From a virus, in the IMG/VR virus record IMGVR_UViG_3300049215_000235, positions 1 through 48,099 of that record: DNA of 48,099 nt. One strand, given 5' to 3'. The notes beneath the pieces were generated by a model. That model did not search any database. It was not told the DNA's origin and saw only the letters and a program-made list of their open reading frames with translations. This document shows positions 1 to 48,099 of this stretch, one piece after another. The first letter of the stretch is position 1. The number at the start of each line of letters is the position of its first letter. The position numbers and the translations under genes were made by a program.

Positions 1-108
1 CACAATCGTTGACATCCACAATCGTTGACATCCACAATCGTTGACATCCACAATCGTTGACATCCACAATCGTTGACATCCACAATCGTTGACATCCACA
101 ATCGTTGA
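1..108. repeat. 16-bp tandem array at left end
   Basis: Six perfect copies of CACAATCGTTGACATC followed by a 12-base partial copy. The unit is not a multiple of three and no convincing gene crosses it. Each unit holds TTGACA and CACAAT, and the CACAAT two units further on lies 18 bases after a given TTGACA, so promoter-like spacing recurs along the array. It could equally be an iteron-like set or simply the repeat at which assembly stopped. Confidence 0.95.
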
Positions 109-247
109 TCGGGTGGCGGATTTTTTTAGCTCCCTCACACGGGTGAGACGAAAGATACCCCTCGGCCCCCTTGACAAGGCGGAAAGAGTCGCAACACAAC
201 TCAGAGGGTCCATGCCCCCAAAAAGAAAGGGACCGCCCTCTAATGTA

Positions 248-268
248 GGGAAACATTTCCCGTTTGCC
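248..268 (+). promoter_or_regulatory. Palindromic 22-bp motif, copy 1
   Basis: GGGAAACATTTCCC followed by GTTTGCC. The GGGAAA/TTTCCC arms form a palindrome with an asymmetric GTTTGCC tail shared with copies 2 and 3. This looks like a site for a dimeric DNA-binding protein; the ligand is unknown. Confidence 0.55.
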
Positions 269-342
269 CAGGAAGCGGGAATGCCACCCGCCCCAGGTGG
301 CCCCCGCCCGAAGCGTGGAACCCGCCCCGAAGGGGCGGCACC

Positions 343-440
343 CCCGCCAAAGGTGGTACCCCGCCAAAGGTGGTACCCCGCCCCGAGGGCAGGAAGCCCC
401 GCCCCGAGGGCAGGAAGCCCCGCCCCGAGAGGCAGGAAGC
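343..440. repeat. Two adjacent short tandem arrays (17 bp and 21 bp)
   Basis: CCCGCCAAAGGTGGTAC occurs twice in tandem (343-376). It is followed by three copies of a 21-bp unit beginning CCCGCCCCGAGGGCAGGAAG (377-440), the last with a one-base insertion. No credible gene covers them. Confidence 0.85.
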
Positions 441-492
441 GAAGCCAGGAAGCCTTCCCAAAGAAAAGAAATGGGTCCCATTCCTCTAAAGT

Positions 493-514
493 ATGGGAAA
501 TGTTCCCGTTTGCC
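493..514 (+). promoter_or_regulatory. Palindromic 22-bp motif, copy 2
   Basis: ATGGGAAATGTTCCC followed by GTTTGCC, same orientation as copy 1. It differs by one base from the reverse complement of copy 3 over 22 bases. Confidence 0.6.
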
Positions 515-676
515 TACTGTTGGCCTACCTTTTAGACCCACCGATTTTTGGCTCAACCATGCGGATGTACCCCCTATGTTTTAAGTAAGGGAAGAATAAG
601 CGGCTCCGCCTCCCAAATGGATGAGATCCGGGGGCGCCTAAGGGCGCCCAAAGAGAGGAGGCGTCGCCGCAATGTT

Positions 677-698
677 GGCCAACGGGAACATTTCCCAT
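677..698 (-). promoter_or_regulatory. Palindromic 22-bp motif, copy 3
   Basis: On the minus strand this reads ATGGGAAATGTTCCC followed by GTTGGCC, one change from copy 2. It lies about 60 bases beyond the stop of the leftward gene ending at 758, so it is not a promoter for that gene. Confidence 0.6.
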
Positions 699-757
699 AC
701 AGTAGAGGGCGCATGGCCAGATTTGCGCCCACGGGTGATCCTGCGTCCACGGGCGCC

Positions 758-1402
758 CTACGCCCACGGGTGCCCATCGGGCAGCGCCACCGTCAGATCG
801 GCGGGCAGATCGAGGTCCCACGGCTCACGCCCCTCGACCATCTCGCGGGGCAGCATCTTCGACCGGGCCATCGCGAACGTGGCCTCCGAGTCGTCTAGGC
901 CCTCGGCTCGAAGAATCTCGAGGAGGACCCACAACGGGGTCGGGCCAGAGTCTCGCAGCCGCCGGGCGACGATCTCGCAGGCCGCCTGCAGGTCAGCCGC
1001 CGATACGCACGGGGTCTGCCGCAGGGTGTTCAGCGCGTGGTACAGATGCCTGCCGAACGCGTACTCCATCTCGAGGTTGTCCTCCTCGAGGCTGTCCTTT
1101 GGGCCTGCGCCTCGACCCGGCAGGTAGAGGTCGCCGATCGCGTTCGAGTACCCCTTCACCCCGCAGCGGCGGCAGCAGCAGTCGACCAGGGTCGTCAGGC
1201 GCGGAGCCTCCACTTCGCCAGGGGTCAACGGCTGGCACACCGACACCGAGACGTCCAGGTGGCTGTGCTTGGTCTCGGCCGTGATCAAGTTCGCCGCCTC
1301 GGCGATGCCGAGCTTGGCGAAGATCCCGAACGTCCGGCCCATCAGGGCGGGGTCACCGCCGCGTACCGATATCGAGTAGCTGGTCACCAAATCGCGTTTC
1401 AT
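758..1402 (-). CDS. Hypothetical protein with Cys cluster
   Basis: 214 residues; I do not recognise the family. The ATG overlaps the stop of the upstream winged-helix gene as ATGA, so the two are translationally coupled. Near residues 75-80 there is a CCCRRC cluster that may bind metal, followed by acidic and helical segments. Its pairing with a DNA-binding protein suggests a regulatory or early function, which is inference. It is the last leftward gene before the non-coding left end. Confidence 0.75.
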   Translation of the reverse strand: MKRDLVTSYSISVRGGDPALMGRTFGIFAKLGIAEAANLITAETKHSHLDVSVSVCQPLTPGEVEAPRLTTLVDCCCRRCGVKGYSNAIGDLYLPGRGAGPKDSLEEDNLEMEYAFGRHLYHALNTLRQTPCVSAADLQAACEIVARRLRDSGPTPLWVLLEILRAEGLDDSEATFAMARSKMLPREMVEGREPWDLDLPADLTVALPDGHPWA

Positions 1403-2157
1403 CGCAGGTCCTCCTCGAACCCAAGGTCTTCGAGCATCCGCCGAACCCGGCGGTCCTCCCTCTCTCGGCGGAGGCGCTTGAGTTCCACGCCCGGGCCGAG
1501 CTGGTTCCCGCCCTTGCGGCGGGCCGCGCTGGTCATCTCATCGGCCACCCAGTCCTCGAACGCCGCGCGGCAGCGGAGGCACGAGCAGGTGACGGCTTGC
1601 ACCGCTGTCCCGTGGTACCGGATCCCGGTGTCCGCCATGCCCTGCGTGCCCAGGATGAGCACGCTCCCCTCGATCTCGGGGGTGTCGTCCTCGGCGGCGC
1701 CCAGCTGTACCGCGTCGGGGTCGACCCAGTAGTACCGCTTGCGGCGGGACCCGTTCCCGCGCGTCTCCTCCTCGCGGTGGATCACGCGCCCCTCTTCCTC
1801 CAGCCGCCGCAGGGCGCGGAGGACGGTGGGCTTGGACGCGCCGGTCTCGTTCTGCACGTCGACCTGACGCACACCGTGCCGCCCGACTGACCGCAGGTAG
1901 CCGAGGATGGCTGTCTGCAGGTCGACCGGCTTCCGGTTGCTGACCATCCGCTCGAGGATCTCGATGGCCTCCTCGATCTGGTCATCGCGCATCCGGTGGG
2001 CGTCGAACACCGGCACGCCGTCCGGGTCCACCAGCATCGGCAGGTGGCCCAGGTCGGGGCGCTCATGGGGCGTCAGAGTCCCACCTTCGAGCGCCAGCTG
2101 ATGAGCCAGCCTCGAAAGGTGGCTCAGACGATCCATCATTGACATTGACATCGACAT
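1399..2157 (-). CDS. Winged-helix DNA-binding protein
   Basis: 252 residues. Start chosen at the ATG preceded by GGAGGAGCGGAA; an in-frame upstream extension has no ribosome site and crosses the operator-like palindrome. The first residues, MSMSMSM, come from a short GACATT-like repeat. Around residues 85-150 a winged-helix fold is recognisable: a helix ending YLRSVG, a recognition-helix segment GASKPTVLRALRRLEEEG, then a basic wing GNGSRRKRYYWV. A CSCLRC pair near residue 195 may bind zinc and the C-terminus is Arg/Glu-rich. It sits divergent from the late operon with a palindrome just upstream, so repressor or early regulator is plausible; no inducer domain is recognised. Confidence 0.8.
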   Translation of the reverse strand: MSMSMSMMDRLSHLSRLAHQLALEGGTLTPHERPDLGHLPMLVDPDGVPVFDAHRMRDDQIEEAIEILERMVSNRKPVDLQTAILGYLRSVGRHGVRQVDVQNETGASKPTVLRALRRLEEEGRVIHREEETRGNGSRRKRYYWVDPDAVQLGAAEDDTPEIEGSVLILGTQGMADTGIRYHGTAVQAVTCSCLRCRAAFEDWVADEMTSAARRKGGNQLGPGVELKRLRREREDRRVRRMLEDLGFEEDLR

Positions 2158-2176
2158 TTCCGCTCCTCCATAGGGG

Positions 2177-2207
2177 TTTGCACCTATCGATAAGGGTGCA
2201 AATCGGG
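2177..2207. promoter_or_regulatory. Operator-like palindrome upstream of winged-helix gene
   Basis: TTTGCACC (2177-2184) and GGTGCAAA (2195-2202) form an 8-bp inverted repeat around a TATCGATA core. The right half extends to AAGGGTGCAAATCGGG, which recurs upstream of two other leftward genes at 41808 and 47411. Only this copy has both half-sites. Autoregulation by the adjacent winged-helix protein is an inference. Confidence 0.6.
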
Positions 2208-2290
2208 AGTCGAGCGACACGTACTCGGGCGGGACTCCGGCAGGGGGCAACCACTTCAGCTGCGTCAGAGCGACGCCGCCCGACACCATC

Positions 2291-2335
2291 CCATGGAGAT
2301 GCAGGACCCACTCTCGGAAACTTGAGTCTCCATGG
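2291..2335 (-). promoter_or_regulatory. Start-associated hairpin (reverse orientation)
   Basis: CCATGGAGA (2291-2299) pairs with TCTCCATGG (2327-2335). The loop contains the family signature AGTTTCCGAGAGTGGG, read on the minus strand. It lies 25 bases before the first late-operon start, so its orientation relative to the downstream gene matches the copies in front of leftward genes. Confidence 0.75.
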
Positions 2336-2359
2336 CGGCGCTACACGAAAGGAGGGTCG

Positions 2360-2479
2360 ATGGCCCTGAACGTCTCTGTCAAGAACGGCACGCACGCCGG
2401 CGTCCGCAAGCCCTTTTCGGGCAGGCACTCCCCGACCTGCGTGTGCACCAAATGCGAGGAGCAACGTCGTGAGCGATGA
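2360..2479 (+). CDS. Small Cys-containing protein, first late gene
   Basis: 39 residues: starts MALNVSVKNGTHAGVRKPF and ends CVCTKCEEQRRER. An AAAGGAGG site lies just upstream and the start-associated hairpin precedes that. The CxCxxC group may bind metal. It overlaps the protease gene (GTG at 2469) by 11 bases, which suggests coupled translation. Function unknown. Confidence 0.65.
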   Translation: MALNVSVKNGTHAGVRKPFSGRHSPTCVCTKCEEQRRER

Positions 2480-3113
2480 AGTCATGGATCCCGAGCTGGT
2501 CGACCTGAAGAAGCGCGCGATCGCGCTCGAGATCCGCAGGAGCGAACTCGATATCGCGGTGGCCGAGCGCAACCAGGCCCGCGTGCTCGCCGATAACGAG
2601 CGGAACGGCCGGTTCTCCCTGATCGGAACCGTGAACGAGCTGACCGTGCACGTCCTGATCGCCAAGATCGACCACTACATCGGGCAGTTCCCTGACGGCG
2701 AGGTCGAGCTGCTCATCAACTCGGGTGGCGGGTCCGTCATCGACGGCCTGGCGCTGGTCGACTACCTGCGCCACATCTCGAAGAACGGTCACAAGGTCCG
2801 CATCATCTGCTACGGAATGGTCGCCTCGATGGCGGGCATCATCATGCAGGCGGCGGATGAGCGCATCATGATGCCGCGCTGCTGGCTGGGCATGCACGAG
2901 GTCAGCTCGATGGCCGCGGGCACGCTGACCATCCAGGAGGACAGCATCAAGTTCACCAAGGCGCTGCAGGCTCAGTGCATGGAGCTGATCTGCGAGCGGT
3001 CCGACCTGACGAACACCCAGCTGAAGCGGATGTGGGAACGGAAGGACGTCTACCTCTCCGCCGAGGAGGCCCTCAAGCACGGCCTCATCGACCACATCGA
3101 AGAAGTCCGCTGA
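2469..3113 (+). CDS. ClpP-like head maturation protease
   Basis: 214 residues, GTG start after GAGGAGC. This is an S14 (ClpP/crotonase-fold) serine protease: INSGGGSVIDG (residues 83-93) forms the oxyanion strand-loop, Ser120 lies in MVASMAG, His143 in MHEVS and Asp193 in RKDVYLSAEEALKHGLID, which gives the full Ser-His-Asp triad. An N-terminal charged helix of about 45 residues precedes the core. Phage members of this family usually cut scaffold or the N-terminus of the capsid protein during prohead maturation. Finding it five genes before the portal, rather than between portal and capsid, is less common. Confidence 0.9.
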   Translation: MSDEVMDPELVDLKKRAIALEIRRSELDIAVAERNQARVLADNERNGRFSLIGTVNELTVHVLIAKIDHYIGQFPDGEVELLINSGGGSVIDGLALVDYLRHISKNGHKVRIICYGMVASMAGIIMQAADERIMMPRCWLGMHEVSSMAAGTLTIQEDSIKFTKALQAQCMELICERSDLTNTQLKRMWERKDVYLSAEEALKHGLIDHIEEVR

Positions 3114-3151
3114 CCGCAGTACCAGCTGACCACAGCACCAAACAGCACCAC

Positions 3152-3213
3152 CCACGAGGTCCGTCCTCGTGGTTCCGTTGGGCCTGCTCGGCCCTAAAAG
3201 GCGCACCTGCGCC
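3152..3213 (+). terminator. Cluster of three small hairpins after protease gene
   Basis: CCACGAGG/CCTCGTGG (3152-3172), GGGCC/GGCCC (3180-3194) and GGCGCA/TGCGCC (3200-3213) lie in the 120-bp gap between the protease and the next gene. There is no T run, so attenuation or RNA stabilisation fits better than strong termination. Confidence 0.4.
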
Positions 3214-3233
3214 AAGAACCCCAGGAGGGACCC

Positions 3234-3794
3234 TTGAGCCAGAAGCACACCGAGATCGACAACGCGCTGGTCCGCGTTCTCGGGAACGGCTACGCGTTCG
3301 GTGACGGCACGACCGTCTTCACCGGCGCGCAGGCGTCCGAGATCCGCAAGATCGTGGAGCAGGCGCACGGCGCCATCACGCTCGGGCCGCCCGCGCGTGC
3401 GTCGATCACCCTGACCCCGGCGGGCACGGCGACGGCCCACCTGGTCATCAAGGCCCGCAAGGCGGGCACCGCTGGCAACAACGTTACGGTCACCGTCGAC
3501 TCGAGCGGCTCCTCGCCGTCGGTCGCCGTCTCCGGCAACGACGTTACGATCCACCTCGGCTCGACCGACGCCAACAACACGCTGGCGGCTGTCAAGGCGG
3601 CCATCGACGCCGCGGCCGGCGTTGGCGACAACACGGGCACCTCGACCCGCACCGCCGACACCGCGATCGTGACCTGCGAGGTCGTCGGCACGTCGACCCC
3701 GGGTTCGGCCACGTTCGCGCACAGCACGGACACGCTGGCGAAGACCAGCCTTTCCGGCGGCACCGACTACCTGACCATCGTCCCGAGCTCGTAA
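3234..3794 (+). CDS. Probable virion surface or decoration protein
   Basis: 186 residues, TTG start nine bases after AGGAGGG. After an N-terminal helical part (residues 1-55), residues 56-130 are Thr/Val/Ser-rich alternating strands with the pattern KAGTAGNNVTVTVDSS, then VSGNDVTIHLGS, then NNTLAAVKAAIDAAAG. This is the beta-strand plus amphipathic-helix pattern common in phage sheath, fibre and head-decoration domains. No enzyme motif is seen. Its position between protease and terminase points to a head component, but I cannot name the protein. Confidence 0.75.
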   Translation: MSQKHTEIDNALVRVLGNGYAFGDGTTVFTGAQASEIRKIVEQAHGAITLGPPARASITLTPAGTATAHLVIKARKAGTAGNNVTVTVDSSGSSPSVAVSGNDVTIHLGSTDANNTLAAVKAAIDAAAGVGDNTGTSTRTADTAIVTCEVVGTSTPGSATFAHSTDTLAKTSLSGGTDYLTIVPSS

Positions 3795-3804
3795 GGAGCC
3801 GTAG

Positions 3805-4194
3805 ATGGCTGCTGAAGTTTGGTCGCTGATCGGCGATTCGCGCGGCACTGCCGAGACGTCTCTCGGCATGGTCGGCTACGGCGTCTCGTCGCACAACCTC
3901 ACGCTCCCCAGCTCGACCTGGAAGGGCAAGCAGATCCGCGAGATCATCCGCATCTGCAAGGCCGCAGGCTGCCAGGTGAAGTTCACCAAGAGCAGCAACG
4001 GCACGCCCGAGACCTTCGCCCTCAGCGGCGACGGCCGGTCTGAGGTGGAGACCTCGCTGACGGCGGCGGGCTACGCCGTCAGTTCCCACAACGTGACCCT
4101 GCCCAGCTCCAGCTGGACCATGGCTCAGCTCGACGAGATCCTTCGGATCTGCGAGACGGGCCAGGTCACGCTGACCTACACCAAGAGCTCGTAA
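3805..4194 (+). CDS. Small protein built from two tandem domains
   Basis: 129 residues with an AAGGAGCC ribosome site. Residues 7-65 and 71-129 are clearly a duplication: both carry a GDxR segment, ETSL, GYxVSSHNxTLPSSxW, an IRICK/LRICE helix and end in TKSS. The domain is about 58 residues long. I do not recognise the family; it may be a decoration or connector protein made by internal duplication. Confidence 0.75.
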   Translation: MAAEVWSLIGDSRGTAETSLGMVGYGVSSHNLTLPSSTWKGKQIREIIRICKAAGCQVKFTKSSNGTPETFALSGDGRSEVETSLTAAGYAVSSHNVTLPSSSWTMAQLDEILRICETGQVTLTYTKSS

Positions 4195-4204
4195 GGAGGC
4201 ACCC

Positions 4205-5710
4205 TTGCCGTCGTACCGTTCGCTCGCGGCTGGCGGCCGCGATCGCGCGGTCGACGTCGCAAAGGCCTCATTCGACAAGTTCAGCCAGGACTTCCCGCAG
4301 AAGTTCTACTGGTTCGCGTCGAAGGGATACGTGCCTCACGAGTGGCAGGCGTCCTTCCACGCTGCGTCGTACAACACCCGCCTCGTCCGCTTCCGGCACC
4401 TCGTTGCCGGGCGGCGGGGCGGGAAGACGCTGAGCGCTGCGTGGGAGGTGCTGTTCTACTGCCTGCACCCCGAGATTTTCCACCAGGACGCGCACAGCGT
4501 CACCAGCTCCAGGCCCCTGTGGGTCTGGATTCTGACGAAGGACCACGAGGTAGGCCGCCCTGCTCGCATCGCCTTCCAGGAGGCGCTGAACGCAGCGGGC
4601 CTGGTCTCCGGCAAGGACTACAAGTGGAATAAGTCCGAGCAGACCGTCGAGTTCGAGAACGGGTCCTTCATCCAGTTCAAGACGGCCGTCGACCCGCAGT
4701 CGCTCCGCGGGGCGGGCCTCGACATCCTCTGGATCGACGAGGCGGCCTTCATCCCGACCATGGACGCGTGGACCGTCGTGCGCCCGGCGCTATCCGACAA
4801 GATCGGCATCGTCATTACGACCACGACGCCTCAGGGCAAGAACTGGTTCTACGAGGAGTTCTTCACCGGTGCTGCGCTCGTCGACCCGCTGCAGTTCCGG
4901 GTCGAGTACACGTCGATCGACAACCCGCACTTCCACCGTGAGGAGTGGATCTACGCGAAGGAGCACATGCACCCTGCGTTCTTCAAGCAGGAGTACATGG
5001 CCGCCTTCGACGCCATGGCGGGCCTGGCCCTGAACGGCGAGTGGCTGAAGTTCTACACCGTCGGCAAGGCGGACCCGACCAAGGACGAGATCGAGCTGCC
5101 GAAGGCGCCGGACGGCAAGGTCCGGCTGCGGAAGTACATCGGCGTCGACCCGTCGACGGGTGAGTCCGAGGACGAGTTCGCCATCGCTTGCATCGGCGTC
5201 ACGATGGAGTACGACCAGGCGTTCCTGCTCGACTACTGGAAGGGCAAGATCCAGTTTCCCGAGCAGGTGCAGAAGCTGCAGGAGTGGGTCCAGCGGTGGC
5301 GGCCCGAGCTGACCGGCGTGGAGTCGAACGCGTACCAGCGCGTCTTCGTCCAGCAGGCCAACCGGCTCGAGGGCTTCCCCGGCCTGGTGCCCGTGATCTC
5401 CAAGGGCAAGAAGGCGGAGCGCATCATCTCGATGTCGCCGCTGTTCAAGATCGGCAAGGTGCGGATCCACCCGCGCCACGTCGAGTTCATCGACCAGTGG
5501 GTCAGCTTCGACCCCAAGGTCCGCGACAACCGCGACGACCTGCTCGACGCAGTGGAGATCGCGCTCGGCGTGGCCGGCGTGATGCTGCCGTCGTACATCG
5601 TCGAAGACGAAAAGCCGAAGGTCATGTCCGTCCACGAGGAGGCCAAGGCACAGATCCTGGCCGCCAACAAGGATGGCCGCTACGACCCCGAGCTCGGAAG
5701 TGAGGGCTGA
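4205..5710 (+). CDS. Terminase large subunit
   Basis: 501 residues, TTG start after AAGGAGG. The packaging motor ATPase has Walker A AGRRGGKT (residues 68-75), Walker B LDILWIDEA with Asp177/Glu178, and a coupling motif TTTTPQGKNW (204-213). The RNase H-like nuclease domain shows VDPSTGE with Asp314, GVESNAYQ with Glu372 and RDDLLDAVEIA with Asp447, the expected three acids. It would act at the portal vertex to translocate and cut DNA. The headful or cohesive-end mode cannot be read from the sequence. Confidence 0.95.
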   Translation: MPSYRSLAAGGRDRAVDVAKASFDKFSQDFPQKFYWFASKGYVPHEWQASFHAASYNTRLVRFRHLVAGRRGGKTLSAAWEVLFYCLHPEIFHQDAHSVTSSRPLWVWILTKDHEVGRPARIAFQEALNAAGLVSGKDYKWNKSEQTVEFENGSFIQFKTAVDPQSLRGAGLDILWIDEAAFIPTMDAWTVVRPALSDKIGIVITTTTPQGKNWFYEEFFTGAALVDPLQFRVEYTSIDNPHFHREEWIYAKEHMHPAFFKQEYMAAFDAMAGLALNGEWLKFYTVGKADPTKDEIELPKAPDGKVRLRKYIGVDPSTGESEDEFAIACIGVTMEYDQAFLLDYWKGKIQFPEQVQKLQEWVQRWRPELTGVESNAYQRVFVQQANRLEGFPGLVPVISKGKKAERIISMSPLFKIGKVRIHPRHVEFIDQWVSFDPKVRDNRDDLLDAVEIALGVAGVMLPSYIVEDEKPKVMSVHEEAKAQILAANKDGRYDPELGSEG

Positions 5711-5712
5711 CC

Positions 5713-5781
5713 GTGCTACTTACGCCATACACGCTGCACCACGCGGGCGACCTCTGGATCACCGAACTGGACCTGGTGTGA
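5713..5781 (+). CDS. Possible 22-residue leader ORF
   Basis: GTG start two bases after the terminase stop; encodes MLLTPYTLHHAGDLWITELD plus two residues. Its stop abuts the next start at 5783. There is no clear ribosome site, so it may exist only to couple translation or may be chance. Confidence 0.3.
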   Translation: MLLTPYTLHHAGDLWITELDLV

Positions 5782-5782
5782 T

Positions 5783-6127
5783 GTGATGACGCCCGTCGAA
5801 CGCGCTCTGCGCGAGACCATTAAGGCACAGAAGGAAGCACTCGCCGCCAAGGACGACACGATCGGCGCCCTGAAGGGCGTCATCGACCTCTACCGCTCGG
5901 GCGCCGTCCCGGGGGTAGGGGTGGTTCCGGTTCCAGCGCCGCTCATCGAGGAGCGGCCGACCGTCGAGCAGATACTCCAGCCCTCGCGCCTCGAGCGCAT
6001 GTGGATGGACGACGAGGAAGAAGACATCGCCGCTCTCATCGAGAGCGGAGAGATCAAGGGCCTGGACGCCGAGAAGGCGCTGGCCGCACTCCAGGCTGAG
6101 CGGCCGCCGCTCGCCGTCGTGAGGTAG
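5783..6127 (+). CDS. Coiled-coil hypothetical protein
   Basis: 114 residues; either GTG 5783 or ATG 5786 could start it and neither has a strong ribosome site. Residues 5-38 form an amphipathic helix (RALRETIKAQKEALAAKDDT); the C-terminal half is acidic, including MDDEEEDIAALIESGE. It sits between terminase and portal, so a small packaging or head-assembly accessory is plausible. No family recognised. Confidence 0.65.
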   Translation: MMTPVERALRETIKAQKEALAAKDDTIGALKGVIDLYRSGAVPGVGVVPVPAPLIEERPTVEQILQPSRLERMWMDDEEEDIAALIESGEIKGLDAEKALAALQAERPPLAVVR

Positions 6128-6140
6128 GAAAGGAGGCTAG

Positions 6141-8729
6141 GTGGCCTACCCCGCATCGACGTCGAACCAGCCGTCGAACGATGAGAACGGCCACATCGGC
6201 CTCAAGGACCTGACGGACGCCAGCAAGCTGGCGACGAAGCGGCAGGATACCGAGCGGCTGCGTATGTGGATCAAGCGCGAGTGGGCGCTGAACCGTGCCT
6301 TCTACAACGGCCAGCAGTGGTCGTTCTGGAACCCGCAGATGCTGCGGGTCGAGGACCTGCCGATCGACGGCGGTCCGAAGTGGAAGGTCCGACTCATTTC
6401 GAACCAGATCAAGCCGGGCCTCCACCACTACGTGGCCCAGCTGACGAAGACCCGGCCGGTCATCAACGCCGAGCCTGACTCCGGCGACGACAGCGACGTC
6501 AAGGCCGCGCAGTACGCGGAGTCGCTGTACGAGTACCTGTTCGACGAGCTTCACCTGAACGCGAAGCTCCAGGGCGCGCTGTTCGAGGCGGGCCTCTCCG
6601 GCGGCTACTGGAAGATCACCTGGGACCCGCTGGCCGGGAAGCCGATGACCTTCACGGTCGACCCGACCGGCAAGCCGATCCTGGACCCGCAGCTGGCCGA
6701 CCTCTACATCGACCAGCTCGAGCAGCAGATCGCGCAGACCACGATGCCGCCGCCCGGCGCCGACGACGACTGGGCGCGGGACATCGCCATGAAGGTGGCG
6801 CGCAAGACGGTCTACATGGGCGAGATCCGCGTCGACGTCATGAACGCGGAGAACGTCCTGCTCGACCCGGCGGTCAACACCTTCGAGGACGCCAAGTGGG
6901 CGATCTGCAAGCACCCGATGGACCCCGACGAGATCGAGGCCCGCTGGGGCGTGAAGGTCGAGCCGAACAGCGTCCGCGCGAGCGACACGCCGGCGCCGAT
7001 CCCGTACATCGAGGACAAGAAGCCCCCGATGCAGCTGCGGGAGGTCTTCATTATGTACGTCCGGCCCTGCCCGGAGCTGCCGAAGGGCCGCTACGTGGTG
7101 TGGATCGAGGGGCCGAACGAGATCCTCCAGGACATGCCGTGGCCGTACCCGTTCCGGGAGCTGCCGCTGGTGAAGTTCCCCGGCCAGTACCGGCCGAACT
7201 CGCCGTATGACGACAGCCTCGTCACGGACGCCCGGACGATCCAGAAGGACCTGAACAAGACCCTCTCGCAGATCGTCGAGCACAAGAACCTCACGCTGCG
7301 CCCGCAGATGCTGGCGCCGATCGGGTCCCTGCGCCAGAAGCTCACCACTGAGCCGGGCGCCATTTGGGAGTTCAACCCGGTCGGGAACATGGTGCCGCAG
7401 TGGCGCGAGATGCCGCCGCTGCCGCAGTACGTGTTCGAGCACCTGAACGACCTGCAAATGCGGATCGACCGGATCTTCAACCGGATGCCGTCGACCCGCG
7501 ACCAGCTGCCTCCCCGCACCGACTCGGGCACCGTACTCGAGGGCATGCAGGAGGCGGTCGCCGACCAGCTGTCGACGGTGATCCTCGGCATCGAGGACGC
7601 CCTCGCGCGGGCGGGCCACATTATGGCCTGCCTGGCGCAGCAGTACTACGTGGAGCCGCGGCTCATTAAGATCCGGGGCGCCGCGGGCAGCGTGCAGGTC
7701 AAGAAGTTCCAGGGCGCGGACATCACCGGCGGGTTCACCTTCCGGCCGCGCTACGGCACGGGCCTCCCGCGCACGCGGGCGGGCAAGCAAATGGCGATCA
7801 TGCAGCTGGTCGAAGCGCAGCTCATCGACCCCAAGACGGCGCTGAAGCACCTCGACCTGGCCGACCTCAAGGGCGTCCAGGCGAAGTTGGCGGCCGACGA
7901 GGACCAGGCGCTGCGCGAGCACGACAAACTCCTGCGAGGCCAGCCGATCAACCAGCAGGCCATGCAGGACACGCAGCAGCAGATCCAGCAGATGATCCAG
8001 ACGGCACAGGCGGGGCAGGTGGTCGTGGACCCGAGCACCGGGAACCCGATCGACCCGCAGATGCTGCCGCAGCAGCTCCAGCAGATGATGCAGCAGGCCA
8101 TGAACGCGCCCACGCAGTACGAGGACTGGGACGCCCACCTCGAGGTGCACAGCTCGTTCATGAAGACGTCGGAGTTCGAGAGCTACCCGCCCGACGTCCA
8201 GGCCCGCTTCATCGACCACTTCAACCAGACCTTCCAGCGCGTGATTGACGTCCGCAAGGCGCAGATGACGTTCGACCCGCGCCTCAAGCCGAAGGTCACC
8301 GTGCAGGCGAAGGCGACCACGAGCGCCGAGGTGCTGGGCGAGATCCTGCGTCAGCAGGGTGTCGACGTCAGCGACCAGGACGTGGCGCAGCCGCCTCTGG
8401 ATACGTGGGTCACCGACGATCTCACGAAGCCGAACGTCCAGGAGAGTGGGAACACTCACATGGAGGCGTTCGCGCAGCAGCTTGAGCTGCAGCAGGCCCA
8501 GGACCAGCACATGGTCGCCATGGCCGAAGCGGCTCAGCGTCAGGCAGCGTCCGGCGTCAGCCAGGCGCAGGCCGAGACGCAGAGCGACCTCCAGATGCAC
8601 GGGCAGGCCATGAGCCTGCAGCAGCAGGCCGAGCTGCACCAGCAGAAGCTCCGCCACGCGGAGGAGATGCACCAGGCTCGGCTCAAGCAGGCCAACCGTC
8701 CACCGGCCCCCAGTAAGCCCTCGAAGTAA
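6141..8729 (+). CDS. Portal protein
   Basis: 862 residues, GTG start after AAAGGAGG. The N-terminal part has the typical portal opening (WALNRAFYNGQQW near 50, QIKPGLHHYVAQLTKTRPVI near 85-105), then clip/stem-like segments including DARTIQKDLNKTLSQIVEH (about 350-370). The C-terminal third is Gln-rich and strongly helical (QQQIQQMIQTAQAGQ; ELQQAQDQHMVAMAEAAQRQ), as expected of an extended barrel. Such length and a helical tail are typical of P22-like podovirus portals. It forms the dodecameric ring that receives terminase and the adaptor. Confidence 0.9.
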   Translation: MAYPASTSNQPSNDENGHIGLKDLTDASKLATKRQDTERLRMWIKREWALNRAFYNGQQWSFWNPQMLRVEDLPIDGGPKWKVRLISNQIKPGLHHYVAQLTKTRPVINAEPDSGDDSDVKAAQYAESLYEYLFDELHLNAKLQGALFEAGLSGGYWKITWDPLAGKPMTFTVDPTGKPILDPQLADLYIDQLEQQIAQTTMPPPGADDDWARDIAMKVARKTVYMGEIRVDVMNAENVLLDPAVNTFEDAKWAICKHPMDPDEIEARWGVKVEPNSVRASDTPAPIPYIEDKKPPMQLREVFIMYVRPCPELPKGRYVVWIEGPNEILQDMPWPYPFRELPLVKFPGQYRPNSPYDDSLVTDARTIQKDLNKTLSQIVEHKNLTLRPQMLAPIGSLRQKLTTEPGAIWEFNPVGNMVPQWREMPPLPQYVFEHLNDLQMRIDRIFNRMPSTRDQLPPRTDSGTVLEGMQEAVADQLSTVILGIEDALARAGHIMACLAQQYYVEPRLIKIRGAAGSVQVKKFQGADITGGFTFRPRYGTGLPRTRAGKQMAIMQLVEAQLIDPKTALKHLDLADLKGVQAKLAADEDQALREHDKLLRGQPINQQAMQDTQQQIQQMIQTAQAGQVVVDPSTGNPIDPQMLPQQLQQMMQQAMNAPTQYEDWDAHLEVHSSFMKTSEFESYPPDVQARFIDHFNQTFQRVIDVRKAQMTFDPRLKPKVTVQAKATTSAEVLGEILRQQGVDVSDQDVAQPPLDTWVTDDLTKPNVQESGNTHMEAFAQQLELQQAQDQHMVAMAEAAQRQAASGVSQAQAETQSDLQMHGQAMSLQQQAELHQQKLRHAEEMHQARLKQANRPPAPSKPSK

Positions 8730-8737
8730 CAGTAACG

Positions 8738-9244
8738 ATGGCGAACACGGGGACCGCGCGACGGTTCTCGGACAAGGACAAGGCAGCAGTCCTCGCCACA
8801 CTGGCGGCGAACGGCGGCAACCTGAAGCGCACCGCACGCGAGTGCAACGTGCTTCCGGCGACCGTTCGCCGCTGGCGTGACCAGGCGAGGGCGGGCCAGG
8901 GTCCACCCGAGGAGGCCGTTCAAGAGGCAGTGACGGAGTTCGTGTCCGCGGCCGCCCGCGTCCGCGATCTGGCGCTCGTATCGCTCGAGCAGAAGATCCG
9001 GGAGGGCAGCCTCAAGGGCAGCGAGCTCATCACGACCGTAGGTGTGCTGGACGACAAGATCCGTCTGGCAACAGGGCAGCCGACGTCCCGCACGGAAGCC
9101 GCCTCAGCACTCCCGCCGCCAGACGCGCTGCGGGAACTGATGGCCGGCGTTGTGCAGGGCGCCATAGCAGCTGCCGAGCGTCGGCATGGCGAGATCGTCG
9201 ACGCAGAAATCGTGCGGGAGATCCCCGCATCAACCGCTGAATAA
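8738..9244 (+). CDS. Probable terminase small subunit (HTH)
   Basis: 168 residues. Residues 10-50 form a helix-turn-helix of the type found in small terminases and transposase N-termini: RFSDKDKAAVLATLAANGGN, then LKRTARECNVLPATVRRW. Residues 65-105 are a helical oligomerisation-like segment ending in the KGSELITTVGVLDDK helix pair. No catalytic motif is present. The location directly after the portal and the lack of another small-terminase candidate support the call. A structural DNA-binding protein is the alternative. Confidence 0.6.
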   Translation: MANTGTARRFSDKDKAAVLATLAANGGNLKRTARECNVLPATVRRWRDQARAGQGPPEEAVQEAVTEFVSAAARVRDLALVSLEQKIREGSLKGSELITTVGVLDDKIRLATGQPTSRTEAASALPPPDALRELMAGVVQGAIAAAERRHGEIVDAEIVREIPASTAE

Positions 9245-9285
9245 CCCTCTCGCCGAGGGACTCAGCTGACAGGGAGGACACCCAA

Positions 9286-10338
9286 ATGTCCGTACGCGAC
9301 ATCGACGTCGCAGCCGCCGAGGCAGCACTCGCCGAGAGGCAGGGCGGCACGGAGATGCCCGTCGTTCCGAACCAGGGCGGAGCTTTTCAGCCCCGGAACG
9401 CCGACGGCACCTTCGCGCCGGTCGCCCCCGCGAACACGCCCGCCCCGACGGAGACTCCGGCTGCTGTCGATCCTGCGGCCGTCGCCGATCCGGTAACCCC
9501 GCCTGAGGCCGGGACCGAGGAGCCGACGTTCACGCACATCGACCCCAGCACGCTGTCGCCTGAGCTGCAGCAGCTTCACCGCTCGCTGCAGGCGGATTAC
9601 ACCCGTAAGACTCAGGAGGCGGCGCCGTGGAGGAAGCTGGGCCAGGAGCTCGGCGTGGAGAACCCGGAGGACTTCCGGGCCGCGCTCGAGGTCTACAACC
9701 AGCTCCGAGATCCTCGCAACTGGCCTGCGATCACGCAGGAGCTGACCGGCTACATGCAGCAGATGGGGATGACTCCCCAGCAGGCTCAGGTCGCTGCCGC
9801 AGAGTCGGTCATGCAGTTCGCGCCGGACACCGTGCAACCGCTGGTGGACCCGGGCGAGTTCGAGGACTTCGGTGTGCCTCCGCAGCTTCTGCAGGCCGTC
9901 CAGGCACAGCAGCAGCAGCTCGCCCAGCTGACGAACTACATCACGCAGCAGGAGCAGCAGCGCCAGGCGGAGGCGCAGTTCCAGACCGTGGCACAGCACC
10001 TCACGAGGATGGAGAACCAGATCCGTGAGGCGAATCCGCACTACACCGACGGAGACGTCGAGGCGATCTACAACCTGATGGGCAACGACGGCAACCTGTT
10101 CGCCGCCCAGCAGAAGTACGAGAGCCTCCTCGGCTCACGCCTGTCGTCCTACCTCCAGGGGAAGGGCCAGGCGCACGAGACCACCCCGCACCCCGTGCAG
10201 GGCGGGCTGACGCAGACCGCGCAGCCGCCGGCCTACACGGACCCGAACGCGGGTGATCCGACGGCGCGGTTCGACATGGGCCACCGGGCTGCGATGGCGC
10301 ATATCCGAGAGCTCGAAAAGCTCGAGGCGCAGTCGTAA
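9286..10338 (+). CDS. Scaffold protein
   Basis: 350 residues, ATG after GGGAGGACACCCAA. Composition is typical of scaffolds: a Pro/Ala-rich disordered N-terminus (about 25-80), a charged helical middle, then Gln-rich coiled coil (QAVQAQQQQLAQLTNYITQQ near 205-225) and a short C-terminal helical segment HRAAMAHIRELEKLE. It lies immediately upstream of the capsid gene, the conserved place for scaffold, and is a plausible substrate for the ClpP-like protease. Confidence 0.8.
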   Translation: MSVRDIDVAAAEAALAERQGGTEMPVVPNQGGAFQPRNADGTFAPVAPANTPAPTETPAAVDPAAVADPVTPPEAGTEEPTFTHIDPSTLSPELQQLHRSLQADYTRKTQEAAPWRKLGQELGVENPEDFRAALEVYNQLRDPRNWPAITQELTGYMQQMGMTPQQAQVAAAESVMQFAPDTVQPLVDPGEFEDFGVPPQLLQAVQAQQQQLAQLTNYITQQEQQRQAEAQFQTVAQHLTRMENQIREANPHYTDGDVEAIYNLMGNDGNLFAAQQKYESLLGSRLSSYLQGKGQAHETTPHPVQGGLTQTAQPPAYTDPNAGDPTARFDMGHRAAMAHIRELEKLEAQS

Positions 10339-10366
10339 ACCCACAACCACGCAAGGAGAGTGAGAG

Positions 10367-11638
10367 ATGGCCGCTGTTGGCGCCGATCTCTCGTCCCTGT
10401 CGGCGGTCCTGAAGGAGTTCTACCTCGGCCCGCTGTGTGACCAGTTGAACCAGGAGGTCATGGTCACGCAGCTTCTGCGGGTCGATTCGGAGAATCTCGA
10501 GGGCCTGAAGGCCGTTGTGCCCCTGCACTACGGCCGCTCCGGTGGCATCGGCGCACGCGCCGAGGGTGCCACCCTCCCGTCGGCGGGACGCCAGTCGTAC
10601 GCTCGCGCTGAGTACGACCTGAAGTACCACTACGCGCGCATCCAGGTCTCCGGACCGTCCATCGCCAAGACCAAGAGTGAGGCGGGCAGCTTCCTCCAGG
10701 CCATGAAGGCGGAGCTGGACTTCATCCGGAACGACCTCCAGCTCGACCAGGCCCGCCAGTACTACGGGGACGGCACCGGCATCATCTGCACGGTGAACGC
10801 CCTCTCTGGCTCGGTCATCACCACGGGCGCGGCCAGCAACTCGAGCACCGTTTCCGCGGAGGCGATCTCGAAGGGCTACCTGTACGTCGGTGCGGTCATC
10901 GACGTTGGTGACGCCGCTACGCCCACCGAGGCGAACGGCATCCAGGTCATCGACGTGGACATCTCGGCGGGCACCATCACCGTCGACGATGCGAGCAACG
11001 TGGACACCGGGGACGTCATCGTGCGGCACGGCAACGTGTCCGACACGACCAACGCCGCCAACGTCGACGAGGTGGACGCCGGCCTGAGCGCCCTCATTGG
11101 CACGGGCGTGGTCGGGGGCATCGACCCCACCCTGACGGGCAAGAAGTTCTGGAAGTCGACGGTCGAGGACGCCAACACCGTCTACTCCAGCACCTCTATC
11201 AGCCTGTCGATGCTGATGCAGCACAACAACCGGCTCATCAACCTGGGTGCGCGCAACGCGGACCTGACGGTGATGACGACCCCGGGTCTGGTTCGGCGGC
11301 TGTTCGCGTCCACCGACTTCCAGAACTCGGTCCGGTTCGTCAACTCGACCACGCTGGTCGGTGGTTTCGAGGAGCTGTCCTTCGCGGCTGGCAACGGCCC
11401 GATGAAGCTCAACTCGGACCGCCTCCACCCGTGGGGTCAGGTGACCTTCGCTGACAAGCAGCGCATGCGCGTGTTCAGCCCCGCCGACTGGGACTTCCTG
11501 TCGCGCGACGGCCTGACCATCCGCTGGGTCTCGGACGTGGACGCCTTCCAGGCGATCCTGTTCCGCTACCTGAACCTGGGCACGGATCGCCGCAACACTA
11601 GCGGCAAGATCACGGGCCTGACCGATACCGGCTTCTAA
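10367..11638 (+). CDS. Major capsid protein
   Basis: 423 residues, ATG after AAGGAGAGTGAGAG. It reads as an HK97-fold capsid of the podovirus type: N-terminal arm with SAVLKEFYLGPLCDQLNQE, E-loop region with GARAEGATLPSAGRQSYARA, then a spine helix with FLQAMKAELDFIRNDLQLDQ. A Val/Asp/Thr-rich inserted beta domain follows at about 150-235 (GIQVIDVDISAGTITVDDAS). The C-terminus has P-domain segments including GFEELSFAAGNGP. It is followed by a stable hairpin and a new set of connector genes. Confidence 0.85.
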   Translation: MAAVGADLSSLSAVLKEFYLGPLCDQLNQEVMVTQLLRVDSENLEGLKAVVPLHYGRSGGIGARAEGATLPSAGRQSYARAEYDLKYHYARIQVSGPSIAKTKSEAGSFLQAMKAELDFIRNDLQLDQARQYYGDGTGIICTVNALSGSVITTGAASNSSTVSAEAISKGYLYVGAVIDVGDAATPTEANGIQVIDVDISAGTITVDDASNVDTGDVIVRHGNVSDTTNAANVDEVDAGLSALIGTGVVGGIDPTLTGKKFWKSTVEDANTVYSSTSISLSMLMQHNNRLINLGARNADLTVMTTPGLVRRLFASTDFQNSVRFVNSTTLVGGFEELSFAAGNGPMKLNSDRLHPWGQVTFADKQRMRVFSPADWDFLSRDGLTIRWVSDVDAFQAILFRYLNLGTDRRNTSGKITGLTDTGF

Positions 11639-11683
11639 GCCGTAGCGGTACCCCCGGTTGAGCGCCTAGCTCCCGGGTGTTTG

Positions 11684-11726
11684 GCAGGGGCAGCCCGATG
11701 GACAAGAGTCCCGTGGCTGCCCCTGT
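11684..11726 (+). terminator. Stable hairpin after capsid gene
   Basis: GCAGGGGCAGCC (11684-11695) pairs perfectly with GGCTGCCCCTGT (11715-11726), with a G-T closing pair. The stem is 12 bp and the loop about 19 bases. Only a short TTTCT follows after a gap, so partial termination or mRNA stabilisation to keep capsid expression high is more likely than full termination. Confidence 0.6.
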
Positions 11727-11747
11727 CCTCGATTTCTAGGAGGACTC

Positions 11748-12179
11748 ATGGAGAACTCGGCACCGATCGTGCCGGAGGCTCCCGTCAAGCTCTGGCTGCC
11801 AGGGCTTGGGGACGCCGATCGTGAGGTCCGGGCTGTCGCGCGCGCGGTACGCGAGTACGACCAGGACCTGCGCCTGCAGCGACACGAACTGACGGGTGAC
11901 TGGGTTGTCACTCTGGGAGAGAACTCCCACCCCATCTACGGCTTCGGCCGCACCCTGCCAGACCCGCGCGACGTCGAGCACATTCTCGGCAGCCGCGACG
12001 TCAAGCGGCGGGGCAAGAAGATCCTCGACGACCTGGCCCGGGAAGCCGAGCGCAAGCGTCTCGACCAGCAGTACCGGGTCGAGGAGCACAACGGGGAGAT
12101 GGCGGAGCACTTCGAGCACGCCTTCCGCAAGCAGGGCAAGCACCCGACCACCCGCGTCTTCATCCCGAGGTCCCTGTGA
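11748..12179 (+). CDS. Hypothetical head-associated protein
   Basis: 143 residues, ATG after AGGAGGACTC. No family recognised. The N-terminal half mixes strands (VKLWLPGLG; DWVVTLGENSHPIYGFGRTL); residues 80-125 are a highly charged helix (RDVKRRGKKILDDLAREAER). It overlaps the adaptor gene by four bases (GTGA), which suggests a coupled head-completion role. Confidence 0.7.
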   Translation: MENSAPIVPEAPVKLWLPGLGDADREVRAVARAVREYDQDLRLQRHELTGDWVVTLGENSHPIYGFGRTLPDPRDVEHILGSRDVKRRGKKILDDLAREAERKRLDQQYRVEEHNGEMAEHFEHAFRKQGKHPTTRVFIPRSL

Positions 12180-12871
12180 ACGTCTCCGATATCCTCTCTG
12201 AGCTGGACGACCACGGGTTCAGCGACGCGTCGACCACGCGCAAGATGGCGGTCATCAACGATGCGTACCACGACGTCTGCGGCCGCGAGCCGTGGCCGTT
12301 CCTCGAGAAGTACATCGACCTGACGTTCGACGGTAGCTCGGCGATCCCGACCAACATGCCCGCGGACTTCCACGCCGTCATCGCGCTGAACATCAACAAC
12401 AGCGTGGGCGGCAACCGCGTGCAGTACATGCGGTACGACGACTTCCTCGAGCGGCACAACTCGACGGCGGACCTGACCACCACGTCGGCCGCCCCGATGA
12501 ACTTCTACTGGCCCGACGGCAACCCGCTGCACCTGAGCTTCTGGCCCATCCCGGTCTCGACCACCACGGTCCGGCTCTGGTACGTCTGCACGCCGAGCGA
12601 CCTCCAGTCGACCGACCTCGAGGCCACCATCCTCATCCCGAAGCAGTACCACCGCGCCACGCTGGTGAACGGCGCGATCTACCGCCTCGACGCGATGGAG
12701 GACGACCTCGACATCGCCAGCGGCTTCCAGCAGTTCTATGAGGCCGCGATCACGCGCATGCGCGACTGGATGTGGCGGCGGCAGTACGACCGCCCCGAGA
12801 TCGTGCACCCGTACGACCTGGACGACCTGGGCGGCGGCGGCATGTTCGACATCTCGAGCTGGGGAGCGTAA
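12176..12871 (+). CDS. Head-tail adaptor (connector) protein
   Basis: 231 residues, GTG start overlapping the upstream stop. The pattern is that of podovirus adaptors of the gp6/P22 gp4 type: N-terminal helical hairpin with TRKMAVINDAYHDVCGREPW, a beta central part (DLTFDGSSAIPTNMPADFHA; LHLSFWPIPVSTTTVRLWYV) and C-terminal helices (QQFYEAAITRMRDWMWRRQY). It lies between the capsid gene and the nozzle-like gene, as expected for the ring below the portal. Confidence 0.75.
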   Translation: MNVSDILSELDDHGFSDASTTRKMAVINDAYHDVCGREPWPFLEKYIDLTFDGSSAIPTNMPADFHAVIALNINNSVGGNRVQYMRYDDFLERHNSTADLTTTSAAPMNFYWPDGNPLHLSFWPIPVSTTTVRLWYVCTPSDLQSTDLEATILIPKQYHRATLVNGAIYRLDAMEDDLDIASGFQQFYEAAITRMRDWMWRRQYDRPEIVHPYDLDDLGGGGMFDISSWGA

Positions 12872-12874
12872 GCC

Positions 12875-14896
12875 GTGGCTGGCGATCCGCTGCTGCTGCA
12901 CAACGTGGCCGGCAGCAACCTCGTCCTCACCACGCTTCCGCCCGCCCCGACCGGTATGCGGCGGAGTGCGCCGCAGCACGAGATCCAGGACACCGACGCC
13001 TGGACGCTCTCGGACGTGCTTTTGCAGGTCCCGGGGCTGATCCAGCGCCGCGGTCCGCTTACGCAGTACGACACGCAGTCCGGCCGCTCGATCGGCATGG
13101 CCCGCACGCAGGCTCCCGACGGCACCGAGCAGCAGGTCCACCTGGTCCGCACCGGCACGCCCGCTGGCAAGCTGTACGGCATCACGCCGGCGTCGTGGAA
13201 CTACTCCTGGCCGGTGACGCCCGTCTACAGCCCGCGCTACACGCTGTTCCGCTCGGCGGATGCCCTGCTGGGCGGCGTGTTCATCGGGACCGGCGACGAC
13301 CTGTCGACCAACCGCACGCTGGGCTTCTGGCACGGCGGCAGCAAGGGCGACACCGGCACGCTGAACCTGGCCTCGAGCATCGCGCGGGGCGACACCACGG
13401 TGTCCCTCAGCTCCGGTGGCTCCAGCTGCAGCTCCGGCATGTTCGTGTTCAACTCGAGCGGTTACCTGGTCGGCACGATCAAGAGCGTATCGGGCAACAC
13501 GCTGACGCTGAGGGCGCCCTCGCTGGTGTCCGGCTCGAGCACAGTGACCGCCTCCTCCATCCGCGGCGTCAACCCGCGGGTGACCAAGGGCGCTATCACC
13601 TGCGCCACGACCGCCACGGTGGTGAACGGAGCGGACACCAAGTTCGCTGACCAGGGCCTGGCGACCGGCACCTGGGACATCTTCACGTCCGACTTCACGT
13701 ACGTGGGGACCGTCGCCAGCGTCACCTCGAACACCCAGCTCACCCTGGCCTCCTCCGCGGCGGTCAGCCTGCTGAGCTCCGACTACATCGCCATCAACCG
13801 GACGGGCAGCTACTCGCTGACGAACGACGTGCTCGGGTTCATCACCGCCGAGTACGCCGGGCACCAGTTCTACGCCCAGGGCAACTCGGTCTTCTTCAGC
13901 GACACGACCGACCGCGAGGGCGTCGACACGACGATCGACGGCGACTACCTGCAGTTCTCGAGCGATCCCGTCCGGGCGCTGCAGCCCACGCTGAACGCCC
14001 TAGTCTCCCTGACGGAGACCGAGGCGTACGCGCTGGTCGGCGCCGTCGGCACCACGCCGGACCGCTGGCGCGGCGAGCGGATCCACGACGACGGCACCCT
14101 GTGCACGATGTCGGTGGTCGGCTACAAGGGCGGCGCCATTTGGGCGGGCAAGCGCGGCATCTGGTACTGGGACGGCAGCAGTCCGGTGAACATCGTCGAT
14201 TCCCTCGGTGACGCCTACCGGCTGTTCGTCTCCAACACCCAGCGGTGTTACGGCATGATCGCGCGCGACCACTACTTCCTGTTCGTCGAGGACGGCACCT
14301 CCGGTGTCTTCTCCGAGACGCGAGGGAGTTCGGGGTCGGACGTCACGACCAACTTCGTCCGGCTCACGATCGCGGTCAACCTGACGACCGGCGCAGTCAC
14401 GATCCTGAAGAACGTGGAGCTGCGCGGGTTCGTCGAGCTGCCCGCCTCCGTGGCGGCCGGGACGACGCTGGCGAGCCTCACCAGTTCGACGCCGAACGCG
14501 GTGATCTGGAAGCCAGACGCCCTGTTCGACACGGACGGCAACGAGTCGATCCAGTGCGAGGGCGCAGCGGCCACCGGGCCGTCGGCGTACGTCGAGACGA
14601 AGAAGTACGGCATGGGCGACGGGCAGCGGCTGAAGCTGTTCAAGATGCTCCTGCTGCACTACCGCGCTGACGGCGGAGTCGTCAACCTGGACACGGTGAA
14701 GGGGCTGAACAGCTCCGGCGAGCACGCGACCAGCACGTACAGCGCGACGTCGGGCGTCTTCTCCGACGCGCGCATCAAGTTCATGAAGCGCAGCCAGTTC
14801 CTCGCGTTCCGGTTCTACGAGGGCAGCGGAGTCACCCACCTGGCCTTCGGCCCGTGGGCGATCGCCTTCAAGTGGAAGCGGCCGGGCCGCGTGTAA
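12875..14896 (+). CDS. Tail nozzle / hub-like protein
   Basis: 673 residues, GTG start three bases after the adaptor stop. It is almost all beta: repeated GTL/TVSLSSG/NTLTL strands at 150-300, then blade-like repeats (GHQFYAQGNSVFFSDTTDRE; GGAIWAGKRGIWYWDGSSPV; YGMIARDHYFLFVEDGTSG) that look like a beta-propeller. Podovirus nozzle proteins (T7 gp12 type) have such a propeller, and the position after the adaptor fits. A P22-like stabilisation protein is the alternative. No enzymatic motif is seen. Confidence 0.65.
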   Translation: MAGDPLLLHNVAGSNLVLTTLPPAPTGMRRSAPQHEIQDTDAWTLSDVLLQVPGLIQRRGPLTQYDTQSGRSIGMARTQAPDGTEQQVHLVRTGTPAGKLYGITPASWNYSWPVTPVYSPRYTLFRSADALLGGVFIGTGDDLSTNRTLGFWHGGSKGDTGTLNLASSIARGDTTVSLSSGGSSCSSGMFVFNSSGYLVGTIKSVSGNTLTLRAPSLVSGSSTVTASSIRGVNPRVTKGAITCATTATVVNGADTKFADQGLATGTWDIFTSDFTYVGTVASVTSNTQLTLASSAAVSLLSSDYIAINRTGSYSLTNDVLGFITAEYAGHQFYAQGNSVFFSDTTDREGVDTTIDGDYLQFSSDPVRALQPTLNALVSLTETEAYALVGAVGTTPDRWRGERIHDDGTLCTMSVVGYKGGAIWAGKRGIWYWDGSSPVNIVDSLGDAYRLFVSNTQRCYGMIARDHYFLFVEDGTSGVFSETRGSSGSDVTTNFVRLTIAVNLTTGAVTILKNVELRGFVELPASVAAGTTLASLTSSTPNAVIWKPDALFDTDGNESIQCEGAAATGPSAYVETKKYGMGDGQRLKLFKMLLLHYRADGGVVNLDTVKGLNSSGEHATSTYSATSGVFSDARIKFMKRSQFLAFRFYEGSGVTHLAFGPWAIAFKWKRPGRV

Positions 14897-14902
14897 ACCA
14901 CT

Positions 14903-14945
14903 CATGGAGGCGCAGGTTTCCGATACCGGGACTTGCGCCTCCATG
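14903..14945 (+). promoter_or_regulatory. Hairpin family member after nozzle gene
   Basis: CATGGAGGCGCA and TGCGCCTCCATG form a perfect 12-bp stem around a 19-base loop starting GGTTTCCGATACCGGG. It is the best paired member of the family. Unlike most, it follows a rightward gene with the loop signature on the sense strand. Confidence 0.75.
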
Positions 14946-14966
14946 CGTCTCCGCGTAATCCGACGA

Positions 14967-15110
14967 ATGTCCCGGACATGCGAAAAAGGGCCTTTTTACC
15001 CATGGAGGAATGCGGGTTTGCGGGGTCTATTTTCGAGGGGTGAAGGTCTTACCCTTGGTGGCCAAAATCAGCGAATGTCGGGGCCTTAGAACGGCTCCTA
15101 GAGCGTCGGC
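14967..15110 (+). repeat. 140-bp dispersed repeat, copy 1
   Basis: It begins with palindrome ATGTCC-C-GGACAT, then AAAAAGG-G-CCTTTTT, then ACCCATGGAG, and ends CGGGGCCTTAGAACGGCTCC plus CTAGAGCGTCGG. Copies 2 (18956) and 3 (29120) are in the same orientation and mostly identical by eye. This copy fills the gap directly before the fibre gene. I see no gene in it. Confidence 0.9.
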
Positions 15111-15133
15111 TATGAGCCGAAGGAGGTGGTGTC

Positions 15134-18100
15134 ATGGGATTCCTCGACCGCAGTCTCTCGAACCTGACTATGGCCGACCTCCAGCGGATCGTCACTCTCG
15201 AGGTCAGCAAGCAGATCCCGGCCATACCGACCGGCGTCCTCGGCCTGGCGGATAGCGCCGTCCCGTTGGTACCGCCGGAGGCGAGCACGGTCACCGCGGG
15301 TCAGGTCCTCACGTACGCGGGGAACACGAACTCCTGGATTGCCAAGACGATCACGAGCGCCACCGCTGGCACTGACGGCGGGACGCCCGTGATGGGCGCG
15401 GTCACCCTCATCTCCGGCCCCGGCTGGCTGCAGGCCAAGTGGGACCCGGCGACGGGCACCAGCGACCCGATCCAGTACAAGGTCTTCATCCGTCAGGGCA
15501 GCGCACCGACGGTCAGCGACAACACCTACCTGGTCGGCACGGTCACCACGCTGAGCCTGGTCATCAACACGCTGGCCGACCACGCGACGCAGCTGTCCGA
15601 CGCGAACACGTACCACGTCATCGTCGTCCCGGTCTCCTCCCTGAGCGGGCACACTGGAGCGGGGTCGACCGACGTCAGCGGCAGCCCCGCGGCGATCGAC
15701 GCCTCGGTCACGACGATCAACAACCTGAACGCCGGGCACATTACGACCGGCGACATCGCGGCCGCCCGCATGGAGACGAACTTCCTGGTGGCGGCCAGCG
15801 CGACCGTCTCGAGCCTGTCGGCCATCACCGCGACCCTCGGCGCGGTCACGGCTGGGACGATCACGGCCACGACCCTCGACGCCACCAACTCGATCGACGC
15901 GGGGGCGATCAACGCGGGCACGATCGACGTGGCCAACCGGATCAACGCGGGCACGATCGGCGCTGACAAGCTGTCGGCCACGCTGACCTTCTCCAACGTG
16001 TTCCAAACCACGGCAGCCTCCGGGGTGCAGAAGGTCGTGATTGACGGCACGGCCGGGACGGGCGGCGTGTTCCTGTACGACAACACGGGCCAGGTCATCG
16101 TGAGCCTCCCGCTGGCAGGCACCCCGAGCTTCACCGGGACGATCACGACCGGCGGCATCACGATCACCGGTAACCTCCTGATCCAGGGCACGACCAACGT
16201 GATGGACAAGGGGTCGCAGCTGACGCTCAACGAGAAGTTGAGCAACGCCAACACGCCCCCGGTCTTGTCGATGGAGTACGACACGCTCACGCTGTCGGGC
16301 GTCACCTTTGGCTACACCCCCGGCGCGATCCACTACGACGCGCTCGGCGGCTCCGGCGGCTCCACCCCCGTGTTCTACGTCTGTGGCGTCGCCTCGGGCT
16401 CCAGCCTTCTGTTTGAGGTCGATGCCTCCTCCGGCGCGGTGCTCCGGTCTGTCAACCTCGGCCCCGGCGATGACACGGCCTACGGCGTCACCCGGGTCCC
16501 CGGCGACTCCTCCATCTGGGTGCTGATCCACGACGGCTTCAACGTGGCGAAGTGGGTCAAGGTCTCGCAGTCGGCCTTCACGGTCACCACTACGACCTCG
16601 GCCACCAGCTTGCCCTCCAACGGCTACAGCGTGACCGGCGTGCATTTCGGCGCCTTCGGCCAGGGCGGCTTCGGCGTGGGCACGGACGGCACCTACGTCC
16701 TCGTGCTGGGCTGGGCCTCGACCTCCAACGGCGCGGTCAAGACCATCAAGCGGTTCGACATGTCGAGCGGCAGCCCCGTCCTCCACGACACGCAGTCGCT
16801 GATCAACGGTCAGACCTTCGTGAACCCGCTCGGCATCTCCAAGACCTGCGTGGGTATCACCTCCGACGGCACCAACTACTGGACGCTGATCGGGCGCTTC
16901 ACGTCCGCTGGTGCCCCCTCCGGCTACATGCTGGAGAAGTACGTCATCAGCACACTGACCTTGGGCACCGGGACGGGCGACACGCAGACGGACAATGACT
17001 ACACCGGGTTCCAGGCAGGCGGCGGCGTGGGCTCCTCGACGATGGTCCCGATTGGCGTGACCTGGGACGGCACCCACTCCCGGCTGTGCATCGGTTCGGC
17101 CTCCACGACGATTGCCCGCATGACCTCCTGGCTGCCCTCCGGCTCTCTCCTGTGGGTCGGCTACGCTTGGCAGATCGCCGACACGGTGGTGGACACCGGC
17201 ACCTTCTCGATCGGTGCAGGCGCAGTGTTCACGGACAACTCCCTTCCCCACGGCCTGGCCGTCAACGATGAGGTGTTCTTCACCAACTCCGGCGGCTCCC
17301 TGCCGACCGGCGTGACGGCGAACACGTCCTACTACGTCCTCTCTTCGGGCCTGACGGCCACCGCCTTCAAGTTCAGCACCACCAAGGGCGGCTCGGCGGT
17401 CACTACCTCCGGCTCGCAGTCGGGCACGACCACCCTGCACAAGGTGCTGGAGTCGCTGGTCAGCCCGCTGTCCTCGATCAACCTCAAGGACTCGGGCAAC
17501 AACCAGATGTACCGGCGGCGTATCCGGGTCACTACCCCGGCCTTCCCGTCGAGCATCAACCACGCCCCGATCTACGCGCTGGTCTCGGCCTCGGCCCCGG
17601 CGACCTCGGCCCTGCTCAAGGAGCGGGTGTCCAGCGGGTTCTTGTCGCAGGACTCGGCGAGCCCTATGCTGATCAGCGGCGAGGACTCCGGCGGTCAGGC
17701 GCCCCGCACGACCTCCAACCTGACGGGGGCGACCTCGACCATCACGGCCTCGGCGGCCTCGTGGACTTCCCCGTGGCAGCTGCGCGGTGACGGCACCTTC
17801 ACCTTCCCGAGCGTGCCGTACGGATCGTTCCCGAGCTCGCTGGAGGTGCAGACCCTCACCATAAGCGGCGCTCCGACGGGCGGCACGTTCGACCTCGGCT
17901 ACGTCAGCCCCGGCCCGAACGGCGGTCTGTCAAGCACGCTCACCGGCATCGCCTACAACGTGTTGGCGGCGACTCTCCAGACCAACCTCAACGGGATCAA
18001 GTCCATCACCGACTCCGGCGGCGTCACCTGCTCGGGCGGCCCCCTCAATACCACGCCGATCGTCGTGACGTTCGTGAAGGGCGGTGCCCGGCCCTTGCTC

Positions 18101-18910
18101 ACGCTGGCGAACAACGCGCTGACCGGCGGTACGGCACCTACGGTCACCATCGCGCGCTCGACCGCAGGTCTGCCCGTGGTCGGCCAGGTCGCCTACGACT
18201 CCAAGGCGTCGGCCCCTGCAACTTGGGACGGTGTGGCCTGGCGCTACGACGCGCTGGACGACTGGGCCTTGGGTGGCGAGGGCCTGCGTGAGGCGTTGTT
18301 CGTGATGGCGGGAGTGCAGCGGGGGCTCAAGGCTCAAAACTACGAGCCGTGGGGCGCGGGCAACCTGACAGCTAGCAAGCTGACGGTCGTCCTCACCTCT
18401 GGCCGTCGGGTCTACGAGGCCATCTACTGGCCGGGTGGATTGTTCACCGGCTACCTGTGGCTCCAGGGCGTGGTGGGTTCCTACACCGACGCGGGCGGCG
18501 CCTCCGGCTTCCAGCTGATGGGCGGCTCCTCGGCCGGGCCAGTCACGTCCAGCACCACGACCCTCACGGTCATCACCGGCTCCAACCGCACCAGCACCTC
18601 GATCTTCAAGGGGTCTGTCTCCCTGCGCAACACCACTGTGACCCCGTTCTACCTCCCGGCGGGCATCTACTACGTCAACTTCATGTGGTTCAGCACGGCC
18701 ACGACCACCACGCCTGAGCTTGTCGGCTTGGTCGGCGGACCGTTCGGAGCGACAGGCGACCTGTTCAACAACGCGGGCGTGATGGCTCCGTCCGGGTTCT
18801 TTATTCACGGCGTGCGTGATAGCCAGTCGGCGCTGGCGGCGTCCACTGAGGCCATCTCCAACCTCGACCTCACGGCCACCAACGGCCCCTGGTGGGTAGG
18901 CCTGTACTAA
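15134..18910 (+). CDS. Tail fibre / receptor-binding protein
   Basis: 1258 residues, ATG after GAAGGAGGTGGTGTC. The N-terminal 50 residues look like an attachment segment. Residues 85-190 resemble a fibronectin type III-like domain (WLQAKWDPATGTSDPIQYKV; TYHVIVVPVS). Residues 195-275 hold a heptad/triple-helix-like Ala/Thr repeat (AGHITTGDIAA; SIDAGAINAGTIDVANRIN). The C-terminal 850 residues are Gly/Ser/Thr-rich strands, including propeller-like blades at 340-560, with a terminal jelly-roll-like portion. No depolymerase motif is recognised. Length, domain order and position after the nozzle gene support host recognition. Two 140-bp direct repeats bracket it. Confidence 0.75.
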   Translation: MGFLDRSLSNLTMADLQRIVTLEVSKQIPAIPTGVLGLADSAVPLVPPEASTVTAGQVLTYAGNTNSWIAKTITSATAGTDGGTPVMGAVTLISGPGWLQAKWDPATGTSDPIQYKVFIRQGSAPTVSDNTYLVGTVTTLSLVINTLADHATQLSDANTYHVIVVPVSSLSGHTGAGSTDVSGSPAAIDASVTTINNLNAGHITTGDIAAARMETNFLVAASATVSSLSAITATLGAVTAGTITATTLDATNSIDAGAINAGTIDVANRINAGTIGADKLSATLTFSNVFQTTAASGVQKVVIDGTAGTGGVFLYDNTGQVIVSLPLAGTPSFTGTITTGGITITGNLLIQGTTNVMDKGSQLTLNEKLSNANTPPVLSMEYDTLTLSGVTFGYTPGAIHYDALGGSGGSTPVFYVCGVASGSSLLFEVDASSGAVLRSVNLGPGDDTAYGVTRVPGDSSIWVLIHDGFNVAKWVKVSQSAFTVTTTTSATSLPSNGYSVTGVHFGAFGQGGFGVGTDGTYVLVLGWASTSNGAVKTIKRFDMSSGSPVLHDTQSLINGQTFVNPLGISKTCVGITSDGTNYWTLIGRFTSAGAPSGYMLEKYVISTLTLGTGTGDTQTDNDYTGFQAGGGVGSSTMVPIGVTWDGTHSRLCIGSASTTIARMTSWLPSGSLLWVGYAWQIADTVVDTGTFSIGAGAVFTDNSLPHGLAVNDEVFFTNSGGSLPTGVTANTSYYVLSSGLTATAFKFSTTKGGSAVTTSGSQSGTTTLHKVLESLVSPLSSINLKDSGNNQMYRRRIRVTTPAFPSSINHAPIYALVSASAPATSALLKERVSSGFLSQDSASPMLISGEDSGGQAPRTTSNLTGATSTITASAASWTSPWQLRGDGTFTFPSVPYGSFPSSLEVQTLTISGAPTGGTFDLGYVSPGPNGGLSSTLTGIAYNVLAATLQTNLNGIKSITDSGGVTCSGGPLNTTPIVVTFVKGGARPLLTLANNALTGGTAPTVTIARSTAGLPVVGQVAYDSKASAPATWDGVAWRYDALDDWALGGEGLREALFVMAGVQRGLKAQNYEPWGAGNLTASKLTVVLTSGRRVYEAIYWPGGLFTGYLWLQGVVGSYTDAGGASGFQLMGGSSAGPVTSSTTTLTVITGSNRTSTSIFKGSVSLRNTTVTPFYLPAGIYYVNFMWFSTATTTTPELVGLVGGPFGATGDLFNNAGVMAPSGFFIHGVRDSQSALAASTEAISNLDLTATNGPWWVGLY

Positions 18911-18955
18911 CCAGACCTCGCGGTCGCAAACAGGCCCCACTACCGCTTTGCGCAA

Positions 18956-19098
18956 ATGTCCCGGACATGCAAAAAAGGCCCTTTTTACCCATGGAGAAAT
19001 GCGGGTTTGCGGGGCCTATTTTCGGGGGGTGCAGGTCTTACCCTTGGTGGCCAAAATCAGCGAAAGTCGGGGCCTTAAAACGGCTTACAGAGCTTCGC
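18956..19098 (+). repeat. 140-bp dispersed repeat, copy 2
   Basis: It starts ATGTCC-C-GGACAT, then AAAAAGG-C-CCTTTTT and ACCCATGGAG, and continues collinearly with copy 1. It lies just after the fibre stop, so copies 1 and 2 are direct repeats around that gene. Confidence 0.9.
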
Positions 19099-19151
19099 CG
19101 CTTCAGCATGAAGGCCCTCGACGGGCTGACCCTCGACCCTAAGGAGGCCTC

Positions 19152-19454
19152 GTGGCCGACAAGACCAAGACCAAGCGGGCGCTCCTCGCTCAGCAGGAGC
19201 AGCTGATGGCCCGGGCCGCTGACCGCATCCAGCAGCTGGAGGCGCAGAACGTGCAGATGCAGCAGTTTGCCTCGAGCCTTCGGCCCCTGATCGCCGCCCT
19301 GCTCATCCGCATGAAGGCGGCCGACGGCGTGACGATCACGCCCGAGGAGGTGCAGGCGACGGAAGGCCTGAACGTCAACATGGTCCCCGGCGAGGACGGC
19401 GCGGTCATCGTGTCGCTCCTGCCCTCGCCGAACCCGCGACAGCGACTGACCTGA
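19152..19454 (+). CDS. Coiled-coil virion-associated protein
   Basis: 100 residues, GTG after AAGGAGGCCTC. Residues 8-55 form an amphipathic helix (LLAQQEQLMARAADRIQQLE; QNVQMQQFASSLRPLIAALL), followed by an acidic strand-rich tail. It could be a chaperone or structural partner of the fibre or of the ejection proteins. No named family. Confidence 0.65.
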   Translation: MADKTKTKRALLAQQEQLMARAADRIQQLEAQNVQMQQFASSLRPLIAALLIRMKAADGVTITPEEVQATEGLNVNMVPGEDGAVIVSLLPSPNPRQRLT

Positions 19455-19464
19455 GAGGAGGAGC

Positions 19465-20100
19465 ATGGCAACTGGAACTGGAACGACCGGCACCACCGGC
19501 TCCTCCGGCGGCGTCTACAACGGCAACACGCCCGGCTCGGGCACGTCCGGCGCGTACGGCGCCCAGCAGCTCCTCGCGTACCAGAACGCGCTGACGCAGC
19601 TGCAGAACCAGCGCAACCAGTGGGTCCTCCAGTCCGGCGTGAACACCGACGGCTCGGTCATCGACGGGGCCAACGGCCAGTACCAGCAGATGATGCGGGG
19701 CCTCGCCGGGCAGCTGGCGCAGGCGCACGCCGACCAGAACGCCAGCGGCTTCCTCGGAAGCTCGGGCCTCTCGAGGCAGGCCATGGAGGCGACCCAGCGG
19801 CTCGCCGGTCAGACGACCGCGCAGTTCGGCCTGGGCGTCAACGACGAACTGGCTGGCATCAACCAGGGCGTCCTCCAGGCGAACATCGATTACAACATGA
19901 ACCCCGCGCAGAACCAGCTGGCCGCGATCCAGCAGGCGATCGCCGCGGGCAACTTCAATCCGGCCGACGTCGGCAACCTGGGCGTGCCCTACGGCCAGGG
20001 CGGCACGCCGGTCACCACGGGCGGCGGCACCACGAGTCTCCCGCCGGGGATCTTCACCGGCTGGAAGCCGCCCAAGCCGAAGGGAGGTAGGCACCGATGA
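19465..20100 (+). CDS. Gln/Ala-rich internal virion protein candidate
   Basis: 211 residues, ATG after GAGAGGAGGAGC. A Gly/Thr/Ser linker (residues 1-30) leads to Gln/Ala-rich helices (AQQLLAYQNALTQLQNQRNQ; QMMRGLAGQLAQAHADQN) and a Pro/Lys-rich C-terminus. The pattern of several consecutive Gln/Ala-rich helical proteins before the cell-wall hydrolase is that of podovirus ejection or internal core proteins. It overlaps the next gene by four bases (ATGA). Confidence 0.6.
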   Translation: MATGTGTTGTTGSSGGVYNGNTPGSGTSGAYGAQQLLAYQNALTQLQNQRNQWVLQSGVNTDGSVIDGANGQYQQMMRGLAGQLAQAHADQNASGFLGSSGLSRQAMEATQRLAGQTTAQFGLGVNDELAGINQGVLQANIDYNMNPAQNQLAAIQQAIAAGNFNPADVGNLGVPYGQGGTPVTTGGGTTSLPPGIFTGWKPPKPKGGRHR

Positions 20101-21479
20101 TGACGCGAGGTCCGGGTAGCTCCGGCGGCGGCAGCGGGAAGTCGACGGTCAAGTGGGCCTACTTCCACGACAAGGGCTACATCATCAACATTCCGGGCGG
20201 CAAGAAGCAGTACGTGACGCTCGGCCAGTTCAACCGCTGGAAGAACTCGAACAACCCGCAGGATATACAGAAGGCGGAGGCCGTCCTCCGCGCCACGGGC
20301 GGCAAGACGTCCACCTGGGGCGGCGGGTGGTACCGGGTCGGCAGCGCCCGCTTCAAGGCGCTGACCGCTCAGGGCCGCGTGCCGGTCGGAAAGGTCACGG
20401 CGACCGCCAAGCCGATCTATCGCTACGGCACGAAGCAGTTCCACGACATGTACGTCAAGGCTCCGGCCCAGGTCGGCAGTGACCCGGGTCGCGGCGGCGT
20501 CCCGGTGCAGCCGGGCAGCGGCAGTAACAGGTCTGGCAACGGTAACGGGAATGGCAACGGGAATGGCAACGGGAACGGCAACGGCGTGAGCTGGGGCAAG
20601 AACTTCGCCAAGTTCCAGAAGTTCGTCGGTAACGGCGCCAACGTCGGCCAGATGCTCCCAAAGTCGATGGCTGACGCCCTCGCGGGTCTGCAGTTCGACC
20701 CGGCGATCCACGACATGAAGGTCCAGATCGCCAACCAGCAGGCGCAGGGCAAGCAGGACCTGCACGACATCTCGAACTGGTACGGCACGGCGCAGGACGC
20801 CTTCGGCAAGGCCGGCGCTGCGAACCAGCAGGCAGCCAACGGTCTCGCTGACGCGCAGACGGCTGCGATGAACAAGCTGATGGCCGCCATCGGTGGCAGC
20901 GCCAACCAGTCGGCGGGCCAGGTGGCAGCGGCTGCTGCAGGCTCGAGCGACATCCTCGGCATGATCGGCAACGCCCAGCAGGCGTTCGCCAACAACATGC
21001 AGGGCGCGCTCGGCCAGGAGGCCGCAGGCGCGGCGGCCACGCAGCAGGCGCTGAACAACCAGACGCAGCAGAGCTACCAGTCCCAGCTGGCGGACCTGAT
21101 GGGCCAGCGCGGCCAGGCGCAGCAGCAGGCGCTCATGCAGATCATCCAGCAGAACAACGCCCTCGCCCAGCAGCGCCACGCGAACCGCATCGGCGATCTG
21201 CAGGGCATCATCGGCGCGATCGCCGCGATGGGCAGCGCCAAGCTGAACAACCTGCAGATCCAGCAGGCGGCGCAGCAGACCACCGGCAGTGGCGGCGGGA
21301 AGAACCTCGTCCCGTGGGCCAACCTGACCGGCGCGCAGCGTTCGCAGCTGGTCCAGCAGGCGGTCACGGGTCCGGGCGGTCAGATGCGCTCGCTCCCCGC
21401 CGCGATCCAGTACGCCGCGGCCCTGGGCTACGCGAACCCCGTGGTCGGCCAGGCTATCCAGGCGTTCATGAACCAGTAG
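20097..21479 (+). CDS. Internal virion protein candidate with Gly-Asn repeat
   Basis: 460 residues, ATG overlapping the upstream stop after GGGAGG. A small N-terminal domain (15-130; KWAYFHDKGYIINIPGGKKQ, YVTLGQFNRW) is joined by a (Gly-Asn) run at about 145-163, encoded by 6- and 12-bp repeats, to a long Ala/Gln-rich helical region with coiled-coil character (NNAQ/QQALNNQTQQSYQSQLAD). No catalytic motif is seen. It probably travels in the capsid and is ejected; this is inferred from composition and context. Confidence 0.6.
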   Translation: MMTRGPGSSGGGSGKSTVKWAYFHDKGYIINIPGGKKQYVTLGQFNRWKNSNNPQDIQKAEAVLRATGGKTSTWGGGWYRVGSARFKALTAQGRVPVGKVTATAKPIYRYGTKQFHDMYVKAPAQVGSDPGRGGVPVQPGSGSNRSGNGNGNGNGNGNGNGNGVSWGKNFAKFQKFVGNGANVGQMLPKSMADALAGLQFDPAIHDMKVQIANQQAQGKQDLHDISNWYGTAQDAFGKAGAANQQAANGLADAQTAAMNKLMAAIGGSANQSAGQVAAAAAGSSDILGMIGNAQQAFANNMQGALGQEAAGAAATQQALNNQTQQSYQSQLADLMGQRGQAQQQALMQIIQQNNALAQQRHANRIGDLQGIIGAIAAMGSAKLNNLQIQQAAQQTTGSGGGKNLVPWANLTGAQRSQLVQQAVTGPGGQMRSLPAAIQYAAALGYANPVVGQAIQAFMNQ

Positions 21480-21493
21480 GAAGGAGGTGAGCG

Positions 21494-24472
21494 ATGGCTT
21501 CGACCTCGCTGTTCGGCAGCATCCCGGTCGCCAAGCCGAAGCCGATCAAGGCCAACTTTGGCATCCCGCAGAAGTCGGTCAAGGTCGGCGACGTGCACTA
21601 CGCCCACGAGCCGTCGTTCCACGCTCCCCACTTCGCGCACGTCCCCGCCAGCATGCTGAAGGTGAAGGGGCCGTCGGCCTCCGCGATGGACTTCCACAAC
21701 ACCAGCCTCAAGGACCTCACGCCGGCTTCCGGCTCGGGGTCCGGAGGCGGTGGTGGTGGGTTCCTCGGCAGTCTCGGCTCGGACGTAGTGGGATTCGTCG
21801 GGCACCTGGGCACTGACGCCATCGACATGGCGAAGGGCTTCCCCACCGGCGTCGCGTACATGTTCCACCACCCGATCGCGGCCGCGGAGAAGTCCGGGTC
21901 GGCCACCTGGGCCGACTGGTCTCCGCTGTTCCACGGCGACGTCAGGACGTGGGCACACAACTTCTACGAGCACCCGCTGGCGCCCATCCTGGACGTCGCG
22001 TCGGTGCTCACCCTCGGGGCGGGCACCGCAGCTCGCACCGCCGACGTTCTCGGAGCTGTCGGCAAGGCCGCTGAGGCGGCGCAGGTCGCAGGCGCCGCTG
22101 GTGCCGACACGGCCGGCGTCGACGCGGCGGTCAAGGCCGCAGGCACGATGGCTCGGCTGGGCAAGCTCGCCCGGCCTGCTGACGTCGCCGCTGCCGCCAA
22201 CCTCGGTCGAGCGGAGGCCGCTGGCCTCACAGCCACCGAGCGGGCGGCCGCCATCGAGCAGGGTGCGCAGGCGGGCCTGAACCAGACCGAGAGCATCGCG
22301 CGGGCGATACGCCTCAAGGCGTCAGCCCTGAACGAGATGGACCCCGCCATCAACCGCACCGTCGGCGACACCGCCAAGATGGCGCAGCAGTGGTCGCGCA
22401 CCCCGCTCATCCGCGCCCGGCAGATGCTGACGCGGGACATGGGCAACTGGGCGGCCGAGTCGAAGATCGGACAGGCGTTCAAGATGGACAAGATCGTCGG
22501 CGACGCGGCCACCGCGTCCCGGTGGCGGTTCATGGACGGAGCTGCTCGAGCGGCGAGCATGTCGCACTCGATCCAGCGGATGCTGGCGGCGCTGCACAAG
22601 GGCGGCGAGTTCGCCAAGAACTTCGCGCCCGACGCGCTCATCAAGATGGTGGGCGACTCGATGCACCAGTCGCTGAAGGACTCCGGCCGCGCGGTCGACG
22701 CCGCTACGGCGCCCGTCGGCAAGGCGATCCACGACCAGGGCCTCGTCTACGTGAAGGCCACCGAGCACCTCGGCACCAAGGAGACGACGAATGTCGTCGG
22801 CAAGTCCGCGGGCCGGGCGTTCGACGGAGCTCGTAAGGTGACGTACCCCGGGCTGCTCCAGAAGGTCGCCGAGAAGGCGGCCTCGAAGGGCCACGACGCG
22901 GCGATCGAGCACGGCCTCACCGGCCTGCACGACACGCTGACCACGAGCGACCCCGCCCTGGCGGCGAAGGACGCCTTGGGCAACCCGCTCGCGGTCCCCA
23001 GTGACCTGGCGCACCGGCTCGGCACCGAGGCGATGAACGCGCACCGCACGATCCGGCTCCTGTACGACAACCCCACGCGGGTCTGGCGTCACATGATGCT
23101 GGGCCTGTCGCCGCGGTACTTCGTCAACAACTTCGTCGGCAACACCCTGATGCTGATGGCGGCCACCGACCCGGTGTCGCTCACCAAGGCGTTCTTCAAC
23201 CACCTGAAGGTGGTCCGGGGCGCTGAGGCGGCACAGCGGGAGTGGGAGGCGTCGATCAGGGCGGCCGTGCAGCGGATGCCGAAGGCCGTGCAGGCGTACC
23301 ACATGGCGAATGCTGAGGAGAAGATCGCCGCCCGCCGGGTGAGCAACCTGGCGCAAGGCGGCAACCGCTCGATGTTCGGGCGCACCCGCGAGGGCGCGAA
23401 CCCGTACAACGTGATCTCTGGTGCACACCAGACGTTCTCGAGGAGCAACGTCGACATCGGCAAGGCCGAGGAGGCCACCGGCCGGAGCCTGACGCTCTCC
23501 AAGGCGCTGAATCGCACCGGCAAGGGCTACGAGATCACGCACAACCTCGCCGACATGCCGCAGCGGTACATGGCGATGAACTACACGCTGATGCGGATGC
23601 CGGAGTACCACGCGGCCCTGAAGGCATACCGGGCAGCCGGCCTGAGCCACGACGCGGCGGCCTACCGGGCGGCCGAGGAGGCGCTGTCCTCCAACGCGGT
23701 CCGGCACACGGTCGACATGCAGGTCACCCACATGCTGGGCCAGTACCACACGTTCCGCAAGTGGGAGAAGACGACCCGCCGCGTGGTCCCGTTCTACGCC
23801 TGGGACCGGGCGATCGTCGGCCACATGCGCGACCTGATGGCGACGCAGCCGTACAAGGTCGCCATGATCGGAGCCATCGGCCACATGGGCGCGGGCGTCC
23901 GGCAGAGCATGCTGGGCAACCTCCCGAGCTTCATGCAGGGCGTGGTGCCGGGTGGCCTGATTCCCGGGATGGGCAACGACCCCGGGCGCATGGGCATCCT
24001 GAACACTAGTTCAATGAACCCGTACGGCACGATCGCCGACCTCACCCAGCTCGGCATGACCGCGGCTGGCGTCGGCCAGGGCGGTCCGAAGATCGGCGAC
24101 TCGCTCGGCAGTCAGCTCAACCCGCTTCTGGTCAACACCATCGGCATGCTCGGCGGCACGGATCCCGTCACTGGCGCTCCGTACCAGTCGCCGGGTGGCC
24201 CGCCGATGCTCCAGCCGTGGACGGCCCTCGCGCAGTCCCCGTCGCAGGTCCAGCTGCTCCAGCAGCTGTTCGGCGGTCCGGAGGCGCAGACCACCAAGTC
24301 CGGCAAGCCCACGCTGTACGAAAAGGGCGCCCAGTTCACGCTCGGCTCTCTGCTCGGCTTCCCCGAGAAGCAGTTCTCGCAGTCCTCGGCTGACAACCTG
24401 TACCAGCAGGAGCTGCCGAAGGGCCAGCGGCAGCGTAAGCACAGCGTCCCCTCATACACCCCCGCGTTCTAG
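21494..24472 (+). CDS. Large internal / ejection protein
   Basis: 992 residues, ATG after AAGGAGGTGAGCG. It has a Gly-rich linker at 77-90 and long Ala-rich helices (about 165-270). Repeated phage-core-like segments follow: TPLIRARQMLTRDMGNWAAE near 300, VWRHMMLGLSPRYFVNNFVG near 530 and FRKWEKTTRRVVPFYAWDRA near 755. The RY/F-V-N-N-x-x-G-N and PFYxWxR motifs occur in very large phage virion and polyvalent proteins. Several hydrophobic helices (DPVSLTKAF, VAMIGAIGHMGAG) could insert into the host membrane. No protease or transglycosylase residues are apparent. Confidence 0.65.
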   Translation: MASTSLFGSIPVAKPKPIKANFGIPQKSVKVGDVHYAHEPSFHAPHFAHVPASMLKVKGPSASAMDFHNTSLKDLTPASGSGSGGGGGGFLGSLGSDVVGFVGHLGTDAIDMAKGFPTGVAYMFHHPIAAAEKSGSATWADWSPLFHGDVRTWAHNFYEHPLAPILDVASVLTLGAGTAARTADVLGAVGKAAEAAQVAGAAGADTAGVDAAVKAAGTMARLGKLARPADVAAAANLGRAEAAGLTATERAAAIEQGAQAGLNQTESIARAIRLKASALNEMDPAINRTVGDTAKMAQQWSRTPLIRARQMLTRDMGNWAAESKIGQAFKMDKIVGDAATASRWRFMDGAARAASMSHSIQRMLAALHKGGEFAKNFAPDALIKMVGDSMHQSLKDSGRAVDAATAPVGKAIHDQGLVYVKATEHLGTKETTNVVGKSAGRAFDGARKVTYPGLLQKVAEKAASKGHDAAIEHGLTGLHDTLTTSDPALAAKDALGNPLAVPSDLAHRLGTEAMNAHRTIRLLYDNPTRVWRHMMLGLSPRYFVNNFVGNTLMLMAATDPVSLTKAFFNHLKVVRGAEAAQREWEASIRAAVQRMPKAVQAYHMANAEEKIAARRVSNLAQGGNRSMFGRTREGANPYNVISGAHQTFSRSNVDIGKAEEATGRSLTLSKALNRTGKGYEITHNLADMPQRYMAMNYTLMRMPEYHAALKAYRAAGLSHDAAAYRAAEEALSSNAVRHTVDMQVTHMLGQYHTFRKWEKTTRRVVPFYAWDRAIVGHMRDLMATQPYKVAMIGAIGHMGAGVRQSMLGNLPSFMQGVVPGGLIPGMGNDPGRMGILNTSSMNPYGTIADLTQLGMTAAGVGQGGPKIGDSLGSQLNPLLVNTIGMLGGTDPVTGAPYQSPGGPPMLQPWTALAQSPSQVQLLQQLFGGPEAQTTKSGKPTLYEKGAQFTLGSLLGFPEKQFSQSSADNLYQQELPKGQRQRKHSVPSYTPAF

Positions 24473-24484
24473 GAAGGAGGCTCC

Positions 24485-25534
24485 ATGGCATGGGGCGGAG
24501 TGACCCCGCAGGCGGTCCTGCAGGGTCTGCACATTCCCGTCACCAAGGCAAACGTCCAGGACCTCCTTGCCTGGCAGCGCGCTGAGGGTGGCGGGGCAAC
24601 GAACAACCCGTTCAACACCACGCAGATGGCATCGGGCGCAGGCTCGTACAACTCCGTCGGCGTACGCAACTACACCTCGGCCCAGCAGGGCCTCCAGGCC
24701 ACGCTCCAGACGCTGACCAACGGTCGGTACTCGGGCATCCTGAAGGCCCTGCGGTCGGGGAACGGCAGTCAGTTCGCGTCTGCCGTGGGTGCCAGCCCCT
24801 GGGGCACGAGTGGCTCGCTCATCGCCTCGGTGCTCGGCACCAAACTGTCCATGCCCTCCGGTGCGGGATTCCAGCACCCGCAGGGCAAGGGCGTCGTCCA
24901 AGCGGGCGGCACCCGGTTCGACGCGGCCACGTTCAAGAAGCAGGCGGGAGCGATCCTGATGCAGAACGCGGCGGCAGAGGAGAACGCCGGCGCACAGGCG
25001 CTCGCGCAGGGCCAGCTGCCCGGCACGCAGACGCAGGTGCCCGGCGACTCGATCATGCAGCAGCTCGAGCAGGCTCGGCAGGCTGCGATGGTCAAGGTGA
25101 CCCGGAGCGGTCAGGTCAAGACCGGCCTCGAGGGCGTGCGAGGCGTCCCGCAGGGCAACGACCCCGGGTCGAAGGCCGTGCAGATGGCGCTCAAGCAGAT
25201 CGGCGTCCCGTACGTGTGGGGCGGCGAGAACGCGAAGGGCAAGGCGGGCGGACCCGGAGCCGGCTTCGACTGCTCGGGCCTCGTCCAGTTCGCCTACGGC
25301 GCCCTGGGGATCCACCTCCCGCGCACGGCTGCCGAGCAGGGCAGCGCCGGGAAGCGGGTCAGCTACAACAACCTCAAGCCAGGAGACCTCCTGGTGGAGA
25401 ATAACGGCGATCACGTCGTGATGTACGCGGGGAACGGCAAGGTCATCCAGGCCCCGCACACGGGCACGTCGGTGCAGATGTCGCCGATGTCCTGGTTCCC
25501 TGACAGTCAGTACTACGCGGTCCGGCCGTACTAG
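24485..25534 (+). CDS. Virion peptidoglycan hydrolase (NlpC/P60)
   Basis: 349 residues, ATG after AGGAAGGAGGCTCC. The N-terminal domain (1-115) resembles phage lysozyme/glucosaminidase-like domains: DLLAWQRAEGGGATNNPFNT with a candidate acid Glu, then YNSVGVRNYTSAQQGLQATL and SGILKALRSGNGSQFASAVG. The C-terminal domain (225-349) is NlpC/P60: catalytic Cys in GFDCSGLVQFAYGALG, His in NNGDHVVMYAGN, third polar residue in APHTGTSV. Two cell-wall activities in one virion protein fit local wall digestion during DNA entry. Confidence 0.85.
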   Translation: MAWGGVTPQAVLQGLHIPVTKANVQDLLAWQRAEGGGATNNPFNTTQMASGAGSYNSVGVRNYTSAQQGLQATLQTLTNGRYSGILKALRSGNGSQFASAVGASPWGTSGSLIASVLGTKLSMPSGAGFQHPQGKGVVQAGGTRFDAATFKKQAGAILMQNAAAEENAGAQALAQGQLPGTQTQVPGDSIMQQLEQARQAAMVKVTRSGQVKTGLEGVRGVPQGNDPGSKAVQMALKQIGVPYVWGGENAKGKAGGPGAGFDCSGLVQFAYGALGIHLPRTAAEQGSAGKRVSYNNLKPGDLLVENNGDHVVMYAGNGKVIQAPHTGTSVQMSPMSWFPDSQYYAVRPY

Positions 25535-25542
25535 GAGGAGAT

Positions 25543-26205
25543 ATGGCATCGCAGATCAGCATGGCGGCGGCCCGGAAGCTGCTGTCCAGCATGAACCAGC
25601 AGCAGATCGCAAACGTGCTGGCCGGGCACGTCCCGGGGCACGAGCACGGTCAGTTCAGCAGCTGGAACCAGAACCAGCTCCAGCACCTGCAGCAGTACGC
25701 GCAGAACCACGGCTTCGGCCAGCCGCAGGCGCCGACGCAGATCGACTTCAACGCGATCGCGCAGGCCCTGTCTGGCGCGGGCGGCATCAGCCAGAAGCAG
25801 ATGGACGCGCTGACCAAGGGCGTCGGCGGCGGGACGGGTCTCGCCAAGGACGGCCTCTCCTCAGCCGCGCTGCACTTCCTCGCCTCGAGCGGTCTGCTGG
25901 CGGCCAACCCGGTCCAGCAGATCAGCCTGACCGACGCCAACGGCAACCCGCTCACCGGCGGCGCCCTGGCGGTCGCGCAGCTGCAGCAGCAGATGGCGAA
26001 CCTCGCCCCCAATACCTACGATCTCCAGCAGGGTGTCACCGGCGACATGCTGGCGAGCCTGTTCGGCGGCGGCGGGTTCCAGAAAGCGTACGGCTACAAC
26101 CCGTTCCGCAAGGGCTTCGCCTACTCGCCGTCGACCGGCGGTGGCGCTCCTGCGGCAGCGGCTGGCTCGGCGGGCGGCAACGCCATGGCGGGCTTCGGGC
26201 AGTAA
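25543..26205 (+). CDS. Hypothetical virion protein
   Basis: 220 residues, ATG after AGGAGGAGAT. Helical Gln-rich N-terminal half (MNQQQIANVLAGHVPGHEHG; NQNQLQHLQQYAQNHGFGQP), a Gly-rich middle, and an Ala/Gly C-terminal tail. The composition resembles the three proteins upstream, so it is likely part of the same internal assembly. Family unknown. Confidence 0.6.
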   Translation: MASQISMAAARKLLSSMNQQQIANVLAGHVPGHEHGQFSSWNQNQLQHLQQYAQNHGFGQPQAPTQIDFNAIAQALSGAGGISQKQMDALTKGVGGGTGLAKDGLSSAALHFLASSGLLAANPVQQISLTDANGNPLTGGALAVAQLQQQMANLAPNTYDLQQGVTGDMLASLFGGGGFQKAYGYNPFRKGFAYSPSTGGGAPAAAAGSAGGNAMAGFGQ

Positions 26206-26208
26206 GCC

Positions 26209-26586
26209 ATGAACATCTCACCTCTCGCGCTCCAGTTCATGATGGGCCAGGGCATCAACCGCGGCTTCCAGCCCCCGATGGGCGGCCAGCCCCCGATGGG
26301 CGGCCAGCCCCCGATGGGCGGTTTCCCGCCCTCGCTGGGCGGCCACCCTCCGGTCATGCCGATCCACCCGATCATCGGAGTCCCGCCCGTGCTGATACCG
26401 CCCCCGATGCCGCAGCTGCCGCCCCCGGTGGCGCAGCCGATGCCCGGCCAAGGGCCTGTCGTCCCGCCGGGCTTCCACCCGCTGGGCGGCGCCCCGTTCG
26501 GCTTCCATCCCCCGCAGGCTCCCGGCGGCGGCTTCCACGGCCCCGTCGGCCGTGGCGTCCATCTCCAGGCACTGGTGAGGCGTTGA
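26209..26586 (+). CDS. Pro/Gly-rich low-complexity protein
   Basis: 125 residues beginning three bases after the previous stop. It is nearly all Pro, Gly, Met, Phe and His: three 18-bp tandem units encode QPPMGG repeats at about 21-38, then PPP-rich stretches. It may be a flexible virion linker or a surface-exposed disordered protein. No ribosome site is obvious, so it probably relies on coupling. Confidence 0.6.
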   Translation: MNISPLALQFMMGQGINRGFQPPMGGQPPMGGQPPMGGFPPSLGGHPPVMPIHPIIGVPPVLIPPPMPQLPPPVAQPMPGQGPVVPPGFHPLGGAPFGFHPPQAPGGGFHGPVGRGVHLQALVRR

Positions 26587-26592
26587 GTTAAT

Positions 26593-26811
26593 ATGCCAAC
26601 ACACGATCCCCGTGTCGAGTACACGGTAAAGGAGCTCCTCCTCAAGATCGACGACCGCATCGACTCGTTCGAGAAGGCGTTCACCGATCACGTCAAGGAG
26701 GACAGTAAGCGGTTCGGTCGACTCGACCGGTTCGCGGCCATCGGGACATCGTTCGCGTCGGTCGCCCTGGCGATCGCCTCCGCGTACGCCTACAGCGTGT
26801 TCAATCACTGA
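26593..26811 (+). CDS. Holin-like protein, coiled coil plus one TM segment
   Basis: 72 residues. Residues 8-45 are a charged amphipathic helix (VKELLLKIDDRIDSFEKAFT) and residues 47-68 a hydrophobic segment (AAIGTSFASVALAIASAYAY). This is the layout of XhlA-like and other single-span lysis proteins. It lies two genes before the endolysin, which supports a lysis role. No strong ribosome site; AATATG start seven bases after the upstream stop. Confidence 0.6.
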   Translation: MPTHDPRVEYTVKELLLKIDDRIDSFEKAFTDHVKEDSKRFGRLDRFAAIGTSFASVALAIASAYAYSVFNH

Positions 26812-26822
26812 GAGGAGTGCAC

Positions 26823-27029
26823 ATGTTCGCACGGATCAAGGCGGCTGTCGTCGCCTTCGTCCAGCGCAAGGCCGTTCGTTCGGTCGTGCGCCATGCTGCC
26901 ACTGCCGCTGCCGCGGTCGTGGTCGCAGCCGTTCTGAAGGACGGTGTGGCTGGAGCCGCGACTGGCGTGGTCGCCGCGGGCGCCCTTCGGGCCGCCCTGC
27001 AGGTGATCGCACCCAGTCTCGGGGTCTGA
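26823..27029 (+). CDS. Small membrane protein, second holin candidate
   Basis: 68 residues, ATG after GAGAGGAGTGCAC; an earlier GTG in frame would overlap that ribosome site. It has a basic N-terminus (ARIKAAVVAFVQRKAVRSVV) followed by Ala/Val hydrophobic spans at about 24-40 and 44-64. Size, charge pattern and position directly before the GH25 lysozyme fit a holin or antiholin partner to the previous gene. Confidence 0.6.
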   Translation: MFARIKAAVVAFVQRKAVRSVVRHAATAAAAVVVAAVLKDGVAGAATGVVAAGALRAALQVIAPSLGV

Positions 27030-27040
27030 TTCTGGTGGTC

Positions 27041-27760
27041 ATGGTCAAGGGCATCGACATCTCCAATGTCAACGGCGCGTTCGACCTGGCCCCGTACCGC
27101 AAGGACGGGTACCTGGTCGTCGGCCTGAAGGCGACAGAGGGGATGACGTTCAACGACGCCACCTTCGATGCACACGTCGCCCAGGCGACGAAGCTCGGGA
27201 TGGTGTCGCTGCCGTACCACTTCGGCCGGCCGGAGTCCGACAAGGGAGCTCCGGGCGGCGTTCGTGAGGCGCATCACTTCCTCGAGGTGGTCGCGCCCCA
27301 CAAGGGCAACAGCTGGGTCGGCAAGGCGGTCCTCGACTACGAGACCGTGCCGGACGTGGCGTTCGCCTCTGCCTGGCTGCACACCGTCGCCAACCGCGGC
27401 TGGCAGCCGATGGTCTACTGCTCGGCCAGCCGGGTCGCGGAGCTTCGCAGCCGGGTCCCGCGCGGGACGAAGTACTGGATCGCCGACTACGGCGTCTCCC
27501 AGCTGCCCGACCTGGGCGTCCCGGTGTGGATCTGGCAGTACACCGACAAGGAGGGCGGGCACAGCCTGGACGGCGATCACGTCCTGGTCGACCCGCAGCT
27601 CCTTCACCGTGTACCGCCTGCCTGGTACCTGGTTGTCCGCGCGAAGGGCAAGGTCATCGCCCGGGTCCGCTACGGCAAGGGCCGGGTGGCGGCGTTCCTG
27701 AAGAACCGCTTCCGCCGGATCGTCTCCCGCTGCAAGGTCACGGTCGACAAGGAGCACTGA
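27041..27760 (+). CDS. Endolysin, GH25 lysozyme
   Basis: 239 residues from ATG 27041; a GTG two codons earlier is possible. GH25 muramidase signatures are KGIDISNVNG with the first acidic residue, LVVGLKATEGMTFND, and LDYETVPD holding the DxE pair of the catalytic site, then VPVWIWQYTD near the C-terminal end of the barrel. The last 45 residues are strongly basic (GKGRVAAFLKNRFRRIVSRC) and may bind the wall. No signal peptide, so release depends on a holin. Confidence 0.9.
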   Translation: MVKGIDISNVNGAFDLAPYRKDGYLVVGLKATEGMTFNDATFDAHVAQATKLGMVSLPYHFGRPESDKGAPGGVREAHHFLEVVAPHKGNSWVGKAVLDYETVPDVAFASAWLHTVANRGWQPMVYCSASRVAELRSRVPRGTKYWIADYGVSQLPDLGVPVWIWQYTDKEGGHSLDGDHVLVDPQLLHRVPPAWYLVVRAKGKVIARVRYGKGRVAAFLKNRFRRIVSRCKVTVDKEH

Positions 27761-28005
27761 TGTGGCGCGCGGTTGTAGCGTTCCTCGACTGGTTCTGCCT
27801 CGAGGGGCGCGGCTACCAGTTCTGGTCCGGCTTCGGGGCTGACCTCTCCTACTTGGGGGCTCTCGCCATGGCCGCCCACCACCTGAACTGCCACGAGAAG
27901 GGCTGCTGGCGCCCCGGCATCTGCAAGTCCCCGAATCACCACGCCCGATGGTGTCACAAGCATAAGCACCGCATGGAGACTCAGGTTTCGGATACCGACT
28001 CGTGA
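27760..28005 (+). CDS. Small Cys/His-rich protein after endolysin
   Basis: 81 residues, ATG overlapping the endolysin stop (TGATG). The N-terminus is aromatic and hydrophobic (WRAVVAFLDWFCLEGRGYQF); the C-terminal half has LNCHEKGCW and CHKHKHR, a Cys/His pattern suited to zinc binding and common in small proteins near actinophage lysis genes. Its last ten codons (METQVSDTDS) are part of the repeated hairpin at 27971. Confidence 0.6.
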   Translation: MWRAVVAFLDWFCLEGRGYQFWSGFGADLSYLGALAMAAHHLNCHEKGCWRPGICKSPNHHARWCHKHKHRMETQVSDTDS

Positions 28006-28015
28006 GCCACCATGC
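27971..28015 (+). promoter_or_regulatory. Hairpin family member at end of late operon
   Basis: GCATGGAGACTCA pairs imperfectly with TGAGCCACCATGC around loop GGTTTCGGATACCGAC. It overlaps the 3' end of the last late gene and lies six bases before the terminator. Confidence 0.65.
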
Positions 28016-28020
28016 ACCAA

Positions 28021-28073
28021 CAAGAAAGGCCCGCCACCGGCTCCCGAGGGAACTGGTGACGGGCCTTTTCTTG
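28021..28073. terminator. Bidirectional terminator between convergent arms
   Basis: CAAGAAAGGCCCG (28021-28033) pairs with CGGGCCTTTTCTTG (28060-28073), with further CACC/GGTG pairing inside. Runs of A on the left and T on the right give a terminator-type stem and U tract on both strands. It separates the rightward late operon from the end of the leftward early operon. Confidence 0.85.
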
Positions 28074-28083
28074 TTTCGGGGCG

Positions 28084-28245
28084 CTACGCCTGCTCTCGGT
28101 TGATGTCGAGCGAAGACAGCCGCTTGAGTAGGTCTTCAGCCTGCTCGACCTTCTTCAGCTTCTCCTCGATCTCGTCCGCGAGAGACCGCAGTTTATTCGG
28201 CAACACCTGGTGCTTCGGAACCCGCTCGTACTTTCCTCGTGGCAA
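28084..28245 (-). CDS. Small coiled-coil protein
   Basis: 53 residues, TTG start after GGGAGGTGAC. Sequence begins MPRGKYERVPKHQVLPNKLR and continues as a charged heptad helix (EIEEKLKKVEQAEDLLKRLS). It is the last gene of the leftward arm. No family recognised. Confidence 0.65.
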   Translation of the reverse strand: MPRGKYERVPKHQVLPNKLRSLADEIEEKLKKVEQAEDLLKRLSSLDINREQA

Positions 28246-28271
28246 AGTCACCTCCCGACTCGTTTCCCAGT

Positions 28272-28349
28272 CTATACCAGGGACGCGACGGTTGCCACCA
28301 CGGTGAGGAGGAACATTGTCAGGATGGTGAGGCCGAGAGCCTTCAGCAT
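28272..28349 (-). CDS. Possible 25-residue membrane peptide
   Basis: ATG six bases after GAAGGG. It encodes MLKALGLTILTMFLLTVVAT plus VASLV: a short basic start followed by one membrane span. Tiny single-span peptides are frequent in phages, but nothing beyond hydrophobicity supports function. Confidence 0.4.
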   Translation of the reverse strand: MLKALGLTILTMFLLTVVATVASLV

Positions 28350-28374
28350 CGCCATCCCTTCAGGCGGGATCACA

Positions 28375-28857
28375 TCACCGGCGGCTGCGCTTCATCTGGC
28401 CGCTGCCGACGGCGCTGGCATCGCGCGGCTGCTCAGCGAGCTGCTGTGCGATTTCCTGCTGCACCTGCGCTGAGATTGCCATGCGGGCGGCAATCTCGGC
28501 GGGCGACAGAGTTTGCGTCGGTCCCTCGGGAACGGGCTGACCGCCGCCAAAGCCGGCGTCGTCCCAGCTCCTCATGGTCTGGGCCGCTGCGAGCTGCTCC
28601 TCCTCGGTCAACTCGTCGTCCGTGTCGACGTCGACGGTCGGAGTGAGGGTGGCGTTGGTGTTGGTATACGTCGCCGTCGGGAACTGCATGCCGGTGCTGC
28701 GGTGCGGGCGCACACCGTGCCCCAGCTCGGTCTGGAGGTCGTCCACGAGCTGCTCGGCGGCCTGCCGGGTCAGCGTCACGGTCACCTCGTTGCTCTCGCC
28801 CGTGTCGTCCACCGTGTCGATGGGCAGCGTGAACGAGAGCCGAGTGATGACGACCAT
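28375..28857 (-). CDS. Hypothetical acidic protein
   Basis: 160 residues, ATG overlapping the upstream stop (TGATG). Strand-rich start (ITRLSFTLPIDTVDDTGESN, EVTVTLTRQAAEQLVDDLQ), an acidic centre (DVDTDDELTEEEQLAAAQ) and a helical Gln-rich C-terminus. Residues 80-140 resemble an amphipathic interaction helix. Function unknown. Confidence 0.65.
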   Translation of the reverse strand: MVVITRLSFTLPIDTVDDTGESNEVTVTLTRQAAEQLVDDLQTELGHGVRPHRSTGMQFPTATYTNTNATLTPTVDVDTDDELTEEEQLAAAQTMRSWDDAGFGGGQPVPEGPTQTLSPAEIAARMAISAQVQQEIAQQLAEQPRDASAVGSGQMKRSRR

Positions 28858-29111
28858 CAGCGGCGCTTCGCCCGGCGCTGCCCGCGGTTCTGCGCGTCGT
28901 TGGCGGCCTCCATGGCCTCCATCATCTGCTGGCGCTCGACCGCCTCCTGCTGACGCTTCTGCGTCTCGAAGGCCAGCGAGATCAGCGACTGGGCCGCCTC
29001 CATGCGGTAGTTCGCCCTCTGACTGGTGTCGCGGGCGATCTCGGCCAGGGTGTGGATGCCCACTTCGATGAGGTTGATGTCCTCCTCGGGGGCCTGGGTC
29101 TCCTCAGACAT
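28857..29111 (-). CDS. Hypothetical helical protein
   Basis: 84 residues from the ATG after AGGAGAGAGT. A longer frame would start inside repeat copy 3, so I prefer this start. Acidic N-terminus, then continuous helix (IHTLAEIARDTSQRANYRME; AFETQKRQQEAVERQQMMEA) and a basic tail. Function unknown. Confidence 0.65.
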   Translation of the reverse strand: MSEETQAPEEDINLIEVGIHTLAEIARDTSQRANYRMEAAQSLISLAFETQKRQQEAVERQQMMEAMEAANDAQNRGQRRAKRR

Positions 29112-29119
29112 ACTCTCTC

Positions 29120-29262
29120 CTGTCTCGGACATGCGAAAAAGGCCCTTTTGACCCATGGAGAAATGCGGGCTAGAGGGGCCTATTTTTGAGGGGTGAAGGT
29201 CTTACCCTTAGGGGGCAAAATCAGCGAATGTCGGGGCCTTAAAACGGCTCCTAGAGCGTCGG
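29120..29262 (+). repeat. 140-bp dispersed repeat, copy 3
   Basis: Same orientation as copies 1 and 2 but within the leftward arm. The first palindrome is degraded (CTGTCTCGGACAT); the second is AAAAGG-C-CCTTTT. It spans the promoter region of the leftward gene starting at 29111. Confidence 0.85.
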
Positions 29263-29301
29263 CTTCCGGTAGGCGCTGCGGTAGGGTAGGTGGACCTGGC
29301 G

Positions 29302-29427
29302 CTACTCATCCCCATCGGTCCGTCCCCACTGCAAGAGCTTCCACGCCTTGATGCTCATGATCCCTCTCCTTGCTCGGCTCCGGGCTTTCGCCCGCTCTCG
29401 GCGAGCCTCGCGGCGGAGACCACGCAT
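29302..29427 (-). CDS. Small basic protein
   Basis: 41 residues, starts MRGLRREARRERAKARSRAR and ends WGRTDGDE. An internal ATG (MSIKAWK) has the better ribosome site (AAGGAGAGGGATC), so the true product could be only 18 residues. Very basic; possibly nucleic-acid binding. Confidence 0.4.
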   Translation of the reverse strand: MRGLRREARRERAKARSRARRGIMSIKAWKLLQWGRTDGDE

Positions 29428-29443
29428 CGTCGGATAGCGCGGC

Positions 29444-29674
29444 TCAGTCGAGCTCACTGCCCGGGTCGTACGGGGTGCCGGTGAACGGCGCGTGCGCGTG
29501 GAACGGCCCCGCCCCGCAGTGGCGCTGGGCACAGGGGTGCTGGGCACAGTGGCGCTGGGCACAGGGCACGGTCAGGCAGGTGCAGGTGCAATCCAGGGGA
29601 CCGCCTACCGCCTCGCACTGCTCGTTGCAGTCGACGCCCCGCGGTCGTCGGTCTCGGTCACGCGGCTGCTTCAT
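29444..29674 (-). CDS. Cys-rich small protein with 15-bp repeats
   Basis: 76 residues, ATG after CCAGGAGCGTACG, overlapping the upstream gene by 17 bases. Basic start (MKQPRDRDRRPRG), then CTCTCLTVPC and three 15-bp tandem units encoding CAQRH, CAQHP, CAQRH (29519-29563). Eleven Cys plus several His suggest metal binding. Repeat-driven expansion is visible in the DNA. Confidence 0.55.
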   Translation of the reverse strand: MKQPRDRDRRPRGVDCNEQCEAVGGPLDCTCTCLTVPCAQRHCAQHPCAQRHCGAGPFHAHAPFTGTPYDPGSELD

Positions 29675-29825
29675 CGTACGCTCCTGGAAGCTGGGGGCCG
29701 GCCTTGTTGGCGCGGATGTGCTTCCGCTCGCCGGGGCAGATTGCCCAGGCCAGGTTGAAGCGCAGGTTCCACACGGCCGTGCTGACCGAGTAGCGGTGCA
29801 GGTCGCTGAAGAACAGGCGAATCAC
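29658..29825 (-). CDS. Hypothetical small protein
   Basis: 55 residues, GTG overlapping the upstream stop (GTGA). Begins MIRLFFSDLHRYSVSTAVWN; contains LRFNLAWAICPGERKHIR, an aromatic amphipathic segment. Family unknown. The double overlaps in this cluster support translation of every member. Confidence 0.6.
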   Translation of the reverse strand: MIRLFFSDLHRYSVSTAVWNLRFNLAWAICPGERKHIRANKAGPQLPGAYDEAAA

Positions 29826-30049
29826 TGCTGGTGCCTCCTCATGGCCGCCGCTCGGCGGACGCGGCCACCGAACGCAGCTGCGAGCGAGTCGAGCTGGTCC
29901 TGCGGCAGCGCCTTCCAGAGTGGGTTCTCGGCCCGCTTCTTGACGAATTTGCCGTCGGCGTCGCGCTCCGGCCCGCGCCTCTTGGGCTTGCCGTAGGTGG
30001 CGTCGGTGATCGGCATGGTGTCCGGGTTGTCAGTGTTCAGTCGTGCCAT
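29822..30049 (-). CDS. Hypothetical small basic protein
   Basis: 75 residues, ATG eight bases after CGGAG, inside the end of the upstream gene. Contains KPKRRGPERDADGKFVKKRA, a basic segment, and a C-terminal helix ending RVRRAAAMRRHQQ. Possibly DNA- or RNA-binding. No family recognised. Confidence 0.6.
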   Translation of the reverse strand: MARLNTDNPDTMPITDATYGKPKRRGPERDADGKFVKKRAENPLWKALPQDQLDSLAAAFGGRVRRAAAMRRHQQ

Positions 30050-30233
30050 GTCCGTACTCCGGGTGAACCGACACGATGTGCGCCCGCACGAGTGCGAGCT
30101 GGCCGCCGTGCGGCGTCTGCGTGGTGATGACGGGCGATCCGGTCTGCGCTTCCGCGAGGAAGTCGACGATCGTGGCGAAGTCCGCCCCGACCTGGATCCG
30201 GTCGCCGTTCAGCATGCGGACCTGGCAGCTCAT
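30030..30233 (-). CDS. Hypothetical small protein
   Basis: 67 residues, ATG overlapping the exonuclease stop (ATGA). Mostly short strands: MSCQVRMLNGDRIQVGADFA, VITTQTPHGGQLALVRAHIV. It may be a small beta-barrel (SH3 or OB-like) accessory of the exonuclease it is coupled to; inference. Confidence 0.6.
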   Translation of the reverse strand: MSCQVRMLNGDRIQVGADFATIVDFLAEAQTGSPVITTQTPHGGQLALVRAHIVSVHPEYGHGTTEH

Positions 30234-30868
30234 GCGTGGTACCCGCCCTTTCCGCTGGTGGTCGGCGTCCACAGCTTCATCACCGGGTTGAGCATGCCGC
30301 GGTTCAGCAGCTCCTCCCGCATCTCGATGTGCTGCGCGACGTCGCCGGTCACGCGCTTCTTCGTGAGGGCGATGCCCTCGGGTGTCAGCTTGTTGGCCTC
30401 ACGCCACTTGGCCTGGTCCATCTGCACCTTCGGGTGCTTCAGACCCAGCAGGGCGCCGAGGTTCTCCTGGCTCTTGGACAGACCGGAGAACCGCATGAGG
30501 TCGAGCTTGGTGTCCTGGGTCAGCTTCTTGCCCAGCGGCGGCAGCCCCAGCTCGAGGCAGGCGCCGTTGATGAGCGGAAGGTCGAACCCGCGGATGAAGT
30601 GGCCGGTCACCGCATCGGCCGCGTCGTACGCCCGAACGAACTCCTCGAGCATGTGCCCGAGGTCCTTCTCGCCCAGCGCCACCGCGCGGGGACGCTTCTG
30701 CGTCCCACGCTTCTGCGTCCCACGCTTCTGCGTCCCGATGAACTGCCACGCGATCGCCGTGATCTGCTTCGACACGAAGTCGCCGCCGTACCAGTGCAGC
30801 GGGCGGCACTCCACGTCGAAATCGAGGATCGCCAGCGGATCGCCGACGAACTCGATGTTCATGTTCAC
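30230..30868 (-). CDS. DEDD-family 3'-5' exonuclease
   Basis: 212 residues from GTG 30868 (ATG two codons later also possible). DnaQ/RNase H-like signatures: ExoI AILDFDVEC with the D-x-E pair, ExoII TGHFIRGFDLPLING with Asp, and a late HxxxxD-like segment RVTGDVAQHIEM with Asp. A 15-bp triplication (30692-30736) inserts three GTQKR units near residues 45-60. It may proofread or trim DNA ends, and could supplement the polymerase exonuclease. Confidence 0.75.
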   Translation of the reverse strand: MNMNIEFVGDPLAILDFDVECRPLHWYGGDFVSKQITAIAWQFIGTQKRGTQKRGTQKRPRAVALGEKDLGHMLEEFVRAYDAADAVTGHFIRGFDLPLINGACLELGLPPLGKKLTQDTKLDLMRFSGLSKSQENLGALLGLKHPKVQMDQAKWREANKLTPEGIALTKKRVTGDVAQHIEMREELLNRGMLNPVMKLWTPTTSGKGGYHA

Positions 30869-31059
30869 GCGATCAGCTTGGCGAGGTCGACCCTGTACGA
30901 CTTGCCCTTGGCAGCCGCGCTCCGGATGGCGTCCTCGATCTCCGGGAGCACCTCGTTGATCTCCGCGTCCGCGGCCAGCGAGTGCTTGAGCCGGATCGAG
31001 GTGCGAGCCGCCTTGAGGGCGTCGCTCACCGCCATTTCGATCTGGTCCTTCTGCTTCAC
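30865..31059 (-). CDS. Hypothetical helical protein
   Basis: 64 residues, GTG after AAGGAGACGAC. Amphipathic helices (IEMAVSDALKAARTSIRLKH; LPEIEDAIRSAAAKGKSYRV). Its stop overlaps the exonuclease start by four bases. Function unknown. Confidence 0.6.
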   Translation of the reverse strand: MKQKDQIEMAVSDALKAARTSIRLKHSLAADAEINEVLPEIEDAIRSAAAKGKSYRVDLAKLIA

Positions 31060-31072
31060 GTCGTCTCCTTGG

Positions 31073-31267
31073 TCAGCCGCCACGGTTGGCACCCGCCGCC
31101 TGCATGGCAGAGCGAGCGCCGTCCGTGTCGCGGCGTGAGATGGTCGATGCCCAGCCCGTCTGCACGGCGTCCTCGTAGGGGAGCGCGCGCACGGTTCGTC
31201 CGATGCGTTGGAGGCGAACCCGCCAGGTCAGGAGTCGGAAGGAGACGGCTCGCGTCTCCTCCGCCAC
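31073..31267 (-). CDS. Hypothetical small basic protein
   Basis: 64 residues, GTG start six bases after the SSB-like stop, with only a weak ribosome site. Arg-rich (FRLLTWRVRLQRIGRTVRAL) with no recognised fold. Coupled expression with the upstream gene is likely. Confidence 0.5.
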   Translation of the reverse strand: MAEETRAVSFRLLTWRVRLQRIGRTVRALPYEDAVQTGWASTISRRDTDGARSAMQAAGANRGG

Positions 31268-31272
31268 GCGCC

Positions 31273-31683
31273 CTAGAAGCTCGGGATGGGCGAGGCCGCG
31301 GGTGCGGCTGCGGCGGGCTGCTGGGCAGCGGCGGGCTGCTGGGCAGCGGCGGGCTGCGCGTTGACGACGGGCCGCTCCTGGCGCTGCACGGCCGGCGTCA
31401 CCGACAGCCGAGCGGCGTCGATGTTCCGGTACACCACGCCGTTCTGGCCCTGGCTCTCCGTGTACTTGCCCTCGACGCCGACCAGCTGGCCCTCGGCGAT
31501 GGCGGACGCGACGTGCTCGTACTCCGGCCAGAGGGTGATGCCCAGGAGGGCCTGGGTGCCGGTCTTGATCGTGAAGCCGTAGACGGTCTGGCCGCCCGCC
31601 TCGCGCTGGCTGACCACCGGCTTATCCTTGAACTTCTGGACGATGCCTACGGCGGTCGCGTACACCTTGGGGGTATCGCTCAC
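31273..31683 (-). CDS. Single-stranded DNA-binding-like protein
   Basis: 136 residues, GTG after GAGGAGACTGAA. Residues 8-100 read as an OB-fold: KVYATAVGIVQKF, TVYGFTIKTGTQALLGITLW, GQLVGVEGKYTESQ, VYRNIDAARLSVTP. The C-terminal tail is Ala/Gln/Pro-rich, expanded by an 18-bp tandem repeat (31311-31356), and ends PIPSF, partly like SSB tips but without the usual acidic run. Position among replication genes supports the call. Confidence 0.65.
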   Translation of the reverse strand: MSDTPKVYATAVGIVQKFKDKPVVSQREAGGQTVYGFTIKTGTQALLGITLWPEYEHVASAIAEGQLVGVEGKYTESQGQNGVVYRNIDAARLSVTPAVQRQERPVVNAQPAAAQQPAAAQQPAAAAPAASPIPSF

Positions 31684-31684
31684 T

Positions 31685-31999
31685 TCAGTCTCCTCGGTAG
31701 TGGTAGTCGAACATGCGCGCGAACGGCGGGTTCTCCAGGTAGGCGGCAGCGGCTCGCAGCCACTCCGGAGTGATCCGGTCGGTCAGGCGCATGTTGCAGC
31801 TGGTGCAGAGGATGCCTCTCAGCTGCATGGTCTTGTGGTCGTGGTCGAGTGCGTGCCGACGCTCAGGGTTCGGGGGCCGCCCGCAGATGGCGCAGCCGCC
31901 GCCCTGGAACTCGAGCAGCTCGGGGTAGATGCCTCGGTGCGCTCGGAGGAGCGCCCGGTGTTGGGACTTCCTGGTCGGCCTACGGCGCCTTGTGGCCAC
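31685..31999 (-). CDS. Endonuclease VII-like HNH nuclease
   Basis: 104 residues. GTG 31999 chosen because GGAGG lies nine bases upstream; it overlaps the preceding gene by 20 bases. Core: GGGCAICGRPP, HALDHDHKTMQLRGILCTSC, NMRLTDRI. The CxxC...CxxC zinc site and DHDH catalytic segment are those of T4 endonuclease VII-type Holliday junction resolvases. It would resolve branched DNA before packaging. Confidence 0.85.
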   Translation of the reverse strand: MATRRRRPTRKSQHRALLRAHRGIYPELLEFQGGGCAICGRPPNPERRHALDHDHKTMQLRGILCTSCNMRLTDRITPEWLRAAAAYLENPPFARMFDYHYRGD

Positions 32000-32267
32000 C
32001 GATGATGTCCTCCGGCGCGGCGTCGTCGAACGCACCGTCGGGGTCGATCCGAGTGACCAGCCACCCCTCGAGGTGCTGGCCGTTCTCGTCACGCATGGTC
32101 ACGCGCGTGTCCAGCTCGATGTAGATCATCTTGGCGCGCCCCTGGAGCGCGACGACGAGGCCCAGCTCGGGGTCCTCGATGCCGTGCGCCCGCAGAGCGC
32201 CCGTAGCTACGACCGGCTGGCCGTTCCACATCTTGATGCAGTCAGCCGGGACTGACTCGTCCGTCAT
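31980..32267 (-). CDS. Hypothetical protein
   Basis: 95 residues, ATG after GAGAGGAGC. Strand-rich, with KMWNGQPVVATGALRAHG and LGLVVALQGRAKMIYIELD, then EDIIGGHKAP at the end. Possible small beta-fold DNA-metabolism accessory; it lies between the primase-helicase and the resolvase genes. Confidence 0.65.
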   Translation of the reverse strand: MTDESVPADCIKMWNGQPVVATGALRAHGIEDPELGLVVALQGRAKMIYIELDTRVTMRDENGQHLEGWLVTRIDPDGAFDDAAPEDIIGGHKAP

Positions 32268-32274
32268 GCTCCTC

Positions 32275-33597
32275 TCAGAAGACGAGGTTGGGCAGGGCGT
32301 CCGGCACGAGCGCCATGGTCCCGTCGTCGCGGTCGACGATCTGCACGCGGAGCTCCTGCCCGCGCTTCGAGCGCCGGGACTTCGTGAGCCGCATGAGGAA
32401 CTTCCCCGGCGTGACGGCACCCTGGTCGTAGACCTCGATCACCGTGTCCGCCGCGTTGAAGATGTCCGTCGAGCCGCGTGGGCCGTTGGCGCCCTTGTCG
32501 TGGTGGTGCAGCACGATCACGGCGCTGTTGGTCTCCCGTGCCAGCGGCTTGATCGCGTCGTTGAACAGCGGGGCGATCGCCCCAGCGTCCTTCTCCTCCT
32601 GCCCGTGCACCCGGGTCAGGGAGTCGATCACCGTGAGGGCCGGCTGGTAGTCCAGCCCCTCGTCGATGAGGGTGTCAGGGTCCTTGTCCAGCCGGATCCC
32701 CTGCTGCCAGAGGTACCGCAGCTGGCCGAGGTGCGCGGCCGGGTCCAGGCCCAGCCGCCGGAGGCGCGAGTGGATCACGTCGATCGGGTTCTCCTCGTCG
32801 ACGTACAGCACTCGCCCGCCCGCGTGAAGCGGGATGCCCAGCCACTCAGCCTCACCGTTGATGACGCTCGTGGACAGGTCCATGGTCAGCATCGACTTGC
32901 CGAGGCCGCCCAGGCCCGCCAGGATCACGACGTCGCCGCGGGCGATCCAGCCCTCCACCAGCCAGTTCACCTGGGGCGGCGGCTGGGTGAAGTCGATCGG
33001 CTTGTACCGGCTCGTGCCGACGCGCTCGGTGAGCGCCTTCAGCGACGCGGCGTCGTAGCCCGCCCCGAAGAACTCGCAGACGTCCTTGACGCCGTTCGGC
33101 AGGTGGATCCGCCTGGCCCGCCCGCCGAGATCGCCGCGGATCGTGCGCCACGCGGCGTCAACCTGCGGGGCCACCCGGTAGTCGGTGTCGTTGTCGAGGC
33201 AGACCCACACCCGGGCGTAGCGGGACAGCGTGGCCGCCGCCTCCGGGGTCCAGGTGTTGATCCCGCCCAGGCCGTACACCGGGTACGTGCCCTGCAGCTC
33301 CTGCCAGAGTCGCATCGTGTCGGTCTCGCCTTCGCACAGGAAGGCGGTGTCGCCGTCCGGCTGAACCGGAGGCTGGTACAGGGCGGGCACCCGGCCGGGT
33401 GCCCGGCCGGGCGTGAAGTAGAAGCGGCGCTTCTCCGGCGGCAGTTGCACCGTCGGATCGGGCCGCTCCTTCTCGCCGTTCGGGTAGGGCATCACCACGT
33501 TGTCGCCACGCACGAAGACGCCGAAGGCGTTCAGCGTGTCGCTCGAGATGCCGCGCTCCCGCGCGTACCAGTCGCAGATGGCCTGTGCGTCAGCCAT
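32275..33597 (-). CDS. Primase-helicase (Toprim plus RecA-like ATPase)
   Basis: 440 residues. Toprim motifs: FLCEGETDTMRL (Glu89) and WVCLDNDTDY (Asp135/Asp137). RecA-like domain: Walker A AGLGGLGKSM (227-236), Walker B LTVIDSLTR near 305, and VIVLHHHDKGANGPRGSTDI near 345-365 with sensor-type residues. No N-terminal zinc finger is present, so template recognition may need a partner or the primase part may be degenerate. The layout resembles phage T7 gp4-like proteins and RepA-like AAA_25 ATPases. It overlaps the HAD gene by eight bases. Confidence 0.85.
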   Translation of the reverse strand: MADAQAICDWYARERGISSDTLNAFGVFVRGDNVVMPYPNGEKERPDPTVQLPPEKRRFYFTPGRAPGRVPALYQPPVQPDGDTAFLCEGETDTMRLWQELQGTYPVYGLGGINTWTPEAAATLSRYARVWVCLDNDTDYRVAPQVDAAWRTIRGDLGGRARRIHLPNGVKDVCEFFGAGYDAASLKALTERVGTSRYKPIDFTQPPPQVNWLVEGWIARGDVVILAGLGGLGKSMLTMDLSTSVINGEAEWLGIPLHAGGRVLYVDEENPIDVIHSRLRRLGLDPAAHLGQLRYLWQQGIRLDKDPDTLIDEGLDYQPALTVIDSLTRVHGQEEKDAGAIAPLFNDAIKPLARETNSAVIVLHHHDKGANGPRGSTDIFNAADTVIEVYDQGAVTPGKFLMRLTKSRRSKRGQELRVQIVDRDDGTMALVPDALPNLVF

Positions 33598-34012
33598 GCA
33601 GTGTCTGGTCCTTGGCGTACTGCTTGTCGACCTTGATGAGCACCCGCGGCAGGATCCGCTTCCAGCTGCGCGGCCGCCCCGGGAAGTTCATCGCCTTGTC
33701 GTCGATCAGCAGGGTCCAGAAGGGCTTAACGCCGGTCCAGATGTCGACCGCCTGCAGGCCGGCCTCGTCGAGCTTGTCGCGGACCTCCTGGATCGCCAGC
33801 AGGACCTCGCCCGGCGGCTTCTCCTCCGGGCCGTTGCCCCTGTTGAAGTGCTGGTCGTACACCGGCGACAGGCGGGCCGAGTAGATGTAGCACTTGTGGC
33901 CCTGGCGCAGCATCTCGTGCACGGCCTCGACCGCGCCCGGCAGCCAGTCGCCCATGTCGGGCCACTTCGCCTCCACCAGCGTGCCGTCCCAGTCGAGAGC
34001 GATGACGGCCAT
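33590..34012 (-). CDS. HAD-family phosphatase
   Basis: 140 residues from the ATG overlapping the upstream stop. HAD motif I ALDWDGTLVE with nucleophile Asp and general-acid Asp, motif II YSARLSP, motif IV TLLIDDKAMNFPG. The short cap-free form fits nucleotide or polynucleotide 3'-phosphatases. With a phage ligase and Ku present, DNA-end clean-up is an attractive but unproven role. Confidence 0.8.
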   Translation of the reverse strand: MAVIALDWDGTLVEAKWPDMGDWLPGAVEAVHEMLRQGHKCYIYSARLSPVYDQHFNRGNGPEEKPPGEVLLAIQEVRDKLDEAGLQAVDIWTGVKPFWTLLIDDKAMNFPGRPRSWKRILPRVLIKVDKQYAKDQTLHG

Positions 34013-34347
34013 CAGCGGGCCAGCCTCTCCTGGACGTACTCCGCGCCGTTGATGTTGAACCACACGGCGGCGGCGTGGTCCTCGGTGCGGTCACCGTGAT
34101 ACCACTGCAGGAAGTGGCGCAGCGCCGACTCGCGGAACCGCTCCAGCTCCTCCTGGCCGTTGGCCTGCATCCAGTTGCGCTTCGAGTACTTCTTGGCGCC
34201 CTTGGTCAGATGGATCGCGTACCGCTCGAACATGGGGCCGTCGAGCGTCAGCGTGTAGTCGATCTTGTCGTCGGCGGTGTCGCGCACCATGCCCGACTCG
34301 AACTGGGCGCGGGCGCCCGAGTCCTTGATGGTGAACTCCTCGCTCAT
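34012..34347 (-). CDS. dATP/dGTP diphosphohydrolase-like (DUF5664)
   Basis: 111 residues. The pattern FESGMVRDTADDKIDY, FERYAIHLTKGAKKYSKRNW, SALRHFLQWYHGDRTEDHAA followed by AVWFNI is that of the small phage DUF5664 family annotated as dATP/dGTP diphosphohydrolase. It would adjust the nucleotide pool during replication. Related MazZ enzymes work with PurZ in 2-aminoadenine phages, but no PurZ is visible here. ATGA overlap with the polymerase fragment upstream. Confidence 0.7.
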   Translation of the reverse strand: MSEEFTIKDSGARAQFESGMVRDTADDKIDYTLTLDGPMFERYAIHLTKGAKKYSKRNWMQANGQEELERFRESALRHFLQWYHGDRTEDHAAAVWFNINGAEYVQERLAR

Positions 34348-34970
34348 GCGTACGGCTCCTTCTCCGCCCAGGTGGTGTACGACACCTCGCAGCTGGGCTT
34401 GATCGGCACCACCGAGTCGATCCGTTCGTCGGTCATCCACTCCGGCAGCAGCTGCGCAAGCTGCGGCAGCTCCTCGAGGGTGACGTCCAGCATCAACTCG
34501 TCGTGCACGGTGTTGACGATGTGCGACTGGTACGGCTGGAGACCGGCGTCCGTGCGGACCATGGCCCACTTCATCAGATCGGCCGCGCAGCCCTGACACA
34601 ACGCGTTGAGCGCGGAGTGCATGGAGCGCGGGTGAAGGTGCCGCCCGTACAGGGTTGTTATGTAACCCCGTTCGTTCACACGGGACTTGATGGCGTGTAT
34701 CAGCGTGCCGTGGGCGGCCTCGTTACGTTTCGATTCCCACCCAATCCCCGGCCATGTAGCGTGGTAGTTACGCAACAGTTCGAGGGCTTCCGGCCCTGTT
34801 ACACCAAGCTGTTTGATGAGTGTAGGTACGCCACCACCGTACACAATGCTGAAGTTCAGGCGTTTTCCGATCTGGCGATCGGTGTCAGTGATGACATCCC
34901 GGGGCTTGCCCAGCACGCCACACGCCGTCTCGATATGCAAGTCGGCGCCCTGCCTGAAGACCTCGGCCAT
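34344..34970 (-). CDS. DNA polymerase I, C-terminal part (motifs B and C)
   Basis: 208 residues from the first ATG. Family A fingers motif B is RQIGKRLNFSIVYGGGVP and palm motif C is NTVHDELMLDV. The coding similarity continues upstream of this ATG to about 35021 (IELKLLAFYLETINWPS), where it meets a 5-nt TAGGC interruption and the separate 31-codon ORF holding the catalytic motif A aspartate. Taken alone this piece lacks motif A and should be inactive. The stretch 34640-35160 has visibly lower G+C than its surroundings (50% at 34801-34860 versus 72% at 33001-33060, counted by hand). Either a pseudogene, a sequence error or an unusual decoding event. Confidence 0.75.
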   Translation of the reverse strand: MAEVFRQGADLHIETACGVLGKPRDVITDTDRQIGKRLNFSIVYGGGVPTLIKQLGVTGPEALELLRNYHATWPGIGWESKRNEAAHGTLIHAIKSRVNERGYITTLYGRHLHPRSMHSALNALCQGCAADLMKWAMVRTDAGLQPYQSHIVNTVHDELMLDVTLEELPQLAQLLPEWMTDERIDSVVPIKPSCEVSYTTWAEKEPYA

Positions 34971-35023
34971 GCTCGGCCAGTTGATCGTCTCCAGATAGAA
35001 CGCCAGTAGCTTCAGCTCGATGC

Positions 35024-35119
35024 CTAGTTGGGGTAGTCCGCAAACAGAAACGCATCGAGCTTCGGCACGAACGCTGCCTTCACAACCTTGTCACTCCTCG
35101 GTATGTTCTGGATGTTCAA
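35024..35119 (-). pseudogene. DNA polymerase I motif A fragment with own start
   Basis: TTG start preceded by AAAGGAGG (10-base spacing). It encodes MNIQNIPRSDKVVKAAFVPK then LDAFLFADYPN and stops at TAG. NIQNIP is the conserved segment after TGRxSS in family A polymerases and ADYPN is motif A. Deleting TAGGC (35022-35026) would continue it as ADYPN-IELKLLAFYL, exactly the family spacing. A -1 slip on the preceding CCCC would also reopen the frame but adds residues inside motif A. Confidence 0.7.
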
Positions 35120-35130
35120 ACTACCCCAAC
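35027..35130. repeat. 11-bp inverted repeat bracketing the motif A fragment
   Basis: GTTGGGGTAGT (35027-35037) and ACTACCCCAAC (35120-35130) are exact inverse copies, 82 bases apart. On the mRNA one arm lies between the ribosome site and the TTG start and the other covers ACUACCCCAAC directly before the UAG. Pairing could hide initiation or stall ribosomes. The arms could also be a template-switch scar or invertible-segment ends. Confidence 0.8.
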
Positions 35131-35161
35131 CTCCTTTCCATCGAACGTGTAATGAGGATTA

Positions 35162-35503
35162 TCAGTCTTGGTGTTCACGCATCCCCCTGTCCAACTCGTA
35201 CGCTTCGCGGATCGCCCGCAGGTGCGCCTCCTCCCAGCGCGGGTTTCCGCGCGTGTACCAGAAGACGTCCTTGCCCGGCAGGGCAACCAGATCGCGGAGA
35301 ACGTGCTGCAGCCCGCAGTCCGGACACACCCAGCTGAGCGACCACGCGCTCTCGTACAGGTGGTGGTCGACCGAGACGACGTGGCCGCGGTGGTGGTCGC
35401 AGTGGTCCTGCTTCGCCCACTGGGTCCGCAGACGGTCGTGGTACCAGAGCAGCAGTGCGTAGATGCAGGCCATGACGCCGAACGCTGCTGCGCCGGCGCT
35501 CAT
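35162..35503 (-). CDS. Small membrane-anchored protein inside polymerase locus
   Basis: 113 residues, ATG overlapping the upstream stop. One N-terminal membrane span (AAAFGVMACIYALLLWY), then a His/Cys-bearing domain (CDHHRGHVVSVDHHLY; SWVCPDCGLQHVLRDLVALP) with CxxC. No homing nuclease motif. It is one of two genes separating the two parts of DNA polymerase I. Confidence 0.65.
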   Translation of the reverse strand: MSAGAAAFGVMACIYALLLWYHDRLRTQWAKQDHCDHHRGHVVSVDHHLYESAWSLSWVCPDCGLQHVLRDLVALPGKDVFWYTRGNPRWEEAHLRAIREAYELDRGMREHQD

Positions 35504-35787
35504 CGCGGCAGCCCTCCGCCCTTCTTGAACGCCCGCACCGACTCGCGGTTGGGCAGGAGGATGTCGGGCTGCTCCTTGGTCTCGGCGGCCTGGCGGACGA
35601 TCTCCACCAGCGCGATCACCGACTTCATGACGTCGCTGTACGCCTCGGTCAGCTCAGCGATCTTGCGGTCAGCGTTCAGCCGCTGCTTCTCGAGCGCGAC
35701 GATGCGCTCGTGCAGGTAGCCGAACACCGGCGGGCTGTCTTCCCCGCCCGGCGTGATGTCGCGTCCGGCGACGTCGGGTTCGGACAT
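35500..35787 (-). CDS. Coiled-coil protein inside polymerase locus
   Basis: 95 residues, ATG after GGAGGAGGACGC, with a start-associated hairpin immediately upstream. Helical core LHERIVALEKQRLNADRKIA followed by ELTEAYSDVMKSVIALVEIV. Function unknown. Having its own control element argues that it is an independent gene inserted into the polymerase locus, not an intron ORF. Confidence 0.65.
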   Translation of the reverse strand: MSEPDVAGRDITPGGEDSPPVFGYLHERIVALEKQRLNADRKIAELTEAYSDVMKSVIALVEIVRQAAETKEQPDILLPNRESVRAFKKGGGLPR

Positions 35788-35797
35788 GCGTCCTCCT

Positions 35798-35841
35798 CCA
35801 TGGAGTCTCAGGTTTCAGAGAGTGGGTCGTGCGCCCTATGG
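35798..35841 (+). promoter_or_regulatory. Start-associated hairpin before gene at 35787
   Basis: CCATGGAGTCTCA / loop GGTTTCAGAGAGTGGG / GCGCCCTATGG. In the gene's sense the 3' arm CTCCATGG runs straight into GGAGGAGG, so folding could mask the ribosome site. It begins only 12 bases after the polymerase N-terminal stop. Confidence 0.75.
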
Positions 35842-35852
35842 GGCTTGCGCCC

Positions 35853-37016
35853 CTATGAGTCGCCGCGCTCCGACCCGGACGACGTGCGGCCGGTGACGGT
35901 GCCGTGCTGCCGAATCGACGGGTGGTACACGCCGTCGGCGCCGGTGTCGCGCTTCAGCCCCTCGAAGTAGGTCTCGAGGAGCTTCTTGTCGCTGCGGTAC
36001 TCGAGGAGCTTGGCCGCCAGCGGGTGCGGAATCTCCCGCAGCTGCTCGGCCTGGTACTGCTCACGCGGGTAGCCCGCTGCCGTGAAGTAGGCGGCGATCT
36101 CCGAGTTGCTCGCCGGGTTGAAGTACTGGTCGCGCTCCTTCGTCGGGATCTTGCCGGTGCGGACCTGCTTGCCGACGATCGCCTCGATGTCGCCCTCGTG
36201 CTTCAGCACCTTGGTGCGGTACTCGGCGATGCGGGCGTTCACGTAGTCGAGCCGGACGCCCAGTCCGGCCTTCTCCAGCGAGTAGAGCGCGGTGCGGGTC
36301 AGCAGCATCTCGCGCTCGTACAGCTCGGTCAGGTCGGGGAAGGCGAGGACTTGCGGGTGGAGTCGGCCTCCGAGGCGGAGCGTCCACTCGGCGTCCTTGA
36401 TGGCGTAAGGGACCACTGTGCCACGAGGCAGGAGGTGGTATCCGACGTCCGCAACAGAGTCCAGGCCATAGTGACGCTTGGCCCAGACCCGGGCCTGCTC
36501 GATCTCCCACTTCTCACGGGGGACCTCCTTCTCGTACTCGACGCCGCCCTTGGTGGCGGGCACCAGGATGGTGTCGCTCTCGCCCAGCACCGACACGGCC
36601 AGGTCCTTCAGGCCCTTCGGCTGGTGCTCATCGAGCAGGTGCGCCATTGCCTCGGTGTCGTGCAGCTGCTGCCACGGCTTCAGCTGCCAGCCCATCGTGA
36701 CCTCGAGCTTGTGCAGGTCGAACTTCACGTTGTGGCCGATCAGCACCTCGGCGCGGTCGAGGATGGTGGCGACCGCCTCACGACAGTCGATCCGGTCCAG
36801 CTCGAAGTAGTGCCCCGCCGCAATGCGGCCCTGGATCACGTCGTCCGACGCCCACGCGATCGTCACGCAGAAGGCGGTGTCGTAGTACTCCAGGCCGGTC
36901 GTCTCCGTGTCGAACGCCAGGACGGTTGGCTGGTCCATCTCCCACTGCCGCCAGCCCGTCTCGGCCAGCAACTGCAGGTCGGGGTCAGGCGGCGGCGTCC
37001 AGGCCGCCTTCGCCAT
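35853..37016 (-). CDS. polA: DNA polymerase I, N-terminal part (exonuclease)
   Basis: 387 residues. A complete DEDD 3'-5' exonuclease domain: VLAFDTETTG (Asp36/Glu38), LIGHNVKFDLH (Asn96/Asp100), and YAIKDAEWTLRLG near 210 with the late Tyr/Asp. Thumb region follows, with YREQYQ-type helices and ASNSEIAAYF (about 300). It ends HPSIRQHGTVTGRTSSGSER then GDS and stop. TGRxSS is the conserved start of the palm, so the frame is cut inside a core motif. The polymerase motifs resume 730 bases downstream after two other genes. Translation is coupled to the upstream 15-codon ORF through TGATG. Confidence 0.85.
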   Translation of the reverse strand: MAKAAWTPPPDPDLQLLAETGWRQWEMDQPTVLAFDTETTGLEYYDTAFCVTIAWASDDVIQGRIAAGHYFELDRIDCREAVATILDRAEVLIGHNVKFDLHKLEVTMGWQLKPWQQLHDTEAMAHLLDEHQPKGLKDLAVSVLGESDTILVPATKGGVEYEKEVPREKWEIEQARVWAKRHYGLDSVADVGYHLLPRGTVVPYAIKDAEWTLRLGGRLHPQVLAFPDLTELYEREMLLTRTALYSLEKAGLGVRLDYVNARIAEYRTKVLKHEGDIEAIVGKQVRTGKIPTKERDQYFNPASNSEIAAYFTAAGYPREQYQAEQLREIPHPLAAKLLEYRSDKKLLETYFEGLKRDTGADGVYHPSIRQHGTVTGRTSSGSERGDS

Positions 37017-37063
37017 CAGCGGCGGCCGTTGAGCGCGGCATTGTGGTCGACAGTGACGATCAC
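37016..37063 (-). CDS. Possible 15-codon coupling ORF between ERF and polymerase
   Basis: GTG overlaps the ERF stop (GTGA) and its own stop overlaps the polymerase start (TGATG). It encodes MIVTVDHNAALNGRR. Both junctions are ideal for ribosome re-initiation, so it may relay translation into the polymerase rather than make a useful peptide. Confidence 0.35.
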   Translation of the reverse strand: MIVTVDHNAALNGRR

Positions 37064-37563
37064 AGGTTCAGCCCTCCGCCGATCGCAGCGACCGCCGGAG
37101 CGACGTCAGACTGCTGACCGCCGATTGTCGCGCTGGAAACCTCGGGCCGGAACGCGGTCGTGCGGGTGGCCTCGGCGTCGTCGTCGGCATCGCCGACCAG
37201 CGACAGGAACGACAGGAGCGAGTAGCGCCGGGCGTACGTCACTGCGCTGCCCTGCGCCTGCGGGGCCACGCGATCGAGCGTCAGCACCGTGGTCTCGCTG
37301 ACCTCCGTGCCCGAGGCGACGTGTCGGAACGTGGTCGTCAGCGCGGGCTTGTCGCCGACCGACGACATCGGCTGCAGCACCAGGACGCCCAGCTCATGGA
37401 GCCGGCCGACCACGCGCTCGACGGTCTGGTTCAGGTCGACGTACTTGTTCTTGAAGTGCGGGTTCGTGGCCGACTTGACCAGCGTCGGCGGATCCTGCTG
37501 GAACACGAACAGCGCCTCGTGAATGTCGGCGGGCTGTGTTGCCGCTACCTTACGAGCAGCCAT
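37060..37563 (-). CDS. ERF-family single-strand annealing protein
   Basis: 167 residues, ATG after GGAGGCAGC. ERF superfamily features: IHEALFVFQQDPPTLVKSAT, NPHFKNKYVDLNQTVERVV, GVLVLQPMS, then SAVTYARRYSLLSFLSLVGD, the conserved aromatic/basic segment near the C-terminus. It anneals complementary single strands in phage recombination. The PD-(D/E)XK exonuclease gene two genes upstream would supply the resected ends. Confidence 0.85.
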   Translation of the reverse strand: MAARKVAATQPADIHEALFVFQQDPPTLVKSATNPHFKNKYVDLNQTVERVVGRLHELGVLVLQPMSSVGDKPALTTTFRHVASGTEVSETTVLTLDRVAPQAQGSAVTYARRYSLLSFLSLVGDADDDAEATRTTAFRPEVSSATIGGQQSDVAPAVAAIGGGLNL

Positions 37564-37601
37564 GCTGCCTCCTGTGGTCTTCGATGATGAGCGAGCCGTG
37601 T

Positions 37602-38342
37602 TTACGGTTTTTTGTAGCCGGTGGCCCCGGTCAGGATGGCCCCGTACAGGCTGGCCCCGAACAAGTCGGCCTCGGTCAGACGGGCCGCGTACAGGTTGGC
37701 CCCGCACAGGTCGGCCCCGCACAGGAAGGCCCCGTACAGGTCGGTCCTGGCCAGGTTGGCCCCAGACAAGTTGGCCCCGGACAGGCTGGCCGCGCACAGG
37801 TTGGCCCTGGCCAGGTTGGCCCCAGACAAGTCGGCCCCGGTCAGGCTGGCCCCGGACAGGCTGACCCCGCACAGGCTGGCCCCGGTCAAGTTGACCCTGG
37901 CCAGGTTGGCCCCGGACAAGTCGGTCCCGGACAGGCTGGCCCCGAACAGGTCGGTCCCGGACAGTTTCCCGGCGCGGGCCAACTTCGGGATGTCAAACAC
38001 ACACAATACGTCCGCCTGACCAACACGGACCTTGTGCTCGTCTGACCCAAACGTGCGTCCGTAGGACACCAACAGAACCGTGGACAGGCGGTGTCCTCCC
38101 TGACCCGCTCCATGTGCTGTCAGCGCCACACACAGGCCGTCTCCCTCAAAACTCGGACACGACCCACCCACCAGTGGCGTCTTAGGGCTTTTGGCCGTTT
38201 CTCCCGGGAAGGGCCAGACGTATCCACGGCTAGACTCAAAGTCAGCGTGGACGGCCTTGAGGCCGTACTTGTGCCCTCGTTTCTTGTTGGGCCTGCCAGC
38301 AAGTTCTACCAGCACGTCCAACAGCGGATTGTAGTTTAACAC
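37602..38342 (-). CDS. Pentapeptide-repeat protein
   Basis: 246 residues, GTG start after AAGGGACTGACCCA. Residues 1-125 are a distinct N-terminal domain (LLDVLVELAGRPNKKRGHKY; GHRLSTVLLVSYGRTFGSDE). Residues 126-240 are about 23 A(N/D)LxX-type pentapeptides (LSGANLARVNLTGASLCGVS), predicted to form a right-handed quadrilateral beta-helix. Proteins of this fold can mimic DNA, for example against gyrase; here that is only a possibility. At DNA level the array is very uniform (GACAGGCTGGCCCCG-like words), which suggests recent expansion. The N-terminal half has lower G+C. Confidence 0.85.
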   Translation of the reverse strand: MLNYNPLLDVLVELAGRPNKKRGHKYGLKAVHADFESSRGYVWPFPGETAKSPKTPLVGGSCPSFEGDGLCVALTAHGAGQGGHRLSTVLLVSYGRTFGSDEHKVRVGQADVLCVFDIPKLARAGKLSGTDLFGASLSGTDLSGANLARVNLTGASLCGVSLSGASLTGADLSGANLARANLCAASLSGANLSGANLARTDLYGAFLCGADLCGANLYAARLTEADLFGASLYGAILTGATGYKKP

Positions 38343-38372
38343 TGGGTCAGTCCCTTCACTTTGCTTGATGAG

Positions 38373-39338
38373 TCAGCTCCGCTTCTCGTCGATGGCCTTC
38401 GCCAGCGCGCGCCATTCTGACTCACTCGGCTCGGGGATGTCGGCCGGCTGCTCTTCGTCCTTGCGCGGGACGTAGACGGGCGTGCCGCCCTCGAGCGTCC
38501 AGTGGCCGAACTTGGTCACGCCCTGCTGGCGGCAGTTGCAGAGCTCGTCCGGGTACGGGCAGAACTCCGTCGACCAGTGCGGGACGTACGACACGTTGAT
38601 GACGGGTGTCTTGAGCTGCTTGTTCAGCGTCAGCTTGAGCACGCGCTCCTGCACCGGCGCCAGGCGGTCCGTCACGAACTCGTGCGGGTCGAGGTCCGCC
38701 GCCCGGGGGTCGTTCCACGTCACCGGCAGGCTGCGCAGGTACGCCTCGGTCAGCGCCCACCGCTCGGCCATCACGCCCTCGACCAGCTCCTGCGGCAGCG
38801 GCGTCCCCTCTTGGAACGTCGGCTGCACGAAGCCGTCCTTGGCGCGCAGCTGCTGCGTCGGCAGGTAGAGCACGCCGAAGCCCACCACCAGCGGGATGCC
38901 CATGCGGGCGGCCGCCCACCAGTACGCGGAGGCTTGCCAGAGGTGGTCCTCCTTCATGCCGTCGCGCAGTACGTAGGCGATGCCCTCGGGCTTGATGGTC
39001 TTGTAGTCGACCAGGACGAAGCCACGTCGCTCGGCGTTCCAGAAGAACGCGTCCGCCGTGCCCGTCCATCCGGTGGGCATCCAGGCGTCGAGCTTGACCT
39101 CGTTCATCACGGGTGCAGACCGGAACGCAGACTCGAGCCAGCGGTGGGTCAGCGTCCCGATCATCAGGCGCGTGTCTCCCACGACGTCGCTCTCGAGCGT
39201 CGGCGCTCCGGCAGCCCGAAGCTGTGAATGTCTCAGCGAACCGCGAAGGTCGCCGGAGGGGTGGAGCAGACCGTCGGGAGGCCTGCGGTCGGCTGCGAGC
39301 GAGGCTCGGAGCGCGCCGACGGGATCGAAGTCGAGCAT
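38373..39338 (-). CDS. PD-(D/E)XK exonuclease (RecB/Cas4-like)
   Basis: 321 residues from ATG 39338; no strong ribosome site, but the hairpin at 39344 lies directly before it. Nuclease motifs: GTLTHRWLE (His), WTGTADAFF (Asp), GFVLVDYKTIKPEG (D-Y-K) and LWQASAYWWAAARMG (QxxxY-like). C-terminal Cys residues (FCPYPDELCNCRQQG) could hold a metal or Fe-S site as in Cas4. It probably makes 3' tails for the ERF protein. Confidence 0.8.
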   Translation of the reverse strand: MLDFDPVGALRASLAADRRPPDGLLHPSGDLRGSLRHSQLRAAGAPTLESDVVGDTRLMIGTLTHRWLESAFRSAPVMNEVKLDAWMPTGWTGTADAFFWNAERRGFVLVDYKTIKPEGIAYVLRDGMKEDHLWQASAYWWAAARMGIPLVVGFGVLYLPTQQLRAKDGFVQPTFQEGTPLPQELVEGVMAERWALTEAYLRSLPVTWNDPRAADLDPHEFVTDRLAPVQERVLKLTLNKQLKTPVINVSYVPHWSTEFCPYPDELCNCRQQGVTKFGHWTLEGGTPVYVPRKDEEQPADIPEPSESEWRALAKAIDEKRS

Positions 39339-39343
39339 GCAGT

Positions 39344-39387
39344 CATGGAGGCGCAAGTTTCGGAGACCCGCCCTTTGCGCCTGCATG
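39344..39387 (+). promoter_or_regulatory. Start-associated hairpin before exonuclease gene
   Basis: CATGGAGGCGCAA pairs with TTGCGCCTGCATG (one mismatch) around loop GTTTCGGAGACCCGCCC. It ends five bases before the ATG at 39338. The rest of the 160-bp gap up to 39504 shows nothing recognisable. Confidence 0.75.
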
Positions 39388-39504
39388 TACCGAAAGGGTG
39401 CAGAAACGCCGAAAGCCGCCCAACCATGCGCCCTGCGAGGGTACATGGTCGAGCGGCTTCGAGGTTCAGAACGTCATCGTAGTGCCCAGATCACGACGCC
39501 AGCC

Positions 39505-39888
39505 TCATACTTCCTCCTCGAAGTAGTTGTCGGAGACGCCGACGTGCTCTCCTGCGTCGTCGTGTGCGCTGCACAGCGCGGGCGCCAGGCCGAAGTAGGT
39601 CTTGCGCCTACTCGCCCTCGGCCCGCGGGTGATCGTCTCGACGCAGGTGGCCTCGCCGTCCGCGACCATCTGATCGAGAATCGGTCCGACCGATCGGTAA
39701 CCGCGGCCCGTCGCCTCTGCGACTTCGCGGGTGGTGACGCCCCGCCAGCCGTAGCCGGTCAGGTACTCGCGCACCGCGTCGGCCGTGCCCCCGTGCTTGC
39801 GCTCGGGCGGCGTGTAGACGATCCCGTGGTCGAGGTTGTTCCGGCGCATCGCCCGGTTGCTCTCGGCCAGGTACTGCTCCCAGGTCAC
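39505..39888 (-). CDS. Winged-helix-like DNA-binding protein
   Basis: 127 residues, GTG overlapping the upstream stop (GTGA). Residues 35-95 form a helix-turn-helix with wing: AVREYLTGYGWRGVTTREVA, EATGRGYRSVGPILDQMVAD, then a wing ending RRKTYFG. The Arg-rich wing and size suit a small transcription regulator of the leftward operon. Acidic C-terminus FEEEV. Confidence 0.7.
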   Translation of the reverse strand: MTWEQYLAESNRAMRRNNLDHGIVYTPPERKHGGTADAVREYLTGYGWRGVTTREVAEATGRGYRSVGPILDQMVADGEATCVETITRGPRASRRKTYFGLAPALCSAHDDAGEHVGVSDNYFEEEV

Positions 39889-40022
39889 GCTGACCTCCGC
39901 TCGCCCGTGCGGCGCTCGGGGCCGGTGTAGATGCCGCGCCCGATCTTGTCGGTGGCGGCCCGCAGCCGATCGTGGAAGCGTCGGTCTACTCCCAGCGGGT
40001 TCCTGCGCTCGGCGTCGGTCAT
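39885..40022 (-). CDS. Hypothetical small basic protein
   Basis: 45 residues, starts MTDAERRNPLGVDRRFHDRL and ends GPERRTGERRSA. Both ends overlap neighbours by four bases (ATGA, GTGA), strong support for coupled translation. Function unknown. Confidence 0.6.
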   Translation of the reverse strand: MTDAERRNPLGVDRRFHDRLRAATDKIGRGIYTGPERRTGERRSA

Positions 40023-40408
40023 GCCCGCCTCCACAGATTCAGCCCGCGCTGGGCCTCGCCGATCATGGCGTCCGTCAGCAGGCCGCAGCGCATGGCGTGG
40101 CGGACGTCGGCCACGAAGTCTCCGATCTCGGAGTCCTCGGGGCGGCGCGTGTTCACCTTGTAGCCCATGGCTGCGGCTACATCCTCGCGCCGGGCACCGC
40201 GCAGCATGAGGACGAGTGCGCCCTCGATGCCGTCGTACCCCCGCTCGGTCAGCTCCCGGAGGCGCTGCTTGCAGACGAACCGCTGGAACGGGGTGACCTC
40301 TCGGTCGTCCCGGCGCTTGAGTCCGCCGTGCAAGTGGCGCATCGGGTGCGGGACATGGAAGTCCCGCTCGAGCTGGCCCGCGATCTCATCGCAGGTTATG
40401 CTCAACAT
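40019..40408 (-). CDS. Hypothetical helical protein
   Basis: 129 residues, ATG after GAAAGGAACCGCA. All-helical prediction, with PFQRFVCKQRLRELTERGYD and a possible helix-turn-helix around GARREDVAAAMGYKVNTRR, followed by VADVRHAMRCGLLTDAMIGE. A DNA-binding or replication-accessory role is possible; not recognised. Confidence 0.65.
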   Translation of the reverse strand: MLSITCDEIAGQLERDFHVPHPMRHLHGGLKRRDDREVTPFQRFVCKQRLRELTERGYDGIEGALVLMLRGARREDVAAAMGYKVNTRRPEDSEIGDFVADVRHAMRCGLLTDAMIGEAQRGLNLWRRA

Positions 40409-40480
40409 TGCGGTTCCTTTCGTGACAGTGGGGTTCCGCGAGTAACCGCCTCGTCCCGGGTGCCAGCCCGGGGCGGGGCT

Positions 40481-40777
40481 TCACAACCACCAGCTGATGC
40501 CGGCCACCACCTTCCGAATCTGCACTCTGGTCAGCGGCTTGTGCTTGTACCGCTCGCCCTCTCGTTCGATGTCATCGAGAGTCTCGGCGAGGTCGATCAG
40601 TGTCTTCTCCGGGAAGCCAAGCTCCCAAGCGGTGTAGAGCACTCCCTCGGTCCCGTATCGACGGGCGTGTTTGATGAGAGTCTCGACAGACACCTTGGGA
40701 GCTGGCTCCCGACGACCTTGCGGCCTGGCCGCTGAGAGACGGGCGAGTGCTCGGTCGATCGCTCGGTTGTCTTGCAT
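40481..40777 (-). CDS. Hypothetical protein
   Basis: 98 residues, ATG after CAAGGAACAAG. Helical, with VETLIKHARRYGTEGVLYTA, WELGFPEKTLIDLAETLDDI and a basic tail ending VAGISWWL. It follows the long intergenic region with the 11-bp inverted repeat, so it probably opens a transcription unit. Confidence 0.65.
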   Translation of the reverse strand: MQDNRAIDRALARLSAARPQGRREPAPKVSVETLIKHARRYGTEGVLYTAWELGFPEKTLIDLAETLDDIEREGERYKHKPLTRVQIRKVVAGISWWL

Positions 40778-40845
40778 CTTGTTCCTTGCTCTCTTGTTAT
40801 CGACGGTGGAGACGTCTCCCGGTCCCCCGTGTGAGGGATTTGTGA

Positions 40846-40876
40846 GGAGGGTGTAAAGCTCGGCCTTACACCCTCC
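40846..40876. promoter_or_regulatory. Operator-like 11-bp inverted repeat
   Basis: GGAGGGTGTAA (40846-40856) and TTACACCCTCC (40866-40876), 9-base spacer, with a further CCACACCCTCC half-site just after. It lies in the 234-bp gap before the gene at 40777. A second hairpin, GAGATGAGCCG/CGGCTCAGCTCTC, follows at 40893-40920 and may end the transcript of the secreted-protein gene. Nothing else is recognised in the gap. Confidence 0.6.
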
Positions 40877-41011
40877 CCACACCCTCCCCACCGGAGATGA
40901 GCCGTGCGGCTCAGCTCTCTACGCGCCGGTGACCTAATTCGCCTAGTTCGTCGATCATCTTGGCCGCCGTTGCTCACGCAGAGCGTGGCGGTGTCGTTGC
41001 CCAGGCGACCC

Positions 41012-41731
41012 TTAGAGGCTCCCGTAGTTGCCGGGGGCGGCCGCGTGCTTGGCGGCCAGCAGCTTACCGTGGCCGCGGATCGTCATGAAGCTGAAGCCCA
41101 GGACGTGCACGCCTTTGGTCGTGAACTCGTGGTGCGCCCGGACGGTGTGCCGGATGGTGACGTACCGGTTGGTCACGAAGCTGAAGTAGCGGAACGTGAA
41201 CTGCACCGAGCGGTTTGACTTGCGGTTATCGAACCGCGCCTTGTAGAACGGGTCGCCGTAGGGTCCGATGAAGCTCGCCCGCGGTGCGTAGTGGGCGACG
41301 CAGCCGTTCTTGACGGTGCAGGGCTTGGGGCAGGTGCCCAGCTGCTTACAGGTCGGGACGGTCTTGCAGGAGGCCGGTAGCGTCACCGACGCGTAGGCCA
41401 GGTTGCCGGTGGCGTCTCCCGCGGTCGCGTACTCGGACTCGCTGACAACCGTGCCAGCATCCGAGTCGGGATACGTAGATGTGGTCTGGAACGGCACGCC
41501 ACCACCCGTGCCAAGCCCGTTGAGGCGGGCGCCGACCGCGATGCCAGCAGACCAGTGAGGCACGTCGCTCGCGCTGCCCAGCATCGCCGTCCAAGTGACG
41601 GTGAACGTGCCGGTGGTCGGGTCGCACACGGTCGAGCCGGACATCGAGTTGGTGTTGCAGGCGTTCGCCACGGCGGCGAACGAACACGCGAGCAGGGTGG
41701 CCACTGCGAGGGCCAAAAGTCGCTTCTTCAC
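41012..41731 (-). CDS. Secreted Cys-rich protein
   Basis: 239 residues, GTG after AAAGGAGCAAAC. Clear Sec signal peptide: KKRLLALAVATLLACSFAAV then ANA, with likely cleavage before or at Cys25. The mature part is beta-rich (TGTFTVTWTAMLGSASDVPH), has a Cys cluster at about 130-155 (CKTVPTCKQLGTCPKPCTVK) and a Tyr/Phe/Arg-rich C-terminal half (FTFRYFSFVTNRYVTIRHTV). An exported phage protein next to the integrase suggests lysogenic conversion or superinfection exclusion; inference. Family not recognised. Confidence 0.75.
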   Translation of the reverse strand: MKKRLLALAVATLLACSFAAVANACNTNSMSGSTVCDPTTGTFTVTWTAMLGSASDVPHWSAGIAVGARLNGLGTGGGVPFQTTSTYPDSDAGTVVSESEYATAGDATGNLAYASVTLPASCKTVPTCKQLGTCPKPCTVKNGCVAHYAPRASFIGPYGDPFYKARFDNRKSNRSVQFTFRYFSFVTNRYVTIRHTVRAHHEFTTKGVHVLGFSFMTIRGHGKLLAAKHAAAPGNYGSL

Positions 41732-41744
41732 GTTTGCTCCTTTC

Positions 41745-41779
41745 GGGTCGCAGGTTTCCGAGACCGGGGCGTGCGACCC
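41745..41779 (+). promoter_or_regulatory. Start-associated hairpin before secreted-protein gene
   Basis: GGGTCGCA (41745-41752) pairs perfectly with TGCGACCC (41772-41779) around loop GGTTTCCGAGACCGGGGCG. The arms differ in sequence from other copies yet still pair. Confidence 0.75.
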
Positions 41780-41807
41780 TATGCCGCCCGCGGCCTGCAC
41801 CACATGA

Positions 41808-41827
41808 CAAGGGTGCAAAATGGGGTC
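41808..41827. promoter_or_regulatory. Shared AGGGTGCAAAATGGG motif, second copy
   Basis: CAAGGGTGCAAAATGGGGTC, 77 bases upstream of the secreted-protein start. It matches the copies at 2192 and 47411, all upstream of leftward genes. Possible operator or upstream promoter element. Confidence 0.6.
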
Positions 41828-41841
41828 GCTTCGACACATGC

Positions 41842-41869
41842 TTGCGACCCGGGAGCGGGCTGGTAGACT
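41842..41869 (+). promoter_or_regulatory. Promoter for integrase
   Basis: TTGCGA (41842-41847), a 16-base spacer, then TAGACT (41864-41869) preceded by TGG as an extended -10. Points rightward toward the only rightward gene in this arm. Confidence 0.55.
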
Positions 41870-41953
41870 CGAACGGTTAGATCAATGCGCCCGGAATCCG
41901 ACGAAACGCCACCCGTTGTGAGGACGGGCCGTCACCCGACGGAGGGATGCGCC

Positions 41954-42802
41954 ATGGCTCTCACCACGCCGACCCAAGAACTCATGATCTTCGATGCCTA
42001 CCTTACCCGCATGGAGCGACGTCGCCGCGAGGACGAGTCGATCCAGAACTACGCCTACCACGCCCGCCGGTTCACCGGCTGGTGCAGTAGCGCCGGCCTC
42101 GACCCGTGCCGTGTGACCACGGACGACCTCGAGGACTACTTCGCCGAGATGCTCGACGAGTATTCGCCAGGGACTATGCGCAACCACCTGAAGTCCCTTC
42201 GCTCCGCCTACCGATACGCTCAGCGGCGGGGAGTCGTGACCTCCGACCCGACGGTGGAGGTAGTGATTCCGCAGGAGGCGGACCGCGAGCCGGTCGTCAT
42301 CACCGAGCCAGAGCTTCGCGCCATCAAGGGCGCGTGTCGTGACTGGGACGACCTCGCTCTATTCGCGCTGCTGGCCTACGCGGGCCTGCGTCGCGTCGAG
42401 ATCCGCCGCCTACGCTGGGAACATCTCAACTTCAAGACCGCCACGCTCACCGTCGAGCGCGGCAAGATGAACAAGCTCCGGAAGGTGCCGATCCACCCGG
42501 AGCTTGCCACCATCCTACGAGACGGGCAGTTCAACCTGCTCGCCCCCGTCCTGCCCGGCCGGGCTGGCGGTCAGCTGTCGCAGGGTGCGATGCACTACCG
42601 CCTCCACCGGCTGGGCCGTCCGGCTCACGACTTCCGCCGCACGGTCGCCTCGAGTCTGTTCCGCAACGGTGTCCACACGGACACCATCGACAAGATCATG
42701 GGCTGGTCGCCGCGGGTAGTGCGTACCCGGTACTACCAGCACCACGCCGACGCCGACCTCCAGGCTGCCATCCTCCGGCTCTACGCCGACGATCCGGTGT
42801 AG
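41954..42802 (+). CDS. int: Tyrosine recombinase / integrase
   Basis: 282 residues from ATG 41954, which has GGAGGG nine bases upstream; an ATG at 41885 lacks one. N-terminal SAM-like core-binding domain (ESIQNYAYHARRFTGWCSSA; MRNHLKSLRSAYRYAQRRG). Catalytic domain has Arg146 in YAGLRRVEIRRL, a Lys in the beta-hairpin GKMNKLRKVPI, His225-x-x-Arg228 in AHDFRRT, Trp251 in IMGWSP and Tyr260/261 in RTRYYQH. No long arm-type N-terminal domain, so it resembles Xer-like recombinases. It indicates temperate lifestyle or dimer/plasmid resolution; no attachment core could be identified by eye. Confidence 0.9.
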   Translation: MALTTPTQELMIFDAYLTRMERRRREDESIQNYAYHARRFTGWCSSAGLDPCRVTTDDLEDYFAEMLDEYSPGTMRNHLKSLRSAYRYAQRRGVVTSDPTVEVVIPQEADREPVVITEPELRAIKGACRDWDDLALFALLAYAGLRRVEIRRLRWEHLNFKTATLTVERGKMNKLRKVPIHPELATILRDGQFNLLAPVLPGRAGGQLSQGAMHYRLHRLGRPAHDFRRTVASSLFRNGVHTDTIDKIMGWSPRVVRTRYYQHHADADLQAAILRLYADDPV

Positions 42803-42837
42803 CCGCTCGGCGTGCTTGCGGGCCTCGACACTCTCGC

Positions 42838-42978
42838 TCACCGTGTCGGTCCGTACATCGTGTTCAGCCACTGCTTCTCCCTTCGCTCGATCCGTACGTG
42901 GCGTTGCACTACTCGTCGGTCGAGCCGTGGTAGCACCGCAACGGTGCCGTCTGCACCCACAGCCCAGCCCATGCTCAC
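42838..42978 (-). CDS. Hypothetical small protein after ligase
   Basis: 46 residues, GTG after AGGAGGCCACCGAA, so a very good ribosome site. Starts MSMGWAVGADGTVAVLPRLD; basic C-terminus (RHVRIERREKQWLNTMYG). It is the last gene of the Ku-ligase operon and converges with the integrase. Function unknown. Confidence 0.6.
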   Translation of the reverse strand: MSMGWAVGADGTVAVLPRLDRRVVQRHVRIERREKQWLNTMYGPTR

Positions 42979-43006
42979 TTCGGTGGCCTCCTAGACCGTC
43001 GTCGAG

Positions 43007-43876
43007 TTACGCCAGGCACTCATCTGGCGTCTTGTCTGTCCGCACCCGCTTGAACTGCGGGTGCCTGTAGCTGCCGCTGGCGAGCTTGCCCATGTGAGCG
43101 ATCTCGATGACCGTGCCCACCAGCTTGCCCTCCGCGTGGAGGGCGGTGAAGCGTTCGCGCTCGGCGTCCGTCATGCCGGAGCAGCGGCCGACCTCGACCA
43201 GCTGCCCGTCCGGTCCGACCAGCCCGAAGGTCAGCGCACCCAGGAGGCCTGCGTACTTGCCCTGCCCTGCCGTGGTGCCGGTGACGATCACGTCCACCGT
43301 GTCGACCGCCTTGATCTTGACCCAGCCCTTGCCGCGCTGGCCGCTGGCGTACTTGGCGCGGGGATCCTTGACGATCGCGCCCTCCCAGCCAGCCTCGATC
43401 AGCGCCTGCACCGCCTCGGCGGAGTAGGGCACCTGCGGGGTGAGCTGCACCGCGTCGCTGGCGCACGCTGCGACCACCGCCTCGGCCAGCCCCCGCCGCC
43501 AGATGAGTCCTTGGTCGCGGACATCGTACCCGCCAAGCTCGAGGACGTCGAACACCACGTAGGTCAGATCGTTCGTGACCTTGCTCGAGCTGCCCAGTAC
43601 TGTCTGCACAGCCGACCAGTCGTTTCCCTCTGTAGTCAGCTTGCAGATTTCGCCGTCCACCACCGTGTTCGGCGGCAGGATGCGGAGGGCGTCCTCGATG
43701 TTCGGGCAGTGTCCGCTCTTGTCGGCGCCCGTCCGCGCATAGAGTCTCACGTTTCCGAGACCATCAACGTGAGCCAGAATGCGGTGCCCGTCGTACTTCG
43801 GCTCCATGAGCGCGCCCGGGATCAGATCCGGGTCGCCAGACTTTGCAAGTTGCGGAGTTTTACTGGTAATCTTCAT
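43007..43876 (-). CDS. lig: ATP-dependent DNA ligase
   Basis: 289 residues, ATG after GGAGGGCTAC. Nucleotidyltransferase motifs: I EPKYDGHR with adenylated Lys27, Ia near LYARTG, III YVVFDVLELGG, IV WEGAIVKDP, V WVKIKAV; the OB-fold follows (VDVIVTGTTAGQGKYAGLLG; GTVIEIAHMG). It is the minimal core as in the ligase domain of LigD, without primase or phosphoesterase domains. It lies directly downstream of a Ku gene. Together they would join double-strand ends, probably genome ends or breaks. Confidence 0.9.
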   Translation of the reverse strand: MKITSKTPQLAKSGDPDLIPGALMEPKYDGHRILAHVDGLGNVRLYARTGADKSGHCPNIEDALRILPPNTVVDGEICKLTTEGNDWSAVQTVLGSSSKVTNDLTYVVFDVLELGGYDVRDQGLIWRRGLAEAVVAACASDAVQLTPQVPYSAEAVQALIEAGWEGAIVKDPRAKYASGQRGKGWVKIKAVDTVDVIVTGTTAGQGKYAGLLGALTFGLVGPDGQLVEVGRCSGMTDAERERFTALHAEGKLVGTVIEIAHMGKLASGSYRHPQFKRVRTDKTPDECLA

Positions 43877-43896
43877 GTAGCCCTCCATAGGGGTGA

Positions 43897-43942
43897 GCAA
43901 AGGGTCGGGGGTTTCCGTCGCAGGTTTCCACCGGCCCTTTGC
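43897..43942 (+). promoter_or_regulatory. Start-associated hairpin before ligase gene
   Basis: GCAAAGGG (43897-43904) pairs with CCCTTTGC (43935-43942). The loop holds a duplicated GGTTTCC word. It ends about 20 bases before the ligase start, with CCTATGGAGG between. Confidence 0.65.
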
Positions 43943-43945
43943 GGT

Positions 43946-44803
43946 TTATTTACGCGCCTTCACCTTCTTCGGTGCGGCCTTCGGTGCGGCCGCCAGCGAT
44001 GCGGTCAGGGCCGCCATCAGGTCGGACGCCGGCGTCTCGGTCGGTGTGACCTCGGCCACCGTGACCGCGCCCTTCTCGCCCTTCTCGGCGATCGCGGCCT
44101 CCATGGCCTCGCCATACTCGTCCTTGACCTCGCTCCATGCGAAGTCGTCCGGGATGGCATCGAACAGCTGCGCCGCCATCGCACTCAGTTCGGCGCTGGG
44201 CTTGGGCATCTGCGCCACCGCCGTGCTGACGGTCTCCACGTTGCCCCACCGCACCTGGGCGTGGTAGGCCAGCGTCTGCGCCACCAGGCAGCCGTACACA
44301 TCGCTCCACCGGATGGCGAACACCTTGGTGGTGCCGCGCTCGGTGACCCGTCCGATGAAGACTCGTCCGTCGTTGCCCGCGCGGTCGCGCAGGTACTCGC
44401 AGACCAGCAGGTATGCCTCGTCCTGCGTCTTGTCCTCGGGCCATGCCAGGTGAGTGCTCTGCACCCACTCGCTTGGAACCTCGGACTCGTGCAGGTTCGC
44501 CACCAGCTCGATTGTGTCCGTGCCTTCGAGCTTCGGGCACTCCGACTCGTCCAGCGTCACGAAGCCGTCACCGTAGGCGTAGGCCGTGTGGAGCTGGGCG
44601 CGCTCGTAGATCGTGCCGTCCTCCGTGCGGTAGACCTGCTTCACCCGCTCATCGTTCGGGCCAAGCAGCGTACCGCTGACTCGGGTCGACGCATCCAACG
44701 CCGGACCCATGGCGATCCCGACCGACACCAGGCCGAAGCGGAGTGTCCGCTTGCCCGACGTCGCCCGGAGCGCCACCGACTTAGGCGTGACCGCCTTCGC
44801 CAT
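43946..44803 (-). CDS. ku: Ku protein (non-homologous end joining)
   Basis: 285 residues, ATG after GGAGGTGCAAC. Bacterial Ku core features: LRFGLVSVGIAMGPALDAS at the N-terminus, RTEDGTIYERAQLHTAYAYG then DGFVTLDESECPKLEGTDTI, and the bridge region RVFIGRVTERGTTKVFAIRW then VYGCLVAQTLAYHAQVRW. The C-terminal tail is Ala/Pro/Lys-rich (APKAAPKKVKARK), as in Ku proteins that bind DNA with a basic tail. Forms a dimeric ring on duplex ends and recruits ligase; the ligase gene is immediately downstream. Confidence 0.85.
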   Translation of the reverse strand: MAKAVTPKSVALRATSGKRTLRFGLVSVGIAMGPALDASTRVSGTLLGPNDERVKQVYRTEDGTIYERAQLHTAYAYGDGFVTLDESECPKLEGTDTIELVANLHESEVPSEWVQSTHLAWPEDKTQDEAYLLVCEYLRDRAGNDGRVFIGRVTERGTTKVFAIRWSDVYGCLVAQTLAYHAQVRWGNVETVSTAVAQMPKPSAELSAMAAQLFDAIPDDFAWSEVKDEYGEAMEAAIAEKGEKGAVTVAEVTPTETPASDLMAALTASLAAAPKAAPKKVKARK

Positions 44804-44820
44804 GTTGCACCTCCGTCTCC

Positions 44821-44853
44821 GTGTCGCAGGTTTCCGGTAGTGGGTGTGTGAGC
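44821..44853 (+). promoter_or_regulatory. Start-associated hairpin (weak) before Ku gene
   Basis: TCGCAGGTTTCCGGTAGTGG carries the loop signature but the arms pair poorly. It lies 18 bases before the Ku ATG. Confidence 0.5.
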
Positions 44854-44855
44854 CG

Positions 44856-45101
44856 TTATGCCGCGGCTGCGCCGTCGTCGGTGATCGCCTCGCCGTCGTC
44901 GGTGATCGCCTCGCCGATGGGCTGCGGCATCTCGCCGCACAGAGCCGACCATGCGCCCTCCAACGTGTCCGCGATCTGCTCGATGCTCTCGGGCACGCCC
45001 TCAAACTCGCGGATCGCGCTGCGCAGCGTCATGACGAGATCGAAGACCTCTCCGCAGTGGAACGTCGCGCTGATGTGCTTGGGGATGGGCTGCGCCTTCA
45101 C
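44856..45101 (-). CDS. Hypothetical acidic protein
   Basis: 81 residues, ATG two bases after the upstream stop, with AAAGGAAT upstream. Helical (FDLVMTLRSAIREFEGVPES; IEQIADTLEGAWSALCGEMP). A 21-bp duplication (44871-44912) gives two EAITDDG units near the C-terminus. Function unknown. Confidence 0.6.
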   Translation of the reverse strand: MKAQPIPKHISATFHCGEVFDLVMTLRSAIREFEGVPESIEQIADTLEGAWSALCGEMPQPIGEAITDDGEAITDDGAAAA

Positions 45102-45102
45102 T

Positions 45103-45315
45103 TCACTCGATTCCTTTCAGGTTCGCCCGCTTGCGGCAACCGTCGCCGATCACGACGAAGCGGTCGTCCGTGCGGATGGTGGCCTGGTGCCGCTCGGTGG
45201 CCTGGTGCCACTCGGTGGCCTGGTGCCACTCGTTGCGCAGCACCCGGGTCGTCCGGCCGGTTCGGGTTATCCCAGTCATCTCAGTCATCCCAGTCATCCC
45301 AGTCATCCCAGTCAT
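45103..45315 (-). CDS. Repeat-bearing small protein
   Basis: 70 residues, ATG overlapping the upstream stop. It opens with four to five MTG units from a 9-bp tandem (45271-45315) and continues through three EWHQAT-type units from an 18-bp tandem (about 45178-45232). The C-terminal segment DDRFVVIGDGCRKRANLKG looks like an ordered small domain. With several ATGs in the repeat the true start is uncertain. Confidence 0.5.
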   Translation of the reverse strand: MTGMTGMTGMTEMTGITRTGRTTRVLRNEWHQATEWHQATERHQATIRTDDRFVVIGDGCRKRANLKGIE

Positions 45316-45452
45316 CGCCCTGCCGGAACCTCGACCGGCTGAGCGGGGGTGGGGTCGGGAAGCTCGACCGGCGCGTTCTCGCGCTCGCGCTCCGGCGCGG
45401 TGACGATCTTCTCGTCGCCCTGCTCGCCGATTTCCATGCACTTCGAGTCCAT
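45312..45452 (-). CDS. Hypothetical small acidic protein
   Basis: 46 residues, ATG after GGAGGACAGGACACG. Starts MDSKCMEIGEQGDEKIVTAP; Glu/Pro-rich C-terminal half (ENAPVELPDPTPAQPVEVPA). Its stop overlaps the next ATG. Function unknown. Confidence 0.6.
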   Translation of the reverse strand: MDSKCMEIGEQGDEKIVTAPERERENAPVELPDPTPAQPVEVPAGR

Positions 45453-45470
45453 CGTGTCCTGTCCTCCTAT

Positions 45471-46214
45471 TTATTGGTGGTTCATGCCGCAGAGCTTGCA
45501 GACGTGCGCCCTCGGCGGCATCTTTGCCCCGCAGTTCTCACACCACTCGGGTGTCTCCTGCGAGATGATCGTGGTGTGCAGATCGACCTCGGTGCCCTGC
45601 GGGCCGTACACGGCCTTCAGGTCGTTGGCGAGCTGCCACAGGTGGTGAGGGACGAAGATCGTTTCGATGCGCACCTTCTGCGCCCGGAACCCGTTCGTGG
45701 CGGGGATGATCTTGCCCTCCATCTGAATCTTCCCGATGACCGTACGGCCATCGTCGCAGGCGTACCCTAGATTGATGAGGTGCGCGTGCGTTCGACCAGC
45801 GTAGAAGCCGCAGCCGTGGTAGCTGCCGCCGCAGTCGCGGACGGGCACCCATAGCTTAGTGTCTGCGCTGTCGTTGCGATGCTCGGGGCCGGCGATCACG
45901 TAGCCGATCTTGCCCGCGCCCTCGCACTGCGCCCAGTACCAGCCGTCGCCGCCTGGTGTCTTACCGCCCATCGGGTCGGTGCCGCCCGGATGCCACACGT
46001 AGGTGTAGACCGGGGAGTGCAGCCGAATCTGAGGGCCGCGCCCGTGGACGTTCCATGCGCGGTAGCCGATCACTTCCTCGACCGTCGCGCTATCCCCGAT
46101 GCCCTGCATCGCCTCAGCGGGCACGGGCACGTGGTGACCACAGAAGCCACACGGCAGGTTGACGTGCTGCCCAGGAACCTTGCAGTTCGGGCAGTCGATG
46201 CGTAGGACGCTCAT
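45471..46214 (-). CDS. Zinc-ribbon hypothetical protein
   Basis: 247 residues, ATG overlapping the upstream stop (ATGA). Zinc ribbons at both ends: CPNCKVPGQHVNLPCGFCGH and CENCGAKMPPRAHVCKLCG. The centre (EVIGYRAWNVHGRGPQIRLH; SPVYTYVWHPGG; CGGSYHGCGFYAGRTHAHLI) has the GYRAW...CGFYA pattern of a phage/actinobacterial hypothetical family. It may act with the ATPase encoded just upstream; role unknown. Confidence 0.75.
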   Translation of the reverse strand: MSVLRIDCPNCKVPGQHVNLPCGFCGHHVPVPAEAMQGIGDSATVEEVIGYRAWNVHGRGPQIRLHSPVYTYVWHPGGTDPMGGKTPGGDGWYWAQCEGAGKIGYVIAGPEHRNDSADTKLWVPVRDCGGSYHGCGFYAGRTHAHLINLGYACDDGRTVIGKIQMEGKIIPATNGFRAQKVRIETIFVPHHLWQLANDLKAVYGPQGTEVDLHTTIISQETPEWCENCGAKMPPRAHVCKLCGMNHQ

Positions 46215-47350
46215 GGCAGATCTTGCACCGCGCCAGGGTTCAGCTTGATGTGCCCGTCAGGCAGGCGCCACCAGCCGAGCTTGCCAGGGCCGAAGCCCTT
46301 GACCCCGGACTCCACGCCGAAGTCGCCCTTGATGCGCTTTAGGGTGCCCCAGCTGATGCCGGCCTCGTCGGCGTGCGTCTCGATGCCCTTGACCTCAGTG
46401 ACCACGCCGTCGCACTCCGGGCATGCGCCCTGGTTCGCTGTGACCCGCTTGTAGGACTGATGCCCGCACGATGCGCACAGGTAGCAGTCCTTGACGGGCA
46501 CCGCGCCGTCGGCCAGCACACCGCAGATGAACTTGCCAGCCTCCTGCGCCCGCTCAGGGGACGGGCCGCGCTTCTCGTCGGACTGGATGAACACCAGCGC
46601 GACAGGGTTCGGCACGCTGACGCCCTTCTCCGCGATGCCCAGGTAGCCGACATCCACCGTGTCGCCCGTGTCGTCGAACTCGATCTCCGTGGTACGGAAC
46701 TCGAAGCGGACGGCCTTGGGCGTTTCGCGATAGCTGTCCTTGACCGGACACAGCAGCACCGTGTCGGGTACGTCCGGAGCAGAGCCGAACAGCGCCACGT
46801 TGCGCGACGTGCCCACAAGGCCGCCGGTCGTGCCGCCGATCGCAGAGCGCCAATCCGCGCCCTTCTTGACGTTCTTGTTCGTGTGGTGGACGAAGAAGGC
46901 CGTGCAGCCCATCTCAGCGCAGATACGCCGAACCGCTTTCAGCGTGTGCGGCCAGCGCGACTGCGCCGGATCGAGATGCTGCGCCGCCGTGTCGAAGATC
47001 ACGACTGTCGCGCCGTAGAAGGAAATGGCCGCCCGCAGGCGATTCCGCTCGCTTTCCTCCCACAGATTGAAGTCGTCGAACACGATGCGCTGCAAGTCCG
47101 CGCCCGCCGCCTCGAAGCGGAGCTTCGTCATGCCCTCGTCATCCTCCGCGTTGCAGTAGATGACGAAGCCGCCGACGCGCGTTTCATGCGCGCCGATCAG
47201 CACGGTGGATAGGGACTTGCCCTTGCCCGACGGCCCAGCGATGGTCACGACGGACCCGCGATAGAAAATCGGGTCGTTCTCGTCCGGCCAGAACACCTCG
47301 GGCATCTTGCCTTCTACGTCCGCGGCCAGGATGCCGCGGTTGTCGCTCAT
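46211..47350 (-). CDS. RecA-fold ATPase (RepA/AAA_25-like) with zinc ribbon
   Basis: 379 residues from the ATG after ATGGAGGATGGAGGAACGC. Walker A AGPSGKGKS (38-46), Walker B TVVIFDTAAQ (Asp120), CTAFFVHHTNKNVKKGADWR (about 150-170) with His sensor residues, then SAIGGTTGGLVGTSRNV. A zinc ribbon (CYLCASCGHQSYKR ... CPECDG) lies near 285-315 and a C-terminal helical domain ends WWRLPDGH. This is the hexameric helicase-like fold of RepA proteins. It may load at a phage or plasmid-like origin, a second helicase beside the primase-helicase. Confidence 0.8.
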   Translation of the reverse strand: MSDNRGILAADVEGKMPEVFWPDENDPIFYRGSVVTIAGPSGKGKSLSTVLIGAHETRVGGFVIYCNAEDDEGMTKLRFEAAGADLQRIVFDDFNLWEESERNRLRAAISFYGATVVIFDTAAQHLDPAQSRWPHTLKAVRRICAEMGCTAFFVHHTNKNVKKGADWRSAIGGTTGGLVGTSRNVALFGSAPDVPDTVLLCPVKDSYRETPKAVRFEFRTTEIEFDDTGDTVDVGYLGIAEKGVSVPNPVALVFIQSDEKRGPSPERAQEAGKFICGVLADGAVPVKDCYLCASCGHQSYKRVTANQGACPECDGVVTEVKGIETHADEAGISWGTLKRIKGDFGVESGVKGFGPGKLGWWRLPDGHIKLNPGAVQDLP

Positions 47351-47365
47351 GCGTTCCTCCATCCT

Positions 47366-47409
47366 CCATAGGGTCTCAGGTTTGCAAGGGTAGCCATCTC
47401 CACCCATGG
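47366..47409 (+). promoter_or_regulatory. Start-associated hairpin before RepA-like gene
   Basis: CCATAGGGT pairs with ACCCATGG (one bulge) around a loop beginning CTCAGGTTTGCAAGGG. In the gene's sense the 3' arm leads into CCTATGGAGG. Confidence 0.65.
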
Positions 47410-47410
47410 A

Positions 47411-47430
47411 ATAGGGTGCAAAATGGGATC
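47411..47430. promoter_or_regulatory. Shared AGGGTGCAAAATGGG motif, third copy
   Basis: ATAGGGTGCAAAATGGGATC, immediately beyond the hairpin and 61 bases upstream of the RepA-like start. It nearly abuts the stop of the upstream gene (47429). Confidence 0.6.
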
Positions 47431-47608
47431 AGCGCAGGTCGCGCTGATCGAAACCGACGCCCAGGCCAACCTCACGCGCAAGGTTGATGCGCATGGAAAG
47501 CGGGCGGTAGTGCCGCTTGACCGGCGGGATGCCGTGCAGCCGCTCGTAGAGCGTGCCGCTGACCTGCCCGCGCACCATGCAGGTGAAGCCGCAGGCTCCG
47601 CTACACAC
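47429..47608 (-). CDS. Hypothetical small protein
   Basis: 59 residues, GTG overlapping the upstream stop (GTGTAG). Starts MCSGACGFTCMVRGQVSGTL with three Cys; ATG 47578 is an alternative start. C-terminal part SMRINLAREVGLGVGFDQRD. Function unknown. Confidence 0.5.
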   Translation of the reverse strand: MCSGACGFTCMVRGQVSGTLYERLHGIPPVKRHYRPLSMRINLAREVGLGVGFDQRDLR

Positions 47609-47771
47609 GGCGGTACAGGTTCAGGCCGAGGACTGCACCGTCCGTGCCCGGGATGACCTGGTTCCCGCGAGTGCTTGCCACGATGCGCGACTTGCCGCTC
47701 GACGAGATGCCCTCGTCGTTCGACAGGTCGATCGTGATAATCAGCTTGCCGTTCTTGACATCGAAGTCCAT
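47601..47771 (-). CDS. Hypothetical small protein
   Basis: 56 residues, ATG after AAAGGAGGACACG, a strong ribosome site. Strand-rich: MDFDVKNGKLIITIDLSNDE then SGKSRIVASTRGNQVIPGTD. Short conserved-looking fold of unknown function. Confidence 0.65.
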   Translation of the reverse strand: MDFDVKNGKLIITIDLSNDEGISSSGKSRIVASTRGNQVIPGTDGAVLGLNLYRRV

Positions 47772-47805
47772 CGTGTCCTCCTTTGGGTTGCGATTGTTGG
47801 GTTCG

Positions 47806-47946
47806 TCAGTACGGACGCACCAGCTTCAGGTGCCCACGCTTGCGCGGCGTGACATCGCCTCCGCCCTGATGCACAAGCATCACAGGTGTGCGCGGGTGCC
47901 AGCGGTCAGTCGCCGTGCGCATTGGTCGGTAGAGCATGTAGTTCAT
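47806..47946 (-). CDS. Hypothetical small basic protein
   Basis: 46 residues, ATG after CTGGAGGTTCGCTGC, with a start-associated hairpin upstream. MNYMLYRPMRTATDRWHPRT then PVMLVHQGGGDVTPRKRG. First leftward gene inside the right edge. Confidence 0.6.
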   Translation of the reverse strand: MNYMLYRPMRTATDRWHPRTPVMLVHQGGGDVTPRKRGHLKLVRPY

Positions 47947-47964
47947 GCAGCGAACCTCCAGTCC

Positions 47965-47997
47965 GTCGCAGGTTTCCGAACGTGGCGCGTGCGCCAC
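47965..47997 (+). promoter_or_regulatory. Start-associated hairpin at right edge
   Basis: GTCGCA / loop GGTTTCCGAACGTGGCG / TGCGCCAC, with an internal GTGGCGC-GT-GCGCCAC alternative stem. It runs directly into the 20-bp tandem array. Confidence 0.65.
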
Positions 47998-48099
47998 TAG
48001 TACGGGGCTACCGCCACTAGTACGGGGCTACCGCCACTAGTACGGGGCTACCGCCCCTAGTACGGGGCTACCGCCCCTAGTACGGGGCTACCGCCCCTA
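47993..48099. repeat. 20-bp tandem array at right end
   Basis: Five full copies and a partial copy of GCCACTAGTACGGGGCTACC; from the fourth copy the unit reads GCCCCTAG instead of GCCACTAG. Unrelated in sequence to the left-end array. The window stops inside it. Confidence 0.95.

Follow-up and report, generated by a model that had tools for sequence, protein, structure and literature searches.

The ku-lig Locus and Its Genomic Surroundings

The stretch of DNA analyzed here, hereafter the window, is the IMG/VR record IMGVR_UViG_3300049215_000235 (48,099 bases). Its two genes of interest, ku and lig, are co-oriented and separated by a 69-base gap in the same leftward operon, and a codon-usage gene caller selects each of them independently (Table 1). 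According to this caller, the right part of the window consists mostly of leftward replication and early genes, and ku-lig sits inside the leftward early operon together with replication-type ATPase genes. The left part is filled by a rightward virion block coding for terminase, a P22-like portal and a major head protein, as well as for lysis enzymes (NlpC/P60 and GH25). The nearest relatives by virion genes are actinobacterial podoviruses of 45–47 kb such as Arthrobacter phage Jasmine, whose major head protein is 31% identical to that of the window, a kinship that points to a host that is probably an actinobacterium. Likewise, the presence of a tyrosine integrase suggests that the phage is probably temperate.

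Table 1. Position, strand and description of the features discussed in the text.
Feature	Position	Strand	Description
Short tandem repeats	1–108; 47992–48099		16-base CACAATCGTTGACATC and a 20-base unit, at both contig ends
Looser GGAAACCTGCGAC copies	14909; 35805; 47373		
143-base repeat family	14966–15108; 18955–19097; 29121–29264		intergenic, beside gene starts, 87–92% identical
RNase-H-like frame	30230–30868		no family match
HAD gene	33590–34012		weak family matches
DNA polymerase A, split	34344–37016	-	exonuclease and first part 35853–37016; C-terminal part 34344–34970
ERF-type single-strand annealing protein	37060–37872	-	homology-based alternative for joining ends
Pentapeptide-repeat protein	37602–38342		coded by 30-base-period repeats; long spurious frames on opposite strand
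PD-(D/E)XK nuclease	38373–39446	-	weak match; possible ERF partner
Leader motif GGAAACCTGCGAC	41747–41759	-	exact copy upstream of leftward gene
Tyrosine integrase	41885–42802	+	convergent with ku-lig operon
46-aa frame, possible small gene	42838–42978	-	downstream of lig; good ribosome site
lig	43007–43876	-	289-aa minimal ATP-dependent DNA ligase; GGAGG ribosome site before ATG
Leader motif GGAAACCTGCGAC	43917–43929	-	exact copy between ku and lig
ku	43946–44803	-	285-aa Ku: core beta-barrel, minimal C-terminal motif, basic tail
Leader motif GGAAACCTGCGAC	44823–44835	-	exact copy, 19 bases upstream of ku start codon
Leader motif GGAAACCTGCGAC	47965–47977	-	exact copy upstream of leftward gene

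A 13-base leader motif, GGAAACCTGCGAC, precedes both genes. The window holds four exact copies and, allowing up to two mismatches, nine copies against 1.4 expected (maximum of 4 in 100 shuffles); its role could be that of a promoter or of an element for translation. Besides Ku and a ligase, the preliminary description had included a 46-residue protein: the adjacency and coordinates of the two enzymes were right, whereas the 46-aa frame was not picked by the codon-usage gene caller and has no relatives in the related loci retrieved.

Two neighboring enzymes, a HAD phosphatase and a DEDD exonuclease, had also been put forward as able to clean DNA ends, but the family-matched DEDD domain is the proofreading exonuclease domain of the split DNA polymerase A. 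No evidence was found for end cleaning by such a pair, nor for the small insertion scars elsewhere that, on the preliminary view, the module might explain. The two parts of DNA polymerase A are separated by about 0.9 kb with two small frames, in which an Rfam search found no intron.

Terminal or inverted repeats were sought at both contig ends and none was found, so that the genome ends are not readable from the contig. Since both ends run into tandem repeats, the assembly may stop at these repeats and not at genome ends.

A Divergent Ku and a Minimal Ligase

The product of ku had been described as a recognizable bacterial-type Ku, and both sequence profiles and predicted fold bear this out. 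It matches PF02735 with 50.8 bits (E 2.4e-13), above the curated cut-off of 25, the PHROG Ku-like family with 57 bits, and NCBIfam Ku_bact with 104 bits (E 8e-30) over the full length of the profile (6–259 of 259); it also matches solved prokaryotic Ku by sequence, and stays below the cut-off of the bacterial Ku equivalog TIGR02772 (104 vs. 150 bits). The AlphaFold model of the monomer is of middling confidence (pLDDT 75.7), and its best PDB matches by Foldseek are the Ku of M. tuberculosis (9ig8; E 3.8e-13, probability 1.00, TM about 0.5) and of B. subtilis (9vnq). Residues 261–269 form the C-terminal motif DLMAALTAS, conserved in all phage Ku aligned, and the last 16 residues make up a basic tail with six K/R and no D/E. 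In bacteria, the C-terminal motif mediates contact to the host LigD (PMC5124664).

In a tree of 23 Ku, where PDB 9i91 serves as an M. tuberculosis reference, the window Ku pairs with that of a tailed phage (L050/G033; support 100/100) on a long branch apart from mycobacteriophage and M. tuberculosis Ku; from this placement it is read as a divergent Ku, not recently copied from a host gene. The Ku of L050 is also the closest by identity (36%) and belongs to a record without ATP ligase, while known mycobacteriophage-type Ku are about 20–25% identical. As a sole query, the window Ku retrieved no relative from IMG/VR or GTDB genomes, nor by tblastn among annotated phages; viral relatives surfaced only with the M. 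tuberculosis Ku as query and with mixed alignments.

The ligase had been called minimal with motifs I–V, a description that holds and extends to motif VI: a nucleotidyltransferase domain followed by a short OB domain carries the complete set of catalytic motifs (I KYDGHR27, Ia, III DGE74, IIIa, IV EGAIVK165, V WVKIK185, VI RTDK279). Domain matches are PF01068 with 82.7 bits and the OB domain PF14743 with 39.5 bits, and the PHROG ATP ligase family is matched with 200 bits. The AlphaFold model (pLDDT 86.5) matches archaeal, LigD, Lig1 and LigE ligases. Within NCBIfam the protein scores highest against the NHEJ ligase domain (NHEJ_ligase_lig), with 135 bits under a cut-off of 227.75; with this score and its stand-alone 289 aa, lig falls outside the LigD/LigC type of NHEJ ligase, and no polymerase or nuclease module of LigD type was recognized either attached to it or in its neighborhood. 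Its nearest relatives, 37–39% identical, are ligases on viral contigs, and in the ligase tree, the backbone of which is weakly supported, it stands among viral ligases and apart from the LigC/LigD-like set. No Ku was found in the records of the first-found relatives (L002–L005, L022). L022, whose ligase also counts among the nearest relatives, was assigned to the MAG of an Asgard archaeon; this contig has a phage-like ligase besides amidase and primase genes and is probably viral.

Recurrence of Ku-Ligase Pairs in Other Viruses

The known Ku phages that were checked lack an ATP ligase, and other viral Ku were therefore searched for ligase partners. Two IMG/VR scans gave 27 and 21 other Ku-bearing records, i.e., 48 with some near-duplicates, and a PF01068 ligase was present in nine of them; in the remaining 39 no ATP ligase was seen, and the NAD-dependent ligases sought in Ku-bearing viral records were likewise not found. 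Ku and ligase genes lie within about 6 kb of each other in eight of the nine ligase-bearing records and 53 kb apart in the ninth. With the window excluded, this closeness has a Fisher combined p of 5.5e-5, a value that assumes uniform gene placement, takes record length into account and is overstated as far as phage DNA-metabolism genes cluster anyway; one record, G047, is too short to inform on closeness.

Linked pairs occur in at least seven records besides the window, and the GC content of these differs widely. The two genes overlap by 4 bases in G042 (33% GC), where they lie near an integrase, and by 1 base in G036 (40% GC), a provirus, taken from an IMG record of an isolate genome, that carries terminase, portal, capsid and tape-measure genes and has ku-lig near its contig end; in G025 the order is ku, two small genes, lig. 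The check for virion genes covered G021, G025, G036 and G042: G021 has clear virion genes and has two more early genes in common with the window, and in G025 and G042 the sampled genes included integrase and replication genes but none for virion proteins. Those partner ligases that were placed in the tree are not monophyletic, for which reason the pairing in viruses probably arose repeatedly and independently. In G030 (L063, 16304–17104), the ligase next to Ku is short, at 267 aa, and a good part of the middle and OB sequence normally present is missing from it; this may be a reduced or inactive enzyme.

A Candidate Two-Component End-Joining Module

A Ku and a ligase that are genuine, adjacent and recurrent as pairs in unrelated viruses are best read as a dedicated phage end-joining module, in line with the preliminary description, and it appears fairly probable that ku-lig is a phage-encoded two-component non-homologous end-joining (NHEJ) system. 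In the window, both proteins are intact and their adjacent, co-oriented genes have the leader motif in common. Ku, a homodimer by homology, would thread onto double-stranded DNA ends, shielding and bridging them, and the minimal ATP ligase from the same leftward operon would seal the bridged strands. End joining would then run without the host LigD, and the module would keep phage DNA intact at the ends that stem from entry, from nuclease or restriction cuts and from broken replication forks. That Ku and ligase cooperate in end joining is, on the genomic evidence, likely. Given such cooperation, general repair of phage ends comes close to an even chance as its purpose, circularization of injected DNA is doubtful, and a benefit to the lysogen still more so; repair of broken phage DNA in general is at least as good a fit as circularization. 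It is plausible that the phage is self-sufficient for sealing, with the reservations that no LigD-type polymerase or nuclease domain is present and that Ku has kept its C-terminal motif. Independence from LigD and the moment at which the module would be used are, like the cooperation of the two proteins, inferred.

Several observations pull the other way. Adjacency in a single genome could be coincidence, and many phages carry a lone ATP ligase for replication; clustering of DNA-metabolism genes alone would also yield proximity. Moreover, lig groups with viral ligases and not with LigC/LigD (weak backbone support), most of the other Ku-bearing records, including that of the nearest Ku, show no ATP ligase, and the LigD-contact motif of Ku could mean recruitment of the host enzyme.

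Among the alternatives, a role in circularization as in Omega and Corndog, put forward in the preliminary description, with Ku holding the ends of the injected linear genome while the phage ligase or the host LigD seals them, is unlikely. It draws on the 4-base 3′ ends of known Ku phages, for which circularization by NHEJ was proposed (PMC3706429 and PMC4351075, with Pitcher et al., 2006, cited in these), and on the integrase of the window phage, which therefore needs a circle. However, the contig has no terminal repeats, Jasmine, the closest isolated relative, has a direct terminal repeat of 1330 bp (PMC5513430), and the ERF protein and PD-(D/E)XK nuclease offer a homology-based route.

Quite unlikely, too, is a Ku that acts alone or with host LigD, LigC or LigA, mainly shielding ends like Mu Gam, next to an ordinary replication ligase that is its neighbor by chance. 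The 39 records with Ku and no ATP ligase speak for it, as do the retained C-terminal motif and basic tail for LigD contact (PMC5124664) and the citation of Mu Gam as a promoter of NHEJ with host ligase (PMC8136500); it sits poorly, however, with linked pairs in at least seven further records of diverse GC content, two of them with overlapping genes. The least probable of the three is lysogeny cargo (a moron) expressed from the prophage and giving the host extra break repair. In its favor, ku-lig adjoins the integrase in the window, has an integrase nearby in G042 and lies near the contig end in provirus G036, and Rhizobium phage PPF1 (L074, 2324–4748) has a LigD-like ligase immediately next to its attP and integrase; against it, ku-lig in the window belongs to the leftward early operon instead of being isolated cargo with its own terminator, and its leader motif is common to other genes of the leftward strand.

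Returning to the two-component module, a wider claim can be made only tentatively: self-sufficient, LigD-independent viral end joining could be a recurring kind, in which diverse tailed phages repeatedly paired Ku with any minimal ATP ligase, here a viral-lineage ligase outside LigC/LigD that Ku would recruit directly.

To our knowledge, phage Ku has so far been viewed as borrowing the host LigD. The present data suggest that some phages supply their own means of joining DNA ends rather than use that of the host. A phage bringing both Ku and ligase could join ends in hosts without NHEJ, which would bear on phage circularization, on the survival of restriction or nuclease cuts and on mosaicism by illegitimate recombination. 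As tools for end joining, compact Ku-ligase pairs could be of use as well. The question is directly testable in an isolate, because G036 is a provirus in an isolate-genome record.

Comparison with Known End-Joining Systems

Ku with a ligase is standard in bacteria, where the usual partner of Ku is LigD. As in these bacterial systems, Ku and an ATP-dependent ligase are encoded together in the window, but the window ligase is minimal and stand-alone, without the polymerase and phosphoesterase domains of LigD. Similar in layout are Streptomyces pairs, either on plasmids as a two-gene ku-ligase operon (NZ_CP108847 and NZ_CP108736; L077, 1509–3430, and L080) or chromosomal (kuC with a ligase-only LigD), in which ku is likewise followed, at a distance of no more than about 20 bases, by a stand-alone ligase. 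Their ligases differ from lig in being LigC/LigD-like with a long OB region, and their carriers are bacteria and plasmids, with no tailed phage among them. In Streptomyces, the ligase-only ligC and ligD take part with ku in damage repair (PMC5124664), and in mycobacteria LigC is a backup for LigD (PMC1378119).

On the phage side, the Rhizobium/Sinorhizobium phages PPF1 and phiLM21 are temperate, as the window phage probably is, and carry NHEJ-type (LigD-like) ligases, but these belong to another clade and no Ku gene occurs in the stretches shown. Mu Gam resembles the window Ku in being a Ku-like phage protein that binds DNA ends and promotes their joining; it is a distant Ku relative and, as cited in PMC8136500, needs a host ligase. 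One survey lists 11 phages with Ku (PMC8136500), and 82 Ku-bearing phage records were found here by search. The mycobacteriophage Ku of clusters J and O (Omega, Wanda, Corndog, Ryadel) share with the window Ku a core of about 285 aa and a C-terminal motif, but a PF01068 ligase was found in none of six phage records with Ku that were examined (five mycobacteriophages and one fecal contig). The window, having lig, thus departs from the Omega/Corndog type, i.e., Ku without a phage ATP-dependent DNA ligase. No description of a phage operon combining Ku with a ligase outside LigC/LigD was found in a limited literature search, so this absence is not firm. Phage Ku and bacterial or plasmid ku-ligase pairs being already known, it is the phage ku-lig operon that would be new here.
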